Assembly (NCBI RefSeq): GCF_002943105.1
Contig: NZ_PTPZ01000002.1
Location: 1-64,000 of the forward strand
Length of the DNA stretch: 64,000 nucleotides
Reading direction: 5' to 3'
Source: Cloacibacterium normanense
GTDB lineage: Bacteria; Bacteroidota; Bacteroidia; Flavobacteriales; Weeksellaceae
Under the pieces are notes generated by a model, which was given only the letters and a program-made list of their open reading frames with translations, was not told where the DNA came from and made no database searches. Of the stretch, positions 1-64,000 are shown piece by piece (positions within the stretch are counted from its first letter, which is position 1; every line of letters starts with the position of its first letter). The position numbers and the translations under genes were made by a program.

Positions 1-4
1 ACTG

Positions 5-35
5 CAAAGGTAACTCTTTTTTCTAAACTTCCAAA
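5..35 (-). promoter_or_regulatory. Proximal tandem promoter of a unit leaving the left edge
   Basis: On the minus strand, TTTG (35-32), 19 bp, then TACCTTTG (12-5) gives a second perfect Bacteroidota promoter. The expected start site falls at or just past base 1, so the transcript is not visible. The surrounding sequence is very A/T rich, as expected upstream of strong promoters. Confidence 0.75.
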
Positions 36-115
36 TATTTTTTTAAATATTTTTAAGTTCTCGTTTCGTATCTTTTTCTTTAATTAGCTCCTGCGCTTCC
101 CGTTGTTTCGGATGG

Positions 116-146
116 CAAAAGTACGAAGTTTTACACAATCCCCAAA
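116..146 (-). promoter_or_regulatory. Distal tandem promoter of a unit leaving the left edge
   Basis: Read on the minus strand, TTTG (146-143), a 19-bp spacer and TACTTTTG (123-116) match the Bacteroidota primary-sigma promoter TTTG-N19/20-TAnnTTTG exactly. It points to the left edge of the window, away from the CDS at 339-1010. An equally perfect promoter lies 111 bp downstream. Tandem perfect promoters suggest a highly expressed unit such as an rRNA or tRNA operon, but that unit is outside the window. Confidence 0.75.
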
Positions 147-252
147 TTTATTTACATGTTTTTTATGAAATAAATCACAACTTACTGAAAACTAATAGGA
201 AAAATTTAATTTTATGTTATGTTAAATAGAGAACTTCAATTAGCAAGTTCCA

Positions 253-343
253 TTTAGCCCCGATTGAAACGGAAATCCTTTTTTAGAAACTGACCTTGAC
301 CTGCCTAAAAGATTGAAGTGGAAAGCGGGAAATCGCTCCTAAA
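253..343 (+). ncRNA. Structured repeat resembling Flavo-1 RNA
   Basis: Two near-identical boxes GATTGAArYGGAAA lie at 262-275 and 311-324. The ends can pair (TTTAG with CTAAA, CCCCG with CGGG) and an inner stem can form from TTTTTAG and CTAAAAG. From memory this architecture matches a dispersed flavobacterial element described as the Flavo-1 RNA motif; the family name is not verified. The 3' arm overlaps the stop codon of the convergent CDS ending at 339. Between 147 and 252 I see nothing recognisable. Confidence 0.5.
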
Positions 344-1010
344 TTTTCTCATAAATCGTTAAAAGAAACTGTGCAAATGATTTTTCGAGGGCAATAATGT
401 CTCCTGTCTTATAATTTATCCCTGGAGAAACTGGTGAATTGGTCGAGATTTTCTTCCCTGAAATCTGAAAATATTGTTCGGGCTGGTTATTTTTTGCCTG
501 AAGTTTTATTCTAGCGCCTAAAAATTTACCCACTGAAATATCTGTAATCTCTTGTTGAAATAAATCTAACTGAAGAAAACTTCTCTGTGGTAGTTTTATT
601 TTTTCATTATTAATCCTTACTTCGGTTTCTTTTTCTGGATTAATGAGGTAGACTGTATTTTCTTTTTGAGGAATGGTTTGCTTTTCCTTATAATATATAT
701 ATAATATATAGTGATGCGGATTAAAGGTAGAATTACCTTCTATATTTTCGGCGGGCTTCATAAAATAGGAATTGCCACCGATAGATTTTGCTTTTTTGTA
801 AATTTCTGTAAAAACAGCAGCATCATCGTTAGAAAATCCTGAAACTTCTATTTTTCCTAAATATTGAGCATCTGTTTTGGGTTCTTCCTTGAGAGCATAA
901 AGAAATTTATCGCTATTGGCATGAATTTCTTTGGCTTCTGTAAGGAAAATATTCTGAGAGAAACAAAAACTACTATATAATACTATATATATGTATAAGA
1001 TTTTTTTCAT
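339..1010 (-). CDS. Hypothetical exported protein, 223 aa
   Basis: I do not recognise the family. Residues 1-18 form a Sec signal peptide (short basic start, aromatic/aliphatic core, cleavage near CFSQN), so the protein is exported to the periplasm or outer membrane. There is no lipobox cysteine, and I see no membrane segment or catalytic motif in the mature part, which is rich in Lys, Glu and Tyr. It begins 1 bp after the end of rfbD and is probably the last gene of the rfbC-rfbD unit, but nothing in the sequence ties it to rhamnose. Its stop codon sits inside the structured repeat at 253-343. Confidence 0.7.
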   Translation of the reverse strand: MKKILYIYIVLYSSFCFSQNIFLTEAKEIHANSDKFLYALKEEPKTDAQYLGKIEVSGFSNDDAAVFTEIYKKAKSIGGNSYFMKPAENIEGNSTFNPHHYILYIYYKEKQTIPQKENTVYLINPEKETEVRINNEKIKLPQRSFLQLDLFQQEITDISVGKFLGARIKLQAKNNQPEQYFQISGKKISTNSPVSPGINYKTGDIIALEKSFAQFLLTIYEKI

Positions 1011-1011
1011 T

Positions 1012-1872
1012 TTAATTATTTTGTAATATTTGAACGCAGCCTTCTAGACTTTCTTCCCAAGATTTTAATTGGATAGCATAGGTTTTAGAAATTTTGTCTA
1101 AATCTAGAACGCTATTTTTTGGTCTTTTTGCTGGTGTAGGATATTGTGAAGTCTCGATTGCGTTTAATTTAATCTTAGCTTCTGAAAGTTCTGCAATTTT
1201 TTCGGCAAAATCAAACCAAGAAATTCTTCCCAAATTAGAAAAATTAAAAATCCCAGGTGTGATTTTTCCTGATTTAATGATTTTCATAATCGCTTCGGCT
1301 AAATCATTGGCATTGGTTGGTTGACCAAATTGGTCTGCTACAATATTTAATTCTTCTTTGGCAGCGAAAAGATTCAACATGGTTTTTACAAAATTTTTGC
1401 CAAATTCTGAATATACCCATGACGTTCTGAGAATAACCGAACAAGGATTTACTTCCAAAGCCAACTCGTCTCCCGCTAATTTGGATGCGCCATAAACTCC
1501 CAAAGGATTGGTAAAATCTTCTTCTGTATATGCTAAATTATTTTCGCCATCAAAAACATAGTCTGTAGAAACATGAATAAACTGAGCATTATTTTCTGAA
1601 CAAGCTTCTGCCAAGTTTTCTGTACCATCTGCATTGACCAAAAAAGCTTTTTCTACCTCTGTCTCTGCTAAATCTACCGCAGTGTAAGCTGCAGCATTGA
1701 TACAAAAATCAGGAGCATTTTGCCAAAAGAAATCATTTACTTCTTCTTTATTGGTAATATCTAGTGTTTCTGAATCTGTAAAAATAAATTCGAATTCTTC
1801 AAATTGAGAAGAAATTTTCTGAAGGCATTGTCCTAATTGTCCGTTTGCTCCAGTAACTAAAATTTTTTTCAT
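1012..1872 (-). CDS. rfbD: dTDP-4-dehydrorhamnose reductase
   Basis: Reduces dTDP-4-dehydro-L-rhamnose to dTDP-L-rhamnose with NAD(P)H, the last step in making the rhamnose donor for surface polysaccharides; cytosolic. The 286-aa protein is a standard-length extended SDR. It has an N-terminal nucleotide motif GANGQLG (8-14), STDYVFDG near residues 102-109, and the catalytic pair YGASK (Tyr127, Lys131). Its ATG shares one base with the rfbC stop (TAATG), indicating translational coupling. rfbA and rfbB are not in the window. Confidence 0.93.
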   Translation of the reverse strand: MKKILVTGANGQLGQCLQKISSQFEEFEFIFTDSETLDITNKEEVNDFFWQNAPDFCINAAAYTAVDLAETEVEKAFLVNADGTENLAEACSENNAQFIHVSTDYVFDGENNLAYTEEDFTNPLGVYGASKLAGDELALEVNPCSVILRTSWVYSEFGKNFVKTMLNLFAAKEELNIVADQFGQPTNANDLAEAIMKIIKSGKITPGIFNFSNLGRISWFDFAEKIAELSEAKIKLNAIETSQYPTPAKRPKNSVLDLDKISKTYAIQLKSWEESLEGCVQILQNN

Positions 1873-2426
1873 TATAAAATAATTTCAGGAAGTTCTAAAA
1901 AAGAAATAGCATTTAAATCTTTTTCGGAAATTAATTGTTGCTCTGCTGGAATTCTCCAATCAATATTTACAGTTTTATCTAATGGATGAATGCCGCATTC
2001 TGACTCTTTATTATAAAAATCATCACACTTGTATCCAACTAATGCTGTTTCTGAAAGTACAGAATATCCATGTAAAAAACCTTTTGGCACAAATAATTGC
2101 CATCTGTTTTCTTCGGTGAGTTCTACAGCAAAAGACTGACCAAAAGTGGGAGAATTTTTTCTAACATCTACTGCAACATCTAAAATTCTACCTTGTACAC
2201 AATAAACTAATTTAGCTTGCGCATAAGGTGGAAGCTGCATGTGTAGACCTCTGATTGCTCCGTAATGTGAAAACGCAAGGTTATCTTGAACAAAATCTAC
2301 TTCTTTGCCAGAAAGTTTTTGGAAAATATTTTTATTATAATTTTCGAAAAAATAACCGCGATTATCGTTCCAGATTTTCGGTTTTAAAATAAAACAATCT
2401 AAAAGAGGTGTATTTTCTAGCTCCAT
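1872..2426 (-). CDS. rfbC: dTDP-4-dehydrorhamnose 3,5-epimerase
   Basis: Epimerises dTDP-4-dehydro-6-deoxy-D-glucose at C3 and C5 to give the substrate of the following gene, rfbD. The 184-aa cupin-fold protein shows the family signatures: FxENYNK near the start, RGLHMQ carrying the catalytic His around residue 60, VYCVQGRILDVAVDVR and FVPKGFLHGY. Length is normal. It starts 2 bp after the thioesterase gene and overlaps rfbD by one base, so the genes are probably cotranscribed. Confidence 0.93.
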   Translation of the reverse strand: MELENTPLLDCFILKPKIWNDNRGYFFENYNKNIFQKLSGKEVDFVQDNLAFSHYGAIRGLHMQLPPYAQAKLVYCVQGRILDVAVDVRKNSPTFGQSFAVELTEENRWQLFVPKGFLHGYSVLSETALVGYKCDDFYNKESECGIHPLDKTVNIDWRIPAEQQLISEKDLNAISFLELPEIIL

Positions 2427-2427
2427 C

Positions 2428-2913
2428 TTATCCTTTATTTAAAATTCTGAAATATTGAACTCTGTCTTTGAACTCTTGATGAGGAATTTCTACCAAATAT
2501 TGAGAAAAAAGCTCTTTAGTTTCTGGTGGCAATGCTTCAGATTTTCTTGTTTTCATATTGAAATAAATAACCGTAATCCAAAGTACTGCAAAAACTTCTT
2601 TTTCGTTTTCGTCTTTCATCAGAATTTCTACTTTAGAAATTCTGTCAGACATTTCGATGGTTTTACTGCTGATCACAACTTTGGTATTTGCTTTTACTTC
2701 TTTTAAATAGGCAATTTCATTCTGAACCGCTACCCAAGTACAACCTGTTCTTCTGAAATAATCTTCGTAAGTGAAGCCGTAAAATTCTTCTACATGATCT
2801 TCTCTAGCATTGAGCATGTACTCCAAATATTTTACATTATTAAGATGACCAATTGGGTCACAATCGCTGAATCTAATTTTTACAACACTCGAAACTTCTT
2901 TTTCCATTTTCAT
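2428..2913 (-). CDS. Acyl-CoA thioesterase (4HBT hotdog family)
   Basis: Predicted hotdog-fold thioesterase, 161 aa, cytosolic. The N-terminal part carries the 4HBT/YbgC pattern SDCDPIGHLNNVKYLEYM (about residues 16-33), where the aspartates and His-Leu-Asn-Asn segment form the active site region. It would hydrolyse acyl-CoA or acyl-ACP; the chain-length preference cannot be read from sequence. It is the first gene of the unit leading into rfbC and rfbD. A minus-strand TAnnTTTG element (2966-2959) lies upstream, without a good -33 box. Confidence 0.8.
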   Translation of the reverse strand: MKMEKEVSSVVKIRFSDCDPIGHLNNVKYLEYMLNAREDHVEEFYGFTYEDYFRRTGCTWVAVQNEIAYLKEVKANTKVVISSKTIEMSDRISKVEILMKDENEKEVFAVLWITVIYFNMKTRKSEALPPETKELFSQYLVEIPHQEFKDRVQYFRILNKG

Positions 2914-2971
2914 AATTTAAGATTAATGTTCTTTATTTTTTTATAAAGAATGATGGTACAAAAATAAATAA

Positions 2972-2999
2972 AAAAACCACCTTATGGTAAGGTGGTTTT
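2972..2999 (-). terminator. Intrinsic terminator after the ompH/skp genes
   Basis: Inverted repeat AAAACCACCTTA / TAAGGTGGTTTT with a 3-base loop and flanking A and T runs. It lies 19 bp past the stop of the last ompH gene and separates the bamA cluster from the thioesterase-rfb unit. Confidence 0.85.
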
Positions 3000-3018
3000 A
3001 TAATATTTAGGATATAAA

Positions 3019-3519
3019 TTAAATTCCTAATTCTTTTTTTACAGCAGCTGTAGCATCTGGACCAGCTTTGTAGATTAATCCATTAGTTGCAGAATCAAAG
3101 ATGAAATCCCAACCGTTTGCTTTAGCAGCTCTGGTAATAGCATCGTTTAATCTTTTTTCGATTGGTGCATAAGCAGCGTCTTGTCTCTCTAATAAATCTT
3201 TTTGAGCAGTCTGAGACATTTGCTGAAGATTTTGTTGAGTTTTACCCAATTCAGTTTCTTTAGCTTCTCTTTGTTGAGCAGTTAGTTTAGCTCCTTCTTG
3301 TTGATATTTCTGAACATCTGCCTGGAAAGCAGTCGCTAGTTTTTCTAATTCTGCTTGTTTTGCAGTAGAGAAAGCTTTTAATTGTTCGTCAGCTTTTATT
3401 TTTTCTGGCATCATGTTAAGAATAGCTGCCACATCTACTGTAGCTATCTTCTGAGCCTTTGCAACTCCGAACGACATAAACATCATCACTGCTGCAAATA
3501 ATACGCTTAATTTTTTCAT
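3019..3519 (-). CDS. OmpH/Skp family periplasmic chaperone (copy 2)
   Basis: Periplasmic holdase for outer-membrane proteins in transit. The 166 aa show a signal peptide (1-22, ending AKAQ), the OmpH opening KIATVDVAAILNMMPE, then a long Gln/Lys/Ala-rich stretch (about 45-120) expected to form the tentacle-like coiled coil, and a C-terminal return to the trimer core. It lies 34 bp behind the paralogous copy and two genes behind bamA, which supports a role in BAM substrate delivery. A strong terminator follows. Confidence 0.85.
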   Translation of the reverse strand: MKKLSVLFAAVMMFMSFGVAKAQKIATVDVAAILNMMPEKIKADEQLKAFSTAKQAELEKLATAFQADVQKYQQEGAKLTAQQREAKETELGKTQQNLQQMSQTAQKDLLERQDAAYAPIEKRLNDAITRAAKANGWDFIFDSATNGLIYKAGPDATAAVKKELGI

Positions 3520-3553
3520 GTTTTTCTAAAAATTTAAATTGTTTATTATTTTA

Positions 3554-4123
3554 CTATTTTTTATTTTTTCCTTTAGCGTCTTTACTTTTGGTATCTTCTT
3601 TAGAAGGACCTTTAAGTAATTGGTCTAAAACTTTGTCGGTGTAATCATATCTTTTATCAAGAAAAATAACACTCATATTACTACTTTTATCAAGAACTAT
3701 GCCCAAACTATTTTTTTCAGTAACTGTTTTGATGGCATTCCAAATTTGGTCTTGAAATGGTTTTGCTAAATTGGCTCTAAATTTATTAATTTCTCCTTCT
3801 CCGCTGAATTTTTCAGCAATAAATTTTTTAATTTTTTTGTCGAGGTTTTTTACTTCTGCCTCTCTTTGTTTTAATTGCTCTCCTACTAAAAGCACTTTTT
3901 CGTTTTCAAAAGCTGCTTTTTTTGCATCATATTCTGCTTGTAGGGTTTGCAATTCTGTTTCCCAAGCTTTGATTTGTTCTTCTAGTCTCGCTTGTGCTTC
4001 TGTGTACTGTGGCATTTTACTCAATATATAATTGGTATCTACCACTCCTATTTTTTGTGCAAATGTAACAGAATTAGCAGTTAAAAAAATTAAAAATATT
4101 AAAAAAACTTTTAAATTTTTCAT
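3554..4123 (-). CDS. OmpH/Skp family periplasmic chaperone (copy 1)
   Basis: Same family as the following gene: signal peptide (1-22), core strand KIGVVDTNYILSKMPQY, long charged coiled-coil (about 45-115), return to the core, and then a Lys-rich tail of about 20 residues absent from the other copy. Length is 189 aa. It begins 18 bp after bamA. The two copies differ through most of their length, so this is an old duplication typical of the phylum rather than a recent one. Confidence 0.85.
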   Translation of the reverse strand: MKNLKVFLIFLIFLTANSVTFAQKIGVVDTNYILSKMPQYTEAQARLEEQIKAWETELQTLQAEYDAKKAAFENEKVLLVGEQLKQREAEVKNLDKKIKKFIAEKFSGEGEINKFRANLAKPFQDQIWNAIKTVTEKNSLGIVLDKSSNMSVIFLDKRYDYTDKVLDQLLKGPSKEDTKSKDAKGKNKK

Positions 4124-4141
4124 ATTAATGATGATTGTGTG

Positions 4142-6661
4142 TTATAATGACTGGTTCATCAAGAAGTGAGTCTGCCATCCTGAAGGTTCTGAGCCGCCAA
4201 TAGTTTTATCAAATCCATAAGCGAAATCAAATCCTATTAAACCGAATGCACCCATGTAAACTCTAATCCCCACTCCTACAGATCTTTTTAACTGAAACGG
4301 ATTAAATGCAGAATAATTGTTCCAAGTGTTTCCTGCTTCAGCAAAAGTTAATGCAAAAATCTTTGCAGTTTGGTTCATAGAAATAGGATATCTTAATTCT
4401 GCTGCATATCTGCTGTAAATTGTTCCACCACCAATTGGTGTAATATCTGTAGATGAACCACCTTCTGTAGAAGCATTTTCGTAACCTCTTAACGGAACCA
4501 ATTCTCTACCATCAAATCTACCACCAAATAAACCTGTACCTCCTACATAGAATCTTTCGAAAGGTGGAGCTCCTAAATCTTTATTGTATCCGTCTAAGAA
4601 TCCCATTTCTGCGGTACTTCTTAGAACTAACTTGCCAATTACTTCGTTATAAGCATCTGCTTTAAACTTAATTTTATAGAATTCCATCCATCTGTATTTC
4701 TCTTGTGGAGTCATAGATGAATAATCTTTATTTTGGAACAATGAATAAGGCGGCGTAAATTTAATTGTAGCTTCAATATTAGAACCTGTAGTTGGGAAAA
4801 TTGGGTCATACCCTGCAGAATTTCTACTTAATCCAACATTGAAACTGAAGTTGTTTGCATTACCATTGCTCACAGTAGTAGAACCAAACTGGAATGGATA
4901 ATTCTTGAAATTATAACTCTGGAATGAAATCCCTGTATATAGAGAAAAATAGTTATCTGGCCAATTTAAAAGTCTATTCAAACCTGCACTTGCAGAGAAG
5001 ATATTTAATTTTTGACTAGAACCCGTATAATCTTTATAATTAACCATAGATTGGTTAAGGCTTACTGATAGAGCTGTAGGTCTGTTCCCAAATAACCAAG
5101 GTTCTGTAAATGATAAACTGTAGTTTTTAAAATATTGACCAGCTTGCGCTTGTACAGAAAGCATTTGTCCATCTCCCTGTGGAATTGGTTTGAAATCTTT
5201 AAATTTCAAGAAATTTCTTAGTGAAAAGTTATTGAAAGTTAACCCTAAAGTTCCGATAAATGAGTTACCACCGTAACCAGCTTGTAACTGAACCTGTGAT
5301 GAACCTTTTTCTACTAAAGTCCAATGAACATCTACCGTATTATCTTGTTGATTCGGTTGGATATCTTGACCAATTTGTTGTGGGTCAAAGAATTGCATCC
5401 CTGCTAAATCAAAATAAGTTCTTTTGATATCTAATTTAGAAAATAAATTCCCTGGTTTTGTTCTTAGTGAACGAAGAATTACATGGTCATGAGTAGTCGT
5501 GTTACCAGACCAAGTTACTCTATTCCAAGTTGCTTTTTCTCCTTCTTTAATTCTAATTTCTATATCGATAGAATCTCCTCTTACTGCTTTTTCTACGGGA
5601 ACAACAGTAGAGAATAAATATCCATTATTTAAATAGAGTGATTTGATATCTGTATCATCTTCTTTGCCACCATCTTCACCTACTTTTTTGTTAAAACCTA
5701 CCGCATCATAGATTTCTCCTTTTCTGTAACCCAATAATTTTTGTAAAACTTCTGTAGAATAAGAAGTATTTCCGATGAAATTGACATCACCAATGTAATA
5801 TTTCTTTCCTTCGTTTAGTTTTACATTGATATTAAATCCTTTATCATTTCTCCAAACAGAGTCAGAAACAATTCTAGCATCTCTGAATCCTAAAGAGTTA
5901 TAATAGCTGATAAGATTTATCTTGTCTTCTTCGTACTTATCTTTTATGAATTTTGATGGTTTTAGAATTCCTTTGATACCAAATCTTTTCTGTTTTGTTT
6001 CTTTGAAACCTTTTTTTCTAAGTTTCGCATCAGAAACTTGGTCATTTCCATCAAATTCTATTTTTGCAATTTTAACTCTTTTTCCTTTAGCCACTTCTAT
6101 AGTCCAGTCTACAAGGTTAGGGTCATTTGCATTAATTTTATCTTGAATAGTGATTTTAGCATCCGCGAAACCTTTCTTCACATATTCTTGAGGAATTTTA
6201 TTTTTAAGTGACGAAATTAAGTCATTGGTAATTTTAGTTCCAGGTTTTAGATTATTATCTTTAATGAGTTTTTCATTTTTAGATTTTCCTACTCCTTTTC
6301 CTACGAATTTCACTTCGCCTAATTCCATAAGGTCTTGTAAGTAGAATTTAAGAATTACGCTCTGTCCTTCTACATCTTCTACATATACTTCTACTTCTGA
6401 GAATGATTCTGTTTCCCAAAGTTTTTTAACAGCGCTGCTGATTTTTTGCCCAGGAATATCTACTACTTCTCCTTTGCTGAGTCCTGTAAATCTCAAAATT
6501 TGAGCAGGAGTGTATTTTTTTACACCATCTACTACAATGTCTTTTAAGATATAAGAAGAAGGCTGATTTTGAGCAGCGGCAGTTTCTTGGTTAGGAGTTA
6601 CCTGCGCCGAAAGGTCTACAGACACAAAAAATAATAAAATTGGGATTAAAATATATCTCAT
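4142..6661 (-). CDS. bamA: Outer membrane assembly factor BamA
   Basis: Core subunit of the machinery that folds beta-barrel proteins into the outer membrane. The 839-aa protein has a signal peptide (1-19), a chain of POTRA domains (about 35-455) and a C-terminal D15/Omp85 16-strand barrel (about 470-839) with the conserved loop region GGTGLFGGRFDGRE and RGYE. Length fits Bacteroidota BamA. It is followed by two Skp-like chaperones and preceded by uppS, a conserved arrangement. The last residue is Leu rather than the more usual Phe or Trp. Confidence 0.95.
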   Translation of the reverse strand: MRYILIPILLFFVSVDLSAQVTPNQETAAAQNQPSSYILKDIVVDGVKKYTPAQILRFTGLSKGEVVDIPGQKISSAVKKLWETESFSEVEVYVEDVEGQSVILKFYLQDLMELGEVKFVGKGVGKSKNEKLIKDNNLKPGTKITNDLISSLKNKIPQEYVKKGFADAKITIQDKINANDPNLVDWTIEVAKGKRVKIAKIEFDGNDQVSDAKLRKKGFKETKQKRFGIKGILKPSKFIKDKYEEDKINLISYYNSLGFRDARIVSDSVWRNDKGFNINVKLNEGKKYYIGDVNFIGNTSYSTEVLQKLLGYRKGEIYDAVGFNKKVGEDGGKEDDTDIKSLYLNNGYLFSTVVPVEKAVRGDSIDIEIRIKEGEKATWNRVTWSGNTTTHDHVILRSLRTKPGNLFSKLDIKRTYFDLAGMQFFDPQQIGQDIQPNQQDNTVDVHWTLVEKGSSQVQLQAGYGGNSFIGTLGLTFNNFSLRNFLKFKDFKPIPQGDGQMLSVQAQAGQYFKNYSLSFTEPWLFGNRPTALSVSLNQSMVNYKDYTGSSQKLNIFSASAGLNRLLNWPDNYFSLYTGISFQSYNFKNYPFQFGSTTVSNGNANNFSFNVGLSRNSAGYDPIFPTTGSNIEATIKFTPPYSLFQNKDYSSMTPQEKYRWMEFYKIKFKADAYNEVIGKLVLRSTAEMGFLDGYNKDLGAPPFERFYVGGTGLFGGRFDGRELVPLRGYENASTEGGSSTDITPIGGGTIYSRYAAELRYPISMNQTAKIFALTFAEAGNTWNNYSAFNPFQLKRSVGVGIRVYMGAFGLIGFDFAYGFDKTIGGSEPSGWQTHFLMNQSL

Positions 6662-6684
6662 TGTTTATAATATTCTATAAAAAA

Positions 6685-7434
6685 TTAATTAGTGATTTGT
6701 TCACTGGTTTTACCAAACCTTCTTTCTTTGTTTTGGTAGTTTATGACGCATTGGTAAAGATGTTCTTCTTGAAAATCTGGCCAAAATATATCTAAAAATT
6801 GTAATTCTGCGTAGGCAATTTGCCAAAGTAAGAAATTACTGATTCTCACTTCTCCGCTGGTTCTGATTAATAAATCTACTGGAGGTAAATCTTTAGTATA
6901 AAGATGATTTTCGAATAGTGTTTCGTCTATATCTTCTGTAGAAATTTTTCCTTCTTTTACTTCTTGGGCAATTTCTTTTACTGCGTTTAGAATTTCTCTT
7001 TGCGAACCATAGCTTAATGCTAAAACCAAATTACTTTTAGTATTATTTTTAGTAAGATCTACTACATTGAGCAATTGTTCTTTTACCAAGTAAGGCAGTT
7101 TTTCTATTTCTCCAATCACATGTAATCTAATTCCTTTAGAGAAAAGTTCTTCGGCTTCTTCTAGTAAAGTTTCAGAAAGCAAACTCATTAAAGTGTTTAC
7201 TTCATCAGATGGGCGATTCCAATTTTCAGTAGAAAAAGTGTATAGCGTAAGATACTCTATTCCTACCTTATCACATGCAGAAATTGCATTTCTTACAGAA
7301 GTAACGCCACTTTTATGGCCAAAGGTTCTTTCTTCTCCTCTAGATTTCGCCCATCTTCCATTTCCATCCATGATTATTGCGACATGTTTTGGAAGACTAT
7401 CTTTATCTATTTTTTCTAATATATCCTGCATCAT
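6685..7434 (-). CDS. uppS: Isoprenyl transferase (undecaprenyl diphosphate synthase)
   Basis: Condenses isopentenyl diphosphate onto farnesyl diphosphate in cis to make the C55 lipid carrier for peptidoglycan and surface polysaccharide. The 249 aa contain motif I IMDGNGRWA (21-29, with Asp23 binding Mg-diphosphate), the following FGHKSG, and the C-terminal RTSGEVRISNFLLWQIAYAEL region. It lies 7 bp after the DUF6089 gene and 23 bp before bamA, so these are likely cotranscribed. Confidence 0.95.
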   Translation of the reverse strand: MMQDILEKIDKDSLPKHVAIIMDGNGRWAKSRGEERTFGHKSGVTSVRNAISACDKVGIEYLTLYTFSTENWNRPSDEVNTLMSLLSETLLEEAEELFSKGIRLHVIGEIEKLPYLVKEQLLNVVDLTKNNTKSNLVLALSYGSQREILNAVKEIAQEVKEGKISTEDIDETLFENHLYTKDLPPVDLLIRTSGEVRISNFLLWQIAYAELQFLDIFWPDFQEEHLYQCVINYQNKERRFGKTSEQITN

Positions 7435-7441
7435 TATTTAC

Positions 7442-8110
7442 TTATTGACAATAACATGGTGGCCTTCCGAAAGAATAAGAAAGCCCCAGAGAAAGAGAAT
7501 TCATCCAATCTTTAGAATTTAAATTTCCTAAATTGTATTCATCACTATAATCTAGTGTGTCACTATTGGTAGCGCGGAACATAAATTCTCCGAACAATGC
7601 CCAATTATAGTTAAATTTATATTTAAGACCTGCTCCAAAAGGAATGGCAAAACCAAATTTATTTCCTTCTAAAGTCGTGTTAAACATTAAGCCAGAAATT
7701 CCTCCGAAAATATAAGGGCTAATCATACTTTTTTGTTCTTCATTAACAGGAAAAAAATTATAATCAAAAATGGCTGAAGCTTCATAAACAGAATTAGAAC
7801 CTTTAGCTTTTCTACTTAATCTGTATAATTCTTGAGCATATCTATCATCAAAAGAAATACGATTATAGGCTAATCTAAATCTTACAGATTGATAAGGGTT
7901 AAAATTCATTCTATACATAATAGCACCATAAAAAGGAAGTTTATCCTTTGTAAAGCTATTTCCATCTGGTAATGGATTAATATATTTGGTCTTGCCAATA
8001 TCTCCAGTGAGATTACTTGTTCCTAACTGTATACCTATCTCATGTCTTTGAGCATACGCTAAAAAACTAAAAAAGAATAGAATAATGATTACTAATGTTT
8101 TTCTCTTCAT
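7442..8110 (-). CDS. DUF6089 outer membrane beta-barrel protein
   Basis: The 222-aa protein has a signal peptide (1-20, AYAQ) and an alternating amphipathic pattern of a small barrel ending in LSLGLSYSFG. Its opening HEIGIQLGTSNLTGDIG matches my memory of the DUF6089 family that sits before uppS-bamA in Bacteroidota. The function is unknown; the position at the head of the bamA cluster suggests an envelope role. The 218-bp gap upstream (8111-8328) is A/T rich with nothing recognisable. Confidence 0.75.
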   Translation of the reverse strand: MKRKTLVIIILFFFSFLAYAQRHEIGIQLGTSNLTGDIGKTKYINPLPDGNSFTKDKLPFYGAIMYRMNFNPYQSVRFRLAYNRISFDDRYAQELYRLSRKAKGSNSVYEASAIFDYNFFPVNEEQKSMISPYIFGGISGLMFNTTLEGNKFGFAIPFGAGLKYKFNYNWALFGEFMFRATNSDTLDYSDEYNLGNLNSKDWMNSLSLGLSYSFGRPPCYCQ

Positions 8111-8328
8111 GGTGCTGTTTGCTATTGTACAACTTCAGCGGTATTATAATCTGCAAATATAACATATTTTTATATTAAGAATTATCTTAATGTTTAGTTA
8201 AATATCACCACTTAAAATATAAATTTTATTTAAATATTTTTCATTTAAACCGAAATACGTTTTAAATATTGTTTATCCTCTTGAAAACTCTGTTTAACAA
8301 TACAGTTTTTTTTATTCTTTCAAAAAAG

Positions 8329-9414
8329 CTATTTCATCAATCTTTCACTCAAAACTCCATTCTTTGCCAAATCATACTCATATTGTGAACAAGGAACACA
8401 TTTTTGAATATTTTCATCACTTCCGAAATACCACAATCCCGTGAAACTGTCTCTTTTGAAAGCAAATTCCTGATCATCTATCAACACCCAAAAAGTATCG
8501 TAATGACGTTCTTTCGGATGCGTTTTTTGAATATCTATTCCTTCCAACAAATACCAAAGCATTTGTGCCAACAATTGATGATTCAAGATATTTTCTGCAT
8601 CTACATTGAAATTAAAAATTCCTGCCATTTTCAGATTTTCACCTAAACCAATTTCTTTCATCACCGCACAAATTTCTCTTCTGTTCAAGCCATTAATTTG
8701 AGGATTTACCGAAAAAGGTTCTGCAAAACTTTCCACCGCATCACAATTGAGCGTTACCAAATCTGCTCTTCGGAAAAACGGTTCAATTCGGTCGGTATTT
8801 CCCATCATTTCGGCTAATCTTATCACATCAAACTCTACACTTTTCATCAATTTCACCGCATCTATTTCGTTCAAATGCTTCTGATAGCCAAGATGATGAT
8901 AATCTTTAAGGCTCAATAATTTAGAATTGAAAATTTTCTGTAAAAAGTTTTGTTCTGAAATTTCATCGCCTTCATTGGAAAGGTCAATTTTATTATTAAT
9001 CTGAGTATATCTGATGTTTTTTTGATGAAAATTAAGAGCATGAATCATCGCAATAGACAAATCATTTCCACCACCTACAACAATAGGAACTGTATTTTTG
9101 TACAAACAAGAAGAAAGAATTTCCTGCAAAATATAGTGCGTGTCTTGAAGTGATTTCCCAGAAATAAGATCTCCCAAATCACAAATAGGGATTTCAAAAT
9201 CAAACTTCGAAAGTTTGTAAAACTCTTCTCTTACTGTATCAAAATTTTTGGCAACAGCATTTCCTTTTCCGCCTCTGTAATCGCTACAAAAAACCAACAA
9301 AATCCCGTTTTCTGGAATTTCATTCGTAATCACACTTCCTAATTGCCAAGGTTGAGTTTCTATTTTTTTTGGTGAAATGATAATGTCTTCTATGTTCATT
9401 GGTTTTTGTGTCAA
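8329..9414 (-). CDS. Arginase/formimidoylglutamase-fold protein, metal site degraded
   Basis: The 361-aa sequence follows the ureohydrolase fold but the Mn-binding signatures are altered. GGxHD is GGGND (114-118, His to Asn); DAHxD is NNKID (140-144, only the last Asp kept); SxDxD is LNCDA (222-226, first Asp to Asn). The later PNGL-type segment (PQINGL) is kept. From family knowledge such losses should prevent normal binuclear Mn catalysis, so this may be a non-catalytic or altered relative despite usual annotation as formimidoylglutamase. No hut genes are nearby. topA lies upstream on the same strand with a terminator between. Confidence 0.7.
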   Translation of the reverse strand: MTQKPMNIEDIIISPKKIETQPWQLGSVITNEIPENGILLVFCSDYRGGKGNAVAKNFDTVREEFYKLSKFDFEIPICDLGDLISGKSLQDTHYILQEILSSCLYKNTVPIVVGGGNDLSIAMIHALNFHQKNIRYTQINNKIDLSNEGDEISEQNFLQKIFNSKLLSLKDYHHLGYQKHLNEIDAVKLMKSVEFDVIRLAEMMGNTDRIEPFFRRADLVTLNCDAVESFAEPFSVNPQINGLNRREICAVMKEIGLGENLKMAGIFNFNVDAENILNHQLLAQMLWYLLEGIDIQKTHPKERHYDTFWVLIDDQEFAFKRDSFTGLWYFGSDENIQKCVPCSQYEYDLAKNGVLSERLMK

Positions 9415-9488
9415 ATTTTAAAATCAGTTTATTTAAAAACCTTTCCTACAAACTTACAAAATAAGTTCTTCACCTAAAAATTTAAGTT

Positions 9489-9548
9489 TTGGCTAAAGCC
9501 AAATAGTTTCTCCACAAAAAAAGCGGACTAAAGTCCGCTCCTATTGAT
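9489..9548. repeat. REP-like palindromic element
   Basis: Two short palindromes, TTGGCTAAAGCCAA (9489-9502) and AGCGGACTAAAGTCCGCT (9522-9539), share the core GxCTAAAGxC and are followed by CCTATTGAT. I recall similar pairs ending in CCTATTGAT as dispersed elements in Chryseobacterium-type genomes; copy number here is unverified. The second palindrome doubles as a terminator for topA. Confidence 0.5.
9514..9539 (-). terminator. Terminator of topA
   Basis: On the minus strand a perfect 8-bp stem AGCGGACT/AGTCCGCT is followed by a run of seven T. It lies about 70 bp past the topA stop and coincides with the second palindrome of the REP-like element. Confidence 0.75.
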
Positions 9549-9562
9549 AATATTTTATAAAA

Positions 9563-9607
9563 ATCTTTGTGCTCATTGCGAAAAACCTTTGCGACATTGC
9601 GTGAAAC
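9563..9607. repeat. Degenerate direct repeat, about 20-bp unit
   Basis: Two imperfect copies of a unit of the form CTTTGyG..CATTGCG..AA lie side by side just past the topA stop. I recall similar phrases as common intergenic repeats in Bacteroidota. No coding potential is seen. Confidence 0.4.
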
Positions 9608-9610
9608 AAA

Positions 9611-12157
9611 TTATTTCTTCTTCGTTGCAGGTTTTTTAGCAGCTGTTTTCTTTGCCGCAGGTTTTTTCTTTTCAGCAAAAGCTGTTTTATCTTGGTCGGT
9701 AATCCATTTTTTTACTTCATCCAAAGAAACGGCTTGCAATTCTTCTGCTTCAAATTTACTTCCGTCTTCTTTTTTAGGGATTTTGAACATTCCTTTTCCG
9801 AATTTAATAAAAGGACCCCATCTTCCGTTTTCAATAGAAATTTTTTCTTTTTCCCATTGCTGAATATAACGATTTGCTTCTTTCTCTAATTTGGCAGAAA
9901 TGAGTTCTTCAATATCTCCTTGAGTAAGATTATCAAAATCATATTTCTTAGGAACATTTACATATAAATCTTTGTATTTTACAAATGGTCCAAATCTTCC
10001 TGTTCCTTTCGTCACAGGTTCACCTTTATAAGTGGCAATTGGCGCATCTGCTTCTATTTTTTCTTTGATAAAATTTTCTGCAACCTCTTGAGTTACCGAA
10101 AAAGGATCTGTTCCTCTTCCAATAGAAATAAAAGCATCTCCCCATTTTACATAAGGCCCGAATCTTCCTACGCCAACAGAAACTGGTTTTCCTTGGAATT
10201 CATTTAAATCAAAAGGAATTTTAAATAATTCTAGCGCTTCTTCAAAACTGATGGTATTGATATTTTGCGTTGGCAAAAGTGAAGCATAAGTCGGTTTCTC
10301 TTCATCATCATTTTCCCCAATTTGAATCATCGCACCATATCTTCCCATTCTAGCGTAAACATTTTTGCCAGATTTAGGATCTACACCTAATAATCTTTCG
10401 CCAGTAGCTCTGTCTGCATGTTCTTCTACATCTTCAATTTTCGGGTGGAAATTATCATAGAAATGTTTCAGTGTTTCTTTCCATTTTTCTGAACCATTGG
10501 CAATATCATCAAAATCTTGTTCTACTTTTGCAGTAAAACCATAATCTAAAATTTCATTGAAATTATTGATTAAGAATTCATTCACCACTTCGCCAATATC
10601 TGTAGGAACGAATTTATTTTTATCTCCACCAAATTTCTCCGTCAAAACTTCTTTTTTCAGTCCAGATTTTCCCAAAGAAAGTTTCACGATTTCTCTTTCT
10701 TGCGGAAGAATTTCGCGTTTGTCAACATATCCCCTATTCTGAATCGTTTGAATTGTTGGTGCGTAAGTAGAAGGTCTTCCAATTCCTAATTCTTCTAATT
10801 TCCTTACCAAAGCAGCTTCCGTATATCTTGCAGCAGGTTTGGTATATTTTTCGGTGGCTGTAATTTTCTTATAGCTTAAAACTTCGCCTACATTTACTTT
10901 TGGCAATAGTTTTTCGTTGTTTTCCTCATCATCTTCTTCAGTTTTCGAAATTCCATAGACTTTTAGGAAACCATCGAAAACAATTACTTCACCTTGTGCT
11001 TCGAAATGACTTGGCAAAGCAGAATTCCCGATTTCAATTACAGTTTTTTCAATTTTTGCATTTGCCATCTGAGAAGCTAAAGTTCTCTTATAAATGAGTT
11101 GATATAATTTATTGAGTTGCGCATCACCAATGGTTTTCACTCCAAAATCAGTCGGACGAATCGCTTCGTGCGCTTCTTGAGCAGATGCAGATTTTGTAGT
11201 ATAATTTCTAGGCGAAGAATATTCTGCCCCAAATTCTTTTTCGATGAAATCTTTAGCAGCGCTAATCGCATCTTGAGATAGATTTACAGAGTCTGTTCTC
11301 ATATAAGTAATGTACCCTTCTTCGTAGAGACGCTGTGCAATTCTCATGGTAGAAGTTACATTGTATCCTAATCTATTAGACGCTTCCTGTTGCAATGTAG
11401 AAGTAGTAAAAGGTGCAGAAGCAGAACGTGTTCCTGGCTTTTTTTCTACATTTAAAACTTTGAATTCAGTATTTTGAGATTTTTCTAAAAATGCTTCTGC
11501 TTCTTTTTCTTGAGCAAAATCTTTTTTCAGTTTTGCAGCAATTTCTTGCTTTTCGGCATTTAAGAAAGTTCCTTCCACTTTATAAGTAGAACTCGGTTTG
11601 AAATTTCTAATTTCTTGTTCTCTTTCTACCACCAATCTTACTGCAACAGATTGTACTCTACCTGCCGAAAGTCCTGTTTTTACTTTTTTCCAAAGTACTG
11701 GCGACATTTCAAAACCTACAATTCTGTCGAGAACCCTTCTTGCTTGTTGAGCATTTACGAGATTCTGGTCAATTTTTCTAGGGTTTTCAATCGCTTTCAG
11801 GATTGCATTTTTGGTAATTTCGTGGAAAACAATACGTTTGGTATTTTCTTCTTTGAGTTTTAATTCTTGTGCTAAATGCCAAGCAATAGCTTCTCCTTCA
11901 CGGTCTTCATCGGAAGCCAACCAAACGATTTCCGCTTTTTTCACCGCTGCTTTCAGTTCAGTTACTAATTTCTTTTTATCCGCAGAAACTTCGTAATCTG
12001 GCGTGAAGGTTTTAAGGTCTATTCCCATTCCTTTTTTGGGTAAATCTCGGATATGACCGAAGCTAGATTTCACTTCGAAATCTTTCCCGAGATACTTCTG
12101 AATGGTCTTCGCTTTTGCTGGTGACTCTACGATTACTAGATTTTTTGACATGCACAA
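9611..12157 (-). CDS. topA: DNA topoisomerase I
   Basis: Type IA topoisomerase that relaxes negative supercoils by cutting one strand. The 848 aa contain a Toprim domain (VESPAKA near residue 10, DEDREGE metal motif), the active-site segment GYITYMRTDS with the catalytic Tyr, then four C-terminal GRFGP/GRWGP-type repeats instead of Cys4 zinc fingers, and a Lys/Ala-rich tail likely to bind DNA. Two starts are possible: ATG at 12157 or 12151 (MSKN). A TACTTTTG -7 element at 12173-12166 puts the start site near 12159, favouring 12151 with a very short leader. Confidence 0.95.
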   Translation of the reverse strand: MCMSKNLVIVESPAKAKTIQKYLGKDFEVKSSFGHIRDLPKKGMGIDLKTFTPDYEVSADKKKLVTELKAAVKKAEIVWLASDEDREGEAIAWHLAQELKLKEENTKRIVFHEITKNAILKAIENPRKIDQNLVNAQQARRVLDRIVGFEMSPVLWKKVKTGLSAGRVQSVAVRLVVEREQEIRNFKPSSTYKVEGTFLNAEKQEIAAKLKKDFAQEKEAEAFLEKSQNTEFKVLNVEKKPGTRSASAPFTTSTLQQEASNRLGYNVTSTMRIAQRLYEEGYITYMRTDSVNLSQDAISAAKDFIEKEFGAEYSSPRNYTTKSASAQEAHEAIRPTDFGVKTIGDAQLNKLYQLIYKRTLASQMANAKIEKTVIEIGNSALPSHFEAQGEVIVFDGFLKVYGISKTEEDDEENNEKLLPKVNVGEVLSYKKITATEKYTKPAARYTEAALVRKLEELGIGRPSTYAPTIQTIQNRGYVDKREILPQEREIVKLSLGKSGLKKEVLTEKFGGDKNKFVPTDIGEVVNEFLINNFNEILDYGFTAKVEQDFDDIANGSEKWKETLKHFYDNFHPKIEDVEEHADRATGERLLGVDPKSGKNVYARMGRYGAMIQIGENDDEEKPTYASLLPTQNINTISFEEALELFKIPFDLNEFQGKPVSVGVGRFGPYVKWGDAFISIGRGTDPFSVTQEVAENFIKEKIEADAPIATYKGEPVTKGTGRFGPFVKYKDLYVNVPKKYDFDNLTQGDIEELISAKLEKEANRYIQQWEKEKISIENGRWGPFIKFGKGMFKIPKKEDGSKFEAEELQAVSLDEVKKWITDQDKTAFAEKKKPAAKKTAAKKPATKKK

Positions 12158-12299
12158 AATTTTTGCAAAAGTAGAAACTTTTTTTTAAACAATCGTTTTT
12201 AGCAATTTTCTTACGACTATCTTTTCTTCAAATAAAGTATTTTATCTTCGTTTCATTCATTTTTTCTATAATAAGAAGTTGGTTTTTTTTGGCATTTAA

Positions 12300-12331
12300 T
12301 TTGATGAAATTCTGACAATGATTTATTTTTG
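12300..12331 (+). promoter_or_regulatory. Promoter of the Cys-leader / DUF4395 transcript
   Basis: TTTG (12300-12303), a 20-bp spacer and TATTTTTG (12324-12331) match the Bacteroidota consensus. The expected start site is about 12338, only some 6 bases before the leader ATG at 12344. In the rest of the gap, 12174-12299, I see only A/T-rich sequence. Confidence 0.75.
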
Positions 12332-12343
12332 CATTATTAAAAT

Positions 12344-12427
12344 ATGAAAACCTCAACATCTACTTTAACAAAACTTCAAAAAATGAATTGCTGTTGTCCC
12401 TTTAAAAACCAAAAGAGGACAGATTAG
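12344..12427 (+). CDS. 27-aa leader peptide with three consecutive cysteines
   Basis: Open frame of 27 codons plus TAG. Residues 14-19 read MNCCCP; the Cys codons TGC TGT TGT are at 12389-12397. It lies between a near-perfect promoter and an intrinsic terminator, and its codons overlap two arms of alternative hairpins, as in classical amino-acid attenuators. The peptide itself probably has no function; its translation would report charged tRNA-Cys. Ser/Thr-rich residues precede the Cys run. Polycysteine leader ORFs acting as attenuators are known in mycobacteria; I know of no proven case in Bacteroidota. Confidence 0.7.
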   Translation: MKTSTSTLTKLQKMNCCCPFKNQKRTD

Positions 12428-12497
12428 GTTATGTATTTTTTTAAAAACACACATGTTATCATATATCACTGAGTCCTCGAAATGAGGACTTTTTTTT
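12395..12497 (+). promoter_or_regulatory. Candidate cysteine-responsive transcription attenuator
   Basis: Four pairing segments are visible. Segment 1 TGTCCCTTT (12395-12403) pairs with segment 2 AAAGAGGACA (12412-12421), with one bulged A. Segment 2 contains GAGGAC (12415-12420), which can instead pair with GTCCTC (12473-12478) of segment 3. Segment 3 AGTCCTC (12472-12478) pairs with segment 4 GAGGACT (12484-12490) to form the terminator. A ribosome stalled at the Cys codons would cover segment 1 and allow 2:3, preventing termination; one that reaches the stop codon (12425) would cover segment 2 and allow 3:4. Confidence 0.7.
12472..12497 (+). terminator. Terminator arm of the attenuator
   Basis: AGTCCTC / GAGGACT stem with a 5-base loop followed by eight T (12490-12497). 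It stands 26 bp before the DUF4395 start codon and after the leader peptide, so it would end the transcript before the structural gene. Confidence 0.85.
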
Positions 12498-12522
12498 ATT
12501 TAATTTTTTAAAATTTTCATTT

Positions 12523-12921
12523 ATGCCCACAGAAAACAAAATCAGAATAACCGCATTTTTAGTATTTATCTTAACCATTTTATACATCACAACTCATTCC
12601 ATTTGGATTCCTCTTTTTCTATTGATAGATTTCGCTTTCAGAGGTTCTGGATACGGAAAATGGAGTATTTTAGGATTCTTAGCAGAAAAAATAGTTTCGA
12701 TTTTTAATTTAGAACAAAAACCCATTTATTTTCCTCCGAAACAATTTGCTGCACAAGTCGGATTTATTTTTTCATTGACATTATTGGTTTTTAATCTTCT
12801 CGAAATCAACAGTCTTATTGTAAGCGGAATTTTGCTGATTTGCGCAGGTCTGGAAGCGTTTTTCAATTTCTGCGTAGGATGTTATGTCTACAATGCTTAT
12901 TATCACATCAAAAATAAATAG
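12523..12921 (+). CDS. DUF4395 membrane protein
   Basis: The 132-aa inner-membrane protein has four hydrophobic segments (about 9-33, 65-82, 85-102 and the end region) and closes with the DUF4395 hallmark FCVGCYVY, a CxxC-like pair of cysteines at the membrane face. The family's role is unknown; from memory, members often occur near thioredoxin-like or sulfur-transfer genes. The upstream leader with three Cys codons and a terminator suggests expression when cysteine is short, which fits a sulfur-related role (inference). Confidence 0.8.
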   Translation: MPTENKIRITAFLVFILTILYITTHSIWIPLFLLIDFAFRGSGYGKWSILGFLAEKIVSIFNLEQKPIYFPPKQFAAQVGFIFSLTLLVFNLLEINSLIVSGILLICAGLEAFFNFCVGCYVYNAYYHIKNK

Positions 12922-12995
12922 CATTTATTTAACATTTTCAAAAGGTACAACTGCACTAAATTCTACTATTTTTGTAGAATACAAATCTTATTTTA

Positions 12996-13481
12996 TTGAA
13001 AAACTTCATTCAAAATTCCATTAAAAGTCAGAAAGTATTCTATCGATATTTTCGTAGGAAAGGTATTAAAAGACTTTTCAAAGAAAATATCTTAGAAAGT
13101 GATGGAGACAACAAAAGTAAAGCACTTTCTATCGCCTTAGGAATTTTTATTGGAGTTTCTCCTTTTTGGGGATTTCATACTGTTTTAGCGCTTTCGTTGG
13201 CAACAGTTTTTAAGCTGAATAAGTTTCTTACATTTGTATTTTCTCAAATCAGTTTAGCGCCTTTCATTCCCTTTATTATAGGGATTTCTATGTATTTTGG
13301 TTCGTTTTTCGTGGAAGGGAAAACCGATTTTTCTCATCAAGAATTGAATTTAGAAATGGTAAAACACAACCTGTTACAATATGTAGTGGGAAGTTTTATT
13401 TTCGCCACTTTGTTAGCGATTAGTTTTGGTTTTACATTTTTCTATTTATTGAATCTTTTCCGAAAAGAAAGTACGTCTTAA
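12996..13481 (+). CDS. DUF2062 membrane protein
   Basis: 161 aa. After a basic N-terminus (about 1-35) come two or three membrane segments with the family pattern ALGIFIGVSPFWGFHTV (about 46-62), then SQISLAPFIPFIIGISMYFG and a final hydrophobic helix (about 130-150). DUF2062 proteins are inner-membrane proteins of unknown function, sometimes linked to glycosyltransferases. The frame starts with TTG at 12996; no ATG upstream fits. A TATTTTTG -7 element at 12967-12974 suggests its own promoter. Confidence 0.75.
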   Translation: MKNFIQNSIKSQKVFYRYFRRKGIKRLFKENILESDGDNKSKALSIALGIFIGVSPFWGFHTVLALSLATVFKLNKFLTFVFSQISLAPFIPFIIGISMYFGSFFVEGKTDFSHQELNLEMVKHNLLQYVVGSFIFATLLAISFGFTFFYLLNLFRKESTS

Positions 13482-13581
13482 CTCACTTAAAACCAATATT
13501 TTTAACCAAAAATTAATAAAAAATCCACGAAAATTCATTATATTCGCACACTTAAATTTTAACAGTAGAAACCGAGATATA

Positions 13582-16500
13582 ATGAAGAAGTTCACAGAAT
13601 ACAAGCAACTTAACCTAAATGCTGTAGCAGAAAACGTTGCCAATTTTTGGAAAACTAATCAAACCTTTAAAAAATCCGTAGAAACACGCGAAGGAAAACC
13701 TGAATACGTTTTTTACGAAGGACCGCCTTCTGCAAACGGAATGCCGGGAATTCACCACGTAATGGCGAGAGCATTAAAGGATATTTTTTGCCGTTATCAA
13801 ACGCAAAACGGAAAGCAAGTTTTCCGTAAAGCTGGTTGGGACACGCATGGTTTACCTGTAGAACTAGGTGTAGAAAAAGAACTCGGAATTACCAAAGAAG
13901 ACATCGGTAAAAAAATTACCGTAGAAGAATACAACCAAGCGTGTAGAAATGCAGTAATGCGTTATACAGACGTTTGGAATGATTTGACAGAAAAAATTGG
14001 TTATTGGGTAGATCTAGACAATCCTTACATTACCTACGAACCAAAATATATGGAAACAGTTTGGTGGTTGCTAAAACAATTGTACAACAAAGATTTATTG
14101 TACAAAGGTTACACCATTCAACCGTATTCTCCAAAAGCAGGAACTGGACTTTCTTCTCACGAGCTCAATCAACCTGGAACTTACAGAGACGTTTCTGACA
14201 CTACAGTTGTAGCTCAATTTTCAGTAAAAAATCTTTCTGAAAAAGCATCAGAAAAAATCTCGAATCTCAAATCTCAAATCTCAAACCTAAGCATTCTTGC
14301 TTGGACAACAACTCCTTGGACTTTGCCTTCTAACACGGCTCTTGCAGTTGGTAGAGACATAGAATATGTTTTGGTAAAAACCTTCAATCAATATACTTTT
14401 GAGCCGATTAATATTATTTTGGCTCGTCCGTTATTGGAAAAACAATTCGGTAAAAAATTTGTAGAAGGAACAGATGAAGATTTCGCAAACTACACCGCTG
14501 AAAGCAAAACCATTCCTTACCAAATCTTAGCAGAATTTACAGGGGAAGATTTAGCAGGAACAACTTACGAACAATTGATTCCTTGGTTTTTACCCGCGGA
14601 AAACGCCGAAAAAGCTTTTAGAGTAATTATCGGGGATTTTGTAACTACGGAAGACGGAACGGGAATTGTGCACATTGCGCCAACTTTCGGGGCTGATGAT
14701 AACAGAGTTGCTCAAGAAAACGGAATACCGCCAATGTTGGTAAAAGATGAAAATGATAATTTGGTTCCGTTGGTTGACTTAACTGGTAGATTTTTAAAAG
14801 GCGAAAACGTTCCTGAAATTTTCAGCGGAAAATATATTAAAAACGAATATTACTACGAAGGAACTGCTCCCGAAAAATCTTGGGATGTAGAACTCGCGAT
14901 TTTGTTAAAAACCGAAAACAAAGCTTTCAAAGTAGAGAAATACGTTCACAGTTATCCGCATTGTTGGAGAACTGATAAACCAGTGCTGTATTATCCTTTG
15001 GATTCTTGGTTTGTAAAAATGACTTCAGTAAGAAATCGTTTGGTAGAACTGAATGAAACCATCAATTGGAAACCAAAATCTACAGGTGAAGGAAGATTTG
15101 CCAACTGGTTAGAAAATGTAAACGACTGGAATCTTTCTCGTTCAAGATATTGGGGAATTCCTTTGCCAATCTGGAGAAGCGAAGATTTGAAAGAGCAAAA
15201 AGTTATTGGTTCTGTAGAAGAATTGGTAAATGAAATTCAAAAATCTATAGATGCAGGTTTTATGACCGAAAATCCTTTCAAAGATTTTGAAGTAGGAAAT
15301 ATGTCTGCTGAAAACTATGCAAAAATAGATTTACACAAAAATATTGTAGATGCCATCACTTTGGTTTCAGACAGCGGAAAACCTATGAAACGTGAATCTG
15401 ATTTGATTGATGTTTGGTTTGATTCTGGTTCTATGCCTTACGCACAATTGCATTATCCTTTTGAAAACAAGGAAATGATTGACAGCGGAAAAGCTTTCCC
15501 TGCAGATTTTATTGCAGAAGGAGTTGACCAAACTAGAGGTTGGTTTTATACACTTCACGCTATTGGAACTACGGTTTTTGATTCTATTGCTTATAAAAAT
15601 GTAATGTCTAACGGTTTAGTGCTTGACAAAAACGGACAAAAAATGTCTAAACGTCTCGGAAATGCAATTGATCCGTTCGAAACTTTACAAAAATACGGTC
15701 CTGATGCAACGCGTTGGTACATGATTTCTAACGCCAATCCTTGGGAAAATTTAAAATTCGACCTAGAAGGAATTGATGAAGTTCGTAGAAAATTCTTCGG
15801 AACGCTTTACAACACGTATTCTTTCTTCAGTTTGTATGCGAATGTTGATGGATTTAAGTACGAAGAAAAAGAAGTAGAAAATCGTCCTGAAATTGATAGA
15901 TGGATTTTATCAGAATTGAATCTTTTGGTAAAAGATGTTACCGAATTCTATGAAGATTACGAACCTACGAAAGTAGCGAGAGCGATTAATAATTTCGTGA
16001 ATGACAATTTAAGTAACTGGTATGTAAGATTGTGCAGAAGACGTTTCTGGAAAGGAGATTATTCTGAAGACAAAATCTCTGCTTACCAAACTCTATATAC
16101 TTGCTTAGAAACCGTTGCTAAAATTTCGGCGCCAATTGCTCCGTTCTTTATGGATCAATTGTACCAAGATTTGAACGCAGTTACAGGAAAAGATGCAGCA
16201 GAATCTGTTCACTTAACAGATTTCCCGAAAGTGAACGAAAGCTTAATCGACCAAAATTTGGTAGAAAAAACACATTTAGCTCAAACCATCACTTCTATGG
16301 TATTCTCCTTGAGAAAGAAAGAAAACGTGAAAGTTCGTCAACCACTTCAAAAAGTGATGATCCCTGTTCTAGACAAGAAAACCGAAGAGCAGATTTTAGC
16401 GGTTTCAGAACTCATCAAACAAGAAGTGAATGTAAAAGAATTGCAATTGATTAATGCAGAAGAAGCTTCTCACTTGATTGTAAAACAAATTAAGCCTAAT

Positions 16501-16989
16501 TTCAAATCTTTAGGTCAAAGACTAGGAAAAGATATGAAAACAGTTGCTGGTGAAATTACTAATATGACTTCGGAGCAAATTTCCACTATTGAAAAAGAAG
16601 GAAAAATGACCATCGCAGGTTACGAAATCGGTTTAGAAGATGTAGAAATTTCCACAAAAGATATCCCAGGATGGACGGTTGCTAGCGAAGGAAAAACAAC
16701 CGTAGCGCTTGATTTAACCATTACAGATGAATTAAAATCTGAAGGAATTGCGAGAGAATTCATCAATAGAGTTCAGAATTTAAGAAAAGACAAAGATTTC
16801 GACCTAACAGACAGAATTTCAATCAGTTTAGAAGAAAACTGTCCGTTTAGAAAAGAACTTACTAACAATGAACAATATATTTGTACAGAAGTATTGTCAG
16901 ATAAAATAGAATTTGTAATTTCACTCGCAAATTTTGAAGAAATCGAAATTGACGAAGTTAAATTTAATGTTAATATTGAAAAAATATAA
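13582..16989 (+). CDS. ileS: Isoleucyl-tRNA synthetase
   Basis: Class I aminoacyl-tRNA synthetase charging tRNA-Ile and editing valine. The 1135 aa include the HIGH-type motif GIHHV (about 56-60), the editing (CP1) domain with WTTTPWTLPSNTA, the KMSKR signature (about 687-691) and an anticodon-binding domain. It is of the long type common in Bacteroidota. An odd feature is a period-7 DNA repeat (14256-14287) encoding the segment ISNLKSQISNL just before the editing-domain motif; see the separate entry. The following dksA-like gene starts 5 bp downstream. Confidence 0.96.
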   Translation: MKKFTEYKQLNLNAVAENVANFWKTNQTFKKSVETREGKPEYVFYEGPPSANGMPGIHHVMARALKDIFCRYQTQNGKQVFRKAGWDTHGLPVELGVEKELGITKEDIGKKITVEEYNQACRNAVMRYTDVWNDLTEKIGYWVDLDNPYITYEPKYMETVWWLLKQLYNKDLLYKGYTIQPYSPKAGTGLSSHELNQPGTYRDVSDTTVVAQFSVKNLSEKASEKISNLKSQISNLSILAWTTTPWTLPSNTALAVGRDIEYVLVKTFNQYTFEPINIILARPLLEKQFGKKFVEGTDEDFANYTAESKTIPYQILAEFTGEDLAGTTYEQLIPWFLPAENAEKAFRVIIGDFVTTEDGTGIVHIAPTFGADDNRVAQENGIPPMLVKDENDNLVPLVDLTGRFLKGENVPEIFSGKYIKNEYYYEGTAPEKSWDVELAILLKTENKAFKVEKYVHSYPHCWRTDKPVLYYPLDSWFVKMTSVRNRLVELNETINWKPKSTGEGRFANWLENVNDWNLSRSRYWGIPLPIWRSEDLKEQKVIGSVEELVNEIQKSIDAGFMTENPFKDFEVGNMSAENYAKIDLHKNIVDAITLVSDSGKPMKRESDLIDVWFDSGSMPYAQLHYPFENKEMIDSGKAFPADFIAEGVDQTRGWFYTLHAIGTTVFDSIAYKNVMSNGLVLDKNGQKMSKRLGNAIDPFETLQKYGPDATRWYMISNANPWENLKFDLEGIDEVRRKFFGTLYNTYSFFSLYANVDGFKYEEKEVENRPEIDRWILSELNLLVKDVTEFYEDYEPTKVARAINNFVNDNLSNWYVRLCRRRFWKGDYSEDKISAYQTLYTCLETVAKISAPIAPFFMDQLYQDLNAVTGKDAAESVHLTDFPKVNESLIDQNLVEKTHLAQTITSMVFSLRKKENVKVRQPLQKVMIPVLDKKTEEQILAVSELIKQEVNVKELQLINAEEASHLIVKQIKPNFKSLGQRLGKDMKTVAGEITNMTSEQISTIEKEGKMTIAGYEIGLEDVEISTKDIPGWTVASEGKTTVALDLTITDELKSEGIAREFINRVQNLRKDKDFDLTDRISISLEENCPFRKELTNNEQYICTEVLSDKIEFVISLANFEEIEIDEVKFNVNIEKI
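14256..14287 (+). repeat. Heptad repeat inside ileS
   Basis: Four tandem 7-bp units of the AATCTCA type (first unit AATCTCG, last one degenerate) lie inside the ileS frame at about residues 225-236. Because 7 is not a multiple of 3, the encoded peptide has a 7-residue period. The same repeat type, in the reverse orientation, occurs intergenically at 62684-62704. Confidence 0.8.
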
Positions 16990-16994
16990 CAAAG

Positions 16995-17375
16995 ATGGCA
17001 GAAGAAAGAGTAAGATATAGTGACGCTGAGTTACAAGAATTTAAGAAAATCATACAAGACAAAATAGCAAAGGCTGAAAAAGATTTAGCCCTTATTAACG
17101 AAAGTTTCATCAATGACCAAAATAATGGTACAGATGACACTTCTCCTACCTTCAAAGCTTTCGAAGAAGGAGCCGAAACGCTAAGCAAAGAGCAAAATTC
17201 TATTTTGGCTGGAAGACAAGAAAAATTCATTCGTGACCTAAAACACGCTTTAATAAGAATTGAAAATAAAACTTACGGCGTTTGTAGAGTAACTGGAAAA
17301 TTAATCCCAAAAGAAAGATTAATGGCAGTTCCTCATGCTACATTAAGCATTGAAGCGAAAAATATGCAAAGATAA
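16995..17375 (+). CDS. DksA/TraR-like protein with degenerate zinc finger
   Basis: 126 aa. An N-terminal helical part (about 1-80) carries NDQNNGTDDTSP, in the place where DksA has its coiled-coil tip, and the C-terminal part YGVCRVTGKLIPKERL matches the DksA/TraR zinc-finger region. Only one cysteine remains in the whole protein, so the usual Cys4 zinc site is absent. This form is, from memory, common in Bacteroidota. It probably acts on RNA polymerase like DksA (inference). It follows ileS by 5 bp and is likely cotranscribed. Confidence 0.75.
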   Translation: MAEERVRYSDAELQEFKKIIQDKIAKAEKDLALINESFINDQNNGTDDTSPTFKAFEEGAETLSKEQNSILAGRQEKFIRDLKHALIRIENKTYGVCRVTGKLIPKERLMAVPHATLSIEAKNMQR

Positions 17376-17379
17376 ATTT

Positions 17380-17455
17380 GTACTTTGTACAACGTATAAT
17401 GTGCAATGTATAATGTGTTTTGAAAAAGATTCATTGTACCTTGTGCATTTTATAT
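17380..17455. repeat. Heptad repeats forming an inverted pair
   Basis: Five tandem 7-bp units beginning GT (for example GTATAAT, GTGCAAT) fill 17380-17417. A second run in the opposite orientation follows at 17428-17455, so the transcript could fold into a long imperfect hairpin. The same type appears, inverted, after the next gene. Confidence 0.7.
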
Positions 17456-17471
17456 TTTTATACCATCAACT

Positions 17472-17714
17472 ATGGAACTTTTATTTCTAGTCCTTGCCAT
17501 TGCAGTCATTTTTATTTTTTTCTTTAGAAAAGACATCAAAGAAAAAATAAATCCTGACAAAACTAAAAACTACACCATAGACGATAAATATAATGCTGCT
17601 AAACGCGAAAGAGAAAAAGAAATAGACCAACTCTTAAGTAAAATAGGCAAAAACGGAATTGCAGATTTAAGCGAAAAAGACCGAAAAAGATTAGAAGAAT
17701 TATCTAAGAAATAA
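17472..17714 (+). CDS. Small membrane-anchored protein, DUF6576-like
   Basis: 80 aa with one N-terminal membrane segment (about 1-19), a basic stop-transfer region and a charged helical tail. The tail (DDKYNAAKREREKEIDQLLSKI, then DLSEKDRKRLEELS) resembles the DUF6576 segment I recall at the C-terminus of Bacteroidota rhomboid proteins; here it stands alone behind a single anchor. Function unknown. The gene is flanked on both sides by inverted heptad repeats. Confidence 0.6.
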   Translation: MELLFLVLAIAVIFIFFFRKDIKEKINPDKTKNYTIDDKYNAAKREREKEIDQLLSKIGKNGIADLSEKDRKRLEELSKK

Positions 17715-17715
17715 T

Positions 17716-17743
17716 TGTACAATGTAAAAAGTACAATGTATAA
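17716..17743. repeat. Heptad repeat after the small membrane protein gene
   Basis: Four 7-bp units (TGTACAA, TGTAAAA and two more) immediately follow the stop codon at 17714. They can pair with the inverted run at 17798-17831. Confidence 0.65.
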
Positions 17744-17797
17744 AAAACACTTTTATAGTTAGAAACAAATAATTTTGCAAAAAACAGAAATTTAAAA

Positions 17798-17831
17798 TAC
17801 TTTGTACATTATACATAGTACATAATACTCG
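17798..17831. repeat. Heptad repeat, inverted relative to 17380-17417
   Basis: Five near-identical 7-bp units beginning TAC (TACATTA, TACATAG and others). Read in reverse complement they match the GTATAAT-type units before the 80-aa gene, so that gene is bracketed by inverted heptad arrays. Confidence 0.7.
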
Positions 17832-17837
17832 AAAAAA

Positions 17838-18038
17838 ATGGAATCACTTATCGTTCACCTAAAAAACCAAATGGAACTCAATGCACTGAAAAGTGTAATG
17901 AAAGAAATGGGCATTAAATATGAAAAATTTCACACCAGAAATAATAAAACAAACCCTTTTATAGAAAAGAAAATTTCAGCAAAAAAAGCGGTAAAAGCCA
18001 CTAAAAACTTTAAAGAAAAACCAAAACCAGGATTATAA
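17838..18038 (+). CDS. Small DUF2683-like protein, 66 aa
   Basis: 66 aa. The first half, with hydrophobic positions alternating through SLIVHLKNQMELNALKSVMK and then EMGIKYEKF, resembles the short DUF2683 proteins; the second half is Lys-rich (EKKISAKKAVKATKNF). Function unknown, cytosolic, probably nucleic-acid or protein binding by its charge (inference). Its stop overlaps the lspA start by one base (TAATG), so the two are probably translated together. Confidence 0.55.
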   Translation: MESLIVHLKNQMELNALKSVMKEMGIKYEKFHTRNNKTNPFIEKKISAKKAVKATKNFKEKPKPGL

Positions 18039-18661
18039 TGAAAAAAATCGTACTTGTTACTTTTATCGTTTTATTAATCGACCAATTGTCTAAAATTTAT
18101 GTAAAAACTCATTTTAATCTCAATGAAAGCATTGAAGTTTTCGGGCAAGATTGGTGGAGATTTACTTTCGTAGAAAACCCTGGAATGGCTTATGGTTTGC
18201 AATTTGGTGGTTTACTTGGCAAATATGCACTTGTGATCATCAGAATTTTCTTAATTGGAGGAATGATTTACCTTTTTAGAAAATGGCTCAAAGAAGGCGC
18301 TTCTAATTATTTACTAATCCCGATGTCTATGATTTTTGCAGGAGCCATCGGAAACTTGATTGACGGAATGTTCTACGGATTAATTTTCGATTCTGGAATG
18401 GTTTATGACTCAACGATTGATAGATGGATTGGTTATGACGGGATTTCTCAATTTACAGAATTCGGGAAAGGCTATTCACATTTCATGAAAGGTTGTGTAG
18501 TAGATATGTTCCATTTTCCTATGTTCTCATTCAATCTTTTTGGTAAGCATTTCGAGTTTTTCAGTTATATCTTTAATGTAGCTGATTCTGCTATCACCAT
18601 CGGTGCCATTTTCTTACTTATTTTCAAAAGGAAAGCTTTTCCTAATGGATTTGAACTGTAA
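18038..18661 (+). CDS. lspA: Lipoprotein signal peptidase (SPase II)
   Basis: Aspartyl protease of the inner membrane that cleaves the signal peptide of prolipoproteins before the lipidated cysteine. The 207 aa have four membrane segments and both catalytic aspartates in their motifs: GAIGNLID (about residue 111) and FNVADS (about 187). Bacteroidota-type inserts make it longer than the E. coli enzyme of 164 aa. Many lipoproteins in this window would be its substrates. Confidence 0.95.
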   Translation: MKKIVLVTFIVLLIDQLSKIYVKTHFNLNESIEVFGQDWWRFTFVENPGMAYGLQFGGLLGKYALVIIRIFLIGGMIYLFRKWLKEGASNYLLIPMSMIFAGAIGNLIDGMFYGLIFDSGMVYDSTIDRWIGYDGISQFTEFGKGYSHFMKGCVVDMFHFPMFSFNLFGKHFEFFSYIFNVADSAITIGAIFLLIFKRKAFPNGFEL

Positions 18662-18682
18662 AGATTAATTTTTTTACTATAT

Positions 18683-18711
18683 AAACTTCAAGAAATTTCT
18701 TGGAGTTTTTT
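18683..18711 (+). terminator. Terminator of lspA
   Basis: Inverted repeat AAACTTCAAGAAA / TTTCTTGGAGTTT with G-T wobbles, followed by a T run. It closes the ileS-lspA block. Confidence 0.75.
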
Positions 18712-18737
18712 ATATTTTTGTATAAAATTAATAAATC

Positions 18738-19568
18738 ATGAAGTTTTATTTATATTTTTTTATTTTATTATCATATATATCTTGTTCTAGAGATAATGAA
18801 TTTATCACAATTGAAGAGGACTTAAAACCAGAAAAAATCGGCATATTATTGCCTTATTTAAGGTATGATTTTATTATGCCAAATTCTGACCTCAATTACT
18901 ATTTTATTTATGATAATCAAGGCAGAGTAATAAAAAGAAAAGGAGGGCAAATTTCTGCTCCTACTACATCTGGAGCTTTAGGTATTTTTTCAAATGCAGT
19001 TATTACAGATATAAATTATCTTCCTAATAAAATTATTGTCACTAAAAAAAGTGATGATACAAATATATATGTATCTCCAGATGTAAAAGAATATAAAACT
19101 GACAATATTGGAAGAGTTATAGAATCAAATAAATTATTTAAATCAAGCCCTATTTTTGACGAATACTATTATTATAAGTACAATAAAGAAGGGCAATTAA
19201 TTGAAATTGAAACAAAGTTTCCCAATTATCCTTATGATCCAAATGATCCTACAGATTTCATCTTGAGTTATAAAGAAATTTTCACTTACAGTAATAGCAA
19301 CCTTGTTAGTTCAATAAAAACTGTTCTTAAAAATGACATCCCTACAAAAAATAGTACAGAGAAAATATTTAGCAACTATGACAATGCAAAGAATCCTTTT
19401 AAAAGGCTCACAATTTTTAATGAATACTTTTACCAAGGATTATCAAAAAATAACTGCCGTAAAATTGTAACTAAAACCTACAATGAAGACACTATGCTTA
19501 CATCAGAAAATATAAGTGAATGGTCTTATAATTATGATAAAAATGGTCAAGTAATATTAGAATTATAA
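18738..19568 (+). CDS. Hypothetical lipoprotein, 276 aa
   Basis: Family not recognised. A type II signal peptide ends in SYISC (Cys16), so the protein is lipid-anchored. The mature part contains short segments such as YYKYNKEGQLIEIE and YNYDKNGQVILEL, which resemble the YD/RHS-type turns of extracellular repeat proteins. It is richer in A/T and in Asn/Ile than its neighbours and separates the housekeeping genes lspA and trpS, so it may be a later insertion (inference). A TATTTTTG -7 element lies at 18713-18720. Confidence 0.65.
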   Translation: MKFYLYFFILLSYISCSRDNEFITIEEDLKPEKIGILLPYLRYDFIMPNSDLNYYFIYDNQGRVIKRKGGQISAPTTSGALGIFSNAVITDINYLPNKIIVTKKSDDTNIYVSPDVKEYKTDNIGRVIESNKLFKSSPIFDEYYYYKYNKEGQLIEIETKFPNYPYDPNDPTDFILSYKEIFTYSNSNLVSSIKTVLKNDIPTKNSTEKIFSNYDNAKNPFKRLTIFNEYFYQGLSKNNCRKIVTKTYNEDTMLTSENISEWSYNYDKNGQVILEL

Positions 19569-19592
19569 CAAAAAAAACATATATTAATCAAA

Positions 19593-20561
19593 ATGTCAAG
19601 AATCCTCACCGGAATACAAGCAACAGGAACTCCACATTTAGGAAATCTTTTGGGAGCCATCATTCCTGCCATAGAATTATCTAAAAAATCTGAAAACGAA
19701 TCGTTTTTGTTTATCGCAAACATGCACTCTTTAACACAAATTAAAAATGCAGAAGAACTGAGACAAAACACCTACGAAATCGCAGCAGCTTGGTTAGCTT
19801 GCGGTTTAGATACCGAAAAAACTTATTTCTACAGACAAAGTGATATTCCTGAAGTTTGTGAACTTTCTTGGTATTTATCTTGCTTCTTTCCTTTTTCTAG
19901 ATTACAACTGGCGCATTCTTTCAAAGATAAAGCAGACCGTTTAGAAGATGTAAACGCAGGACTTTTCACCTATCCTATGTTGATGGCGGCAGATATTTTA
20001 TTGTATGATGCAGAAATCGTCCCTGTAGGAAAAGACCAGTTACAGCATTTGGAAATGGCGAGAGATGTAGGTGCGAGATTCAACAATCAAATGGGAGAAA
20101 TTTTCGTGCTTCCACAAGCTGAATTGCAAGAAAACACGAAATACGTTCCGGGAATTGATGGCCATAAAATGTCTAAATCTAGAGGAAATATCATCAATAT
20201 TTTCCTTCCAGAAAAGCAATTAAAAAAACAAGTGATGGCTATCGAAACGGATTCTACCCCGCTAGAAGAACCGAAAAACCCTGACACTTGTAAAGTTTTT
20301 GCCATTTATTCTTTACTCGCAAATGAAACGCAAATCGCAGAAATGCGTGCTAAATATTTGGCAGGAAATTACGGTTATGGTCATGCTAAAACAGAATTAT
20401 TCAATTTAATTCTTGAAAATTTCAAAACAGAAAGAGAAAAATTCGAATATTACATGAACAATCTTTCTGAACTGGACGCTAAACTGCAAGAAGGCGCAGA
20501 AAAAACCAGAAAAATTGCCGCAGAAACTTTAAAAAGAGTGAGAGCGAGTTTGGGAATGTGA
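19593..20561 (+). CDS. trpS: Tryptophanyl-tRNA synthetase
   Basis: Class I synthetase charging tRNA-Trp; a 322-aa dimeric enzyme of the usual bacterial size. It has GIQATGTPHLGN (6-17, the HIGH motif as PHLGN) and GHKMSKSRGN (about 190-199, KMSKS). The ATG at 19593 directly precedes the conserved SRILTGIQ start. A strong bidirectional terminator follows after a heptad repeat. Confidence 0.96.
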   Translation: MSRILTGIQATGTPHLGNLLGAIIPAIELSKKSENESFLFIANMHSLTQIKNAEELRQNTYEIAAAWLACGLDTEKTYFYRQSDIPEVCELSWYLSCFFPFSRLQLAHSFKDKADRLEDVNAGLFTYPMLMAADILLYDAEIVPVGKDQLQHLEMARDVGARFNNQMGEIFVLPQAELQENTKYVPGIDGHKMSKSRGNIINIFLPEKQLKKQVMAIETDSTPLEEPKNPDTCKVFAIYSLLANETQIAEMRAKYLAGNYGYGHAKTELFNLILENFKTEREKFEYYMNNLSELDAKLQEGAEKTRKIAAETLKRVRASLGM

Positions 20562-20571
20562 TTCTTTAAGT

Positions 20572-20599
20572 ATGAGTTATGAATTATGAATTATAATAT
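20572..20599. repeat. Heptad repeat after trpS
   Basis: Four tandem 7-bp units of the ATGAATT type (ATGAGTT, two ATGAATT, ATAATAT) between the trpS stop and its terminator. Confidence 0.65.
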
Positions 20600-20600
20600 A

Positions 20601-20630
20601 AAACCTTTCAGAAATCTGAAAGGTTTTTGT
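20601..20630. terminator. Bidirectional terminator, trpS / HAD phosphatase
   Basis: Perfect 12-bp stem AAACCTTTCAGA / TCTGAAAGGTTT with a 2-base centre and T or A runs on both sides. It serves the convergent genes ending at 20561 and 20632. Confidence 0.9.
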
Positions 20631-20631
20631 T

Positions 20632-21330
20632 TTATAAATAGTTTTTAATTTCTTCCAAATTTTGAATGGTTTTCAGTCCTTCTTCAGATTTATCTTCTTT
20701 CAGTGCATCAAAGAAAATAATATCTAAACCAAAATTCTGAGCTCCTTTTACATCTGCAACCCAGTCATCTCCTATGAAGATAGATTCTGATTTTTTTGCA
20801 TTGGCTAAATTCAAGGAATATTCGAAAATTCTTTCATCTGGCTTCATAGCATGAGCATCTTCAGCGCTCGTTACGGTTTCGAAATATTTTTTAAGTCCAG
20901 ATTTTTCTACTTTTCTGTTCGTCACTTCGTGAAAACCGTTAGAAACTACATGAAGTTGATACCCTTTCTCTTTTAAATATTCTAAAACTTCGATGGTTTG
21001 CGGAATCAATTCATTGAAATTGATGATTTCGTCTAAGAAATGTTTCTCGAAATATTGCGCTAATTGTTCATTATCTATCCCGAAATGCAGAAAAGTATCA
21101 TAAAATCTATGTTTTCTCAAGAAATCCTTATCAATAATTCCGTCTCTAATTTTCACCCATAAATCTTCATTAATTTCATCATATTTAGCATGAAATTCAT
21201 GAAAAAGGATGTTATACTTGTCTGAAATTTCTTTTCTTTGGAACAATTCTTCTAAGGTAAGAACTGCATTTTTACGGTGATCCCAAAGTGTATTATCGAG
21301 GTCAAAAAAAATGTGCCTTATGTTTTTCAT
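20632..21330 (-). CDS. YjjG-type HAD-family nucleotidase
   Basis: Haloacid dehalogenase phosphatase close to the YjjG noncanonical nucleotidase group. It has motif I FFDLDNTLWD near the start, motif II VVSNGF (about 118-123), the MKPDERIF lysine motif and motif IV FIGDDWVADVKGA. The helical cap between motifs I and II fits pyrimidine-nucleotide or small phosphate substrates; the exact substrate is not readable. The frame is open from an upstream ATG at 21339 (MCPMKN), but the MKN start at 21330 is the more family-like. Confidence 0.85.
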   Translation of the reverse strand: MKNIRHIFFDLDNTLWDHRKNAVLTLEELFQRKEISDKYNILFHEFHAKYDEINEDLWVKIRDGIIDKDFLRKHRFYDTFLHFGIDNEQLAQYFEKHFLDEIINFNELIPQTIEVLEYLKEKGYQLHVVSNGFHEVTNRKVEKSGLKKYFETVTSAEDAHAMKPDERIFEYSLNLANAKKSESIFIGDDWVADVKGAQNFGLDIIFFDALKEDKSEEGLKTIQNLEEIKNYL

Positions 21331-21363
21331 AGGGCACAAATTTAAGTAAAATAAGCGGTTTAT

Positions 21364-21498
21364 TTAATTTTTAGAAATGATAAATTTCTTTTCATTTGAA
21401 GTTAAAACTGCTATACTTTTAGAATAATTTAATAAAAAATTTACTGTTGATTTTTTAGGATTCAAAACAGGATTTTTAAGAGAGTAATTATTTTTCAT
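21364..21498 (-). CDS. Small conserved-looking protein, 44 aa, behind ECF sigma gene
   Basis: Complete 44-codon frame (ATG 21498-21496, TAA at 21366-21364) beginning MKNNYSLKNP, with LLNYSKS in the middle and a FIISKN end. I recall very similar peptides (start with a Pro-rich NPxL segment, then a LxYSKS motif) as short unannotated proteins in flavobacteria. There is no signal peptide or membrane segment. It lies 52 bp downstream of the sigma factor on the same strand. Function unknown. Confidence 0.65.
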   Translation of the reverse strand: MKNNYSLKNPVLNPKKSTVNFLLNYSKSIAVLTSNEKKFIISKN

Positions 21499-21550
21499 AG
21501 GCTAAAAAATTCGTTTTTTACAAGAACGGAACTATTTGGCCTTTATTGTA

Positions 21551-22141
21551 TTACCTCGTTAAAATTATTTGATTTTCTTCCATAATTTTTCTCATGTTAA
21601 TTAGTGCATAACGAACTCTACCTAGTGTAGTATTAATACTTGTGTTGGTTTGCTCTGCAATTTCTTTAAAACTTAATCCATCAAAAAATCTTAATTTGAT
21701 GACTTCCTGTTGGTTTTCGGGTAAGAAAACGAGCATTTTCATCAGGTCATCATAAATTTGATTCGTGATTAACCTTTCTTCGATGTTTTCCTCTGTTTCT
21801 TTAAGCAAATCAAAAATAGAAAACTCTTCGTTTTCATAAGTTGTTTCAGAAACTTTTATGTGTTTAGATTTAAGGCGATAATGGTCTATAATAAGATTGT
21901 GCGCAATTCTTTTTGCCCAAAGAATAAACTTACCATCATCATTATATCTTCCTTCTTTTAGGGAAACAATGATTTTCATGAAGGTATCTTGAAAAACATC
22001 ATTAGCGAGTTCCTCATCCATCAATTTATAGAAAATAAAAGAGAAAAGTTCTTTTTGGTGTCTTGAAATAAGAATAGAAAGTGCGTTTTCGTCGCCTTTT
22101 TGATATCTCGAAATCAGCAAACTATCAGTAAGTGTTTCCAT
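21551..22141 (-). CDS. ECF-type RNA polymerase sigma factor
   Basis: 196 aa. Region 2 (about 20-90) shows FxDTFMKIIxxL and FxLWAKRIAHNLIIDHYR for -10 recognition and core binding; region 4 (about 135-190) shows LPENQQEVIKLRFFDGLSFKEIAEQT and a helix for -35 recognition. No anti-sigma gene is adjacent; the next gene is the 44-aa frame. A possible promoter lies upstream (CAAATTTA at 22259-22266 with CAAA at 22285-22288, 18-bp spacer, minus strand). Confidence 0.9.
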   Translation of the reverse strand: METLTDSLLISRYQKGDENALSILISRHQKELFSFIFYKLMDEELANDVFQDTFMKIIVSLKEGRYNDDGKFILWAKRIAHNLIIDHYRLKSKHIKVSETTYENEEFSIFDLLKETEENIEERLITNQIYDDLMKMLVFLPENQQEVIKLRFFDGLSFKEIAEQTNTSINTTLGRVRYALINMRKIMEENQIILTR

Positions 22142-22316
22142 AACTTTAACTTCATTATTATGAAACAGACTAACAAATGCTAGCTATTTCTGGTTTTTAC
22201 AGTTTATTAAATGAAGTAAAGTTTGCTCAATAGGCGATTCGATTTACGTTTTGTATGACAAATTTATAAAAAATGTTAAATATTCAAAATAATTTTTCAA
22301 AAAAATCGTTGTTTGC

Positions 22317-22811
22317 TTATTTATTTTTCTTTGATTTGCTGAAAACAACTAACGGAATATTAACCGTGAAATTCAAATTAAGACCTTCCATTACTCTATC
22401 ATTCAACTGGCTATTTCCCAACTGAAATGCGTAACCACCAGTAAAATCTATAATTCCGAAAAGGGAGATTCCTGCTTTTGGCGCAACAAATTGAGGCGTA
22501 ATTTCTGCTCCCGCAAGAAAATAATAAGAATGCTGTATATCTACGTTTTTTTCGAAGTTCAATAAAATATCTCCTTGAATTTTAGGCAAAACTGCAAATT
22601 CACTGTTTACTTTTCCCATCAAAGCAGAACCAGAAACTCTGTAAAGAACATTATCGTTCTTTAGAAAAATGAATCTCGCTCCAACTTCTCCAAAGTTTGA
22701 GTTTTGATATTCGTAACCTGCAAAAACCATTGGATGAACTGTAATCTGCGATTGCCCACGAAATCCAATGAAGAAAATACCGAAGAAAAATATATGTTTA
22801 AGAAATTGCAT
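22317..22811 (-). CDS. Small predicted outer membrane beta-barrel protein
   Basis: Start chosen at ATG 22811 (MQFLKH), giving 164 aa with a clear signal peptide ending near GQSQ. The longer frame from 22847 would begin within the metK terminator hairpin. The mature part alternates polar and hydrophobic residues, as in barrel strands, and contains AGAEITPQFVAPKAGISLFG and a final strand followed by a Lys-rich tail. Family not recognised. It lies downstream of metK but behind a terminator. Confidence 0.65.
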   Translation of the reverse strand: MQFLKHIFFFGIFFIGFRGQSQITVHPMVFAGYEYQNSNFGEVGARFIFLKNDNVLYRVSGSALMGKVNSEFAVLPKIQGDILLNFEKNVDIQHSYYFLAGAEITPQFVAPKAGISLFGIIDFTGGYAFQLGNSQLNDRVMEGLNLNFTVNIPLVVFSKSKKNK

Positions 22812-22835
22812 TGTAAAAATTTTTGTAAAAATAAG

Positions 22836-22861
22836 AAAACCGTTCATTTCTGAACGGTTTC
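22836..22861 (-). terminator. Terminator of metK
   Basis: 10-bp stem AAACCGTTCA / TGAACGGTTT with a 4-base loop just past the metK stop (22866), followed on the minus strand by TTTTCTTATTTTT. Confidence 0.85.
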
Positions 22862-22865
22862 TTGA

Positions 22866-24143
22866 TTATAAGTTGAAGGCTTTCTTAATATCTTCTACTC
22901 TGTCTAGCTTTTCCCAAGTAAAGAATTCTAGATTATCAAGTGTAATTTCATTTTTTTGACCTTTATTGAAAGTCTTGCTTCCTACGTAGTAATCTCTTCC
23001 CATGTGTCCGTAAGCTGCGGTTTCTTGATAAATAGGATTTCTCAATTTCAAGTTTTGCTCAATTGCGTAAGGTCTTAAATCAAATAATTCTTGAACTTTT
23101 TTCGCTAATTCACCATCATTGATTCCTACTTTAGAAGTTCCGTAAGTATTGATAAATAATCCACAAGGTTCTGCTACACCAATTGCGTAAGAAACTTGCA
23201 CCAAAACTTCATCTGCAACTCCTGCAGCAACTAAGTTTTTAGCAATGTGTCTTGTTGCATAAGCAGCACTTCTATCCACTTTTGACGGGTCTTTTCCAGA
23301 GAAAGCACCACCACCGTGAGCTCCTTTTCCACCGTAAGTATCTACGATAATTTTTCTACCTGTTAAACCAGTATCACCGTGAGGTCCACCAATTACAAAT
23401 TTCCCAGTTGGGTTAATGTGGTATTTAATTTGGTCATTAAACAATGCTTGGATTTCTGGCTTTTGCTGAGCGATTACTCTAGGCATTAAAATTTCGATGA
23501 TATCTTTTCTAATTTTCGCTAACATTTCTTCATCTTCTGCAAAATCATCATGCTGCGTAGAAACTACAATAGCGTCTATTCTTTGCGGTTTATGATCATC
23601 TGAATATTCAATTGTTACTTGAGACTTCGCATCTGGACGAAGATATTTAATCTCTGTTCCTTCTCTTCTGATTGCTGATAGTTCTCTTAAAATAGAATGA
23701 GCTAAATCTAATGCAAGTGGCATATAATTTTCGGTTTCATTGGTTGCATAACCGAACATCATTCCTTGGTCTCCTGCTCCTTGAGCATTTGCTTTTTCTT
23801 CAAAAGATTCTCCAGATTTTCTATCAACTCCTTGATTAATATCTGAAGATTGCTCATGAATTGCAGAAATTACTCCACAAGAATCACCATTAAACATATA
23901 TTCACCTTTGGTATAACCTATTCCATTGATCACTTCTCTGGCGATAGTTTGTACATCTAGATAAGCTTCTGATTTTACTTCTCCTGCTAGTACAACTTGT
24001 CCTGTAGTGACTAAAGTTTCGCAAGCGACTTTAGAATTTCTATCATAAGCTAAAAAATTATCGATAAGCGCATCAGAAATTTGGTCTGCTACTTTGTCTG
24101 GATGTCCTTCTGAAACAGATTCAGATGTAAATAAATAAGGCAT
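22866..24143 (-). CDS. metK: S-adenosylmethionine synthetase
   Basis: Makes S-adenosylmethionine from ATP and methionine. The 425 aa show the N-terminal [18 protein letters not shown] (7-24), [12 protein letters not shown] (ATP binding) and the glycine-rich [18 protein letters not shown] loop, covering the three structural repeats; the protein is some 40 residues longer than the E. coli enzyme. The gene has a long leader of about 130 nt with a SAM-II-type pseudoknot, suggesting feedback control by its product. Confidence 0.96.
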
Positions 24144-24213
24144 ATTATTATTTTCTTTTTAAGGATTAAAATAGAAAAAAATGGAAGGCAAACCTTATGA
24201 GAACTAAAAAGAA

Positions 24214-24268
24214 GAAATCTGTTTTAGCATTTTTTATTGAGGTTGCAATCAGTCCAAATTTTTCCTCT
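24214..24268 (-). promoter_or_regulatory. SAM-II-type riboswitch upstream of metK
   Basis: On the minus strand P1 is GAGG (24267-24264) with CCTC (24242-24239), and the loop holds the SAM-II-like ATTGCAA just before the 3' arm. Downstream AAAATGCTAAAA is the conserved tail. A pseudoknot of 7 pairs forms between loop AAATTTG (24261-24255) and CAGATTT (24221-24215). This matches the SAM-II (SAM-alpha) fold, and resembles the longer-loop variant I associate with Bacteroidota. It starts some 7 bases after the predicted transcription start. Confidence 0.75.
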
Positions 24269-24281
24269 AAAATTTGTTGGG

Positions 24282-24312
24282 CAAAATTACAGAGTATTTT
24301 ATTAATATCAAA
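24282..24312 (-). promoter_or_regulatory. Promoter of metK
   Basis: Minus strand TTTG (24312-24309), 19-bp spacer, TAATTTTG (24289-24282): a full consensus Bacteroidota promoter. It lies directly after the oxyR terminator and gives a leader of about 130 nt containing the riboswitch. Confidence 0.8.
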
Positions 24313-24320
24313 ATACTTAG

Positions 24321-24350
24321 AAAAAAAGCTCCTCAAAATTTGAAGAGCTT
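24321..24350 (-). terminator. Terminator of oxyR
   Basis: Twelve-position stem AAGCTCcTCAAA / TTTGAaGAGCTT with one mismatch, then seven T on the minus strand, 11 bp past the oxyR stop. Confidence 0.9.
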
Positions 24351-24361
24351 CTTGACAAAAA

Positions 24362-25315
24362 TTATTGTGGTTTTATTTTTACAAAATCTTGAGGGAATTG
24401 GGTATAATTCAACTTCGGTTCTAGGGAAGTTTTAATAGATTTAACCAATTCGTCTAGAATTTTTTGTTTGTAAGTAGGCTTGTAATAAATCATGCTGATT
24501 TCTCTACTTGGGAAAGGCTTTTTGAAACGGTGAATTTTATCTTTTTGATTTTCCTGAAGTTGAGACACTGCTAATTCTGGTAAAACAGTTAAACCTCCTA
24601 CTTTATCTACCATCTGTACCAAAGTATTAATGTTAGACGCCATGAAATCAAGATTTTTAGGCTTCAAAGAGTTTTCTTTAAGGTTGCAGATATTTTCGAA
24701 TTGTGTTCTTAAGCAGTTCCCTTCTTCTAAAAGCCAAACTTTATTCACATCTACATCTTCTGGCAAGATGAATTCATCTTTATTATCATTCGCAATTTTA
24801 TCTGCAGAATACACCATCAACTCTTCATTGAACAAAAAGTCGCTGAAAAACTCTTCTGCATCAGAATAGGGCGTAGAAATAATTCCTGCATCTAATTCTC
24901 CTGATTTCAGTGCTTTAATAATATTTTCAGTGGTCATTTCTTTTACATTCAACTCAATTTTTGGGTTTTTAGAAAGAAAATCAAAAATTTCTGTTGGCAA
25001 AATAAAACTGGAAACGGTAGGAATAATCCCTAAATTAATTCTACCAGCAAGAACATTGTTTAAAATACTTGCTTTGTTTTTCAGTTCCATTACAGAATCT
25101 ACTACTACTTTTGCTTGATCTATGATTTGAGCACCAATATCTGTAGTTCTAATAGGATGGGTAGTTCTATCAAAGATTTTTACTTCCATTTCATCCTCGA
25201 ACTTCTGAATCATTGCACTTAAAGTAGGTTGGGTAATAAAACAAGCTTGAGCTGCTTTTCCGAAGTGTTTATATTTATCTACTGCGATAAGATATTCTAA
25301 TTGTTGAATATTCAT
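24362..25315 (-). CDS. oxyR: LysR-type peroxide regulator OxyR
   Basis: 317-aa LysR-family regulator. The N-terminal winged HTH reads QLEYLIAVDKYKHFGKAAQACFITQPTLSAMI (about 5-36), as in OxyR. The two redox-type cysteines lie in the effector domain at GNCLRTQFENICNL (spacing 8 residues), matching the OxyR disulfide region. It is divergent from a catalase gene, the usual target. A TATATTTG -7 element (25353-25346) with no -33 box, and a palindrome centred about 41 bp upstream of it, suggest activator-dependent expression. Confidence 0.88.
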   Translation of the reverse strand: MNIQQLEYLIAVDKYKHFGKAAQACFITQPTLSAMIQKFEDEMEVKIFDRTTHPIRTTDIGAQIIDQAKVVVDSVMELKNKASILNNVLAGRINLGIIPTVSSFILPTEIFDFLSKNPKIELNVKEMTTENIIKALKSGELDAGIISTPYSDAEEFFSDFLFNEELMVYSADKIANDNKDEFILPEDVDVNKVWLLEEGNCLRTQFENICNLKENSLKPKNLDFMASNINTLVQMVDKVGGLTVLPELAVSQLQENQKDKIHRFKKPFPSREISMIYYKPTYKQKILDELVKSIKTSLEPKLNYTQFPQDFVKIKPQ

Positions 25316-25345
25316 TTGTAGGGTACTTATTTATAAATTCTATTA

Positions 25346-25353
25346 CAAATATA
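25346..25353 (-). promoter_or_regulatory. -7 element of oxyR
   Basis: TATATTTG on the minus strand matches TAnnTTTG. No TTTG is found at the expected spacing, which fits an activator-dependent promoter. The start codon is 31 bp downstream. Confidence 0.5.
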
Positions 25354-25386
25354 GAGAAGATATGCGAGAAAAAATAATATTTCTAC

Positions 25387-25400
25387 ATGATAGACGTCAT
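25387..25400. promoter_or_regulatory. ATGAT-N4-GTCAT palindrome, oxyR/katA gap
   Basis: ATGATAGACGTCAT, a Crp/Fnr-type two-fold symmetric site (TGA-N6-TCA core). Its centre is about 41 bp upstream of the oxyR -7 element. The same extended pattern occurs at 51650 and 54173. Confidence 0.5.
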
Positions 25401-25509
25401 GCGTTGAATTCTAATTTTTAATTGATTTTATAAATAAAACTACTCTCAATTTTTCCTCTCAAAATTTAATTTTTATTTGTTACTTTGTTATCCAGAAAAA
25501 ACAACCATC

Positions 25510-26994
25510 ATGAGTAAGAAGCTAACCAATTCATCAGGAATACCGTATTTTGAACACCAAGATTCTCAAACGGTTGGAGCAAGAGGACCTGTTTTGTTGC
25601 AAGATTTTATTCTACAAGAAAATCTAGCGCATTTTGTAAGAGAAAGAATTCCAGAAAGAATCGTTCACGCAAAAGGAACAGGCGCTTACGGAAAATTTAC
25701 CGTAACTCACGATATTACAAAATACACCAGAGCCAAATTATTTTCGAAAGTAGGAAACACTTGTAGAATGTTTGCTAGATTTTCTACTGTAGGCGGAGAA
25801 AAAGGCAGTGCAGATACAGCAAGAGATCCTAGAGGTTTCGCACTAAAATTTTATACAGAAGAGGGAAATTGGGATTTAGTAGGAAATAACACTCCAGTGT
25901 TTTTCATCAAAGACGCTAAAAAATTCCCAGATTTTATTCATACTCAAAAAAGACACCCAAAAACCAACTTGAAATCTCATACCATGATGTGGGATTTTTG
26001 GAGCTTAAATCCAGAAAGTTTACATCAAGTTTTAATTTTAATGAGCGACAGAGGAACTCCTTATGGTTACAGACACATGCACGGTTTTGGCTCTCATACT
26101 TTTTCGATGATTAATGATAAAAATGAGAGAATTTGGGTGAAATTTCATCTAAAAACCAAACAAGGCATTAAAAACTTCACCGATGCTGAAGCCACTCAAA
26201 TGGCTGGAGAAAATCCAGATTTTGCACAAGAAGATCTTTGCAATGCTATAGAAAATGGTGATTTCCCGAAATGGACCATGTACATACAAGTAATGACCGA
26301 AGAAGAATCTAGAGAATTTAAATGGAATCCTTTTGACATTACTAAAGTTTGGCCTCAAGCAGAATTTCCACTGATTGAAGTCGGTGAAATGGAACTCAAT
26401 GAAATTCCTAAAAATTATTTTGCTCATGTAGAACAATCTACTTTTTCGCCAAGTAATTTGATCGATGGAATTAGTTTTTCGCCAGATAAAATGCTTCAAG
26501 GAAGATTATTTTCTTATCCGGATGCTCACAGATACAGAGTGGGCGTGAATGCACATCAATTAGAAGTTAACAGATGTCCTTTTGCAACTCATAATTATCA
26601 AAGAGACGGATTTATGGCAGATTCAAGAGACTATGAAGACGCACCGAACTACCATCCTAACAGTTTTGACGACATAAAACCTGATCCTTCTTACAAAAAA
26701 TTTGAAGAGGAACTAGACAGCAATCGTGTAGCGCATTTCGATAGAAATGAAAATGATAACGACCATTATACACAGCCAGGCCTACTCTACACCAAAGCGA
26801 TGAACCAAGAAGACAGAACCAATTTGGTGAATAACATCATTGGTCACATGAAAAAAATTGACGGACCGAAAAGAGATGAAATCATCAACAGACAATTGTG
26901 TCATTTCTTTAGAGCGAATGTAGAAATGGGAATGAGAATTGCGGCAGGACTCCAAGTAAAACTAGATGATGGAATTATGAACCACGCCAAATAA
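25510..26994 (+). CDS. katA: Catalase
   Basis: Haem catalase of the small-subunit clade, decomposing hydrogen peroxide. Start chosen at ATG 25510 (MSKKLTNSSG), giving 494 aa; the longer frame to 25477 encodes an unrelated stretch and overlaps the promoter region. Catalytic His is in RIVHAKGTGAYG, the distal Asn in VGNNTPVFFIKD and the proximal haem Tyr in RLFSYPDAHRYRVG. It is divergent from oxyR. A TTACTTTG -7-like element at 25480-25487 lacks a -33 box, as expected for OxyR activation. Confidence 0.95.
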   Translation: MSKKLTNSSGIPYFEHQDSQTVGARGPVLLQDFILQENLAHFVRERIPERIVHAKGTGAYGKFTVTHDITKYTRAKLFSKVGNTCRMFARFSTVGGEKGSADTARDPRGFALKFYTEEGNWDLVGNNTPVFFIKDAKKFPDFIHTQKRHPKTNLKSHTMMWDFWSLNPESLHQVLILMSDRGTPYGYRHMHGFGSHTFSMINDKNERIWVKFHLKTKQGIKNFTDAEATQMAGENPDFAQEDLCNAIENGDFPKWTMYIQVMTEEESREFKWNPFDITKVWPQAEFPLIEVGEMELNEIPKNYFAHVEQSTFSPSNLIDGISFSPDKMLQGRLFSYPDAHRYRVGVNAHQLEVNRCPFATHNYQRDGFMADSRDYEDAPNYHPNSFDDIKPDPSYKKFEEELDSNRVAHFDRNENDNDHYTQPGLLYTKAMNQEDRTNLVNNIIGHMKKIDGPKRDEIINRQLCHFFRANVEMGMRIAAGLQVKLDDGIMNHAK

Positions 26995-27020
26995 GAACAA
27001 ACTTATACCAAACTTAAAAG

Positions 27021-27049
27021 AGTCAAGTATATAAGTGCTTGGCTTTTTT
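27021..27049 (+). terminator. Terminator of katA
   Basis: AGTCAAG / CTTGGCT stem (one G-T pair), 10-base loop and six T, 27 bp after the stop. Confidence 0.75.
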
Positions 27050-27117
27050 GTATTTTAGGTCAAAAATTAGTTATTTTGCACTTATCCTAAAAATCGTAAA
27101 TTTAATACTACTCTACC

Positions 27118-27885
27118 ATGAATTTCCAAAATATTCTCCTAGAAAACGAAGGTCAAATTTCTACCATTACCATTAATAGACCACAGAGTTTAAACGCTTT
27201 AAACGGAACTACTATCAGTGAATTGAGCGAAGCTTTATCTCAGCTAGAACAAGATTCTAATTGCAGAGTCATCATCATTACAGGAAGTGGCGAAAAATCT
27301 TTTGTAGCAGGAGCAGACATTAAAGAGTTTTCTGATTTCGGTCAAGACAAAGCAGAGGAATTAGCCAGAAACGGACAAAATTCGCTATTCAATAAAATAG
27401 AAAATCTAAGAAAACCTGTTATTGCCGCTGTAAATGGATTTGCATTAGGTGGTGGTTTAGAACTTGCGATGGCATGTCACATAAGATATGCTTCAGAAAA
27501 TGCAAAATTAGGTTTACCAGAAGTTACTTTAGGTCTTATTCCTGGTTATGGAGGTACCCAAAGACTCCCAAAATTAGTAGGAAAAGGACTTGCGAATGAA
27601 ATGATTTTCTCTGCTAAGATGATTTCGGCGAGTAGAGCAAAAGAAATTGGTTTGGTAAACGAAGTTTTTAGTTTAGAAGAATTATTACCAAAAACCAAAG
27701 AATTAGCCATCCTTATTTCTAAAAATTCACCGCAAGGAATTTCTAAAGCCATTGAAGCGGTAAATGCATCAGATTCTGCTGAAGGTTATGAATTAGAAAT
27801 TAAATCTTTCGGAGAATTATTCGAAATGGAAGATAAAAAAGAAGGCGTTTCTGCATTTTTAGAAAAAAGAAAGCCTAATTTCTAA
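27118..27885 (+). CDS. Enoyl-CoA hydratase/isomerase family protein
   Basis: Crotonase-fold enzyme, 255 aa, probably hydrating 2-enoyl-CoA to 3-hydroxyacyl-CoA. The oxyanion-hole segments are FVAGADIKEF (about 62-71) and GFALGGGLELAMAC (about 107-120), and the two catalytic glutamates lie in GLELAMA and LPEVTLGLIPGYGGTQRL, which is the pattern of true hydratases. No other beta-oxidation genes are adjacent. A promoter candidate TTTG-N20-TTATTTTG ends at 27078. Confidence 0.88.
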   Translation: MNFQNILLENEGQISTITINRPQSLNALNGTTISELSEALSQLEQDSNCRVIIITGSGEKSFVAGADIKEFSDFGQDKAEELARNGQNSLFNKIENLRKPVIAAVNGFALGGGLELAMACHIRYASENAKLGLPEVTLGLIPGYGGTQRLPKLVGKGLANEMIFSAKMISASRAKEIGLVNEVFSLEELLPKTKELAILISKNSPQGISKAIEAVNASDSAEGYELEIKSFGELFEMEDKKEGVSAFLEKRKPNF

Positions 27886-27926
27886 AAACTTAGAAAGAGT
27901 AAGAAGCTAATTTTAAAAATTTTAAA

Positions 27927-28352
27927 ATGAATCACAATAAATTTGACTTAGCCTATCTTAAAATGGCTAAAGAATGGGCAAAACTTTCTTACTGCGAAAG
28001 AAAAAAAGTAGGAGCACTCATTGTAAAAGACAGAATGATTATTTCTGATGGCTATAACGGAACTCCTTCTGGTGCAGAAAATTGTTGTGAAGACGAAGGC
28101 GGAAAAACGCATTGGTACGTGCTTCATGCAGAAGCAAATGCCATTTTAAAATTAGCTTCTAGTACTCAGTCTGCAAAAGGCGCTACTCTTTACCTTACAC
28201 TTTCGCCGTGTAAAGAATGCAGCAAACTTATATTACAATCTGGCATCAAAAGGCTCGTTTATATAGACCAATACTCAGATACAGAAGGATTAGAATTTTT
28301 AGAAAATGCTCAAGTAGAAGTTCTTCAAATTAAAGAAGAAAACTTAAAATAA
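27927..28352 (+). CDS. Deoxycytidylate (dCMP) deaminase
   Basis: Zinc deaminase converting dCMP to dUMP for thymidylate synthesis; 141 aa. The zinc ligands are in LHAEANAIL (His-Ala-Glu, about residues 73-76) and SPCKECSKLI (PCxxC, about 93-97). The N-terminal AKEWAKLSYCERKKVGALIVKD and SDGYNGTPSG are characteristic of the ComEB/dCMP deaminase group. It starts 41 bp after the hydratase gene. Confidence 0.88.
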   Translation: MNHNKFDLAYLKMAKEWAKLSYCERKKVGALIVKDRMIISDGYNGTPSGAENCCEDEGGKTHWYVLHAEANAILKLASSTQSAKGATLYLTLSPCKECSKLILQSGIKRLVYIDQYSDTEGLEFLENAQVEVLQIKEENLK

Positions 28353-28418
28353 AAAAACTAGCATGATATTTGCACCTGAAATACACAATTAAAAAACACA
28401 ATAAAGAAAAAAACACAA

Positions 28419-29321
28419 ATGACCTGGAATGAAACGATTGAGAATTTTTCACATTTTCTCAAATTTGAGAGAAATTTCTCTGACAATACTTTAGACGCAT
28501 ACATAAGAGATGTGAAGAAACTAAAAGCTTTCTCAGAGGAAAAACTAGACATCACTAATCCCGACAAAATAACTTTTGAAAACTTACAAGAATTTCTCCT
28601 TCATCTTACCAAAGAAAAAATAAGCGAAAGAACTCAAGCAAGAGGAATATCTTCCATTAAATCTTTTTTTAAATATCTTATCGAAGAAGAAATCAGAGAA
28701 GACAATCCTTCCACACTTCTTGAAGGCCCAAAATTAGGTTTATATTTACCTGATACGCTAAGCTTCGAAGATGTAGAAAAAATCATTAATGCCATTGATT
28801 TAAGCACTGATTTAGGCGTGAGAAATCACTGCATCATAGAAGTATTGTATGGTTGCGGTCTTAGAGTTTCTGAATTAATAGAACTTAAAATTTCTGATAT
28901 TAATTTCAAAGAAAACTTTATAAAAGTAGAGGGAAAAGGAAAAAAAGTAAGATACGTTCCGCTTGCTAATTACACTGCAAATCTTATTTTGAACTACATC
29001 AATAATGTAAGAGCAAACAATAAAATTGGCAAAAAATATGAAGACCACATTTTCCTAAACAGTAGAGGTTCTTCTATGTCTAGAGTGATTGTTTTTATCA
29101 TCATCAAAGAATTGGTAGAAAAGGCGGGAATCAGAAAAAGTATTTCTCCACATACTTTCCGTCATTCTTTTGCTACGCATCTCTTACAAAACGGTGTAGA
29201 TTTAAGATTTATCCAAGAAATGCTGGGACATTCTAGCATTACCACCACAGAAATTTATACCCATTTAAAAACCGAAGAATTGCATGATGTAATTCTGAAA
29301 TACCACCCAAGAAACAAATGA
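28419..29321 (+). CDS. xerD: Tyrosine recombinase XerD
   Basis: Site-specific recombinase for chromosome dimer resolution at dif. The 300 aa comprise an N-terminal SAM-like core-binding domain (about 1-90) and a C-terminal catalytic domain with Arg in YGCGLRVSELIELK, Lys in EGKGKKVRYVPL, the HxFRH box SPHTFRHSFATHLL and His/Tyr in MLGHSSITTTEIYTHL. Length is standard and no mobile element surrounds it, so it is the housekeeping recombinase rather than an integrase. It overlaps the Nudix gene by 4 bp (ATGA). Confidence 0.93.
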   Translation: MTWNETIENFSHFLKFERNFSDNTLDAYIRDVKKLKAFSEEKLDITNPDKITFENLQEFLLHLTKEKISERTQARGISSIKSFFKYLIEEEIREDNPSTLLEGPKLGLYLPDTLSFEDVEKIINAIDLSTDLGVRNHCIIEVLYGCGLRVSELIELKISDINFKENFIKVEGKGKKVRYVPLANYTANLILNYINNVRANNKIGKKYEDHIFLNSRGSSMSRVIVFIIIKELVEKAGIRKSISPHTFRHSFATHLLQNGVDLRFIQEMLGHSSITTTEIYTHLKTEELHDVILKYHPRNK

Positions 29322-29827
29322 AACACTTAAAATATTGCCCAAAGTGCGGTCAAGAAACATTGATTTTTGATGGAGAAAAGAAATTTTTTTGTTCACAATG
29401 TGATTTTGTGATGTATCATAATTGCGCCGCCGCAGTTGCAGTATTAATAAGATGCGAAGACGAATTATTACTGACCAAGAGAAATCAAAATCCTAAAATC
29501 GGGAAACTAGATTTGGCGGGTGGTTTTACAGACCCAAAAGAAAGCGCCGAAGAAACTTGTTCCAGAGAATTAAAGGAAGAATTAGGAATAGAAATAGACC
29601 TCAACAATTTAAAATTCGTGGGAAGTCTACCCAATGTTTATCATTACAAAGAAGTAGACTATAATACTTTAGACTTATTCTTTGAATATCAAGTAGAAGA
29701 AAAAATAGCAATCAAAAAACTAGAAGCTCACGAAATTTCTGAAACCGTTTGGGTAAAAATTTCAGAACTCAATCTTGAGGAAATCGCTTTCGATTCGCAG
29801 AGAAAATTTCTAGGAAAATATCAATAA
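29318..29827 (+). CDS. Nudix hydrolase with N-terminal zinc ribbon
   Basis: 169 aa. An N-terminal zinc ribbon (CPKCG at about 7-11, CSQCD at about 25-29) as in NudC-type NADH pyrophosphatases precedes a Nudix domain with the box GGFTDPKESAEETCSRELKE plus ELGI. It hydrolyses a nucleoside diphosphate linked to another group; the substrate is not readable. Translationally coupled to xerD by a 4-bp overlap. Confidence 0.85.
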   Translation: MKHLKYCPKCGQETLIFDGEKKFFCSQCDFVMYHNCAAAVAVLIRCEDELLLTKRNQNPKIGKLDLAGGFTDPKESAEETCSRELKEELGIEIDLNNLKFVGSLPNVYHYKEVDYNTLDLFFEYQVEEKIAIKKLEAHEISETVWVKISELNLEEIAFDSQRKFLGKYQ

Positions 29828-29852
29828 AAAAGCTTCGAAAAGGAGCTTTTTT
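29826..29852. terminator. Bidirectional terminator, Nudix / haem-binding gene
   Basis: 11-bp stem beginning AAAAAAGCTTC with a 5-base loop and six T, between convergent genes ending at 29827 and 29858. Confidence 0.85.
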
Positions 29853-29857
29853 AGTTT

Positions 29858-30307
29858 TTAGTATTGACCAGATTTTTGTAATCCTTTAAAATAGTCAATC
29901 AATATTTTTCTTTGAGCATCAGTAAGATTAGCTTCTGGATGCATTGGAATATAACCTTTAAATGGCATTTCTTTATTCTCTATCGTTTCGATGATTTCAT
30001 CTAAAATGTGGTCTTTTTGATCTTTGTTATACGTCAACCATTCAGAAAAATTCACATTTTCTTTGCCTTCATTTACGTGATGCTTAATCGACCAAGAAAT
30101 AGGAGCAATGTAAGCATAACTAGGATATTTCACCTCGTTGCTATGACAATCGTAACAAGCATTTTTCAGCATTTCGGTAACATCTTTCGGAGTTTTGAGC
30201 ACCTCTACAAAATTCTGTTTCGGGTCTACTGGTTTATTGGTTCTGTCGATAGGAATAAGTTGTATTAAAACCAAGAAAACAACAATTCCGATGAGTACTT
30301 TTTTCAT
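29858..30307 (-). CDS. Haem-binding domain protein (cytochrome c-like)
   Basis: 149 aa with an N-terminal membrane anchor or uncleaved signal (1-18) and one CxxCH haem motif in NACYDCHSN (about 50-58). The sequence then follows the Bacteroidota haem-binding-domain family (YPSYAYIAPISWSIKHHVNEGK, FSEWLTYN, MPFKGYIPMHPEANLTD). It probably faces the periplasm and carries one c-type haem; the redox partner is unknown. It is 43 bp downstream of the lipoprotein at 30351-31970. Confidence 0.8.
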   Translation of the reverse strand: MKKVLIGIVVFLVLIQLIPIDRTNKPVDPKQNFVEVLKTPKDVTEMLKNACYDCHSNEVKYPSYAYIAPISWSIKHHVNEGKENVNFSEWLTYNKDQKDHILDEIIETIENKEMPFKGYIPMHPEANLTDAQRKILIDYFKGLQKSGQY

Positions 30308-30350
30308 TTGAATATATTTATGAGTTCAAAATATTCTAAAATTCTACTTT

Positions 30351-31970
30351 TTAACGATTGGTAAGTTCCCAATCTTCCTTAATTTCCCAAAGTGGTCTTA
30401 CATTAATTTCTTTTTCAAAAATGTAAACGTCTTCAGCAGCGATATTTCGTGCAAAATCTGCTTCGTCCCAGAATCCATTTCCATTATTGTCTACTCTAAT
30501 TCTGGCAATATAAGTCGCTGGTTTCAGGTTTTTAAAGGAAACTTCTGAGGCATTGGTGAACTGAGAATACAAGATTTCGCCTTTTTCATTGGTCAATTCT
30601 ACCCAAAATTTAGCCGTAGGTTTATTTTTAATCACAGCCGTGAAAGAACCATAATTTTCTGGTTTATCAATCTCAAATTGAAATTGGAACGACTTATCAT
30701 TACTGCTGTAATAAGAAGAAACGGTTTCTTTTGGTATGGTTAAAACATATTTTTTCGTCGGTTTAAAACTAGAATTCACTAGAATTTTAAACGGATTTTT
30801 CTTTGAAATTTTTGCAGTGAAATCTTGTGCTATGCTATCGCTCTCCAATTTCCAAGAAGAAGTGTTGAGATTTTCTATGGGCAACGATGTATTAATCACA
30901 AAATTATTTTCCGGAGCGATTAAATTCCCGGCTTCATTAGAGAGTTTAAACTCATCTTTCACTGCTTTATAACTCACGGAAATGGTATCGCTAATCGTAG
31001 GCGTAAAATAACTTAATTTCAATTGTTTAGAAACAGTTCCACCCAAATTACTCTTCTCTGCATCAAACCAGACATTCACGGAATCCGAACGTTTTGCATG
31101 TGTCACTTTGAAATCTTTCAGTTCTTCTGAAAGCGATTTTACATCTACCGTTTCCGGATTTCCTTCAAAAGTCATCAATAAACCGCCATTGATGGCTTTA
31201 CTTTCTTTATATTTTACCACTTTTTTAGAAGGGTAAAGTTTCAATTTCAGACCTCTTATACTTGTGCTGTCTAAGGTAATTTTTTCTTTCAAAAAAGAAA
31301 CTTTTTCTTTTCCTGCATCGTAAACAGAGTTTTGATTTTCATCATCAAAAGCTATAATTACAAATTCCCCTTTTGGTAAAAAATTGAGTTCAAAATAATT
31401 TTCTTCGTCTACTTTGGTAATATAATCGGGTTTCTGTTTGTAGTCTAGATTTTCGCCTGCTTTATAGAGTCCCACTACCATTTTATTGTCTTTTGCTGTT
31501 TGATTTTCTTTGATGAGCGTCATGGCATCTTTCACGGTTCCACTCACGAAAAGTTCATCAATTTTATCTCCTGTAGAAAACGCAAAATTAAAATAAGGCA
31601 AAGGATTAGACTCATTATTGTCTACAATGGCATTTCCAAAATTAAAATTATAAGTAGTATTGGCTTGAAGCGTGTCTTCCCACTGTATCAAAACATATTT
31701 ATTCGCCAGATTAGAAGGAATGACTTTTTTAATTTTTTTTATCGGTGGCGATACATTAAAATTTTTATTAAAATCTTTCAGCATCACGTATTCATCAAAA
31801 TCCAGCCTCAATTCCTTTACCGTTCTAGAAACATTTAATCGAGTAGTATCAATATTAGAACCTAAAAATTTAGGAGCCAAAGAATCTCTAGTACCGCCAT
31901 TTGGTGCGCCAACTCTAGCACACGAAAAAAGCAAAAGGTTAAGCAAAAGAAGAAAAATTATTTTTTTCAT
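30351..31970 (-). CDS. Large lipoprotein with Ig-like domain
   Basis: 539 aa with a type II signal peptide ending LLLFSC (Cys17). The N-terminal part (about 25-125, APNGGTRDSLAPKFLGS) corresponds to the SbsA-type Ig-like domain seen in flavobacterial surface lipoproteins; the rest is beta-rich, and near the C-terminus DNNGNGFWDEADF resembles a calcium-binding turn. The likely location is the outer membrane. Function unknown; the family is common and conserved in Bacteroidota. Confidence 0.75.
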   Translation of the reverse strand: MKKIIFLLLLNLLLFSCARVGAPNGGTRDSLAPKFLGSNIDTTRLNVSRTVKELRLDFDEYVMLKDFNKNFNVSPPIKKIKKVIPSNLANKYVLIQWEDTLQANTTYNFNFGNAIVDNNESNPLPYFNFAFSTGDKIDELFVSGTVKDAMTLIKENQTAKDNKMVVGLYKAGENLDYKQKPDYITKVDEENYFELNFLPKGEFVIIAFDDENQNSVYDAGKEKVSFLKEKITLDSTSIRGLKLKLYPSKKVVKYKESKAINGGLLMTFEGNPETVDVKSLSEELKDFKVTHAKRSDSVNVWFDAEKSNLGGTVSKQLKLSYFTPTISDTISVSYKAVKDEFKLSNEAGNLIAPENNFVINTSLPIENLNTSSWKLESDSIAQDFTAKISKKNPFKILVNSSFKPTKKYVLTIPKETVSSYYSSNDKSFQFQFEIDKPENYGSFTAVIKNKPTAKFWVELTNEKGEILYSQFTNASEVSFKNLKPATYIARIRVDNNGNGFWDEADFARNIAAEDVYIFEKEINVRPLWEIKEDWELTNR

Positions 31971-32007
31971 TGATGAAATTTGAGCAAAATTAAGAAATAT
32001 GCGTTAA

Positions 32008-33261
32008 TTATTCGGTAGATTCTGCCACAGCATCGTGATTCTCTTTTGTAGTGTCTATTTCCTTGTTCATGAGTTTATCCAATTTTTCTCTTTCTAAAGG
32101 AAAATCTTCAAACAATGAAGAAAGCGTGAGCGCAGAATACACTCTTCTAGAAAATTTGTTTCCAAGAGCAATAATCGTGACTTTAGATTTTTGTAAATGA
32201 ACAAAAGCGGTATTGCTTCCATGCCACCAACCATTATGAAACGTAAGTTTTTCTCCATTGTCAAAAACTTTCATTCTAAAACCAATTCCATAATTGTTTA
32301 CGCCTCTTCTTTCATTACTGTAAGGGGTAAAAATAGAATCTTTAAGACTTTTTCTCAAGAAATTTTCGGCGTACATCGCTTTTGAAAACTTAAATAAATC
32401 TCTTGGCGTGGTGTAGCAGTTTTTGTCCCCATAAATCCCATCTAATTTATCTGTAGGATACAATCTGCTTCCTTGATAGTAAAAAGATTGAGCAGCTCGC
32501 AGTGAATCTTTTTGCTGAAAAATATATGTATGTTCCATTCCTAATGGTTTGAAAACGATTTTCTGCATCGCCAAAGGAAAAGGATGTGCAGTAACTTTTT
32601 CTACAATCAGTGCAAGAAGCGCATAATTGGTATTACAATACATAAAGCCAGTGTTGGTATTTCTTGCCAAATCTGGTTTATGCTGAATAAGTAAATCGAG
32701 AACTTCTTGGTTGGTGAAATATTTATTTTTGGGTTTAAGTCCTAATTTCTCTATGAAATATTCGTATTTTGGTAGTCCACTTCTGTGATTCAGCAAGTGA
32801 ATCACTTCTACTTCTTTGTAAGGGAATTTCGGAAAATAATGGGTGACTTTGTCGTGAAGATTTATTTTTCTAGCTTCTACCAATTTAAGAACTGCCATCG
32901 CGGTAAGAGATTTAGAAATAGAAGCGATATGAAGCGGAACATCTTTATTGATGGGAACTTGATTGTTTTCTTTGGCAAAACCTCTATAGCTTTCAAAGAG
33001 AATTTTATCACCTTTTGCCACGAGAAAACCTCCGCTCAAATCCCCTTTTTCCCAAACTTTATCATAGTATTGCTGAATGGCATTAACCACATTCTGTTTA
33101 TCTTGAAGCTGAGAATCTTCTGCAGTAAATACATTTTCTACATCTACGTTTCCGTAATTAGGCAAACCATTTTCATTCTCTTGTTGAAAAAAATTAAATT
33201 CTTTTTTACAAGAAACCAAAGTCAATAAAAGGATAAGAATTACTACAATTTTCTGCTTCAT
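32008..33261 (-). CDS. Serine hydrolase, beta-lactamase/class C fold, lipoprotein
   Basis: 417 aa. A type II signal peptide ends LTLVSC (Cys18). The active-site Ser and Lys lie in SISKSLTAMAVL (SxxK), the Tyr in YCNTNYALL (YxN) and the third motif is HNGWWHGSN in the place of KTG. This is the penicillin-binding-protein/class C beta-lactamase-like fold. Such proteins are esterases, D-aminopeptidases or peptidoglycan enzymes; resistance activity cannot be inferred. A short acidic tail follows. Confidence 0.85.
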   Translation of the reverse strand: MKQKIVVILILLLTLVSCKKEFNFFQQENENGLPNYGNVDVENVFTAEDSQLQDKQNVVNAIQQYYDKVWEKGDLSGGFLVAKGDKILFESYRGFAKENNQVPINKDVPLHIASISKSLTAMAVLKLVEARKINLHDKVTHYFPKFPYKEVEVIHLLNHRSGLPKYEYFIEKLGLKPKNKYFTNQEVLDLLIQHKPDLARNTNTGFMYCNTNYALLALIVEKVTAHPFPLAMQKIVFKPLGMEHTYIFQQKDSLRAAQSFYYQGSRLYPTDKLDGIYGDKNCYTTPRDLFKFSKAMYAENFLRKSLKDSIFTPYSNERRGVNNYGIGFRMKVFDNGEKLTFHNGWWHGSNTAFVHLQKSKVTIIALGNKFSRRVYSALTLSSLFEDFPLEREKLDKLMNKEIDTTKENHDAVAESTE

Positions 33262-33342
33262 CTTCTGATTAATTATTTAGGCGGGGCAATTTAGCATTTT
33301 TTTGAAGCAGTGTTTTATGATTGCGGTAATATTAAGATTTTT

Positions 33343-34293
33343 TTAACAGAATTGCTGTACGATTTTATCTACGATAAATTGCGCCAGTTTTTCCTTGCTT
33401 TGATGCGTCCAACCTGCAATGTGCGGTGTAACAATGACTTGCTCTGAATCCAAAAGAAATTGCAAATCTTCTTTGTTTCTTGTGCTGAGCGAAGTCGAAG
33501 TATCTAGGTTTTCGAAAGAAGATTTTTCGTATTCTAAAACGTCTAATGCTGCAGCTTTTATTTTGCCAGATTTTAGAGCATCTACTAATGCAGAAGTTTT
33601 CACATTTTTACCTCTTGCAGTATTTACCAAATAGAAATTTTTCTTCATTTTCGAGATGAAATTTCCATCAACTAAATATTTCGTTGAAGCATCTAAAGGA
33701 ATATGCAAACTAAGAATATCTGAGCGTTCCTGTAATTCTTCTAAGGAAACTTGTTTGGCAAATTCATCTTCTAAATTTGGCAAAATATCATAAAAAATAA
33801 CTTCCACGCCAAAACCAGATAGTCTTTTTGCAGTAGCTTTTCCCATGTTTCCATAGCCAATAATTCCAAAGGTTTTCCCTAACAATTCATCACCTCTGTT
33901 TTCCTCACGTTTCCAGATTCCGTTTTTCACTTCTTCTGAAGCGATGAACAGACGATTCATGAGAATCAACAGCATCGCCACTACATGTTCTGCTACTGCA
34001 TCTCGATTACCTTCTGGAGAATTAATCAAAGAAATTCCTAGATTTTTGGCGGTTTCTAGGTCTATATTCTCCATTCCTGCTCCTACTCTAGCAATGAATT
34101 TGAGATTTGGGGCATTTTCTAGAAAATTTTTATCGAGAGGAATTCTGCTCCTGATGATAATTCCATCATATTGATTGATTTTCTGCAAAACCTCATCATA
34201 AGACGAAGTAAAATCTTCTTCCAAAATAAAACCTTTTGCTAGAAGTTGCTCGGTAATTAATGGATGATTGCTATCAAGAAGGAGAATTTTCAT
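33343..34293 (-). CDS. D-2-hydroxyacid dehydrogenase (SerA-like)
   Basis: 316-aa NAD-dependent dehydrogenase. The NAD motif is GIIGYGNMG (143-151); the catalytic triad is Arg227 (NTARGK), Glu254 (DVLEYE) and His291 (TPHIAGWT). It resembles the short D-3-phosphoglycerate dehydrogenases of Bacteroidota, but the substrate is uncertain. Residues 264-273 (DTSTSLSTRN) come from a repeat sequence inserted in the frame between the catalytic Glu and His; see the repeat entry. No serine-pathway gene is adjacent. Confidence 0.85.
   Translation of the reverse strand: MKILLLDSNHPLITEQLLAKGFILEEDFTSSYDEVLQKINQYDGIIIRSRIPLDKNFLENAPNLKFIARVGAGMENIDLETAKNLGISLINSPEGNRDAVAEHVVAMLLILMNRLFIASEEVKNGIWKREENRGDELLGKTFGIIGYGNMGKATAKRLSGFGVEVIFYDILPNLEDEFAKQVSLEELQERSDILSLHIPLDASTKYLVDGNFISKMKKNFYLVNTARGKNVKTSALVDALKSGKIKAAALDVLEYEKSSFENLDTSTSLSTRNKEDLQFLLDSEQVIVTPHIAGWTHQSKEKLAQFIVDKIVQQFC
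33485..33500 (-). repeat. CTTCGACTTCGCTCAG repeat inside a CDS
   Basis: The minus strand reads CTTCGACTTCGCTCAG, matching a dispersed repeat phrase (CTTCGACTCCGCTCAG type) that I recall from many bacterial genomes. It is in frame within the hydroxyacid dehydrogenase gene and encodes residues around 266-271. Confidence 0.55.
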
Positions 34294-34304
34294 TTTTTGA
34301 AATG

Positions 34305-34400
34305 GTAAAATTGTTGATTTGTAAACCGTAAAATCATTTATTGAAAATTTTAAAACTGCAATTTCACAGTTTTACAACTTAACGACTCTGCGACTTTACA
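34305..34400. repeat. Degenerate heptad-like repeats with hairpin
   Basis: The 116-bp gap between the dehydrogenase and thioesterase genes contains two weak period-7 runs (around 34310-34340 and 34367-34398) in opposite orientation, with an AAAACTG / CAGTTTT stem between them. Only the stem is convincing. Confidence 0.35.
34352..34373 (-). terminator. Possible terminator of the thioesterase gene
   Basis: AAAACTG / CAGTTTT stem, 8-base loop, then TTTTAAAATTTT on the minus strand, about 40 bp past the stop at 34410. Confidence 0.5.
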
Positions 34401-34409
34401 ATAAATAGT

Positions 34410-34925
34410 CTAACCAAATAACTTTTTAAGTTCTATAGAATCTTGAGCTTTCATTTTTCCCGAAAGAATTAGAGAAAGTTCTTTTCTACGAAGCGCTGCA
34501 TCAAATCTTGCTTTTTCAACATCAGATTGCGGAATAAGCTCAGGAATAGCAACTGGATGGTTATTTTTATCTACCGCTACGAAAGTATAAATTCCTTCGT
34601 TGGTATGAATTTTTTCTTTGGTGATGGGATTATCTAACCACACATCACAATAAATTTCCATAGACGTAGAAAACGCTCTAGAAACTTTGGCTTCTACCAC
34701 TACCACTCCACCTTCTGGAATAGGATATTTAAAAGAAACGTGATTTACAGAAGCGGTAACTACGGTAGATTCACTATGTCTTTGCGCTGCAATAGCAGCC
34801 GCTCTGTCCATTCTAGAAAGAAGCTCACCACCAAACATATTTCCTAATGCATTGGTTTCATTGGGAAGCACAATATTGGTCATAATAGTCCTGGTTTCTG
34901 CAGGAGTTTTCGCATTTTTTTCCAT
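34410..34925 (-). CDS. Acyl-CoA thioesterase (YciA/BACH-like hotdog)
   Basis: 171 aa hotdog-fold hydrolase of the BACH/YciA type. The signature NETNALGNMFGGELLSRMDR (about 22-41) holds the catalytic Asn/Asp-Gly helix and is followed by AAAIAAQRHSESTVVTASVNHVSF. It releases free CoA from acyl-CoA in the cytosol; the preferred chain is unknown. It starts 5 bp after the HU-CCDC81 gene and is likely cotranscribed with it. Confidence 0.85.
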   Translation of the reverse strand: MEKNAKTPAETRTIMTNIVLPNETNALGNMFGGELLSRMDRAAAIAAQRHSESTVVTASVNHVSFKYPIPEGGVVVVEAKVSRAFSTSMEIYCDVWLDNPITKEKIHTNEGIYTFVAVDKNNHPVAIPELIPQSDVEKARFDAALRRKELSLILSGKMKAQDSIELKKLFG

Positions 34926-34930
34926 AGAAA

Positions 34931-35617
34931 TTATTTAGAAATTCTTAATGAATCTGTTTTTGAAGTTTGTAATGAATCTTTTGGTACAATAGGATTTACC
35001 TTTGGCTTTTCGGGAATTCTGTGGGTAGAAGTTTTCACTGAAACTTTATCAAAAGATTTTTTTCCAAAAATTTGGTCCTGATAATTAATTGCCAAATAAA
35101 TAATAGCTCCTACTGGTAAAATGAATAGGAAAATCCAAAGAATAGAGTTATTAAAAACGTATTGATTATCTGATTCTGGTAAGTCTTCAGAGTTTTCACT
35201 GTTTTGAATTTGCTCTAAACTGATTTCTTCGAGTCCAAAAAATTTAGGCGTATTGGTATATTTTTTTTGGTCTAAAAGTTTTATAACATTTTCCTCTCGT
35301 GAAAATTCACCTATTTCGTCTATTGTAATTTTTTGTTCGGCTTGTAATGCTTCTACCCAAGAAATTACTTCTTCTTTGATTAGAGACTGTACTACAAATA
35401 AATTTTCGCCTGTCTTCTCAACAATATATTTAGCAAAATCTGCATTGAAAACATTTTTATTTTCTACGAAAGAAATTTCATAGGTAGGTGGCAAGATTTT
35501 AGAGGATTGCTCATCTAAAGTAGCCGATTTTTTCTTGAGGGTAAAAACACCAAAACCAGGAAGTTCTGCGCTTCCTTTTTCTTGCAAATAATTGTATAGA
35601 TGTAATCCTAAATTCAT
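34931..35617 (-). CDS. HU-CCDC81 domain membrane protein
   Basis: Start chosen at ATG 35617 (MNLGLHLYNYL), giving 228 aa. The N-terminal two HU-like repeats (GSAELPGFGVFTLKK, about 14-28, and ITIDEIGEFSRE, about 95-106) are the bacterial CCDC81-type HU pair. A membrane segment follows (about 162-180) with a periplasmic Pro/Lys-rich tail. In many Bacteroidota such proteins end in a peptidoglycan-binding SPOR domain; none is visible here. It may link the envelope to a cytosolic partner (inference). Confidence 0.7.
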   Translation of the reverse strand: MNLGLHLYNYLQEKGSAELPGFGVFTLKKKSATLDEQSSKILPPTYEISFVENKNVFNADFAKYIVEKTGENLFVVQSLIKEEVISWVEALQAEQKITIDEIGEFSREENVIKLLDQKKYTNTPKFFGLEEISLEQIQNSENSEDLPESDNQYVFNNSILWIFLFILPVGAIIYLAINYQDQIFGKKSFDKVSVKTSTHRIPEKPKVNPIVPKDSLQTSKTDSLRISK

Positions 35618-35653
35618 TTGGCACAAATTTAATATTTTTTGTTGAGTTGAAAT

Positions 35654-35680
35654 AAAAAAGACTGCTTAAAGAAACAGTCA
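35654..35680 (-). terminator. Terminator of the TonB-dependent receptor gene
   Basis: GACTG / CAGTC stem with a 10-base loop and six T on the minus strand, 66 bp past the receptor stop. Confidence 0.7.
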
Positions 35681-35745
35681 TTTTTATTTTTATCCATTTA
35701 AAGGAAATTCTAACTATAAAAAATCACTAGATTTTTAAATTTCAA

Positions 35746-37851
35746 TTATTTAACTTTGAACATTAATCCTAACGTAAAATTTCTGCCAGCTTGTGCATAA
35801 TAGTAAGGTCCATCATACACAAAACCGTTATTTACATAATTTTTGTCAAAAATATTATTCAGTAAAAATTGTAAACTCACGTCTTGTTTTGCAATTTTAA
35901 ACTCATATTGTGCATTAAAATCAGTCAAGAAATAATCATTCAGTTGTAGTGATTGGGTTTCTGTGTTGTCCAAATATTGCTTTCCAATATATTGATTATT
36001 AATATTTAACTGTAAATTTTTAATAGGCTTATACTGAATTATAGCATTGGCAATAATATTAGGAGAGAAAGAAATGTCAGTATTGCCCAAATTGGTTACT
36101 GTAGAATTTTCTTCAATTTTGAAATCTACATTTTTATTCTGACTCAAAGTAATATTTCCTAATAGGTTCAGTTTTTCTGAAACTTTAGCCAAAGTTCCCA
36201 ATTCTAAACCTAATCTGTAAGATTTGCCTGAATTCATTTTGATAAATTCTCCCACCATGTTTATTTGTCCACTTAAAACCAATTGATTTACATAGTTCAT
36301 GTAATAAGCGTTTGCTGTAAAAGAAACGTTTCCAAACGTTTTTTCTAAACCGAGCTCAAAATCATGCAATTTTTCTGGCTTCGTATTAGGATTGGCAAAT
36401 AAATCATCACGGTTAGGTTCTCTGTGAGCATGAGCATAAGAGAAAAATAATTTCCCATTTTCTATCTGATAATTCACCCCGAATTTTGGATTAAAAAACG
36501 TCCATTTTTGACTTAAATCTGCTCCTTCTTCTGCATTTTCATCTAAAATATATGTTTTATAGTCAATATTTCTAAGTTGTAAATCTCCAAAAAACTCTAG
36601 TTTTTCCATTTTGTAAATGGCCTTCGCAAAACCTGAAACTTCATTTTTCAAAGCATTATTTCTGTAATATTCGTGCTCGAAAATATTAGTATACTTCACT
36701 CCCGATACATTACCAAAATGCCTCCCAAAATATTGATTTGCAGCCACTCCGAAATTCAAATTCAGATTTTCAAAATTCCCATAAAGATTAGAAACCACAC
36801 CATAAAAATCATTGTCTAACCATTTTTTTCTAATGAAATCTGTTCTGGTAATGGTATTTCCGTTTTCTACGATATTGGGCAAATCATATTTAGAAAATTT
36901 AGCATCTTGCTTATAATTTTCGTAATAACCTTCTCCGTGCGTAAGGTGAAAAGTTGTTTCCAGATTCCATTTTTCAGAGAATTTTTGTTCCCAAAGTAAA
37001 TGATAATGGTTTTGTCTGTAATTATCGGTTTCATTATCATAAAACCCAATAATATTTTCCCAATTAGCATCATAAATTGCTCCAGAATAATTGAATTTTG
37101 GGTTAGATTCATAGGTAGCTTTATCAATTCCATTCCACGCTTGATACGTTTTTTCTTTTCCACCGAAAGTTAAAAATCTCAATTTCGTATTGCCTTTTTC
37201 GAAGAGCGCATTGATATTGTAAGAATTTAATTTTGAAAAAGCTCTATCAATGTAACCATCTGAATTAATGATAGAATATCTTGCCGAAACCGAAAGTAAA
37301 TTGTTCAAAAACTTTCCTGTTCCTGCTTCAAAGGAATGTTTAAAGGTATTAAAACTTCCTGCGCTTTGATTGGTCAAAAAATAAGGTTTCTCCTCTGGAT
37401 TTTTGGTCAAAATATTCACACTTGCTCCGAAACTTGCTGTTCCATTGCTAGAAGTTCCTACTCCTCTTTGGATGACAATCTGCGATGCAGAACTTGCCAT
37501 GTCTGGAATATTCACAAAAAAAGTTCCTTGACTTTCTGAATCATTGTACGGAACACCATTCAGCATTACATTAATACTTGTTCCAGCGCTTCCTCTAATT
37601 CTGAAACCAGTGTAACCCACTCCGTTTCCAGCATCGGAAGTTGCAACTACTGACATTTGATTTTTGAGCAAAATAGGCAAATCCTGACCTAGATTTTTGG
37701 CTCCTAAATCTTTTTGTACGTTAATAATTTCTTTGGAAACCGGCAGCCTTTTCGTAAAGCTAACTTCTTGAATTTCTTTTACTTGCGCTGTATCTATTTG
37801 CGCAGAAAGAACAGAGCTCATTCCAAGCCCTAAAATAATAAATCCTTTCAT
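35746..37851 (-). CDS. TonB-dependent receptor under TPP control, predicted thiamine uptake
   Basis: Start chosen at ATG 37851 (MKGFIILGLG), 701 aa; the longer frame to 37935 would run into the riboswitch. Signal peptide 1-18, then a plug domain (about 45-150: GYTGFRIRGSAGTSINVMLNGVPYND region and RGVGTSSNG) and a C-terminal barrel ending FTLGLMFKVK. There is no N-terminal carboxypeptidase-like domain. The TPP riboswitch directly upstream indicates that it imports thiamine or a precursor across the outer membrane; no inner-membrane carrier is adjacent. Followed by a terminator, so monocistronic. Confidence 0.88.
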   Translation of the reverse strand: MKGFIILGLGMSSVLSAQIDTAQVKEIQEVSFTKRLPVSKEIINVQKDLGAKNLGQDLPILLKNQMSVVATSDAGNGVGYTGFRIRGSAGTSINVMLNGVPYNDSESQGTFFVNIPDMASSASQIVIQRGVGTSSNGTASFGASVNILTKNPEEKPYFLTNQSAGSFNTFKHSFEAGTGKFLNNLLSVSARYSIINSDGYIDRAFSKLNSYNINALFEKGNTKLRFLTFGGKEKTYQAWNGIDKATYESNPKFNYSGAIYDANWENIIGFYDNETDNYRQNHYHLLWEQKFSEKWNLETTFHLTHGEGYYENYKQDAKFSKYDLPNIVENGNTITRTDFIRKKWLDNDFYGVVSNLYGNFENLNLNFGVAANQYFGRHFGNVSGVKYTNIFEHEYYRNNALKNEVSGFAKAIYKMEKLEFFGDLQLRNIDYKTYILDENAEEGADLSQKWTFFNPKFGVNYQIENGKLFFSYAHAHREPNRDDLFANPNTKPEKLHDFELGLEKTFGNVSFTANAYYMNYVNQLVLSGQINMVGEFIKMNSGKSYRLGLELGTLAKVSEKLNLLGNITLSQNKNVDFKIEENSTVTNLGNTDISFSPNIIANAIIQYKPIKNLQLNINNQYIGKQYLDNTETQSLQLNDYFLTDFNAQYEFKIAKQDVSLQFLLNNIFDKNYVNNGFVYDGPYYYAQAGRNFTLGLMFKVK

Positions 37852-37910
37852 TCTGATGTTGCAAAAAATTAAACAAATCGAATAAAAGGATGCCACGTGT
37901 GAAAAATACA

Positions 37911-37994
37911 TCAAAGACGTTTCCATAAACAGCATTACCTGTTCTATGTTCTTTGGGTATAATCTCAGCTTTTTACAGCACCCCTTTTTCTTGA
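37911..37994 (-). promoter_or_regulatory. TPP riboswitch (THI element)
   Basis: Reading the minus strand: GGGGTGC (37984-37978), then AGCTGAGATTATACCC, then ACAGGTAATGCTGTTTATGGAAA. These are the conserved pyrimidine-sensor (CTGAGA) and diphosphate-sensor boxes of the TPP riboswitch. P1 can form between TCAAGAAA and TCTTTGA at the ends. It lies 60 bp upstream of the receptor start and 19 bp after the DUF2752 stop. Confidence 0.9.
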
Positions 37995-38013
37995 GTGCAA
38001 ATGTATAAAATTT

Positions 38014-38382
38014 TTATAAATTTCTAAAAATACCGAAAAGAATTACGATAAAGAACAAAATTAGTATTGTTTTCTTGCCGATGAGCAACTGTCTCAACTT
38101 AGCAAATTTTTCTTGAAAAAAACTGGTAAAGAAAATCAATGAAAAATAGGGAATTGCGATTAATACAAGTGCATTTTGGTGAAATGCTTCTCTGAAATTC
38201 AAATGTAAAATTTCGTGAAACGCTCTTTGTGAACCACAACCTGAACACTGGTAACCCGTAATCTTATAAAAAGGACAAGAAATAAAAAAATACTCTTGTT
38301 CATAAGGATTTAGAAAAAAATAATAACCCATTATAACTAGTATTATAACTACAAAAATCCATTTTTTTTCACCCTTGTACAT
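38014..38382 (-). CDS. DUF2752 membrane protein
   Basis: 122 aa with three hydrophobic segments (about 8-22, 70-85, 103-119). Between them lies the DUF2752 signature CPFYKITGYQCSGCGSQRAFH (Cys-rich, with the CxGCGxxR core). Function unknown; the conserved cysteines face one side of the membrane. It precedes the TPP riboswitch on the same strand but is outside its control. Confidence 0.85.
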   Translation of the reverse strand: MYKGEKKWIFVVIILVIMGYYFFLNPYEQEYFFISCPFYKITGYQCSGCGSQRAFHEILHLNFREAFHQNALVLIAIPYFSLIFFTSFFQEKFAKLRQLLIGKKTILILFFIVILFGIFRNL

Positions 38383-38487
38383 AAAACAAATGTAATTCTA
38401 AACTTTAAATTTTACAAGATTGATTTAAATAATATGCTTCATCTATAAAATTTTAAAAAAAGATATCCTCTGCAAATTAAATTTTCT

Positions 38488-38495
38488 TACTTTTG
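38488..38495 (+). promoter_or_regulatory. -7 element of acnB
   Basis: TACTTTTG matches TAnnTTTG; no TTTG at the usual spacing. It implies a leader of about 90 nt before acnB. The rest of the 208-bp gap is A/T rich. Confidence 0.5.
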
Positions 38496-38590
38496 AGCAT
38501 CATTATAAAAAGATTGATGATTATAAAAATTTTAACTACTAAAGAACAGTAAATCATCTAATTATTAAGTTTAAAAAGACTTCAAAAATT

Positions 38591-41374
38591 ATGAATATTT
38601 ATCAGGATTACATCCAGGAAATCGAAGAAAGAAAAGCACAGGGTCTTCACCCAAAACCTATTGACAGTGCAGAATTACTAAGCGAAATTATTGAGCAAAT
38701 TAAAGATACAGCAAATGAGTACAGAGCTGATTCTCTTAACTTTTTCATCTTTAACACTTTACCGGGCACAACTAGTGCAGCTGGTGTAAAAGCTAAGTTT
38801 TTAAAGGAAATCATCCTTGGTGAATCTGTAGTTGAAGAAATCACTCCTACGTTTGCATTTGAACTTTTGTCTCACATGAAAGGTGGACCTTCTATCGAAG
38901 TTCTTCTTGATTTAGCTTTAGGAAATGATGAAGCCACTGCAAAACAAGCCGCTGAAGTTCTTAAAACTCAAGTTTTCTTGTATGATGCTGATACAGCGCG
39001 TTTAAAAGAAGCTTATGAAACAGGAAATGTAATCGCTAAGGATATTTTGGAAAGCTATGCAAAAGCAGAGTTTTTCACAAAACTTCCAGAAGTTCCAGAA
39101 GAAATTAAAGTTGTGACTTATATCGCTGCAGAAGGTGATATTTCAACTGATTTATTATCTCCAGGGAATCAAGCTCACTCACGTTCTGACCGTGAATTAC
39201 ACGGAAAATGTATGATGTCTCCTGCTCAACAGGAAGAAATAAAAGCTTTACAAGCTCAACATCCTGATGCAAGTGTAATGCTTATTGCAGAAAAAGGAAC
39301 AATGGGAGTTGGTTCTTCTCGTATGTCTGGTGTGAACAACGTTGCACTTTGGACTGGGAAACAAGCAAGTCCTTACGTACCTTTCGTAAACATCGCTCCA
39401 ATTGTAGCTGGAACTAATGGAATTTCTCCAATTTTCTTAACTACAGTTGATGTAACTGGAGGTATCGGAATCGACCTTCAAAACTGGGTGAAAAAAGTGG
39501 ACGAAAACGGAAACCCTGTTAGAAATGAAAACGGTGATATCATTTTAGAAGAAAAATATTCAGTCGCTACAGGAACTGTTTTGACCATCAATACCAAAGA
39601 AAAGAAATTATATAACGGAGAAACTGAATTGAAAGATATTTCAAAATCATTTACTCCTCAAAAATTAGAATTTATAAGAGCTGGTGGTTCTTACGCCATC
39701 GTTTTTGGTAAAAAAATCCAAACATTTGCTGCAAAAACTTTAGGAATTACTGCACCAACGGTTTTTGCACCTTCTAAAGAAATTTCTATCGAAGGACAAG
39801 GACTTACCGCTGTTGAAAAAATCTTCAACAGAAATGCAGTAGGTGTTCCAGAAGGTAAAGTTTTACACGCTGGTTCTGATGTGAGAGTTGAAGTAAACAT
39901 CGTTGGTTCTCAAGATACTACAGGTTTAATGACCGCTCAAGAACTAGAATCTATGGCTGCAACGGTGATTTCTCCAATTGTAGATGGAGCGTATCAGTCA
40001 GGCTGTCACACCGCTTCAGTTTGGGATAAAAAATCGCAGGCTAACATTCCTAAATTAATGAAATTCATGAACGATTTCGGGGTTATCACAGCTCGTGACC
40101 CGAAAGGTGAATATCACGCAATGACAGACGTTATTCATAAAGTTCTTAATGATATTACGGTAGACGAATGGGCAATCATCATCGGAGGAGATTCTCACAC
40201 AAGAATGTCTAAAGGTGTGGCTTTCGGCGCTGACTCTGGAACTGTAGCGCTTGCTTTGGCAACAGGTGAGGCTTCAATGCCAATTCCTGAATCTGTAAAA
40301 GTGACTTTCAAAGGCGAAATGAAAAAGCATATGGATTTCCGTGATGTAGTTCATGCAACTCAGGCTCAGATGTTGAAGCAATTTGACGGAGAAAACGTTT
40401 TCCAAGGTAGAATTATTGAGGTTCATATCGGAACGCTTCCTGCCGACCAAGCATTTACCTTCACAGACTGGACTGCAGAAATGAAAGCGAAAGCTTCAAT
40501 TTGTATCTCAGAAGACGATACTTTGATCGAATCATTGGAAATTGCAAAAAGCAGAATCCAGATTATGATCGATAAAGGAATGGACAATAAAAATCACGTT
40601 CTACAAGGTTTAATCAATAAAGCAAATAAGAGAATTGAGGAAATCAGAACTGGTGACAAACCTGCTTTAACTCCAGATGCTAATGCTAAATATTACGCTG
40701 AAGTTGTGGTAGATTTAGATCAAATCGTTGAACCAATGATTGCAGACCCAGATGTAAACAACGAAGACGTTTCTAAAAGATATACACACGATACCATTAG
40801 AGACCTTACTTATTATGGAGGTGAGAAAAAAGTTGACCTTGGTTTCGTAGGTTCTTGTATGGTTCACAAAGGTGACCTTAAAATCGTTTCTCAAATGTTG
40901 AGAAATCTTGAAAAACAAAATGGTAAAGTAGAATTCCAAGCGCCATTGGTTGTAGCCGCTCCTACTTATAACATCATTGATGAATTAAAAGCTGAAGGTG
41001 ACTGGGAATTACTTGAAAAATATTCAGGTTTTGAATTTAACGATGCAGCTCCAAAAGGCGAAGCTCGTACTCAATATGAAAATATGATGTATCTTGAGCG
41101 TCCAGGTTGTAATCTTTGTATGGGTAACCAAGAAAAAGCGGAAAAAGGAGACACTGTTTTGGCAACTTCCACCCGTCTTTTCCAAGGAAGAGTAGTTGAA
41201 GATTCTGACCGTAAAAAAGGAGAATCTCTATTGGCTTCTACTCCAGTTGTAGTATTGTCTGCAATCTTAGGTCGTATTCCAAGTATTGACGAGTACAAAA
41301 CAGCTGTTGAAGGAATCAACTTAACTACTTTCGTTCCATCTATTAAAGAACTGGTAACTGTTGGTCATTTTTAA
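38591..41374 (+). CDS. acnB: Aconitate hydratase B / 2-methylisocitrate dehydratase
   Basis: Interconverts citrate and isocitrate in the TCA cycle; AcnB enzymes also accept 2-methylisocitrate. The 927 aa show the AcnB order: N-terminal HEAT-like domain (about 1-160), swivel domain, then catalytic domains. The [4Fe-4S] ligands are Cys756 (GSCMVHKG) and Cys840/Cys843 (CNLCMG). SGCHTASVWDKKSQ is the family-specific segment. Length is slightly above the E. coli enzyme. It is followed by a terminator and then a second, unrelated-subclass aconitase. Confidence 0.95.
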   Translation: MNIYQDYIQEIEERKAQGLHPKPIDSAELLSEIIEQIKDTANEYRADSLNFFIFNTLPGTTSAAGVKAKFLKEIILGESVVEEITPTFAFELLSHMKGGPSIEVLLDLALGNDEATAKQAAEVLKTQVFLYDADTARLKEAYETGNVIAKDILESYAKAEFFTKLPEVPEEIKVVTYIAAEGDISTDLLSPGNQAHSRSDRELHGKCMMSPAQQEEIKALQAQHPDASVMLIAEKGTMGVGSSRMSGVNNVALWTGKQASPYVPFVNIAPIVAGTNGISPIFLTTVDVTGGIGIDLQNWVKKVDENGNPVRNENGDIILEEKYSVATGTVLTINTKEKKLYNGETELKDISKSFTPQKLEFIRAGGSYAIVFGKKIQTFAAKTLGITAPTVFAPSKEISIEGQGLTAVEKIFNRNAVGVPEGKVLHAGSDVRVEVNIVGSQDTTGLMTAQELESMAATVISPIVDGAYQSGCHTASVWDKKSQANIPKLMKFMNDFGVITARDPKGEYHAMTDVIHKVLNDITVDEWAIIIGGDSHTRMSKGVAFGADSGTVALALATGEASMPIPESVKVTFKGEMKKHMDFRDVVHATQAQMLKQFDGENVFQGRIIEVHIGTLPADQAFTFTDWTAEMKAKASICISEDDTLIESLEIAKSRIQIMIDKGMDNKNHVLQGLINKANKRIEEIRTGDKPALTPDANAKYYAEVVVDLDQIVEPMIADPDVNNEDVSKRYTHDTIRDLTYYGGEKKVDLGFVGSCMVHKGDLKIVSQMLRNLEKQNGKVEFQAPLVVAAPTYNIIDELKAEGDWELLEKYSGFEFNDAAPKGEARTQYENMMYLERPGCNLCMGNQEKAEKGDTVLATSTRLFQGRVVEDSDRKKGESLLASTPVVVLSAILGRIPSIDEYKTAVEGINLTTFVPSIKELVTVGHF

Positions 41375-41412
41375 TACATTGTAAACTAAAGTCGAAAGAC
41401 TTTTTAAATATA

Positions 41413-41450
41413 AATTGGAAGATTTCTTGAGAAGTCTTCCAATTTTTTTT
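41413..41450 (+). terminator. Terminator of acnB
   Basis: 10-bp stem AATTGGAAGA / TCTTCCAATT and eight T. The rest of the gap 41451-41663 before acnA is A/T rich with nothing I recognise. Confidence 0.9.
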
Positions 41451-41663
41451 ATCATAAAATATTACATTTCACAAAATAATATTAATTTTAGCTTTAAATA
41501 AAATTCAATTTCAAAAGTGAATTAATTGGTATTAAAAATTCAAACCATAGACTATTTTAATATTTTATCAATCCTGTAGGAATAGAATTTGATGGAGAAT
41601 AATAACATCATTATCCTTTCATTTGATTCTCAAATGCAAACTTTAAACAAAAAATAAATAGAT

Positions 41664-43937
41664 ATGACATTCGACATCAACATGATCAAAAAAGTGTACG
41701 AGCGCTACCCTGAAAGAATTGCTGCGGCAAGACAAGTAGTACAAAAACCTCTTACACTCGCTGAAAAAATTCTTTACACTCACCTTTGGCAAGGTAACGC
41801 AATAGAAGCTTACGAAAGAGGAAATTCTTATGTAGATTTCGCTCCGGATAGAGTTGCAATGCAAGATGCAACTGCGCAAATGGCGCTTTTACAGTTTATG
41901 CAAGCAGGAAAAACTAAAGTTGCCGTTCCTTCTACAGTTCACGCAGACCATTTAATTCAAGCAAAAATTGGAGCTGATAAAGATTTACAAGAAGCACTGA
42001 ATAAAAATAACGAAGTTTTCAACTTCCTAAGTTCAGTTTGTGATAAATACGGAATTGGTTTCTGGAAACCAGGAGCAGGTATTATTCACCAAGTAGTTTT
42101 AGAAAATTATGCTTTCCCTGGTGGAATGATGATTGGCACCGATTCTCACACTGTAAATGCAGGTGGATTAGGAATGGTGGCAGTTGGAGTTGGAGGAGCT
42201 GATGCAGTAGACGTAATGGCAGGAATGGCTTGGGAACTTAAAATGCCAAAACTAATTGGTGTAAAACTTACTGGTAAACTAAACGGTTGGACTTCAGCTA
42301 AAGACGTAATCCTAAAAGTAGCAGGAATTCTTACTGTAAAAGGTGGAACTGGTGCTATTGTAGAATATTTCGGAGAAGGAGCGGTATCTCTTTCTGCAAC
42401 AGGAAAAGGTACTATCTGTAACATGGGTGCAGAAATTGGAGCTACTACGTCTACTTTCGGTTATGATGATTCTATGAGAAGATATCTTGCTGCAACAGGA
42501 AGACAAGAAGTAGTAGATGCTGCTGATAAAATTGCTGAACACTTAACTGGTGATGCTGAAGTGTACTCAGAACCAGAAAAATATTTCGACCAAGTAATTG
42601 AAATTAACCTTTCTGAATTAACACCTCATCTTAATGGTCCTTTTACTCCAGACTTAGCAACTCCAGTTGCTGAAATGAGAGATAAAGCTATTGCAAATGA
42701 CTGGCCTCTAGATATAGAATGGGCTTTAATTGGTTCTTGTACCAACTCATCATACGAAGATTTATCTAGAGCAGCTTCTATTGTAGAAGATGCGGTAGCA
42801 AAAGGTGTTAAACCAAAAGCTATCTTAGGAATTAACCCAGGTTCTGAACAAGTAAGATTTACAGCAGAAAGAGACGGATTGATAGATACTTTCAAAAAAT
42901 TTGAAAATTCTAGAATCTTTACCAATGCTTGCGGTCCTTGTATCGGACAATGGGACAGAGAAGGCGCTGAAAAACAAGAGAAAAACTCTATCATCCATTC
43001 TTTCAACAGAAATTTTGCTAAAAGAGCTGATGGAAATCCAAATACTCACGCTTTCGTAGCTTCTCCTGAGATGGTAGCTGCTGTAGCAATTTCTGGCAGA
43101 TTAGATTTCAACCCGATTACTGATACTTTGACCAACCAAAATGGTGAACAAGTAAAACTAGATGAACCTAAAGGTTCTGAACTTCCAGCAAAAGGATTTG
43201 ACGTAGAAGATAACGGCTACCAAGCTCCTGCGGAAGACGGTTCTGCTGTTCAAGTAATTGTTTCTCCTACTTCAGACAGATTGCAATTATTAGAGCCTTT
43301 CTCTCCTTGGGATGGTCAAAATATTACAGGAGCTAAACTTCTCATTAAAGCTGAAGGAAAATGTACTACTGACCACATTTCTATGGCTGGTCCTTGGTTA
43401 AAATACAGAGGTCACTTAGATAATATTTCTAACAACATGTTGATTGGTGCTGTAAACTTCTTTAACAAAGAAACCAACAGAGTTAAAAACCAATTAACTG
43501 GAGAATATGGTGAAGTTCCTGCAGTACAAAGAGCTTACAAAGCAGCAGGCGTTCCTTCAATTGTAGTAGGAGACCAAAACTACGGAGAAGGTTCTTCTAG
43601 AGAACACGCTGCAATGGAACCAAGACATCTTGGTGTAAAAGCAGTTTTAGTAAAATCTTTCGCGAGAATTCACGAAACGAACCTTAAGAAACAAGGTATG
43701 CTTGCATTAACTTTCGTAAATCCTGAGGATTATGATAAAATCCAAGAAGATGATACTTTTGATTTCTTAAATCTAGAAGGTTTCGCACCCAATACGCCAC
43801 TTCAAATTCAGATTACACACTCAGACGGAACTACGGATACTATTCTTGCTAATCACACGTATAATGAACAGCAAATTGGTTGGTTTAGAGCCGGTTCTGC
43901 GCTTAATCTAATCGCTGAAGAAGCTAAAAAAGCATAA
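41664..43937 (+). CDS. Aconitate hydratase, mitochondrial-like (AcnA family)
   Basis: 757-aa aconitase of the mitochondrial type, distinct in domain order from AcnB: the three catalytic domains come first and the swivel domain last. Cluster ligands are Cys359 (GSCTNSS) and Cys423/Cys426 (NACGPCIG). Active-site segments include GTDSHT and [17 protein letters not shown]. It would serve the same citrate/isocitrate step as acnB. The 289-bp gap and terminator before it imply independent expression of the two enzymes. Confidence 0.93.
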
Positions 43938-43959
43938 GTTTTTTTTTCATAAATACTAA

Positions 43960-43989
43960 AAAACCACTCGAAAATTCGGGTGGTTTTCT
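43960..43989 (+). terminator. Terminator of the second aconitase gene
   Basis: Long stem AAAACCACTCGAA / TTCGGGTGGTTTT with one G-T pair, followed by TTTTCTTATTT, 22 bp after the stop. Confidence 0.85.
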
Positions 43990-44119
43990 TATTTGGTTAA
44001 AATTTAAAAAATGTTTAAAAAACTTACTTATCGCAAATTTAATTAAAGTTCATTTTCTTTATTTATAACAACTTTTGTAACAAAATAAAGTTTAGGCAGT
44101 CTTATAGAAGAATTTAAAA

Positions 44120-46342
44120 ATGAATATGAAAAAAAATTATATCATCGCTGTTGGATTTCTTTTCACCTCAACTTTGTTTTTTTCTCAAAACACTAAAAAT
44201 GAAACACTAAAAGAGAAACAAATAGACGGTGTAACCCTTACCAAAGCCAAAAAAGCAGTAGAACAAAAAGCAGACAGAACTATTTTTGATTTTTCAGAAC
44301 AAGCTCATCTCAACACTGGAAATGTAAGTGAAGGTCTTAAAAAATTGCCAGGACTTATCGTCTCTGATGTTGCTGGAATGATGTATCAAGGGAAGCAATT
44401 AGATGTTTACATGGACGGAAGACCGCTAAATATTGGCGGTAATCAGCTGCAAGCTTTTCTAGAAGGAATGCCTGCCAACTCTGTAGAGCGTGTAGAAATT
44501 GTAACCCAACCTGGCTCAGAATTCCCTGCAACTTCTGGTGGTGCAATCATTAACATTATTACCAATAAAAACGCACAAAAATATCTTTCTGCAACTTACA
44601 CCGGGAGATACGCTTTCACCAATTACGAAAAATACAGAAACAGAACCAATAATTCTATTTTGTTAAATGCCAAAAATAAATATTTCGGGTGGCAGTTAAA
44701 TTTTGGGCAAAATTATAGAGAAGCTTACAGAGAATCTATCATAGACAAGGTTTCTAACGTATTTTCGGAGCAAGTGAATAGAGGTTATTTTGTGAAATCT
44801 GCACTTACTTTTAACATTGGAAAAGATAGATTATTGGTAAATTATGACATCAACCATAATAATAATGACACCGAAAATAGCAGTTCTGGTTTTATAGCCA
44901 ATAGAACAGGAACTGCTCCTAATTACATTTACAGTATAGACGATTATACGACCAAAGATTTCGGAGAAACCGAAAACTGGAGAAAAGATTTAAGCGCAAC
45001 GTATCAAATAAAATTTGACGATAAAAATAAAAAATTAGATTTGAACGCCAGTTATAACACTTTTGACTCAGACTATAATCTTGATGGCAAAAAATTTATC
45101 AACTCTACTACTCAAAATAACAATTTAGAAACAAGTTCTACCCAAAACGTAGCTACACTTAGAATTGATTATTCACAACCTATTAAAATTTTAGACGAAG
45201 GGAAAATTTCTTTCGGTGGTTTGTTTGAAAAATTAAACTACGACACAGATTTTTTCGGCATTACCAATTTAGAATACCAAAGACAAACTACTTCTTCGTA
45301 TGCAGAACTTCAAGCAAAGAAAAAGAATTTTGATTTTATTTTAGGAACCAGAGCAGAAGCGTATGATATTTCTGGAAAAACCATAGATTTAACCACCGGA
45401 AAACTTACTAAAGATCTAATTCCTTTTAAAAAATTCAGCTTTTTCCCGAATGCAAGCATTCAATATAACTTTGGGAAACAAGTCTATTTTGCACTGAATT
45501 ACAACAGAAAAATTCAACTGCCTAATATTTCTTGGCTTAACCCAAATAACACCAATTACCAAAACGGAAACATCAGTTTCGGAGGAAATCCTAATCTACA
45601 ACCTACTATTTTTAATAATTTCGAAGCAAAATTTTCAGTCTTTGATTATGCTTTTATTGGCTATAATCTAAGTATCGCCGAAAATCAATCTATACAATTT
45701 GCAGAAAAGAAATATTTCTTTGCAGAGAAACCCATCATAGAAAATAGAGAAGCTTATGGTGTAAGTAATGGTTTTATAAACGTTTCTTCTATGAAAGTTC
45801 ATAATTTTAATTTCGGTTTACCTATTCCTTTTATGCTTTTTACTAAAGGATTAAAGGAAACAATGAAATTTAATATCAATCCAGATAAAATGAACTTCTT
45901 ATACGTTTACACAGGTTATCAACTTCATCAGTTGCCAGATAATGACAATAAAGGATTCTGGATTTTTAACATCATGGCTCAATTTATTTTGCCAAAAGAC
46001 ATTAAACTAGTTGCTAATTACGGAACCATGACCAAAGGAAACTGGTACTACTACAGAATGGAAAAACCGTGGATGAATAGCTTCGACCTTACTGCTACTA
46101 AAAAATTCTTGAATGATAGACTTACCGTATCTGTTTTTGCAAATGACTTGTTTAGAAGCAACGTAAATGCGGTAACCTCGCTTTATAACAATTCTAATCT
46201 TTATTTAGGAAATAATTTTGATTCTCAAAATTTTGGAATTTCTATCAATTATAAACTTCCTACTAAGAATAAATTGGTAAAAGAAGATCCGAACTTGTTA
46301 AAACAAGACAAGAAAGAAGATTCTGGATTACCCAATCAGTAA
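44120..46342 (+). CDS. TonB-dependent receptor-like outer membrane protein
   Basis: 740 aa; signal peptide to about residue 23 (FFSQ). A plug-like region follows (about 50-150) with LKKLPGLIVSDVAGMMYQGK, NVxxDGRPLNIGG-type and VERVEIVTQPGSEFPATSGG segments, then a large barrel of the OMP_b-brl_3 type. There is no N-terminal carboxypeptidase-like domain, unlike many relatives. Substrate unknown; no riboswitch or Fur-like site seen upstream. Start could also be the ATG at 44126. The C-terminal tail is short, Lys/Asp-rich and may extend past the last strand. Confidence 0.82.
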   Translation: MNMKKNYIIAVGFLFTSTLFFSQNTKNETLKEKQIDGVTLTKAKKAVEQKADRTIFDFSEQAHLNTGNVSEGLKKLPGLIVSDVAGMMYQGKQLDVYMDGRPLNIGGNQLQAFLEGMPANSVERVEIVTQPGSEFPATSGGAIINIITNKNAQKYLSATYTGRYAFTNYEKYRNRTNNSILLNAKNKYFGWQLNFGQNYREAYRESIIDKVSNVFSEQVNRGYFVKSALTFNIGKDRLLVNYDINHNNNDTENSSSGFIANRTGTAPNYIYSIDDYTTKDFGETENWRKDLSATYQIKFDDKNKKLDLNASYNTFDSDYNLDGKKFINSTTQNNNLETSSTQNVATLRIDYSQPIKILDEGKISFGGLFEKLNYDTDFFGITNLEYQRQTTSSYAELQAKKKNFDFILGTRAEAYDISGKTIDLTTGKLTKDLIPFKKFSFFPNASIQYNFGKQVYFALNYNRKIQLPNISWLNPNNTNYQNGNISFGGNPNLQPTIFNNFEAKFSVFDYAFIGYNLSIAENQSIQFAEKKYFFAEKPIIENREAYGVSNGFINVSSMKVHNFNFGLPIPFMLFTKGLKETMKFNINPDKMNFLYVYTGYQLHQLPDNDNKGFWIFNIMAQFILPKDIKLVANYGTMTKGNWYYYRMEKPWMNSFDLTATKKFLNDRLTVSVFANDLFRSNVNAVTSLYNNSNLYLGNNFDSQNFGISINYKLPTKNKLVKEDPNLLKQDKKEDSGLPNQ

Positions 46343-46347
46343 ATATC

Positions 46348-46380
46348 AAAAAGATTTCTAAATTTTAGAAATCTTTTTTT
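46348..46380 (+). terminator. Terminator of the receptor gene
   Basis: Stem AAAAAGATTTCTAA / TTAGAAATCTTTTT followed by further T. Confidence 0.85.
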
Positions 46381-46390
46381 GTTTTAAGAC

Positions 46391-46415
46391 GCAACCTTTG
46401 CATTGATTTCATCTC
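46391..46415 (+). promoter_or_regulatory. Possible ECF-type promoter of the sigma operon
   Basis: GCAACC (46391-46396), 13 bp, CATCTC (46410-46415) lies 22 bp before the lipoprotein start and does not resemble the TTTG/TAnnTTTG class. The operon encodes an ECF sigma factor, and such factors often drive their own promoter. The assignment rests on one occurrence only. Confidence 0.3.
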
Positions 46416-46437
46416 TATATAAGAAAAGATTAAGATT

Positions 46438-46848
46438 ATGAAAAAATTATTTTTTACTACAATGGCTTTATGCACTCTTGGATTTCTATTTTCTTGTGAT
46501 ACTAGAGAAGAAAACAACATTAGTATTTCTATAATTAAAATAGATAGTGTGAAAATCCCTCAAGAGAAAATGGATTTATTTACTACTCAAACCATTAAAA
46601 CTTACTCTACTTATACTTCTGGTTGTGATAGATTTTATGATTATGATTATAGAATTGATAATCTGAATAGATTTGTAACTTCTTACACCTACAAAGAAAA
46701 TAATGTTTGTACACAAGTTGCTTATGTAGGCGCTAATCAATTTAACTTTAAACCTGTAGATAAAGGAACCTACACTTTTAAGTTTTGGAACGGAAAAGAC
46801 AATGCTGGAAATGATTTATGGATTACTAAAACCATAGTTGTAGAATAA
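46438..46848 (+). CDS. Small hypothetical lipoprotein, 136 aa
   Basis: Type II signal peptide ending LFSC (Cys20), mature part about 117 aa and rich in Tyr and Thr with two cysteines (SGCDRF, NNVCTQ) likely to form a disulfide. It looks like a small beta-sandwich; family not recognised. First gene of a unit with an ECF sigma factor 24 bp downstream, so probably part of its regulon. Confidence 0.65.
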   Translation: MKKLFFTTMALCTLGFLFSCDTREENNISISIIKIDSVKIPQEKMDLFTTQTIKTYSTYTSGCDRFYDYDYRIDNLNRFVTSYTYKENNVCTQVAYVGANQFNFKPVDKGTYTFKFWNGKDNAGNDLWITKTIVVE

Positions 46849-46872
46849 AATCACTATTTTCGGTATTGTAAT

Positions 46873-47427
46873 TTGTATTACATGAATTTTAAAGAACTAA
46901 TCTCTTCTTGTTTACAAAAAAACGCACAATCACAACGTGAATTGTATGATTATCTCGCACCAAAACTTTTTGGTGCTTGTTTAAAATACGCTCAAAATCA
47001 AGATGATGCCAAAGATTATTTTCAGGAAAGTTTTATTTTAATTTTCAAAAATTTACATCAATTTAACTTTAAAAGCGATTTGTTTTTTTGGGCAAAAAAA
47101 ATCACTATTCATCATTGTATTTCTCAACTCAAAAAAAACAAGAATTTAGCTTTTACAGACTTAGAAACTATAGAAACCCATGAAGAAATAAATGAAGAAG
47201 AGGAATTCTCTATAGACCAACTTCTAAAATTGGTACAAGAACTACCTCCTCAATACAAAATGGTTTTTAATCTCTATGTTTTAGACCATTATAGCCATCG
47301 TGAAATCGCAGAAATGCTTAATATTTCAGAAGGAACCAGCAAATCTAATTTGAGCAGAGCCAAAATGATTTTGAAACAAAAAATTACATCACAACAGAAA
47401 AATACGCTTTATTACCATGAAAAATAA
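46873..47427 (+). CDS. ECF-type RNA polymerase sigma factor
   Basis: 184 aa. Region 2 (about 20-85) contains NQDDAKDYFQESFILIFKNL and LFFWAKKITIHHCIS; region 4 (about 120-175) contains LPPQYKMVFNLYVLDHYSHREIAEMLNISE, then the recognition helix GTSKSNLSRAK. It overlaps the next gene by 11 bp, a fixed arrangement that suggests the next product controls it. It is a different subgroup from the sigma factor at 21551. Confidence 0.9.
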   Translation: MYYMNFKELISSCLQKNAQSQRELYDYLAPKLFGACLKYAQNQDDAKDYFQESFILIFKNLHQFNFKSDLFFWAKKITIHHCISQLKKNKNLAFTDLETIETHEEINEEEEFSIDQLLKLVQELPPQYKMVFNLYVLDHYSHREIAEMLNISEGTSKSNLSRAKMILKQKITSQQKNTLYYHEK

Positions 47428-48871
47428 AAAAGATATAGAGCAAATTTTTCAGGAAAAACTCGGAGATTTTGAAGCCAATCCGCCACAAGAATCTTGGGAT
47501 TTTATTTCCGAAAAAATAAATGAAAAAGAAGAGAAAAGAAGGATTATCCCTCTGTTTTGGTTGAAATCTGCAATTGTTTCTACTAGCGTAGCCGCGGTTT
47601 TATTGATAAGTTATTTCTTATTTAATGATAACATTGACAGCAATTTACCAAAAAACAACACTGAAATCGCTCATCAAAATACTGAAATTCAGAATCAAAA
47701 AATTACAGAAAACAACTTACATAATCATTCAAAAATAGATGCAAAGACTGCTGAAATCATTAACCATCAAAACAACATTACCGATTCTAAAAACACAAAT
47801 TTTTCCGTTAATACAATTACTGCAGAAAGTTCTTTGACTAAAAGCAATACTTCAAAAAATATAAAATTAACAAACAATACCCTAAATTCTGTAGAAAAAA
47901 ATAAGACAAATCTTGAAAATCCATCTTCAGAGGAAAAAAAATTGGCGAAAAATCTTCAACCAGAAATTACACCAAATCAACAAAATAAAGAAGAAAAATC
48001 GCCAATTGTTTTAGCTGAAAACAATCTCGAAAATTCGGCTAAAAAAGAACAAGAAGTTTTGAAAAAAGAAGAAAATATTTTAGCTCAAAATAATTCAGAA
48101 GAAGATATTTTTAAAACAAAACTAGAAAAAGAAACGCAAAAAGTAACGCAAAAAAAATCTAAAAAATTATCCGTTTTTGCTAATTATACTCCACTTTTTG
48201 CTTCTTCTACTAAAGGTTCTGCGATAAGTAATTCCTTTGATAACAATACTAAAACTTTTGATGATAATAACAGTTTTGGAGTTGGGATTCAGTATGCTAT
48301 TAATGATAAAATTTCTGTAAGAACGGGCGTTAATAATTATAGCCTTAATCATAAAACCGAAAATATAATTTTCTTTAAAGCCAACAGTACGGCTTCTATT
48401 AGTTACAACAATAGCTACAAAACATTGTCTTTAAATGAAAACGGACAGAATATGGTTATCCTTAATAATAATGCCTCTTTTTACAATGCAGATGTAGTAG
48501 GTTCTGTAAATTCAGGGACACTGAACCAAGAGATGAGTTTTATAGAAATTCCTATTGAATTTTCTTACAATTTACTCAATAAAAAATTGAAAATCAATAC
48601 TATAACGGGTTTCAGTTCTGTCATTTTAAATAAAAATGCAGTTTCCGTTTCATCTAATAATACGAAAACAGAAATAGGTAAGTCTAACAATATCAACGAT
48701 GTACATTTTACAGGGAATTTAGGACTCGGTTTTTCTTATCCTTTTTCTAAAAATTTAGACTTGAAATTAGAACCTACTTTTAAATATCATTTTAATACAT
48801 TCAAAGACAAACAAAACTCGTTTTCGCCTTATTTCATTGGCGTTTATACTGGTTTTGTTTATAAATTTTAA
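47417..48871 (+). CDS. Predicted anti-sigma / outer membrane barrel fusion, 484 aa
   Basis: The N-terminal 45 residues are cytosolic and acidic with the pattern FEANPPQESWDFISEKI, typical of proteins encoded next to ECF sigma factors in Bacteroidota. One inner-membrane helix follows (about 50-68), then a long Asn/Lys/Glu-rich low-complexity linker (about 75-245), then a C-terminal barrel-like domain (about 250-484) ending in IGVYTGFVYKF. This layout could span from cytosol to outer membrane and carry a signal to the sigma factor (inference). Confidence 0.7.
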   Translation: MKNKKDIEQIFQEKLGDFEANPPQESWDFISEKINEKEEKRRIIPLFWLKSAIVSTSVAAVLLISYFLFNDNIDSNLPKNNTEIAHQNTEIQNQKITENNLHNHSKIDAKTAEIINHQNNITDSKNTNFSVNTITAESSLTKSNTSKNIKLTNNTLNSVEKNKTNLENPSSEEKKLAKNLQPEITPNQQNKEEKSPIVLAENNLENSAKKEQEVLKKEENILAQNNSEEDIFKTKLEKETQKVTQKKSKKLSVFANYTPLFASSTKGSAISNSFDNNTKTFDDNNSFGVGIQYAINDKISVRTGVNNYSLNHKTENIIFFKANSTASISYNNSYKTLSLNENGQNMVILNNNASFYNADVVGSVNSGTLNQEMSFIEIPIEFSYNLLNKKLKINTITGFSSVILNKNAVSVSSNNTKTEIGKSNNINDVHFTGNLGLGFSYPFSKNLDLKLEPTFKYHFNTFKDKQNSFSPYFIGVYTGFVYKF

Positions 48872-48882
48872 ATTAAATCACC

Positions 48883-49314
48883 ATGAAAAAATTATTTTTA
48901 CTTCTAGTTCTTGTTTGGGCAATATCATGCGAAAGACAAGATGAAAATTCTGCTAAAGAATCATTAATAGGAAACTGGGAATGGATTTCTTCTACAGGTG
49001 GAATTGATGGCAGAACAGAAACGCCCGTTTCTATAGAAAAACAAGTGAAAATTGTTATTACAAAAGATTCTGTAAAAGTTTATGAGAATAGCGTTTTAAA
49101 ACAAAAAAACAGTTATAAAATTTCACGAGAAAAATCTGTTCTCGACAATAAAGTTAAAGACATGATTATTTACAATAGTGGTTTTAGAGACAGTTTTATG
49201 GTAGATTCACAAAACCAACTGCATCTAATTGGTGATTGTTTTGATTGTTTTGCAAGTCTTTATAAAAAAGCAGAAAATCAACCTTCGCAAGCACGCCAAA
49301 TTGCATCATTCTGA
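48883..49314 (+). CDS. Small lipoprotein, lipocalin-like, 143 aa
   Basis: Type II signal peptide ending WAISC (Cys16). The mature part opens with LIGNWEWISSTGGIDG, the start seen in lipocalin-like lipoproteins, and has a CFDCF pair near the end. Last gene of the sigma unit (11 bp after the fusion protein). Its 3' end overlaps the convergent pseudouridine synthase gene by 37 bp. Function unknown. Confidence 0.65.
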   Translation: MKKLFLLLVLVWAISCERQDENSAKESLIGNWEWISSTGGIDGRTETPVSIEKQVKIVITKDSVKVYENSVLKQKNSYKISREKSVLDNKVKDMIIYNSGFRDSFMVDSQNQLHLIGDCFDCFASLYKKAENQPSQARQIASF

Positions 49315-49976
49315 GGAACTGGCGCTGTAATTTCTATATTTTCTTTCGTAACAGGATGTATAAATTCTAATTTTCTGGCGTGTAAATGAATGCCACCATC
49401 AGGATTTGAGCGTGGTGATCCGTATTTTAAATCGCCTTTTATGGGCGTTCCGTTTTTAGACAATTGTGCTCTGATTTGGTGATGTCTTCCCGTTTCCAAA
49501 TCGATTTCTAAAAGAAGATAATTGTCTAAAGATTTAACAATATTATAAGTAAGAATCGCTTCTTTTGCACCTTCAGTAGGTTTCGGGAAAACAATTGCTT
49601 TGTTATTTTTCTCATTTTTTTTGAGATAATGAACCAATCTTTGAGAAGGCGGAATCATTTCCTTGGCTACAACTGCCCAATATGTTTTCTTAATCTCACG
49701 ATTTTTCACCATTTGTGTGAGACGAGAAAGCGCTTTAGAAGTTTTGGCATAGATTACTAAACCAGAAGTTGGTCTATCAATTCTATGAACTAATCCTAGG
49801 AAAACATTTCCAGGTTTATTATCTCTTATTTTGATAAAATTTTTAATAGAATCTAGTAGAGATTCGTCGCCAGTTTTATCACCTTGAACCAATTGCCCCA
49901 CTTTTTTATTGATAACCAGAAGGTGATTATCTTCATAGATGATTTGAGAAGCAATATTTGAGTTTATATTTTGCAT
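49278..49976 (-). CDS. RluA-family RNA pseudouridine synthase
   Basis: Isomerises uridine to pseudouridine in rRNA or tRNA. The 232 aa carry the RluA active-site motif HRIDRPTSGLVIYAKT (catalytic Asp, about residue 67) and GRHHQIRAQLS (about 162-172). There is no N-terminal S4 domain, so it is a short member; the target base cannot be read. A heptad-like run (AGTTGAA, AGTTGCA) precedes the start. Confidence 0.88.
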   Translation of the reverse strand: MQNINSNIASQIIYEDNHLLVINKKVGQLVQGDKTGDESLLDSIKNFIKIRDNKPGNVFLGLVHRIDRPTSGLVIYAKTSKALSRLTQMVKNREIKKTYWAVVAKEMIPPSQRLVHYLKKNEKNNKAIVFPKPTEGAKEAILTYNIVKSLDNYLLLEIDLETGRHHQIRAQLSKNGTPIKGDLKYGSPRSNPDGGIHLHARKLEFIHPVTKENIEITAPVPQNDAIWRACEG

Positions 49977-50008
49977 TTTCAGTTGAAAGTTGCAAAGTTA
50001 GAAAATAA

Positions 50009-50037
50009 AAAAAGTTGAGCAAAAAACTCAACTTTTT
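50009..50037 (-). terminator. Terminator of panB
   Basis: 11-bp stem AAAAAGTTGAG / CTCAACTTTTT just past the panB stop (50044). Confidence 0.88.
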
Positions 50038-50043
50038 ATTTAT

Positions 50044-50859
50044 CTAGTAGCTTTCGTTCTTATTCGGGAAGGAAACGTTTTTTACATCTTTTACATATTG
50101 CGAAACGGCGCCTGTAATTTCTGTATAAAGGTCTAAATATCTTCTTAAAAATTTCGGCGAAAACCCTTTATTCATTCCCACCATATCATGATAAACCAGA
50201 ACTTGACCATCACAATCTGGTCCAGCTCCAATTCCTATCGTTGGGATAGAAATACTTTCTGAAACTTTCTTCGCTAAGTCAGCAGGAATTTTTTCTAAAA
50301 CTAAAGCAAAACAACCCAGTTCTTCTAAAATTTTAGCGTCTTTTATTAGTTTTTCGGCTTCTGAATCTTCTTTAGCACGAACTTTATAAGTTCCAAATTG
50401 ATAAATAGATTGTGGTGTTAAACCTAAATGTCCCATTACTGGAATTCCTGCATTAATTAATCTAGAAACAGAATCTGCGATTTCTTCGCCGCCTTCTATT
50501 TTCACAGCATGAGCTCCAGATTCTTTCATCATTCTTACGCCAGATTCCAAAGCTTTTTGCGGGTCTGACTGATACGTTCCGAATGGTAAATCTGCAACTA
50601 CTAATGCTCTATCTACTCCTCTTACTACACACTGAGCGTGATAAATCATTTGATCTAAAGTAATAGGCAAAGTAGTTTCGTGACCTGCCATTACATTCGC
50701 CGCCGAATCTCCTATTAAAATAGCATCTACTCCACCTGCATCTACCATTTTGGCAGTGGTATAATCATACGCAGTAAGCATTGTGATTTTTTCCTTATCG
50801 AATTTCATTTTTCGTAAGGTTTCGGTCGTTACTTTTTTAATTTCGGAATGTACTGACAT
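50044..50859 (-). CDS. panB: Ketopantoate hydroxymethyltransferase
   Basis: First committed step of pantothenate and CoA synthesis: transfers a hydroxymethyl group from methylene-tetrahydrofolate to 2-ketoisovalerate. The 271 aa show LTAYDYTTAKMVDAGGVDAILIGDSAANVM (about 28-57), VKIEGGEE, GHLGLTPQS and IGIGAGPDCDGQVLVYHD, all family signatures including the Mg and substrate residues. Length is normal. Other pan genes are not present in the window. Confidence 0.95.
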   Translation of the reverse strand: MSVHSEIKKVTTETLRKMKFDKEKITMLTAYDYTTAKMVDAGGVDAILIGDSAANVMAGHETTLPITLDQMIYHAQCVVRGVDRALVVADLPFGTYQSDPQKALESGVRMMKESGAHAVKIEGGEEIADSVSRLINAGIPVMGHLGLTPQSIYQFGTYKVRAKEDSEAEKLIKDAKILEELGCFALVLEKIPADLAKKVSESISIPTIGIGAGPDCDGQVLVYHDMVGMNKGFSPKFLRRYLDLYTEITGAVSQYVKDVKNVSFPNKNESY

Positions 50860-50886
50860 GGGAATAAATTTTAAAGAGTAAATGTA

Positions 50887-50915
50887 TAAAAAAATGCCGA
50901 CTCGCGGTCGACATT
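50887..50915 (-). terminator. Terminator of the crp-like gene
   Basis: ATGTCGAC / GTCGGCAT stem (minus strand, one G-U pair) with a 5-base loop and seven T, 9 bp after the stop. Confidence 0.88.
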
Positions 50916-50923
50916 TTTGATTT

Positions 50924-51637
50924 TTATAAAACTACGTGTCCTAATTTTCTTAGTTTTTCGTGGTTTAAGATTTTTAAGTTTCTTCCTTCCACTTCTATGT
51001 AGTTATCTTGTTTAAATTCTGAAATTAATCTGATGGCACTTTCTGTAGCAGTTCCGATTAAGTTAGCTATTTCTTCTCTTGTTAAAGAAATTTTGATAAA
51101 ACCTTCTGGGTCTGTTCCTAATTTCTGCTCTAGAAGAAGAAGTACTTCTGCTAATCTTTCTCTTACTGTTTTTTGAGCCAAGAAAGTTACCGTATTAGAA
51201 CTTTCGCCCAATTCGAAAGAGATTTTCTGAAGCATTGCAAAAGACAATTGAGGGTCTACTTCTAGCAAATGAAGAAATACATCTGCAGGAATATAAGTAG
51301 CTTGTAAATCGCTCATCGCTTCAGCAGTTGCTTGATAAGCTTCACCAATTAACAATGCTCTATAACCAATAATATCACCTTCTTTGATGAATCTTAAGAT
51401 TTGTTCTTTTCTATTAAAACCTAGTTTATAAAGTTTTGCTGTACCACTTTCTATAAAAAAAACACCTTCTACATTTCTTCCTTCCTCGAAAAGAGATTCT
51501 CCTTTGTTAAAGAAAAGAGTTTGCTTAGCATTGATATATTTAGTGTAATCTTCTTTAGATAGAATTTCCTTAAAAGCCTTGTCATTAAAAACACTTAGAA
51601 ACTTGTTTTCAATAAAAATTTGTTTTTCTAAAGACAT
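50924..51637 (-). CDS. Crp/Fnr-family regulator without cysteines
   Basis: 237 aa: N-terminal cyclic-nucleotide-binding-type beta-roll (about 20-125), dimer helix (about 130-160) and C-terminal winged HTH (about 170-225) with LTREEIANLIGTATESAIRLI. The recognition helix keeps the Glu and Arg that read GA in Crp/Fnr half-sites. The protein has no cysteine, so it cannot hold an FNR-type iron-sulfur cluster; its signal is unknown. It is divergent from ccoI and likely controls the cbb3 locus. A palindrome overlaps its own predicted start site. Confidence 0.88.
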   Translation of the reverse strand: MSLEKQIFIENKFLSVFNDKAFKEILSKEDYTKYINAKQTLFFNKGESLFEEGRNVEGVFFIESGTAKLYKLGFNRKEQILRFIKEGDIIGYRALLIGEAYQATAEAMSDLQATYIPADVFLHLLEVDPQLSFAMLQKISFELGESSNTVTFLAQKTVRERLAEVLLLLEQKLGTDPEGFIKISLTREEIANLIGTATESAIRLISEFKQDNYIEVEGRNLKILNHEKLRKLGHVVL

Positions 51638-51649
51638 AGATGAATTTTT

Positions 51650-51662
51650 ATGATTTTCGTCA
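51650..51662. promoter_or_regulatory. ATGAT-N4-GTCA palindrome over the crp-like promoter
   Basis: ATGATTTTCGTCA shares the extended pattern with 25387 and 54173. It lies just downstream of the gene's -7 element, over the predicted start site, a position expected for self-repression. Confidence 0.5.
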
Positions 51663-51663
51663 G

Positions 51664-51671
51664 CAAAATTA
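51664..51671 (-). promoter_or_regulatory. -7 element of the crp-like gene
   Basis: TAATTTTG on the minus strand; 19 bp upstream stands TATG (51694-51691), one mismatch from TTTG. Predicted start near 51657. Confidence 0.5.
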
Positions 51672-51708
51672 TCATTTTTTTCTTATTAATCATAAAGAAT
51701 TTTTGTAT

Positions 51709-51716
51709 TATTTTTG
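51709..51716 (+). promoter_or_regulatory. -7 element of ccoI
   Basis: TATTTTTG, 18 bp before the ccoI ATG; no good -33 box at the usual distance. Confidence 0.5.
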
Positions 51717-51734
51717 CACATTTAATAAAAACAG

Positions 51735-54113
51735 ATGGCAGAAAATTGTTTCCATTGTGGACAAGAAATAGATAAAGATAGAATTTTCTTCGATGAGAAG
51801 GCATTTTGTTGTAACGGATGCAAATCTGTTTATGAAATTCTTAATGCAAATAATCTCGGAAATTTTTATGAATTAAATAAAAATTCTGGAATTAGACCAG
51901 ACGAAAATCTCTCTCAATTTGATTATTTAGATACTCCAGAAATTTTCGAAAAAGTAGTAGATTTTTCTGAAGGGAATACAAGTGTAGTCACTTTTAAAAT
52001 CCCAGTGATTCACTGTAGCTCTTGTATTTGGTTATTAGAGAGTTTACAGGACTTAAATATGAATATTAGATATTCTCAGGTAAATTTCACCAAGAAAACA
52101 CTACAAGTTTCTTTTAACCAAAATGAATTACCTCTGAGTGAACTGGCAAAATTCCTTACGAATCTTGGTTATAAACCTGTGATTTCATTAGAAACGGCAG
52201 ACAAAAAAGAAGCCGCAGTAGACAGAAGTCTCACGATAAAAGTGGCAGTTGCAGGATTTGCCTTCGGAAATGCGATGATGTTTGCGTTCCCAGAATATTT
52301 AAACACGGGTTCTTCCGTAGATTTCTGGTTAGAAGAGTTCGCACCGTTTTTCAGATTTTTAACCTTCTTACTTTCCATTCCAGTGGTTGTGTATTCTGCA
52401 TCAGATTATTACAAATCTGCTTGGTTTGGTTTGAAAAATAAAATTGTAAACATAGACGTCCCGATTGTCTTAGGAATTCTCGTTTTATTCTTTAGAAGTG
52501 TCTACGAAATCGCAACCAATTACGGTCCTGGATATTTTGATACGCTTTGTGGATTGTTATTCTTCATGTTATTGGGTAAAATTTTTCAAAAGAGAACTTA
52601 TTCTGCACTTTCCTATGATAGAGATTACAAATCTTTTTATCCAATTGCGGTAACCAAAGTAGATTTCGGAGGACAACAACAAAACATTTTACTTTCTGAC
52701 ATTAAAGTTGGCGACAGAATTTTAGTAAGAAACCAAGAAATTATTCCTGTAGATGCGGTTTTAATTAATGGAGAAGGAAACATAGACAATAGTTTCATCA
52801 CTGGTGAAAGTGCTACGATTACCAAAAATCCTGGGGATAAAATTTTTGCAGGAGGTAAACAAATTGGTTCTATCCTAGAACTGGAAGTCATCAAAACTGT
52901 GAACCAAAGTTATTTAACTCAACTTTGGAATAAAGAAGCCTTCAGAAAAGAAGAATTAGGACTCGATACGTTAGTGAATCAAATTTCTAAATATTTCACC
53001 TTTATCATTTTAGGAATTACGCTTCTCGCTGGAATTTATTGGTATCAAATAGATTTTGAAAAAATGTTCCAAGTGGTTTCTGCGATTTTGATTGTTGCCT
53101 GTCCATGTGCATTGGCGCTTTCTACTCCATTTACGATGGGACATATCATGAGAATTTTGGGCAGAAATAAAATGTATGTGAAAGATGCTCACACCATTGA
53201 AAAAATGGCAAAAATTGACACTTTGGTTTTTGACAAAACGGGAACAATTACTTATAACAAAAAAGCCAACATCAGTTTTGAAGGTAAAGAGATCGCTGAA
53301 TTTGATTTAAAAAACATAAAATCTTTACTCAAAAATTCTAATCATCCGCTTTCTAAATCGCTTTACGAATTTTTAGAAGTACAAGATGAATATTTACCAA
53401 TTGAAAACTTCAAAGAAACTGCCGGAAAAGGTTACGAAGCCACAGTAAGAGGAAAAGTTTACAAAATTGGTTCTGCAAAATTCACTCATCAAGAAGCTAA
53501 ATCACTAGAAACTGCCGTTTACATAGAAAGAGATGGTGAGTTTTTAGGAAAATTTATCTTCAAGAATGAATACAGAGATGGTTTAGCCGAAATGGCAAAA
53601 GAACTGAAAGATTATAAAATCCATGTACTAAGTGGAGACAATTCTTCGGAAGAACAAACACTTAAAAATCTTATTCCAAATATCACTGAGATGAGATTTA
53701 GTCAATCTCCGGAAGATAAGTTAGAGTATATCAAGTCTTTACAAGATCAAGGTAAAAAAGTAACTATGCTTGGAGATGGATTAAATGACGCAGGTGCTCT
53801 GAAACAAAGTAACATAGGAATTGCGATTGCAGATGACACCAATTCTTTCACGCCTAGTTCAGATGTCATCATGAATGGAGGTGTTTTGACAAAGTTGCAT
53901 GACTATTTTGCACTCACAAAAGATGCTATGATCATTGTAAAATTAACATTTGGGATTAGTTTTCTATATAATGTGGTAGGTTTAACTGCAGCAGTTCTGG
54001 GTGAGATGTCTCCTTTGTTTGCTGCAATCTTGATGCCTTTAAGCTCGATAAGTGTAGTCGCATTTACCTCATTATCAACATGGTTAAGGTCAAGAAAATA
54101 CTTCAAATTTTAA
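51735..54113 (+). CDS. ccoI: Copper-translocating P-type ATPase for cbb3 oxidase (CcoI)
   Basis: Inner-membrane P1B-ATPase exporting copper for insertion into cbb3 oxidase. The 792 aa begin with an extra cysteine-rich metal-binding domain (CFHCG, CCNGCKS), followed by an HMA-like domain with CSSC (about 96-99), the transmembrane CPCALALS motif, DKTGTIT phosphorylation site and GDGLND. This N-terminal arrangement is typical of FixI/CcoI. It leads the cco locus, divergent from the crp-like gene. Confidence 0.93.
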   Translation: MAENCFHCGQEIDKDRIFFDEKAFCCNGCKSVYEILNANNLGNFYELNKNSGIRPDENLSQFDYLDTPEIFEKVVDFSEGNTSVVTFKIPVIHCSSCIWLLESLQDLNMNIRYSQVNFTKKTLQVSFNQNELPLSELAKFLTNLGYKPVISLETADKKEAAVDRSLTIKVAVAGFAFGNAMMFAFPEYLNTGSSVDFWLEEFAPFFRFLTFLLSIPVVVYSASDYYKSAWFGLKNKIVNIDVPIVLGILVLFFRSVYEIATNYGPGYFDTLCGLLFFMLLGKIFQKRTYSALSYDRDYKSFYPIAVTKVDFGGQQQNILLSDIKVGDRILVRNQEIIPVDAVLINGEGNIDNSFITGESATITKNPGDKIFAGGKQIGSILELEVIKTVNQSYLTQLWNKEAFRKEELGLDTLVNQISKYFTFIILGITLLAGIYWYQIDFEKMFQVVSAILIVACPCALALSTPFTMGHIMRILGRNKMYVKDAHTIEKMAKIDTLVFDKTGTITYNKKANISFEGKEIAEFDLKNIKSLLKNSNHPLSKSLYEFLEVQDEYLPIENFKETAGKGYEATVRGKVYKIGSAKFTHQEAKSLETAVYIERDGEFLGKFIFKNEYRDGLAEMAKELKDYKIHVLSGDNSSEEQTLKNLIPNITEMRFSQSPEDKLEYIKSLQDQGKKVTMLGDGLNDAGALKQSNIGIAIADDTNSFTPSSDVIMNGGVLTKLHDYFALTKDAMIIVKLTFGISFLYNVVGLTAAVLGEMSPLFAAILMPLSSISVVAFTSLSTWLRSRKYFKF

Positions 54114-54114
54114 T

Positions 54115-54136
54115 AATAAGATAAAAAAATCTTATT
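54115..54136 (+). terminator. Weak terminator after ccoI
   Basis: AATAAGAT / ATCTTATT stem with a 6-base loop, overlapping the stop region of ccoI; only short T runs follow, so it may be leaky. Confidence 0.4.
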
Positions 54137-54172
54137 TAGAATATTTTTAAATTAACGTTTTTTTAACAGACC

Positions 54173-54186
54173 ATGATGAAAGTCAT
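54173..54186. promoter_or_regulatory. ATGAT-N4-GTCAT palindrome upstream of ccoS
   Basis: ATGATGAAAGTCAT, centred about 41 bp upstream of the TATATTTG -7 element, the same distance as at oxyR. It is likely an activator site of the Crp/Fnr protein encoded at 50924. Confidence 0.55.
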
Positions 54187-54220
54187 TAAAAAACATTAAT
54201 TTTGAAGCGCAAATTCATTT

Positions 54221-54228
54221 TATATTTG
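54221..54228 (+). promoter_or_regulatory. -7 element of ccoS-ccoNOQP
   Basis: TATATTTG, 7 bp before the GTG start of ccoS, so the messenger would be almost leaderless. A TTTG stands at 54201-54204 but with only a 16-bp spacer. Confidence 0.5.
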
Positions 54229-54235
54229 TAAAATC

Positions 54236-54415
54236 GTGGAAATTCTCTATTTAATGATCATCTGCAGCGTCTCTATTGCTGTAATTTTTCTAATAGTTTT
54301 TATTATTAGTGCCAAGAATGGTCAGTTTGACGATGACGAATCTCCCGCTGTAAGAATACTTCTTGAAGACAAGAAGCAAGAAACAGAAAACAAAGAAGAA
54401 ACAGAAAAAAATTAA
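54236..54415 (+). CDS. ccoS: cbb3 oxidase assembly protein CcoS
   Basis: Complete 59-aa frame starting with GTG. One membrane helix (about 4-25) is followed by SAKNGQFDDDESPAVRILLED, the conserved CcoS segment (the xGQFDD..SPxxRIL pattern), and an acidic Lys/Glu tail. CcoS is needed for cofactor insertion into cbb3 oxidase. The N-terminal MEILYLM is also family-like, which supports GTG over the ATG six codons later. It sits between ccoI and ccoNO, its usual place; stop to ccoNO start is 14 bp. Confidence 0.88.
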   Translation: MEILYLMIICSVSIAVIFLIVFIISAKNGQFDDDESPAVRILLEDKKQETENKEETEKN

Positions 54416-54429
54416 AGTGATTAGTTAAT

Positions 54430-56703
54430 ATGGAAACACAAAAGTTTAGTTATGACAACAGCATTGTGCGCGCATTTCTTTACGCAATGGTAGTCTTCGG
54501 TGTAGTAGGCTTCTTGGTAGGGTTAATCGTTGCAACATTGCTCTTCTTCCCTTCACTTCCGGAATATATTTTCGGTACAGATGATGTTACTATTAGTGCA
54601 AATAGTAATATTATGGGATTAGTAAAAACTCAAGGCGCATTTGGTTTCGGTAGATTGAGAATGCTTCACACCAGTGCAGTAATTTTCGCATTCGTAGGAA
54701 ACTGTATTTTCGCAGGAGTTTATTATTCTATTCAGAGATTATTAAAGGCAAGAATGTTCAGTGATGTTCTTTCTTGGATTAATTTCTGGGGTTGGCAATT
54801 AATTATCGTTACTGTAGTAGTTACTTTCCTTATGGGAATTAACACTTCTAAAGAGTACGCAGAACACGAATGGCCAATCGATATTATGATTGCTCTAGTA
54901 TGGGTAGTATTCGGTATCAATATGTTTGGTACTATTGCCAAGAGAAGAGTAAGACACCTTTACGTAGCGATTTGGTTCTACATCGCAGGATGGATCGGAA
55001 TCACAATGTTACACATTTTCAACAACTTAGAGGTTCCATTATCATTTGCAGGATGGAAATCTTATTCAGCTTATGCTGGTGTAAAAGATGCTTTGGTACA
55101 ATGGTGGTATGGTCACAATGCGGTAGCATTCTTCCTTACAACTCCAGTACTTGGTTTAATGTATTATTTCATGCCAAAAGCTGCTGATAGACCTGTATTT
55201 TCATACAAATTATCTATCATCCACTTCTGGTCATTAATTTTCATTTACATCTGGGCTGGTCCTCACCACTTGCTTTATACTGCATTACCAGGTTGGGCTC
55301 AAGCTTTAGGTACTACATTCTCTATTGCTCTTATCGCACCATCTTGGGGAGGTATGCTTAATGGTTTATTAACTTTAAGAGGAGCTTGGGATAAAGTAAG
55401 AGAAAATCCGGTTCTTAAATTCTTCGTAGTAGCAGTTACTTGTTATGGTATGGCAACTTTCGAAGGACCACTTTTAGCAACAAAAACTTTAAATAAAATC
55501 GGTCACTATACAGACTGGGTAATTGGTCACGTTCACGTAGGTGCATTAGGATGGAATGGTTTCATTGCATTTGGTATGCTTTATTACTTACTACCAATCC
55601 TTTGGAGAACAAAACTTTGGTCGGTAAAATTGGCTAACTGGCATTTCTGGTTAGGTACATTAGGTATTATTTTCTATGCAATTCCATTATACGTTTCTGG
55701 ATTTACACAAGGTTTAATGTGGAAACAATTTAACCCAGACGGAACTTTAGTTTACAAAAACTTCCTAGATACAGTTACTGCGGTTATTCCTTACTATCAA
55801 ATGAGATTTGTAGGTGGATTATTGTACATTTCTGGTTCTATTTTAATGGTCGTTAACCTTATTGCAACAGTAAGACAAGGTTCATTCGAAAAAGATGTTC
55901 CAGTAGAAGCTCCTGCATTAGCAAAAATTTCTGATGCTAGAAAAGAAGGGGAAGGAAAACACCTTTGGTTAGAAAGAATGCCATTATATTTAACTCTATT
56001 ATCTTTCGTAGCATTAGCAATTGGTGGTATGGTAGAAATTATCCCTACATTAACTGTAAAAGATAATGTTCCTACAATCGCGTCTGTGAAACCTTATACT
56101 CCGCTAGAATTAGAAGGTAGAGATTTATATATCAGAGAAGGATGTAATGCTTGTCACTCACAAATGATTAGACCTTTTAGAGATGAAGTTGTACGTTACA
56201 ATGGTAAAAACGGACAATACTCTAAGGCTGGTGAATTTATTTATGACAGACCATTCTTATGGGGTTCTAAAAGAACTGGACCAGACTTACACAGAGAAGG
56301 TGGTAAAAACCCAGATACTTGGCATTTCAAACACATGTTAAACCCAAGAGTAACTTCTCCAGGTTCTATCATGCCAAGATATCCATGGTTAATCTATAAC
56401 GAACTAGACAGAACTAAAACTAAGGATAAATTAGTATTATTGAAAAATGTATTTGGTCACCCTTATACAGATGAAGAAATCAATAATGTAGACAAATTAG
56501 TAGACGAACAAGCTGCTAAAATTGTAGAAGGAATCTATTCTGGTGATGCTGAAATCAAAAAAGCATTTGATGCTCAAAAAGCTCAGCAAGGTGCAGCATT
56601 TGTTCCTGTAGAAAAGAGAGAAATCGTTGCTTTAATTGCTTATTTACAAAGATTAGGTACAGATATTAAAACTACCGAAGTAAAGACAGCAAGCAATAAT
56701 TAA
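54430..56703 (+). CDS. cbb3 oxidase subunits I and II fused (CcoN-CcoO)
   Basis: Catalytic core of the high-affinity terminal oxidase. The 757 aa contain the CcoN part (about 1-480; multiple helices with MLHTSAVIFAF, YGHNAVAFFLT and AGPHHLLYTALPGW carrying haem and Cu-B histidines), then a CcoO part (about 510-757) with a membrane anchor and one c-haem site CNACH (572-576) followed by SQMIRPF. The fusion of N and O in one chain is the usual Bacteroidota form. Confidence 0.95.
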   Translation: METQKFSYDNSIVRAFLYAMVVFGVVGFLVGLIVATLLFFPSLPEYIFGTDDVTISANSNIMGLVKTQGAFGFGRLRMLHTSAVIFAFVGNCIFAGVYYSIQRLLKARMFSDVLSWINFWGWQLIIVTVVVTFLMGINTSKEYAEHEWPIDIMIALVWVVFGINMFGTIAKRRVRHLYVAIWFYIAGWIGITMLHIFNNLEVPLSFAGWKSYSAYAGVKDALVQWWYGHNAVAFFLTTPVLGLMYYFMPKAADRPVFSYKLSIIHFWSLIFIYIWAGPHHLLYTALPGWAQALGTTFSIALIAPSWGGMLNGLLTLRGAWDKVRENPVLKFFVVAVTCYGMATFEGPLLATKTLNKIGHYTDWVIGHVHVGALGWNGFIAFGMLYYLLPILWRTKLWSVKLANWHFWLGTLGIIFYAIPLYVSGFTQGLMWKQFNPDGTLVYKNFLDTVTAVIPYYQMRFVGGLLYISGSILMVVNLIATVRQGSFEKDVPVEAPALAKISDARKEGEGKHLWLERMPLYLTLLSFVALAIGGMVEIIPTLTVKDNVPTIASVKPYTPLELEGRDLYIREGCNACHSQMIRPFRDEVVRYNGKNGQYSKAGEFIYDRPFLWGSKRTGPDLHREGGKNPDTWHFKHMLNPRVTSPGSIMPRYPWLIYNELDRTKTKDKLVLLKNVFGHPYTDEEINNVDKLVDEQAAKIVEGIYSGDAEIKKAFDAQKAQQGAAFVPVEKREIVALIAYLQRLGTDIKTTEVKTASNN

Positions 56704-56729
56704 TAATCTAATAAAGGAGTTTTTTCAAT

Positions 56730-56912
56730 ATGATACCAAGTAATATAAAAGATATCTTAGCAAATATAGATAATGCAGGAATCTACCAAACATTGTCTAT
56801 GATTATCTTTATCATATTTTTCATCAGCACTGTGTTATACGTTCTTTCTAGACCGAAAAAACACTACAGCGAAGTTGAAAGAGCTCCTTTAGAAGATGAT
56901 CATAACAATTAA
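56730..56912 (+). CDS. ccoQ: cbb3 oxidase small subunit (CcoQ-like)
   Basis: 60 aa with a single membrane helix (about 22-40) ending LSRPKKHY and an acidic tail, as in CcoQ/subunit 3. It sits between ccoNO and ccoP. From family knowledge it stabilises the complex rather than taking part in electron transfer. The first 20 residues (IPSNIKDILANIDNAG) precede the helix and are longer than in proteobacterial CcoQ. Confidence 0.8.
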   Translation: MIPSNIKDILANIDNAGIYQTLSMIIFIIFFISTVLYVLSRPKKHYSEVERAPLEDDHNN

Positions 56913-56933
56913 AAGTTCTAAAAAACAAGAGTC

Positions 56934-57803
56934 ATGAAACATAGAACACCCGTACTTGTAAACATAGTAGCAATATTATTTATCTTAGTATTTTTATTCT
57001 ACATGTTTATACAAAATACCTCTTTCTTATCTTCTCCTTATTTCTGGGGAACCATAGTAATTGGTATTGTTTTAGCATACATTTTCAATGCAATCGGTGC
57101 ATTAGCTGAAAACGAAAGATTCAAGCAAATGACAGATGCAGAAAAAGCAACTTTCTTAAAAGAAAAAGAAATACCATATTTCAAAAGATTATATGATAGT
57201 GCTTTCAAAAAACAATCAGATGTTGAAGAAAAAGACATCCTTATTGACCACGGTTTTGATGGCATCAAAGAATTAGATAATCAATTACCAAAATGGTGGT
57301 TAGGTCTATTTTACTTTGGCGTAATTTATGCAGTAGTTTATTTAATTGCATACTCAGTTTCAGATTTTGCTCACCCAGACAAAGAATATGAAGCAGAGCA
57401 CAAACAGCAATTAGCAGATATCGCAGCTTATGACGCGGTTACTCCTAAAGCGACTATCGAAACTGCAAAATACAATGCAGATAATATTGCAGAAGGAGAA
57501 CAAATCTTCAAAACAAACTGTGTATCATGTCACAGTGAAGGTGGAAAAGGAGGAATTGGACCAAACTTAACTGATGATTTCTGGATCAATCAACCAGAAA
57601 AAACATTATTTAAAAATGTATTCCACATGGTTGAAAATGGTAGTCCAAACAATCCTGCAATGCAAGCTTTCGGTAAAAATGGAGTTCTTAACGGTAACGA
57701 CATCGAAAAAGTAGCTGCATACATCTACCACATTAACCAAGAAATGCCAGATGCTGCTGGTGGAGCTGCTCCACAAGGAACCAAGGCAAATTGGGAAAAA
57801 TAA
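56934..57803 (+). CDS. ccoP: cbb3 oxidase subunit III (CcoP), single haem
   Basis: 289 aa: two membrane helices (about 8-26 and 37-55) plus a third (about 123-142), then a periplasmic cytochrome domain. Only one CxxCH is present (Cys196-His200, CVSCH), where the proteobacterial CcoP has two. The Met axial ligand is probably in one of the later Met residues. CcoP feeds electrons into CcoO/CcoN. The N-terminal half contains the CcoP pattern WWLGLFYFGVIYAVVYL. Confidence 0.9.
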   Translation: MKHRTPVLVNIVAILFILVFLFYMFIQNTSFLSSPYFWGTIVIGIVLAYIFNAIGALAENERFKQMTDAEKATFLKEKEIPYFKRLYDSAFKKQSDVEEKDILIDHGFDGIKELDNQLPKWWLGLFYFGVIYAVVYLIAYSVSDFAHPDKEYEAEHKQQLADIAAYDAVTPKATIETAKYNADNIAEGEQIFKTNCVSCHSEGGKGGIGPNLTDDFWINQPEKTLFKNVFHMVENGSPNNPAMQAFGKNGVLNGNDIEKVAAYIYHINQEMPDAAGGAAPQGTKANWEK

Positions 57804-57873
57804 ATTTAAAAAATTATATTTGTTATAAAAGAAAATATGAAAAGTTAGTTTTTATAATAAATAACATACAAAA

Positions 57874-59319
57874 ATGGCTAATAAAGAAGAACAAATTGGC
57901 GCTGGTCAAGTAATTCATACAGAAACCTTCAGAGATTCTGTAGCAACTATAGAACAAACAGGTTCTAGAAAATGGGTATATCCTAAAAAACCAAAAGGGA
58001 AATTTACCAATTACAGAGATATTGTCACGTTCATTTTATTAGCCATTTTCTTTATTACTCCATTTCTTAAAATAAATGGAAATGCAATGCTCAAAATAAA
58101 TATTATCGATAGAGAATTTTTTATTTTCGGGCAACCATTCTATCCGCAAGACTTCTTTATTCTTGCATTAGGAGCAATTACTTCTCTTGTTTTCATTATT
58201 CTTTTTACCGTAATTTTCGGAAGAATTTTCTGTGGATGGATTTGTCCACAAACTATTTTTATGGAAGGGGTTTTCCGTAAAATAGAATTTTGGATTGAAG
58301 GAGATAGAAACAAACAAATTAGATTAGCCAGTCAACCTTGGAATGCAGAAAAAATCTGGAAAAAAGGATTGAAATGGTCTGTATATGTAGTAATCTCTCT
58401 TATCATTACGCATTGGATGTTCATGTACATCGTAGGTGTAGAAGACACGCTAAAAATCATGAAAGGTGGTCCTGTAGAATACCCTACTAATTTCATTGTA
58501 ATGGTAATTTTCACTGGATTATTTTACTTCGTTTTTGCTTGGTTCAGAGAGCAAGTGTGTACACTTGTTTGTCCTTATGGTAGATTACAAGGTGTATTGA
58601 TTGACAAAGAAACCGTAAACGTTTTCTACGATTATAAAAGAGGAGAAAACAGAGCAAAATGGAGAAAAGGCGAAGACAGAAAAGCTGAAGGAAAAGGAGA
58701 TTGTATCGACTGTAATCAGTGTGTAGTTGTTTGTCCTACTGGTATAGACATCAGAAATGGTCAACAGTTAGAATGCATCAACTGTACTATGTGTATTGAT
58801 GCTTGTGATGAAGTAATGATCAAAACAGGTTTACCTACAGGTCTTATTCGTTACGCTACAGAAGACGAAATCGAAAAAGAAGAAAAATTCAAATTTACGA
58901 ATAGAATGAAAGCGTACTCGCTTGTTCTATTAGCATTAGTTGGTGTTTTAGGTTATTTATTAAACAACAGAGGTGGTTTAGAAGCTAAATTCATCAAACC
59001 AGCAGGAAGTTCTTTCTATGTGAAAGATGGAAAAATTAATAATACCTACAATTACACCCTTCTAAACAAAACCAATGACGATAAAATGGTAACCATTAAA
59101 GTAATTAAACCAACACATGGTGAAGTTATTTTTAGTGGAAACAGTACTATCGCTCTAAAACGTGACAAAATCACCAAAGGAACTGTAAATGTAAGTTTCC
59201 CAGAAAAAGAAGTGAACCAACCAAAATTAATTGTTACTTTTGGCGTTTATGATTCTAAAGGAAAACTTTTAGACACTTTCGAAACTAATTTTGAAGGTCC
59301 ATTTAAGTTACAATTCTAA
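57874..59319 (+). CDS. ccoG: Cytochrome oxidase accessory protein CcoG
   Basis: Membrane ferredoxin-like protein (481 aa) that reduces copper during cbb3 assembly. Helices at about 50-66, 90-115, 160-180, 205-225 and 340-356; CGWICPQTIFMEGVFRKIE; two 4Fe-4S sites CIDCNQCVVVCP and CINCTMCIDACD (about 277-310); then a periplasmic Ig-like domain (about 365-481, FixG_C). The gene follows ccoP by 70 bp and belongs to the cco locus. Confidence 0.93.
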   Translation: MANKEEQIGAGQVIHTETFRDSVATIEQTGSRKWVYPKKPKGKFTNYRDIVTFILLAIFFITPFLKINGNAMLKINIIDREFFIFGQPFYPQDFFILALGAITSLVFIILFTVIFGRIFCGWICPQTIFMEGVFRKIEFWIEGDRNKQIRLASQPWNAEKIWKKGLKWSVYVVISLIITHWMFMYIVGVEDTLKIMKGGPVEYPTNFIVMVIFTGLFYFVFAWFREQVCTLVCPYGRLQGVLIDKETVNVFYDYKRGENRAKWRKGEDRKAEGKGDCIDCNQCVVVCPTGIDIRNGQQLECINCTMCIDACDEVMIKTGLPTGLIRYATEDEIEKEEKFKFTNRMKAYSLVLLALVGVLGYLLNNRGGLEAKFIKPAGSSFYVKDGKINNTYNYTLLNKTNDDKMVTIKVIKPTHGEVIFSGNSTIALKRDKITKGTVNVSFPEKEVNQPKLIVTFGVYDSKGKLLDTFETNFEGPFKLQF

Positions 59320-59339
59320 TTTTTTAAAAAATATTTTTA

Positions 59340-59789
59340 ATGAAATTCACTTGGGGACATGGTATAGTAGTCGCTTTAGGACTTTTTATATCCTTTATTT
59401 TGTATTTAATTTTCATTTTTCCAATTGGTAAACAGAATTCTGAGTTGGTTACCGAAAATTATTATGAAGACGAATTATCTTATCAAAAAGTGATCGATGC
59501 TAAAAATAATGCTGCAACCTTAACTGCAAAACCTCAATATGCGCAGTTGCCTTACGGAATTAGAATTGCTTTCCCTAAAGATATCAACAATGAAAATGCT
59601 AAAATAGAATACTATTTATACAGAACCAATGACAAAACCCAAGACAAAACAGGTTCTGTTCAACTAGATGCTGATAATAGCTTTTTAATCCCTAAGAATT
59701 TTATGATTCCTGGTTCATATACACTAAAAGTTTTGTGGACCAAAGATGGAAAAGATTACCAAGTAGATTATGACGTAGAATGGAAATAA
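59340..59789 (+). CDS. ccoH: FixH/CcoH-family oxidase assembly protein
   Basis: 149 aa: one N-terminal membrane helix (about 8-26) followed by NYYEDELSYQKVIDAKNNA, the FixH/CcoH signature, and a small beta domain on the periplasmic side. CcoH stabilises the cbb3 subunits during assembly. Its 3' end overlaps the next gene by 10 bp. Confidence 0.85.
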   Translation: MKFTWGHGIVVALGLFISFILYLIFIFPIGKQNSELVTENYYEDELSYQKVIDAKNNAATLTAKPQYAQLPYGIRIAFPKDINNENAKIEYYLYRTNDKTQDKTGSVQLDADNSFLIPKNFMIPGSYTLKVLWTKDGKDYQVDYDVEWK

Positions 59790-60514
59790 CCCTTATTTTA
59801 GCGGCACTAGGTTTAGGTTTTGCAAGCGGATTCCACTGTATAGGAATGTGCGGTCCCATTGCGCTTTCGCTAGGATTGTCTAAAAAACAACAAGTTAATT
59901 TCCACCTTCAAAATCTTACTTATCAATTCGGCAGAATTCTCACTTATTCTATTTTAGGAGCCATTGTAGGAATTGTTGGCGAAGGTTTTCAGCTCGCAGG
60001 AATTCAGCAATACATCAGCATTTTTGCTGGAGTTTTATTGATGATTATGGCACTTTTCTCTTTCGGAGGAGATTTTGCCTCAAAAATTCCAGCCATTAAT
60101 AATGCTTTACTTAAAGTTAAAATCAATCTCGGAAAATTTTTACAAAAATCTGATTATTCCTCTCGATTTTTAACAGGATTATTAAACGGACTTCTTCCTT
60201 GCGGAATGGTTTACATGGCACTTACAGCAAGTTTAGCAGCAGGCGGAATTTGGCAAAGCGCAAGTTTTATGGCTATTTTCGGTTTGGGAACATTTCCGTT
60301 CATGTTTGCCACTGTTCTTTTCGGAAATCTAATTAACACGGCTCTTCGAAACAAAATTCTTAAGATTGTACCGATTATTATGCTCATTTTAGGAGGTTTA
60401 TTCATTCTAAGAGGTCTAGAATTAGGTATTCCTTACATCTCACCTAAAAAGGAAGCTTTGAAGGTAGAAAAGAAAATGAACTCCGAGAAAACTTCAGACG
60501 AAAACTGTCACTAA
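59780..60514 (+). CDS. SafE/TauE-like membrane protein of cbb3 locus
   Basis: 244 aa with about six membrane helices and the motif GFHCIGMCGPIALSLGL (about 17-33), which defines the sulfite-exporter TauE/SafE-like group found in cco clusters (often called CcoI-adjacent or CcoH2). The Cys-His pair may bind copper (inference). Overlap with ccoH implies translational coupling. The C-terminus is a short charged tail. Confidence 0.8.
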   Translation: MEITLILAALGLGFASGFHCIGMCGPIALSLGLSKKQQVNFHLQNLTYQFGRILTYSILGAIVGIVGEGFQLAGIQQYISIFAGVLLMIMALFSFGGDFASKIPAINNALLKVKINLGKFLQKSDYSSRFLTGLLNGLLPCGMVYMALTASLAAGGIWQSASFMAIFGLGTFPFMFATVLFGNLINTALRNKILKIVPIIMLILGGLFILRGLELGIPYISPKKEALKVEKKMNSEKTSDENCH

Positions 60515-60553
60515 ATTTTCTTACTTTTAGCTCAGAATTTTAAAATCAAATCT

Positions 60554-61339
60554 ATGCTTAAAAAATTTACTTTTTGGCTAATTCCACTATTGGCCATTAT
60601 TCTCCAAGCTTGTGCTGTAGATTCTGTTACCACTTATCATCAAGATAAAACCACTAGTGTTCTCATGAACATTGACATGAAAGACTTACTTGCGATGGCA
60701 AAAAACATGGGTGGTGATTCTGCAAATTCTGATAATAAATTTAAAGATTTCGAAATGTACCCTAGAGATTGGAAAAACATGTACGAAATCATGCAAGAAG
60801 ATTCAGAAAAAAAGGGAATCACGATGACTAAAGACAAAGACAGCATTCAATTAATCAAAAAAATGTTTGTAAAATCTAATTTTGAAAATAATGAAATGAC
60901 GGGAATTGCTTTTAAAATGGATAGATTAACTCCAGAAGAAATCAAAAATTTCTCTAGAACATCTAAAAAAAGCAATTTTATTAGTGCCACAAGTTCTGAC
61001 AAAACCATTTGGGACGGAAAAACATTAACATTAGATACAGAATATTTTAATCCTCAAACTTTTTCTGAAACCTTAAAAAAAGAAATGACTTTAGAAGCTA
61101 AAACGGATTCAGCTAAAGCAGAAGCAGAATCTGCACTTGCTATGATGAAGATGTTTAACACTAAATTCAACAACAAAATTAAGTTTGAAACCAAAATAAA
61201 ATCCATCCAAGGAAAACACGATTGGGTAAAGAAAATAGACGATTATACCATTGATATGTCTTTCTCTTTTGAACAACTTTTTGACGAAAGTTTAAGACTC
61301 AACGAAAAGGACAAAAAAGTAATCATCATTACAGAATAA
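60554..61339 (+). CDS. Hypothetical lipoprotein, 261 aa
   Basis: Type II signal peptide ending LQACA (Cys20). The mature part is charged and Lys/Met-rich with no recognisable domain; it contains MNIDMKDLLAMAKNMGG and a middle region rich in Thr/Ser, and ends FEQLFDESLRLNEKDKKVIIITE. It lies after the cco locus with its own weak TACTTTTA-type -7 element; a link to the oxidase is not shown. Confidence 0.65.
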   Translation: MLKKFTFWLIPLLAIILQACAVDSVTTYHQDKTTSVLMNIDMKDLLAMAKNMGGDSANSDNKFKDFEMYPRDWKNMYEIMQEDSEKKGITMTKDKDSIQLIKKMFVKSNFENNEMTGIAFKMDRLTPEEIKNFSRTSKKSNFISATSSDKTIWDGKTLTLDTEYFNPQTFSETLKKEMTLEAKTDSAKAEAESALAMMKMFNTKFNNKIKFETKIKSIQGKHDWVKKIDDYTIDMSFSFEQLFDESLRLNEKDKKVIIITE

Positions 61340-61342
61340 AAC

Positions 61343-61370
61343 AAAAACCACCGAAATTTCGGTGGTTTTT
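61343..61370. terminator. Bidirectional terminator, lipoprotein / serS
   Basis: Perfect 14-bp inverted repeat AAAAACCACCGAAA / TTTCGGTGGTTTTT between convergent genes ending at 61339 and 61406. Confidence 0.92.
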
Positions 61371-61373
61371 TAT

Positions 61374-61403
61374 GCTGAAAGCTTATTGCTGAATGCAGAA
61401 AGC
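61374..61403. repeat. Heptad repeat before serS stop
   Basis: Four tandem 7-bp units starting GC (GCTGAAA, GCTTATT and two more) directly after the terminator. Confidence 0.75.
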
Positions 61404-61405
61404 CT

Positions 61406-62674
61406 TTAATCTATCATTTCAAATCTAGCGTATTCCGCTACTTTTTTCGGTAACTTAATTCCGCCTTCTACTTGATTGTTTTCTAACAAAGCTGCCATAA
61501 TTCTAGGCAAAGCCATTGCAGAACCGTTTAATGTATGGGCTAATTGCGTTTTTCCGTCTCCTTTGAATCTGCATTTTAAACGATTCGCCTGGAAAGTTTC
61601 AAAATTAGAAACCGAAGAAACTTCTAACCATTTTTCTTGAGCTGCACTCCAAACTTCGAAATCATAAGTCATCGCAGAGGTGAAACCTTGGTCTCCACCA
61701 CATAGTCTTAAAATTCTGAAAGGCAATTCTAAATCTTCTAAAATAGATTTTACATGCGCTACCATTTCTTCAAGAGCTGCATATGAATTTTCTGGCTTTT
61801 CAATTCTTACAATTTCTACTTTTTCGAATTGGTGTAATCTGTTCAACCCACGAACATGAGCACCATAACTTCCCGCTTCTCTTCTATAACACTGTGAGAA
61901 AGCAGTATTCTTAATTGGTAAATCTCTCTCGTCTAAAATGACATCTCTGTAAATATTCGTTACGGGAACTTCTGCAGTTGGAATCAAGTATAAGTCATCA
62001 ATTCCTACGTGATACATTTGTCCTTCTTTGTCTGGCAATTGTCCGGTTCCATAACCAGAAGCTTCATTTACAACATGTGGCGGATTTACTTCCAAATAAC
62101 CAGCATCTGTATTTTTATCTAAGAAATATTGAACCAAAGCTCTTTGTAATCTCGCTCCTTTTCCTAAATAAACTGGGAAACCTGCTCCAGCGATTTTAAC
62201 ACCTAATTCAAAATCAATTAAATTATATTTTTTAGCCAATTCCCAATGCGGAATTGCACCTTCTCCCAATCCATGAACTTCGTGAGATTGATAAACGATT
62301 TCGTTATCATCTGCAGAAACACCAGCTTTAACCAAATGATAAGGAATATTAGGAATTTGGTATAAAATATTAAGCAAAGAAGTTTCAATTTCCGAAAGTT
62401 TTGTAGTAAGTTCTTTGGAAGACTCTTTGTATTGAGCAGTTTTAGATTTTGCAGCTTCGGCTTCTTCTTTTTTACCTTCTTTCATTAAAATTCCTATTTC
62501 TTTAGAAATTTTATTGATTTCAGCCAATTGCGAGTCTAATTCTTGTTGTGTTTTTTTACGTTCGTCATCTAATTGGATAGCTTCATCTACCAATTCTAAT
62601 TGCTTAAAATTTCTTTTTTTAAGACCTTCTAAAACGCGTTCTTTTTCTTCGCGCAAAAAACTTACTTGTAACAT
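61406..62674 (-). CDS. serS: Seryl-tRNA synthetase
   Basis: Class II synthetase charging tRNA-Ser (and tRNA-Sec where present). The 422 aa have an N-terminal coiled-coil arm (about 30-110), motif 2 as FSQCYRREAGSYG (about 260-272) and motif 3 as NGSAMALPRIMAALLENNQ near the end. Length is standard. A heptad repeat precedes its start. Confidence 0.96.
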   Translation of the reverse strand: MLQVSFLREEKERVLEGLKKRNFKQLELVDEAIQLDDERKKTQQELDSQLAEINKISKEIGILMKEGKKEEAEAAKSKTAQYKESSKELTTKLSEIETSLLNILYQIPNIPYHLVKAGVSADDNEIVYQSHEVHGLGEGAIPHWELAKKYNLIDFELGVKIAGAGFPVYLGKGARLQRALVQYFLDKNTDAGYLEVNPPHVVNEASGYGTGQLPDKEGQMYHVGIDDLYLIPTAEVPVTNIYRDVILDERDLPIKNTAFSQCYRREAGSYGAHVRGLNRLHQFEKVEIVRIEKPENSYAALEEMVAHVKSILEDLELPFRILRLCGGDQGFTSAMTYDFEVWSAAQEKWLEVSSVSNFETFQANRLKCRFKGDGKTQLAHTLNGSAMALPRIMAALLENNQVEGGIKLPKKVAEYARFEMID

Positions 62675-62683
62675 CTTATTTGG

Positions 62684-62704
62684 TTTGAGAGTTAAGATTT
62701 GAGT
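62684..62704. repeat. Heptad repeat upstream of serS
   Basis: Three 7-bp units, TTTGAGA, GTTAAGA and TTTGAGT; in reverse complement this is the AATCTCA-type repeat found within ileS. Confidence 0.6.
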
Positions 62705-62749
62705 CCGAAATAAAACTCAAATTTTAATGATTTATGCAAATTTACTGAA

Positions 62750-63256
62750 TTATTTTACGATATGAATGATGTTTGGCTGTCCTTCCACATTAGAAAACGA
62801 AAGTTTATTGTTATACCAAACTTTGGAGACTTGAAACAAGTTAGGAGACCAATTGTACTCTACTTTTAAGGTGTCTACATCTGTTACCGTTTCTTTATTT
62901 ACAATTTTAGAAAGATTGATGTAAAAATCAGACTGATACGTTTTTTGACTTGGCGAAATAGAATCCTTTAAAATTCTAACCGCTCCAGTTGCGTAATCTA
63001 CATAAGCAATCGTGTCTTGGTCTTTTTTGACGGAAATTCCTGTAATCTCTTGCAAAGCTCTATCTGCATTTAAATCCTGAGCTCTCACAGCGGTAAAACC
63101 TCCAGGAATATTGGTATTGAGCAAATCTTTCCCAGCAGAATTTTTGATGTAAATATTAAGAACTTGGTCTATTTTCTGCAAGTCACTTTCATCTTCTCCT
63201 CTACAAGAGCTAAGAAAAATTAAAATCCCTAAAATGATTAATCTGCTGAACTTCAT
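62750..63256 (-). CDS. Hypothetical lipoprotein, 168 aa
   Basis: Type II signal peptide ending FLSSC (Cys18). The mature part is about 150 aa of mixed beta structure with NxIPGGFTAVRAQDLN-like segments and ends LSFSNVEGQPNIIHIVK. Family not recognised. It lies 18 bp after the flippase gene on the same strand, so it may be cotranscribed. Confidence 0.65.
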   Translation of the reverse strand: MKFSRLIILGILIFLSSCRGEDESDLQKIDQVLNIYIKNSAGKDLLNTNIPGGFTAVRAQDLNADRALQEITGISVKKDQDTIAYVDYATGAVRILKDSISPSQKTYQSDFYINLSKIVNKETVTDVDTLKVEYNWSPNLFQVSKVWYNNKLSFSNVEGQPNIIHIVK

Positions 63257-63274
63257 ATTGCAAAGATAATTTTT

Positions 63275-64000
63275 CTAACCTAATTTTTTAAAATACTTCC
63301 AGAAAAAAAACATCCCTAGAAATCCCGAAAAACTCATCGCTAAAAAAACACTAATTCCCATCCCTAAAATTTGAAATTTTGGGACTAAAATAAAAGCAGA
63401 AATACCCAAAACAATCAACGAAAATATAGAAATGATAGTGTTTTTCTTCATTTCTCCCACTGCAGAAAGTAAATTCCCAAATAAATTTCTGAATAACATA
63501 TTCATTAAAAATGTTATGACCAAAATTAAAAACACTTGGGTTTCATGAGCATATTGAGATGAGAAAAATAGCGTTAAAATTTCTTTGGCAAAGAAAAATG
63601 AAACTCCTAAAATGACTAAACAAATCGGAATGAAAATTTTATAGTAATTCAAAATGTAATCTTTTATAAATAATTGATTATGAGCGTTTTTTGCAATTTT
63701 TGGAAAATCTGCTTGTAACATAGATACTGCCAAAAAGGTAAGATTGGATGGCAAAATAATCGCCACTTTATAATCTGCTACCGCATTTTCGTTTAATAAA
63801 AATCCTAGAAGTAAAATATCTAAAGAAAATAATAAATCTGATAAAAAAGCAGTAAAAACAGCATGAAACGAATAACTCCAAAGTTCTTTTTTCTGAAGTT
63901 TTATTCTCTGAAAGTTTAGAATTTTATATTTAAAAAACCAGAATAAAGATAAAAATGGAGCAAGTGAAATAGCCAATAAATAACCTTTTAACCCGAAAAA
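63275..64000 (-). CDS. Polysaccharide/lipid-linked oligosaccharide flippase, 3' part
   Basis: The frame is open to the right edge; codons upstream of the TTG at 63976 continue to read FFGLKGYLL, so the start is outside the window. At least 241 residues are visible with about eight membrane helices and the Wzx/MATE-like pattern (LLGFLLNENAVADYKVAIILPS, LQADFPKIAKNAHNQ). It would flip a lipid-linked sugar repeat across the inner membrane, which fits the rhamnose pathway genes only loosely since they are 60 kb away. Confidence 0.8.
   Translation of the reverse strand, partial: FFGLKGYLLAISLAPFLSLFWFFKYKILNFQRIKLQKKELWSYSFHAVFTAFLSDLLFSLDILLLGFLLNENAVADYKVAIILPSNLTFLAVSMLQADFPKIAKNAHNQLFIKDYILNYYKIFIPICLVILGVSFFFAKEILTLFFSSQYAHETQVFLILVITFLMNMLFRNLFGNLLSAVGEMKKNTIISIFSLIVLGISAFILVPKFQILGMGISVFLAMSFSGFLGMFFFWKYFKKLG

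Follow-up and report, generated by a model that had tools for sequence, protein, structure and literature searches.

A candidate cysteine-responsive transcription attenuator upstream of a DUF4395 membrane-protein gene in Cloacibacterium normanense

Inspection of the region upstream of a DUF4395 gene in the window (the whole stretch of 64,000 nucleotides from Cloacibacterium normanense analyzed here) revealed a leader that is probably a trp-type, ribosome-mediated transcription attenuator and a candidate for control by cysteine. Attenuators of the trp type possess four RNA arms, a leader peptide with control codons, and an intrinsic terminator. Here, the corresponding parts comprise a short leader ORF carrying a run of control codons for a single amino acid, 1:2, 2:3, and 3:4 pairings that exclude one another and in which a Cys-stalled ribosome is predicted to free segment 2, and an intrinsic terminator between the leader ORF and the gene (Table 1). 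The promoter, the 27-codon leader with TGC TGT TGT at codons 16–18, the 1:2 hairpin starting from the third Cys codon, the 3:4 terminator with eight T, and the DUF4395 gene shortly behind it had been described in a first-pass annotation of the same DNA. All of these were recovered, the promoter both by direct reading and by script.

Table 1. Positions of the leader elements and of the DUF4395 gene within the window
Feature	Position	Strand	Evidence
Promoter: TTTG 12300-12303 and TATTTTTG 12324-12331	12300..12331	+	Read in sequence
Leader ORF MKTSTSTLTKLQKMNCCCPFKNQKRTD, 27 codons, ATG 12344, TAG 12425-12427	12344..12427	+	ORF list
Alternative shorter leader ORF MNCCCPFKNQKRTD, inner ATG 12383	12383..12427	+	15 nt of MNCCC invariant
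Three consecutive Cys codons TGC TGT TGT, codons 16-18	12389..12397	+	Invariant, four genomes
Segment 1, pairs with 12412-12421, one bulged A	12395..12403	+	Folding; 1:2 hairpin -7.9 kcal/mol
Segment 2 AAAAGAGGAC, core GAGGAC 12415-12420 pairs with segment 1 or 3	12412..12421	+	10/10 columns invariant
5' extension of 2:3 helix: TTAG 12424-12427, ATGTAT 12431-12436	12424..12436	+	Folding
Segment 3: ATATAT 12461-12466, CTGA 12469-12472, GTCCTC 12473-12478	12461..12478	+	Folding; CATATATCACTGA 13/13 invariant
3:4 intrinsic terminator, eight T at 12490-12497	12471..12497	+	Hairpin 12471-12491; -11.6 kcal/mol; stem-loop 17/17 invariant
DUF4395 membrane protein gene, 132 aa, CVGC motif	12523..12921	+	PF14340, E 1.5e-28

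From this arrangement, we infer a transcription start, translation of the leader, ribosome stalling, read-through, and a cysteine signal as follows. RNA polymerase would start a few nucleotides after the −7 motif, with a ribosome following on the leader. When cysteine is ample, the ribosome would pass the three Cys codons and reach the stop codon, and segments 2 and 3 would stay apart; the 3:4 hairpin with its eight U would then form, and transcription would end before DUF4395. Under a shortage of charged tRNA-Cys, the ribosome would stall on the Cys codons and cover segment 1; segment 2 would then pair with segment 3 ahead of the synthesis of arm 4, and read-through into DUF4395 would follow.

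TTTG and TATTTTTG fit the −33/−7 promoter form of the Bacteroidota. A promoter scan built for sigma-70 gave no entry for 12300-12331. Across the four genomes with the leader, 31 of the 36 columns of the promoter stretch are invariant, and the A of the −7 motif is replaced by G in one relative, L005. In the window, topA is divergent from the leader and DUF4395, and the only forward ORF listed between topA and the leader (12102-12188) overlaps topA. Because topA is divergent, the forward terminator closes no upstream gene and sits in the 5′ UTR of DUF4395. The 25 nt separating the end of the T-run from the DUF4395 start hold no TAnnTTTG motif (the Bacteroidota form). Given this layout, with no forward gene after topA and no such promoter behind the terminator, expression of DUF4395 seems to depend on terminator read-through.

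The long leader ORF is in frame with the Cys codons in three of four sequences, the window included, and the shorter MNCCC frame from the inner ATG is open in all four. In L005 (genome G002), an additional A breaks the frame between the first ATG and the Cys codons; this leader may be decaying or carry a homopolymer sequencing error, or its translation may begin at the inner ATG. Cysteine makes up 0.9% of the 5,647 residues of nine window ORFs, and three successive Cys codons are rare. Among the 385 short ATG-initiated ORFs of the forward strand, nested starts counted apart, three cysteines in a row occurred only in the leader, under both of its starts. Among the 468 of the reverse strand they occurred in two (54538-54446 and 52702-52637), each likewise under two starts.

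DUF4395 is present in all seven genomes of the window's genus (g1), and in four of them (G000, G001, G002, and G006) the same gene is preceded by the leader. G003 possesses the same DUF4395-DUF2062-ileS order, the leader being missing and another gene lying upstream of DUF4395 (locus L004), and G004 and G005 carry only another DUF4395 type at other places. In the four leaders, which form two close pairs, the invariant columns comprise all 15 of MNCCC, all 10 of AAAAGAGGAC, all 13 of CATATATCACTGA, and all 17 of the terminator stem-loop. Variation is found in leader codons 1–13 (33 of 40 columns invariant), the spacer (24 of 39), segment 1 behind the Cys codons (4 of 6), the loop between segments 1 and 2 (5 of 7), and the stretch behind the T-run (17 of 25). 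The arms are nearly invariant and display only one-sided changes, from G-C to G-U in 1:2. An indel of 2 nt, located ahead of segment 2 and behind the Cys codons, shifts the reading frame, giving KRTD in the window and ED in L006 and L007, and the GAGGAC letters are unchanged despite the shift. Segment 2 is thus kept as RNA, as would be expected of a stretch that acts by RNA pairing. In an outgroup locus with a divergent topA (L026), DUF4395 has neither leader nor terminator, which suggests that the two were gained or lost together.

The first-pass annotation had also proposed a 2:3 pairing of GAGGAC with GTCCTC. This pairing is present, but the helix is not limited to 6 bp as had been stated: in the window it comprises GAGGAC/GTCCTC, TTAG/CTGA, and ATGTAT/ATATAT, i.e. 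6+4+6 pairs, and it is longer in L006 and L007. Terminator arm 4 has the same letters as segment 2. Apart from the window, the calculated energy of the 1:2 hairpin is −8.5 kcal/mol in L005, −5.9 in L006, and −5.2 in L007. The 2:3 region reaches −9.6 kcal/mol in both the window (L001) and L005, no more stable than shuffles (z −0.65 and −1.2), and −17.2 kcal/mol in both L006 and L007 (z −2.8 and −3.5).

Ribosome positions were modeled as a footprint of 31 unpaired nucleotides, assumed to cover the first base of the A-site codon together with 18 nt on its 5′ side and 12 nt on its 3′ side. Placing this footprint at the first, second, or third Cys codon gave a predicted probability of 2:3 before arm 4 exists of 0.99–1.00 in all four sequences. 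For a ribosome at the stop codon, as for RNA with no ribosome, the value in the window and L005 was 0.00. In L006, the probability before arm 4 was 0.70 for the stop-codon position and 0.23 with no ribosome, and in L007 it was 0.91 and 0.93. In the model, a Cys stall favors 2:3 in all four sequences, and the difference from a ribosome standing at the stop codon appears in the window and L005 but is weak or absent in L006 and L007. Because 2:3 also forms there with the ribosome at the stop codon, an on/off logic in L006 and L007 would need earlier formation of 1:2. In the full-length RNA, the terminator was preferred in every ribosome state, with a probability of 3:4 of 0.99–1.00 under the footprint model. 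A cruder ribosome model gave 0.69–1.00; its 2:3 probability of 0.00 at the stop codon in all four sequences holds by construction, as the RNA upstream of the ribosome front is removed. Since the full-length RNA favors the terminator in all states, switching would have to be kinetic, during transcription.

DUF4395 was found in 30 of 320 family genomes, and a contig search yielded only three spirochaete relatives. In 68 DUF4395 loci, the 90 nt next to the start codon were scanned for a terminator; the farthest in-frame ATG served as the start, a choice that is doubtful for a few loci. A terminator was present in 24 of the 68, namely the four loci with the MNCCC leader, 19 of 20 with a second type of leader (the MC leader, described below), and L133, whose terminator is attributed to the preceding gene. 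In the twentieth MC-leader locus, L018, the hairpin is present and the T-run is broken; 43 of the 68 loci showed no terminator within this distance. A terminator kept after loss of the Cys ORF, which had been named as an observation that would count against the attenuator, was not seen among the 68. We also considered the MNCCC pattern (ATGAAYTGYTGYTGY, found in 75 of 320 family genomes) as the mark of a wider leader family and discarded this idea. Of the 90 listed places, 54 were inspected by eye without gene annotation; four are the g1 DUF4395 leaders, and the other 50 of these lack a leader plus terminator and look like chance. An MNCCCFNKNFL ORF on the reverse strand of L083 (genome G004, of the window's genus) lies outside the DUF4395 locus, has no terminator in the next 200 nt, and is probably due to chance. 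A Cys ORF with a terminator was also absent at 16 PF01053/PF00291 loci of the genus, seven of them in this genome, a count that leaves out three weaker PF01053 matches of this genome.

A second leader was identified in another genus of the same family (g11), in which 20 of the 23 genomes searched carry DUF4395. All 20 loci display an ORF of 14–15 codons followed by a terminator hairpin, and in all 20 a gene with a NIL domain follows DUF4395. The peptide mostly reads M..IFS(Q/H)...MC., with deviations in IFS in L015, L019, and L033, and contains a single Cys codon, TGT or TGC. Like the g1 leader, it combines a tiny Cys-encoding ORF, hairpins, and an intrinsic terminator with DUF4395 as the target. 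It differs in its unrelated sequence, the single Cys codon after Met, a long 1:2 hairpin that encloses the ORF, and a possible Rrf2-type operator upstream. Pairing of its terminator is preserved in 100% of cells, with two pairs showing two-sided change, and that of the long 1:2 hairpin in about 80%; taken as a whole, 1:2 plus 3:4 scored hardly above shuffles. A 2:3 candidate was paired in 83% of cells with four two-sided cells, a result reached in 1 of 500 shuffles, and it was also reached when the alignment was slid by one column. When the RNA was folded freely with a ribosome stalled at Cys, the terminator still formed in 17 of the 20 g11 leaders.

Searching 316 family genomes with a covariance model of this leader (R1) produced 22 matches at E < 1e-14, consisting of the 20 training loci and two new ones. 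Both new matches come from g11 genomes without DUF4395, where the leader lies directly before a stand-alone NIL gene (E 3.5e-7 and 5.1e-8). The next match has an E of 0.001 and apparently lies inside a gene, and none of eight weaker matches inspected (L108-L115) has such a leader ORF. A regulon defined by the conserved g11 promoter element was tried and rejected, six genomes giving only the leader site plus one extra site in G227. Upstream of the leader, 19 of the 20 g11 loci (within L013-L035) carry an element resembling TACTTATTTGGTGG, and CTACTAAGTTGGTAG lies upstream of DUF4395 in L131, next door to an Rrf2 gene; L133 also has a candidate operator. Both elements are possibly Rrf2-type operators, judged by a pattern drawn up after they had been seen. 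Tentatively, we suggest that two genera of one Flavobacteriales-type family may have separately acquired Cys-sensing leader-peptide attenuators with intrinsic terminators on DUF4395, which we regard as a serious possibility short of a probable one.

The DUF4395 protein was modeled as six helices (mean pLDDT 81), and the best PDB match to its fold had an E no lower than 1.7. Near the C-terminus, the four proteins aligned share an invariant CxGC pair. In the window, the neighbors of the gene are DUF2062 and ileS, which are not sulfur genes. Among relatives, Pfam searches placed a Cys/Met PLP enzyme beside DUF4395 in L012 (likewise in L011 by similarity), a hexapeptide transferase (cysE-like, cut at the locus edge) and a PALP protein (cysK-like) before it in L147, and a Cys/Met PLP enzyme, a rhodanese, and TauE around it in L152. 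The same searches found tetrapyrrole methylase and siroheme-synthase domains nearby in L139, Rrf2 and AhpC in L131, a rhodanese in L119, and NIL in L156, where the gene order is tRNA-Cys, DUF4395, NIL. In L016, the MetN-like protein beside DUF4395 has a C-terminal NIL domain. By similarity, Rrf2 and AhpC also neighbor DUF4395 in L132, L134, L135, L143, and L146, and AhpC in L142 and L157. A tRNA-Cys gene lies just upstream of DUF4395 on the same strand in L136 (1938-2009) and L156 (1934-2006), and upstream of the AhpC gene in L157 (713-786). These are three of the 71 loci searched for tRNAs (26 + 45), and they come from three families. As a separate observation, DUF4395 forms part of a single 411-aa open frame in L155, the upstream part of which resembles a universal-stress protein by eye.

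Of the 28 class-level loci (L131-L158), 13 have a sulfur/cysteine, siroheme, Rrf2, or AhpC-type neighbor, and six have one specific to sulfur, cysteine, or siroheme (L136, L139, L147, L152, L156, and L157); these counts cover only the chosen sulfur/cysteine/Rrf2/AhpC gene types, and five of the Rrf2/AhpC loci belong to one genus. The sulfur-related role suggested earlier for DUF4395 gains support from the gene neighborhood of its relatives, and we infer that the protein contributes to thiol balance or to the acquisition of cysteine or sulfur.

The same neighborhoods bear on whether the attenuator might respond to another signal, with the nascent CCC(P/S)F peptide or slow Cys decoding sensing thiol-reactive stress, a metal (copper, zinc, oxidant), or a general translation slowdown. 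AhpC-type peroxiredoxins lie beside DUF4395 in eight of the 28 class-level loci and Rrf2 in six, five of these loci being from one genus, and a CCC run followed by P could conceivably bind metal. Nevertheless, the residues that follow CCC lack the conservation expected of an arrest peptide (PFKNQKRTD versus SFKTKEDGLDDVTF), g11 uses a different peptide with one Cys codon, and the neighbors include cysE/cysK-like genes and tRNA-Cys. We therefore consider this explanation unlikely.

Attenuation might also operate with no control by the leader codons, the terminator constantly lowering expression or responding to another factor and the CCC run being coincidental. The arms show no covariation, the leader of L005 is possibly decaying, and the predicted switch in L006 and L007 barely depends on ribosome position, all of which would fit such a reading. 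Against it, in 20,000 dinucleotide shuffles of 12332-12470, with the features picked after the fact, an ATG-initiated frame reaching three consecutive Cys codons arose in two, GAGGAC in 71, and the two together in none. A stricter, ungapped 1:2 criterion was failed by the window itself, its 1:2 helix being bulged. Because the shuffle features were chosen once seen, conservation is the better test, and MNCCC is invariant in four genomes; g11, moreover, has a separate Cys-bearing leader. We consider this reading unlikely as well. It is very unlikely that the leader is a separate small gene (for a small protein or an sRNA) with its own terminator, DUF4395 being expressed from another promoter or by constant read-through: the ORF and terminator do make a self-contained unit, but only 25 nt lacking TAnnTTTG lie between the T-run and the start codon, segment 2 repeats the arm 4 letters and is kept across the frame change, and the leader was found only upstream of DUF4395 among the 54 of 90 pattern matches inspected.

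As a candidate cysteine-responsive attenuator, the window leader resembles the trp type in that its consecutive control codons overlap segment 1, the 1:2, 2:3, and 3:4 pairings are alternatives, and a U-run terminator lies just before the gene. It differs from the classical examples in its control codon (cysteine), its target (a membrane protein rather than a biosynthetic enzyme), and its host (Bacteroidota, to which the promoter form, the gene content, and Flavo-1 also point). At gathering score, the leader matches no Rfam family, the only window matches being Flavo-1 and SAM-II elsewhere, and a search of nine loci against Rfam gave six matches up to E 1, none on a leader. The SAM-II riboswitch (RF01726) lies at 24214-24273 on the reverse strand, upstream of metK, and a SAM-I riboswitch followed by a terminator precedes metY in the same genome (L160). 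They are likewise cases of RNA control of sulfur genes, and the DUF4395 leader matches neither at gathering score. The Flavo-1 RNA (RF01705), a motif of unknown role, lies at 252-336 on the forward strand.

Short ORFs with Cys runs, without obvious terminators, have been proposed before cys operons of Actinobacteria (PMC1262725), and in M. smegmatis, leaderless ORFs with poly-Cys runs are reported to attenuate translation (Canestrari et al. 2020, via PMC9031893 and PMC13236596). The actinobacterial leaders share with the window a short ORF with consecutive Cys codons, theirs lying upstream of sulfur genes. The first ATG of the window leader, like the leaderless ORFs, lies a few nucleotides from the expected transcription start. 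The actinobacterial leaders were found without terminator hairpins (PMC1262725), act on translation in M. smegmatis, and carry the Cys run near the stop codon, whereas the window has an intrinsic terminator and a candidate antiterminator, and its Cys run ends nine codons before the stop. On these sequence features, the window leader would not belong with the actinobacterial poly-Cys leaderless attenuators. Within the Bacteroidota, two further papers note leader-peptide attenuation before amino-acid operons in F. psychrophilum (PMC9723704) and leader-like ORFs in some long 5′ UTRs of B. thetaiotaomicron (PMC7366714). Our search of the open-licence PMC literature found no cysteine attenuator of the four-arm, intrinsic-terminator kind.

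The window attenuator would be of the classical four-arm cysteine type, in a phylum where leader-peptide attenuation has been little studied, and it would turn on the small membrane-protein gene DUF4395 when the cell is short of cysteine. If two genera did separately acquire such attenuators, DUF4395 would be a cysteine-supply protein, e.g. a membrane transporter or a thiol/persulfide handler acting via its CxGC motif, and would work with the NIL methionine-sensing domain. Together, the regulation and the gene neighborhood tie DUF4395, a family seldom named in the open-licence literature, to cysteine and offer a testable lead.
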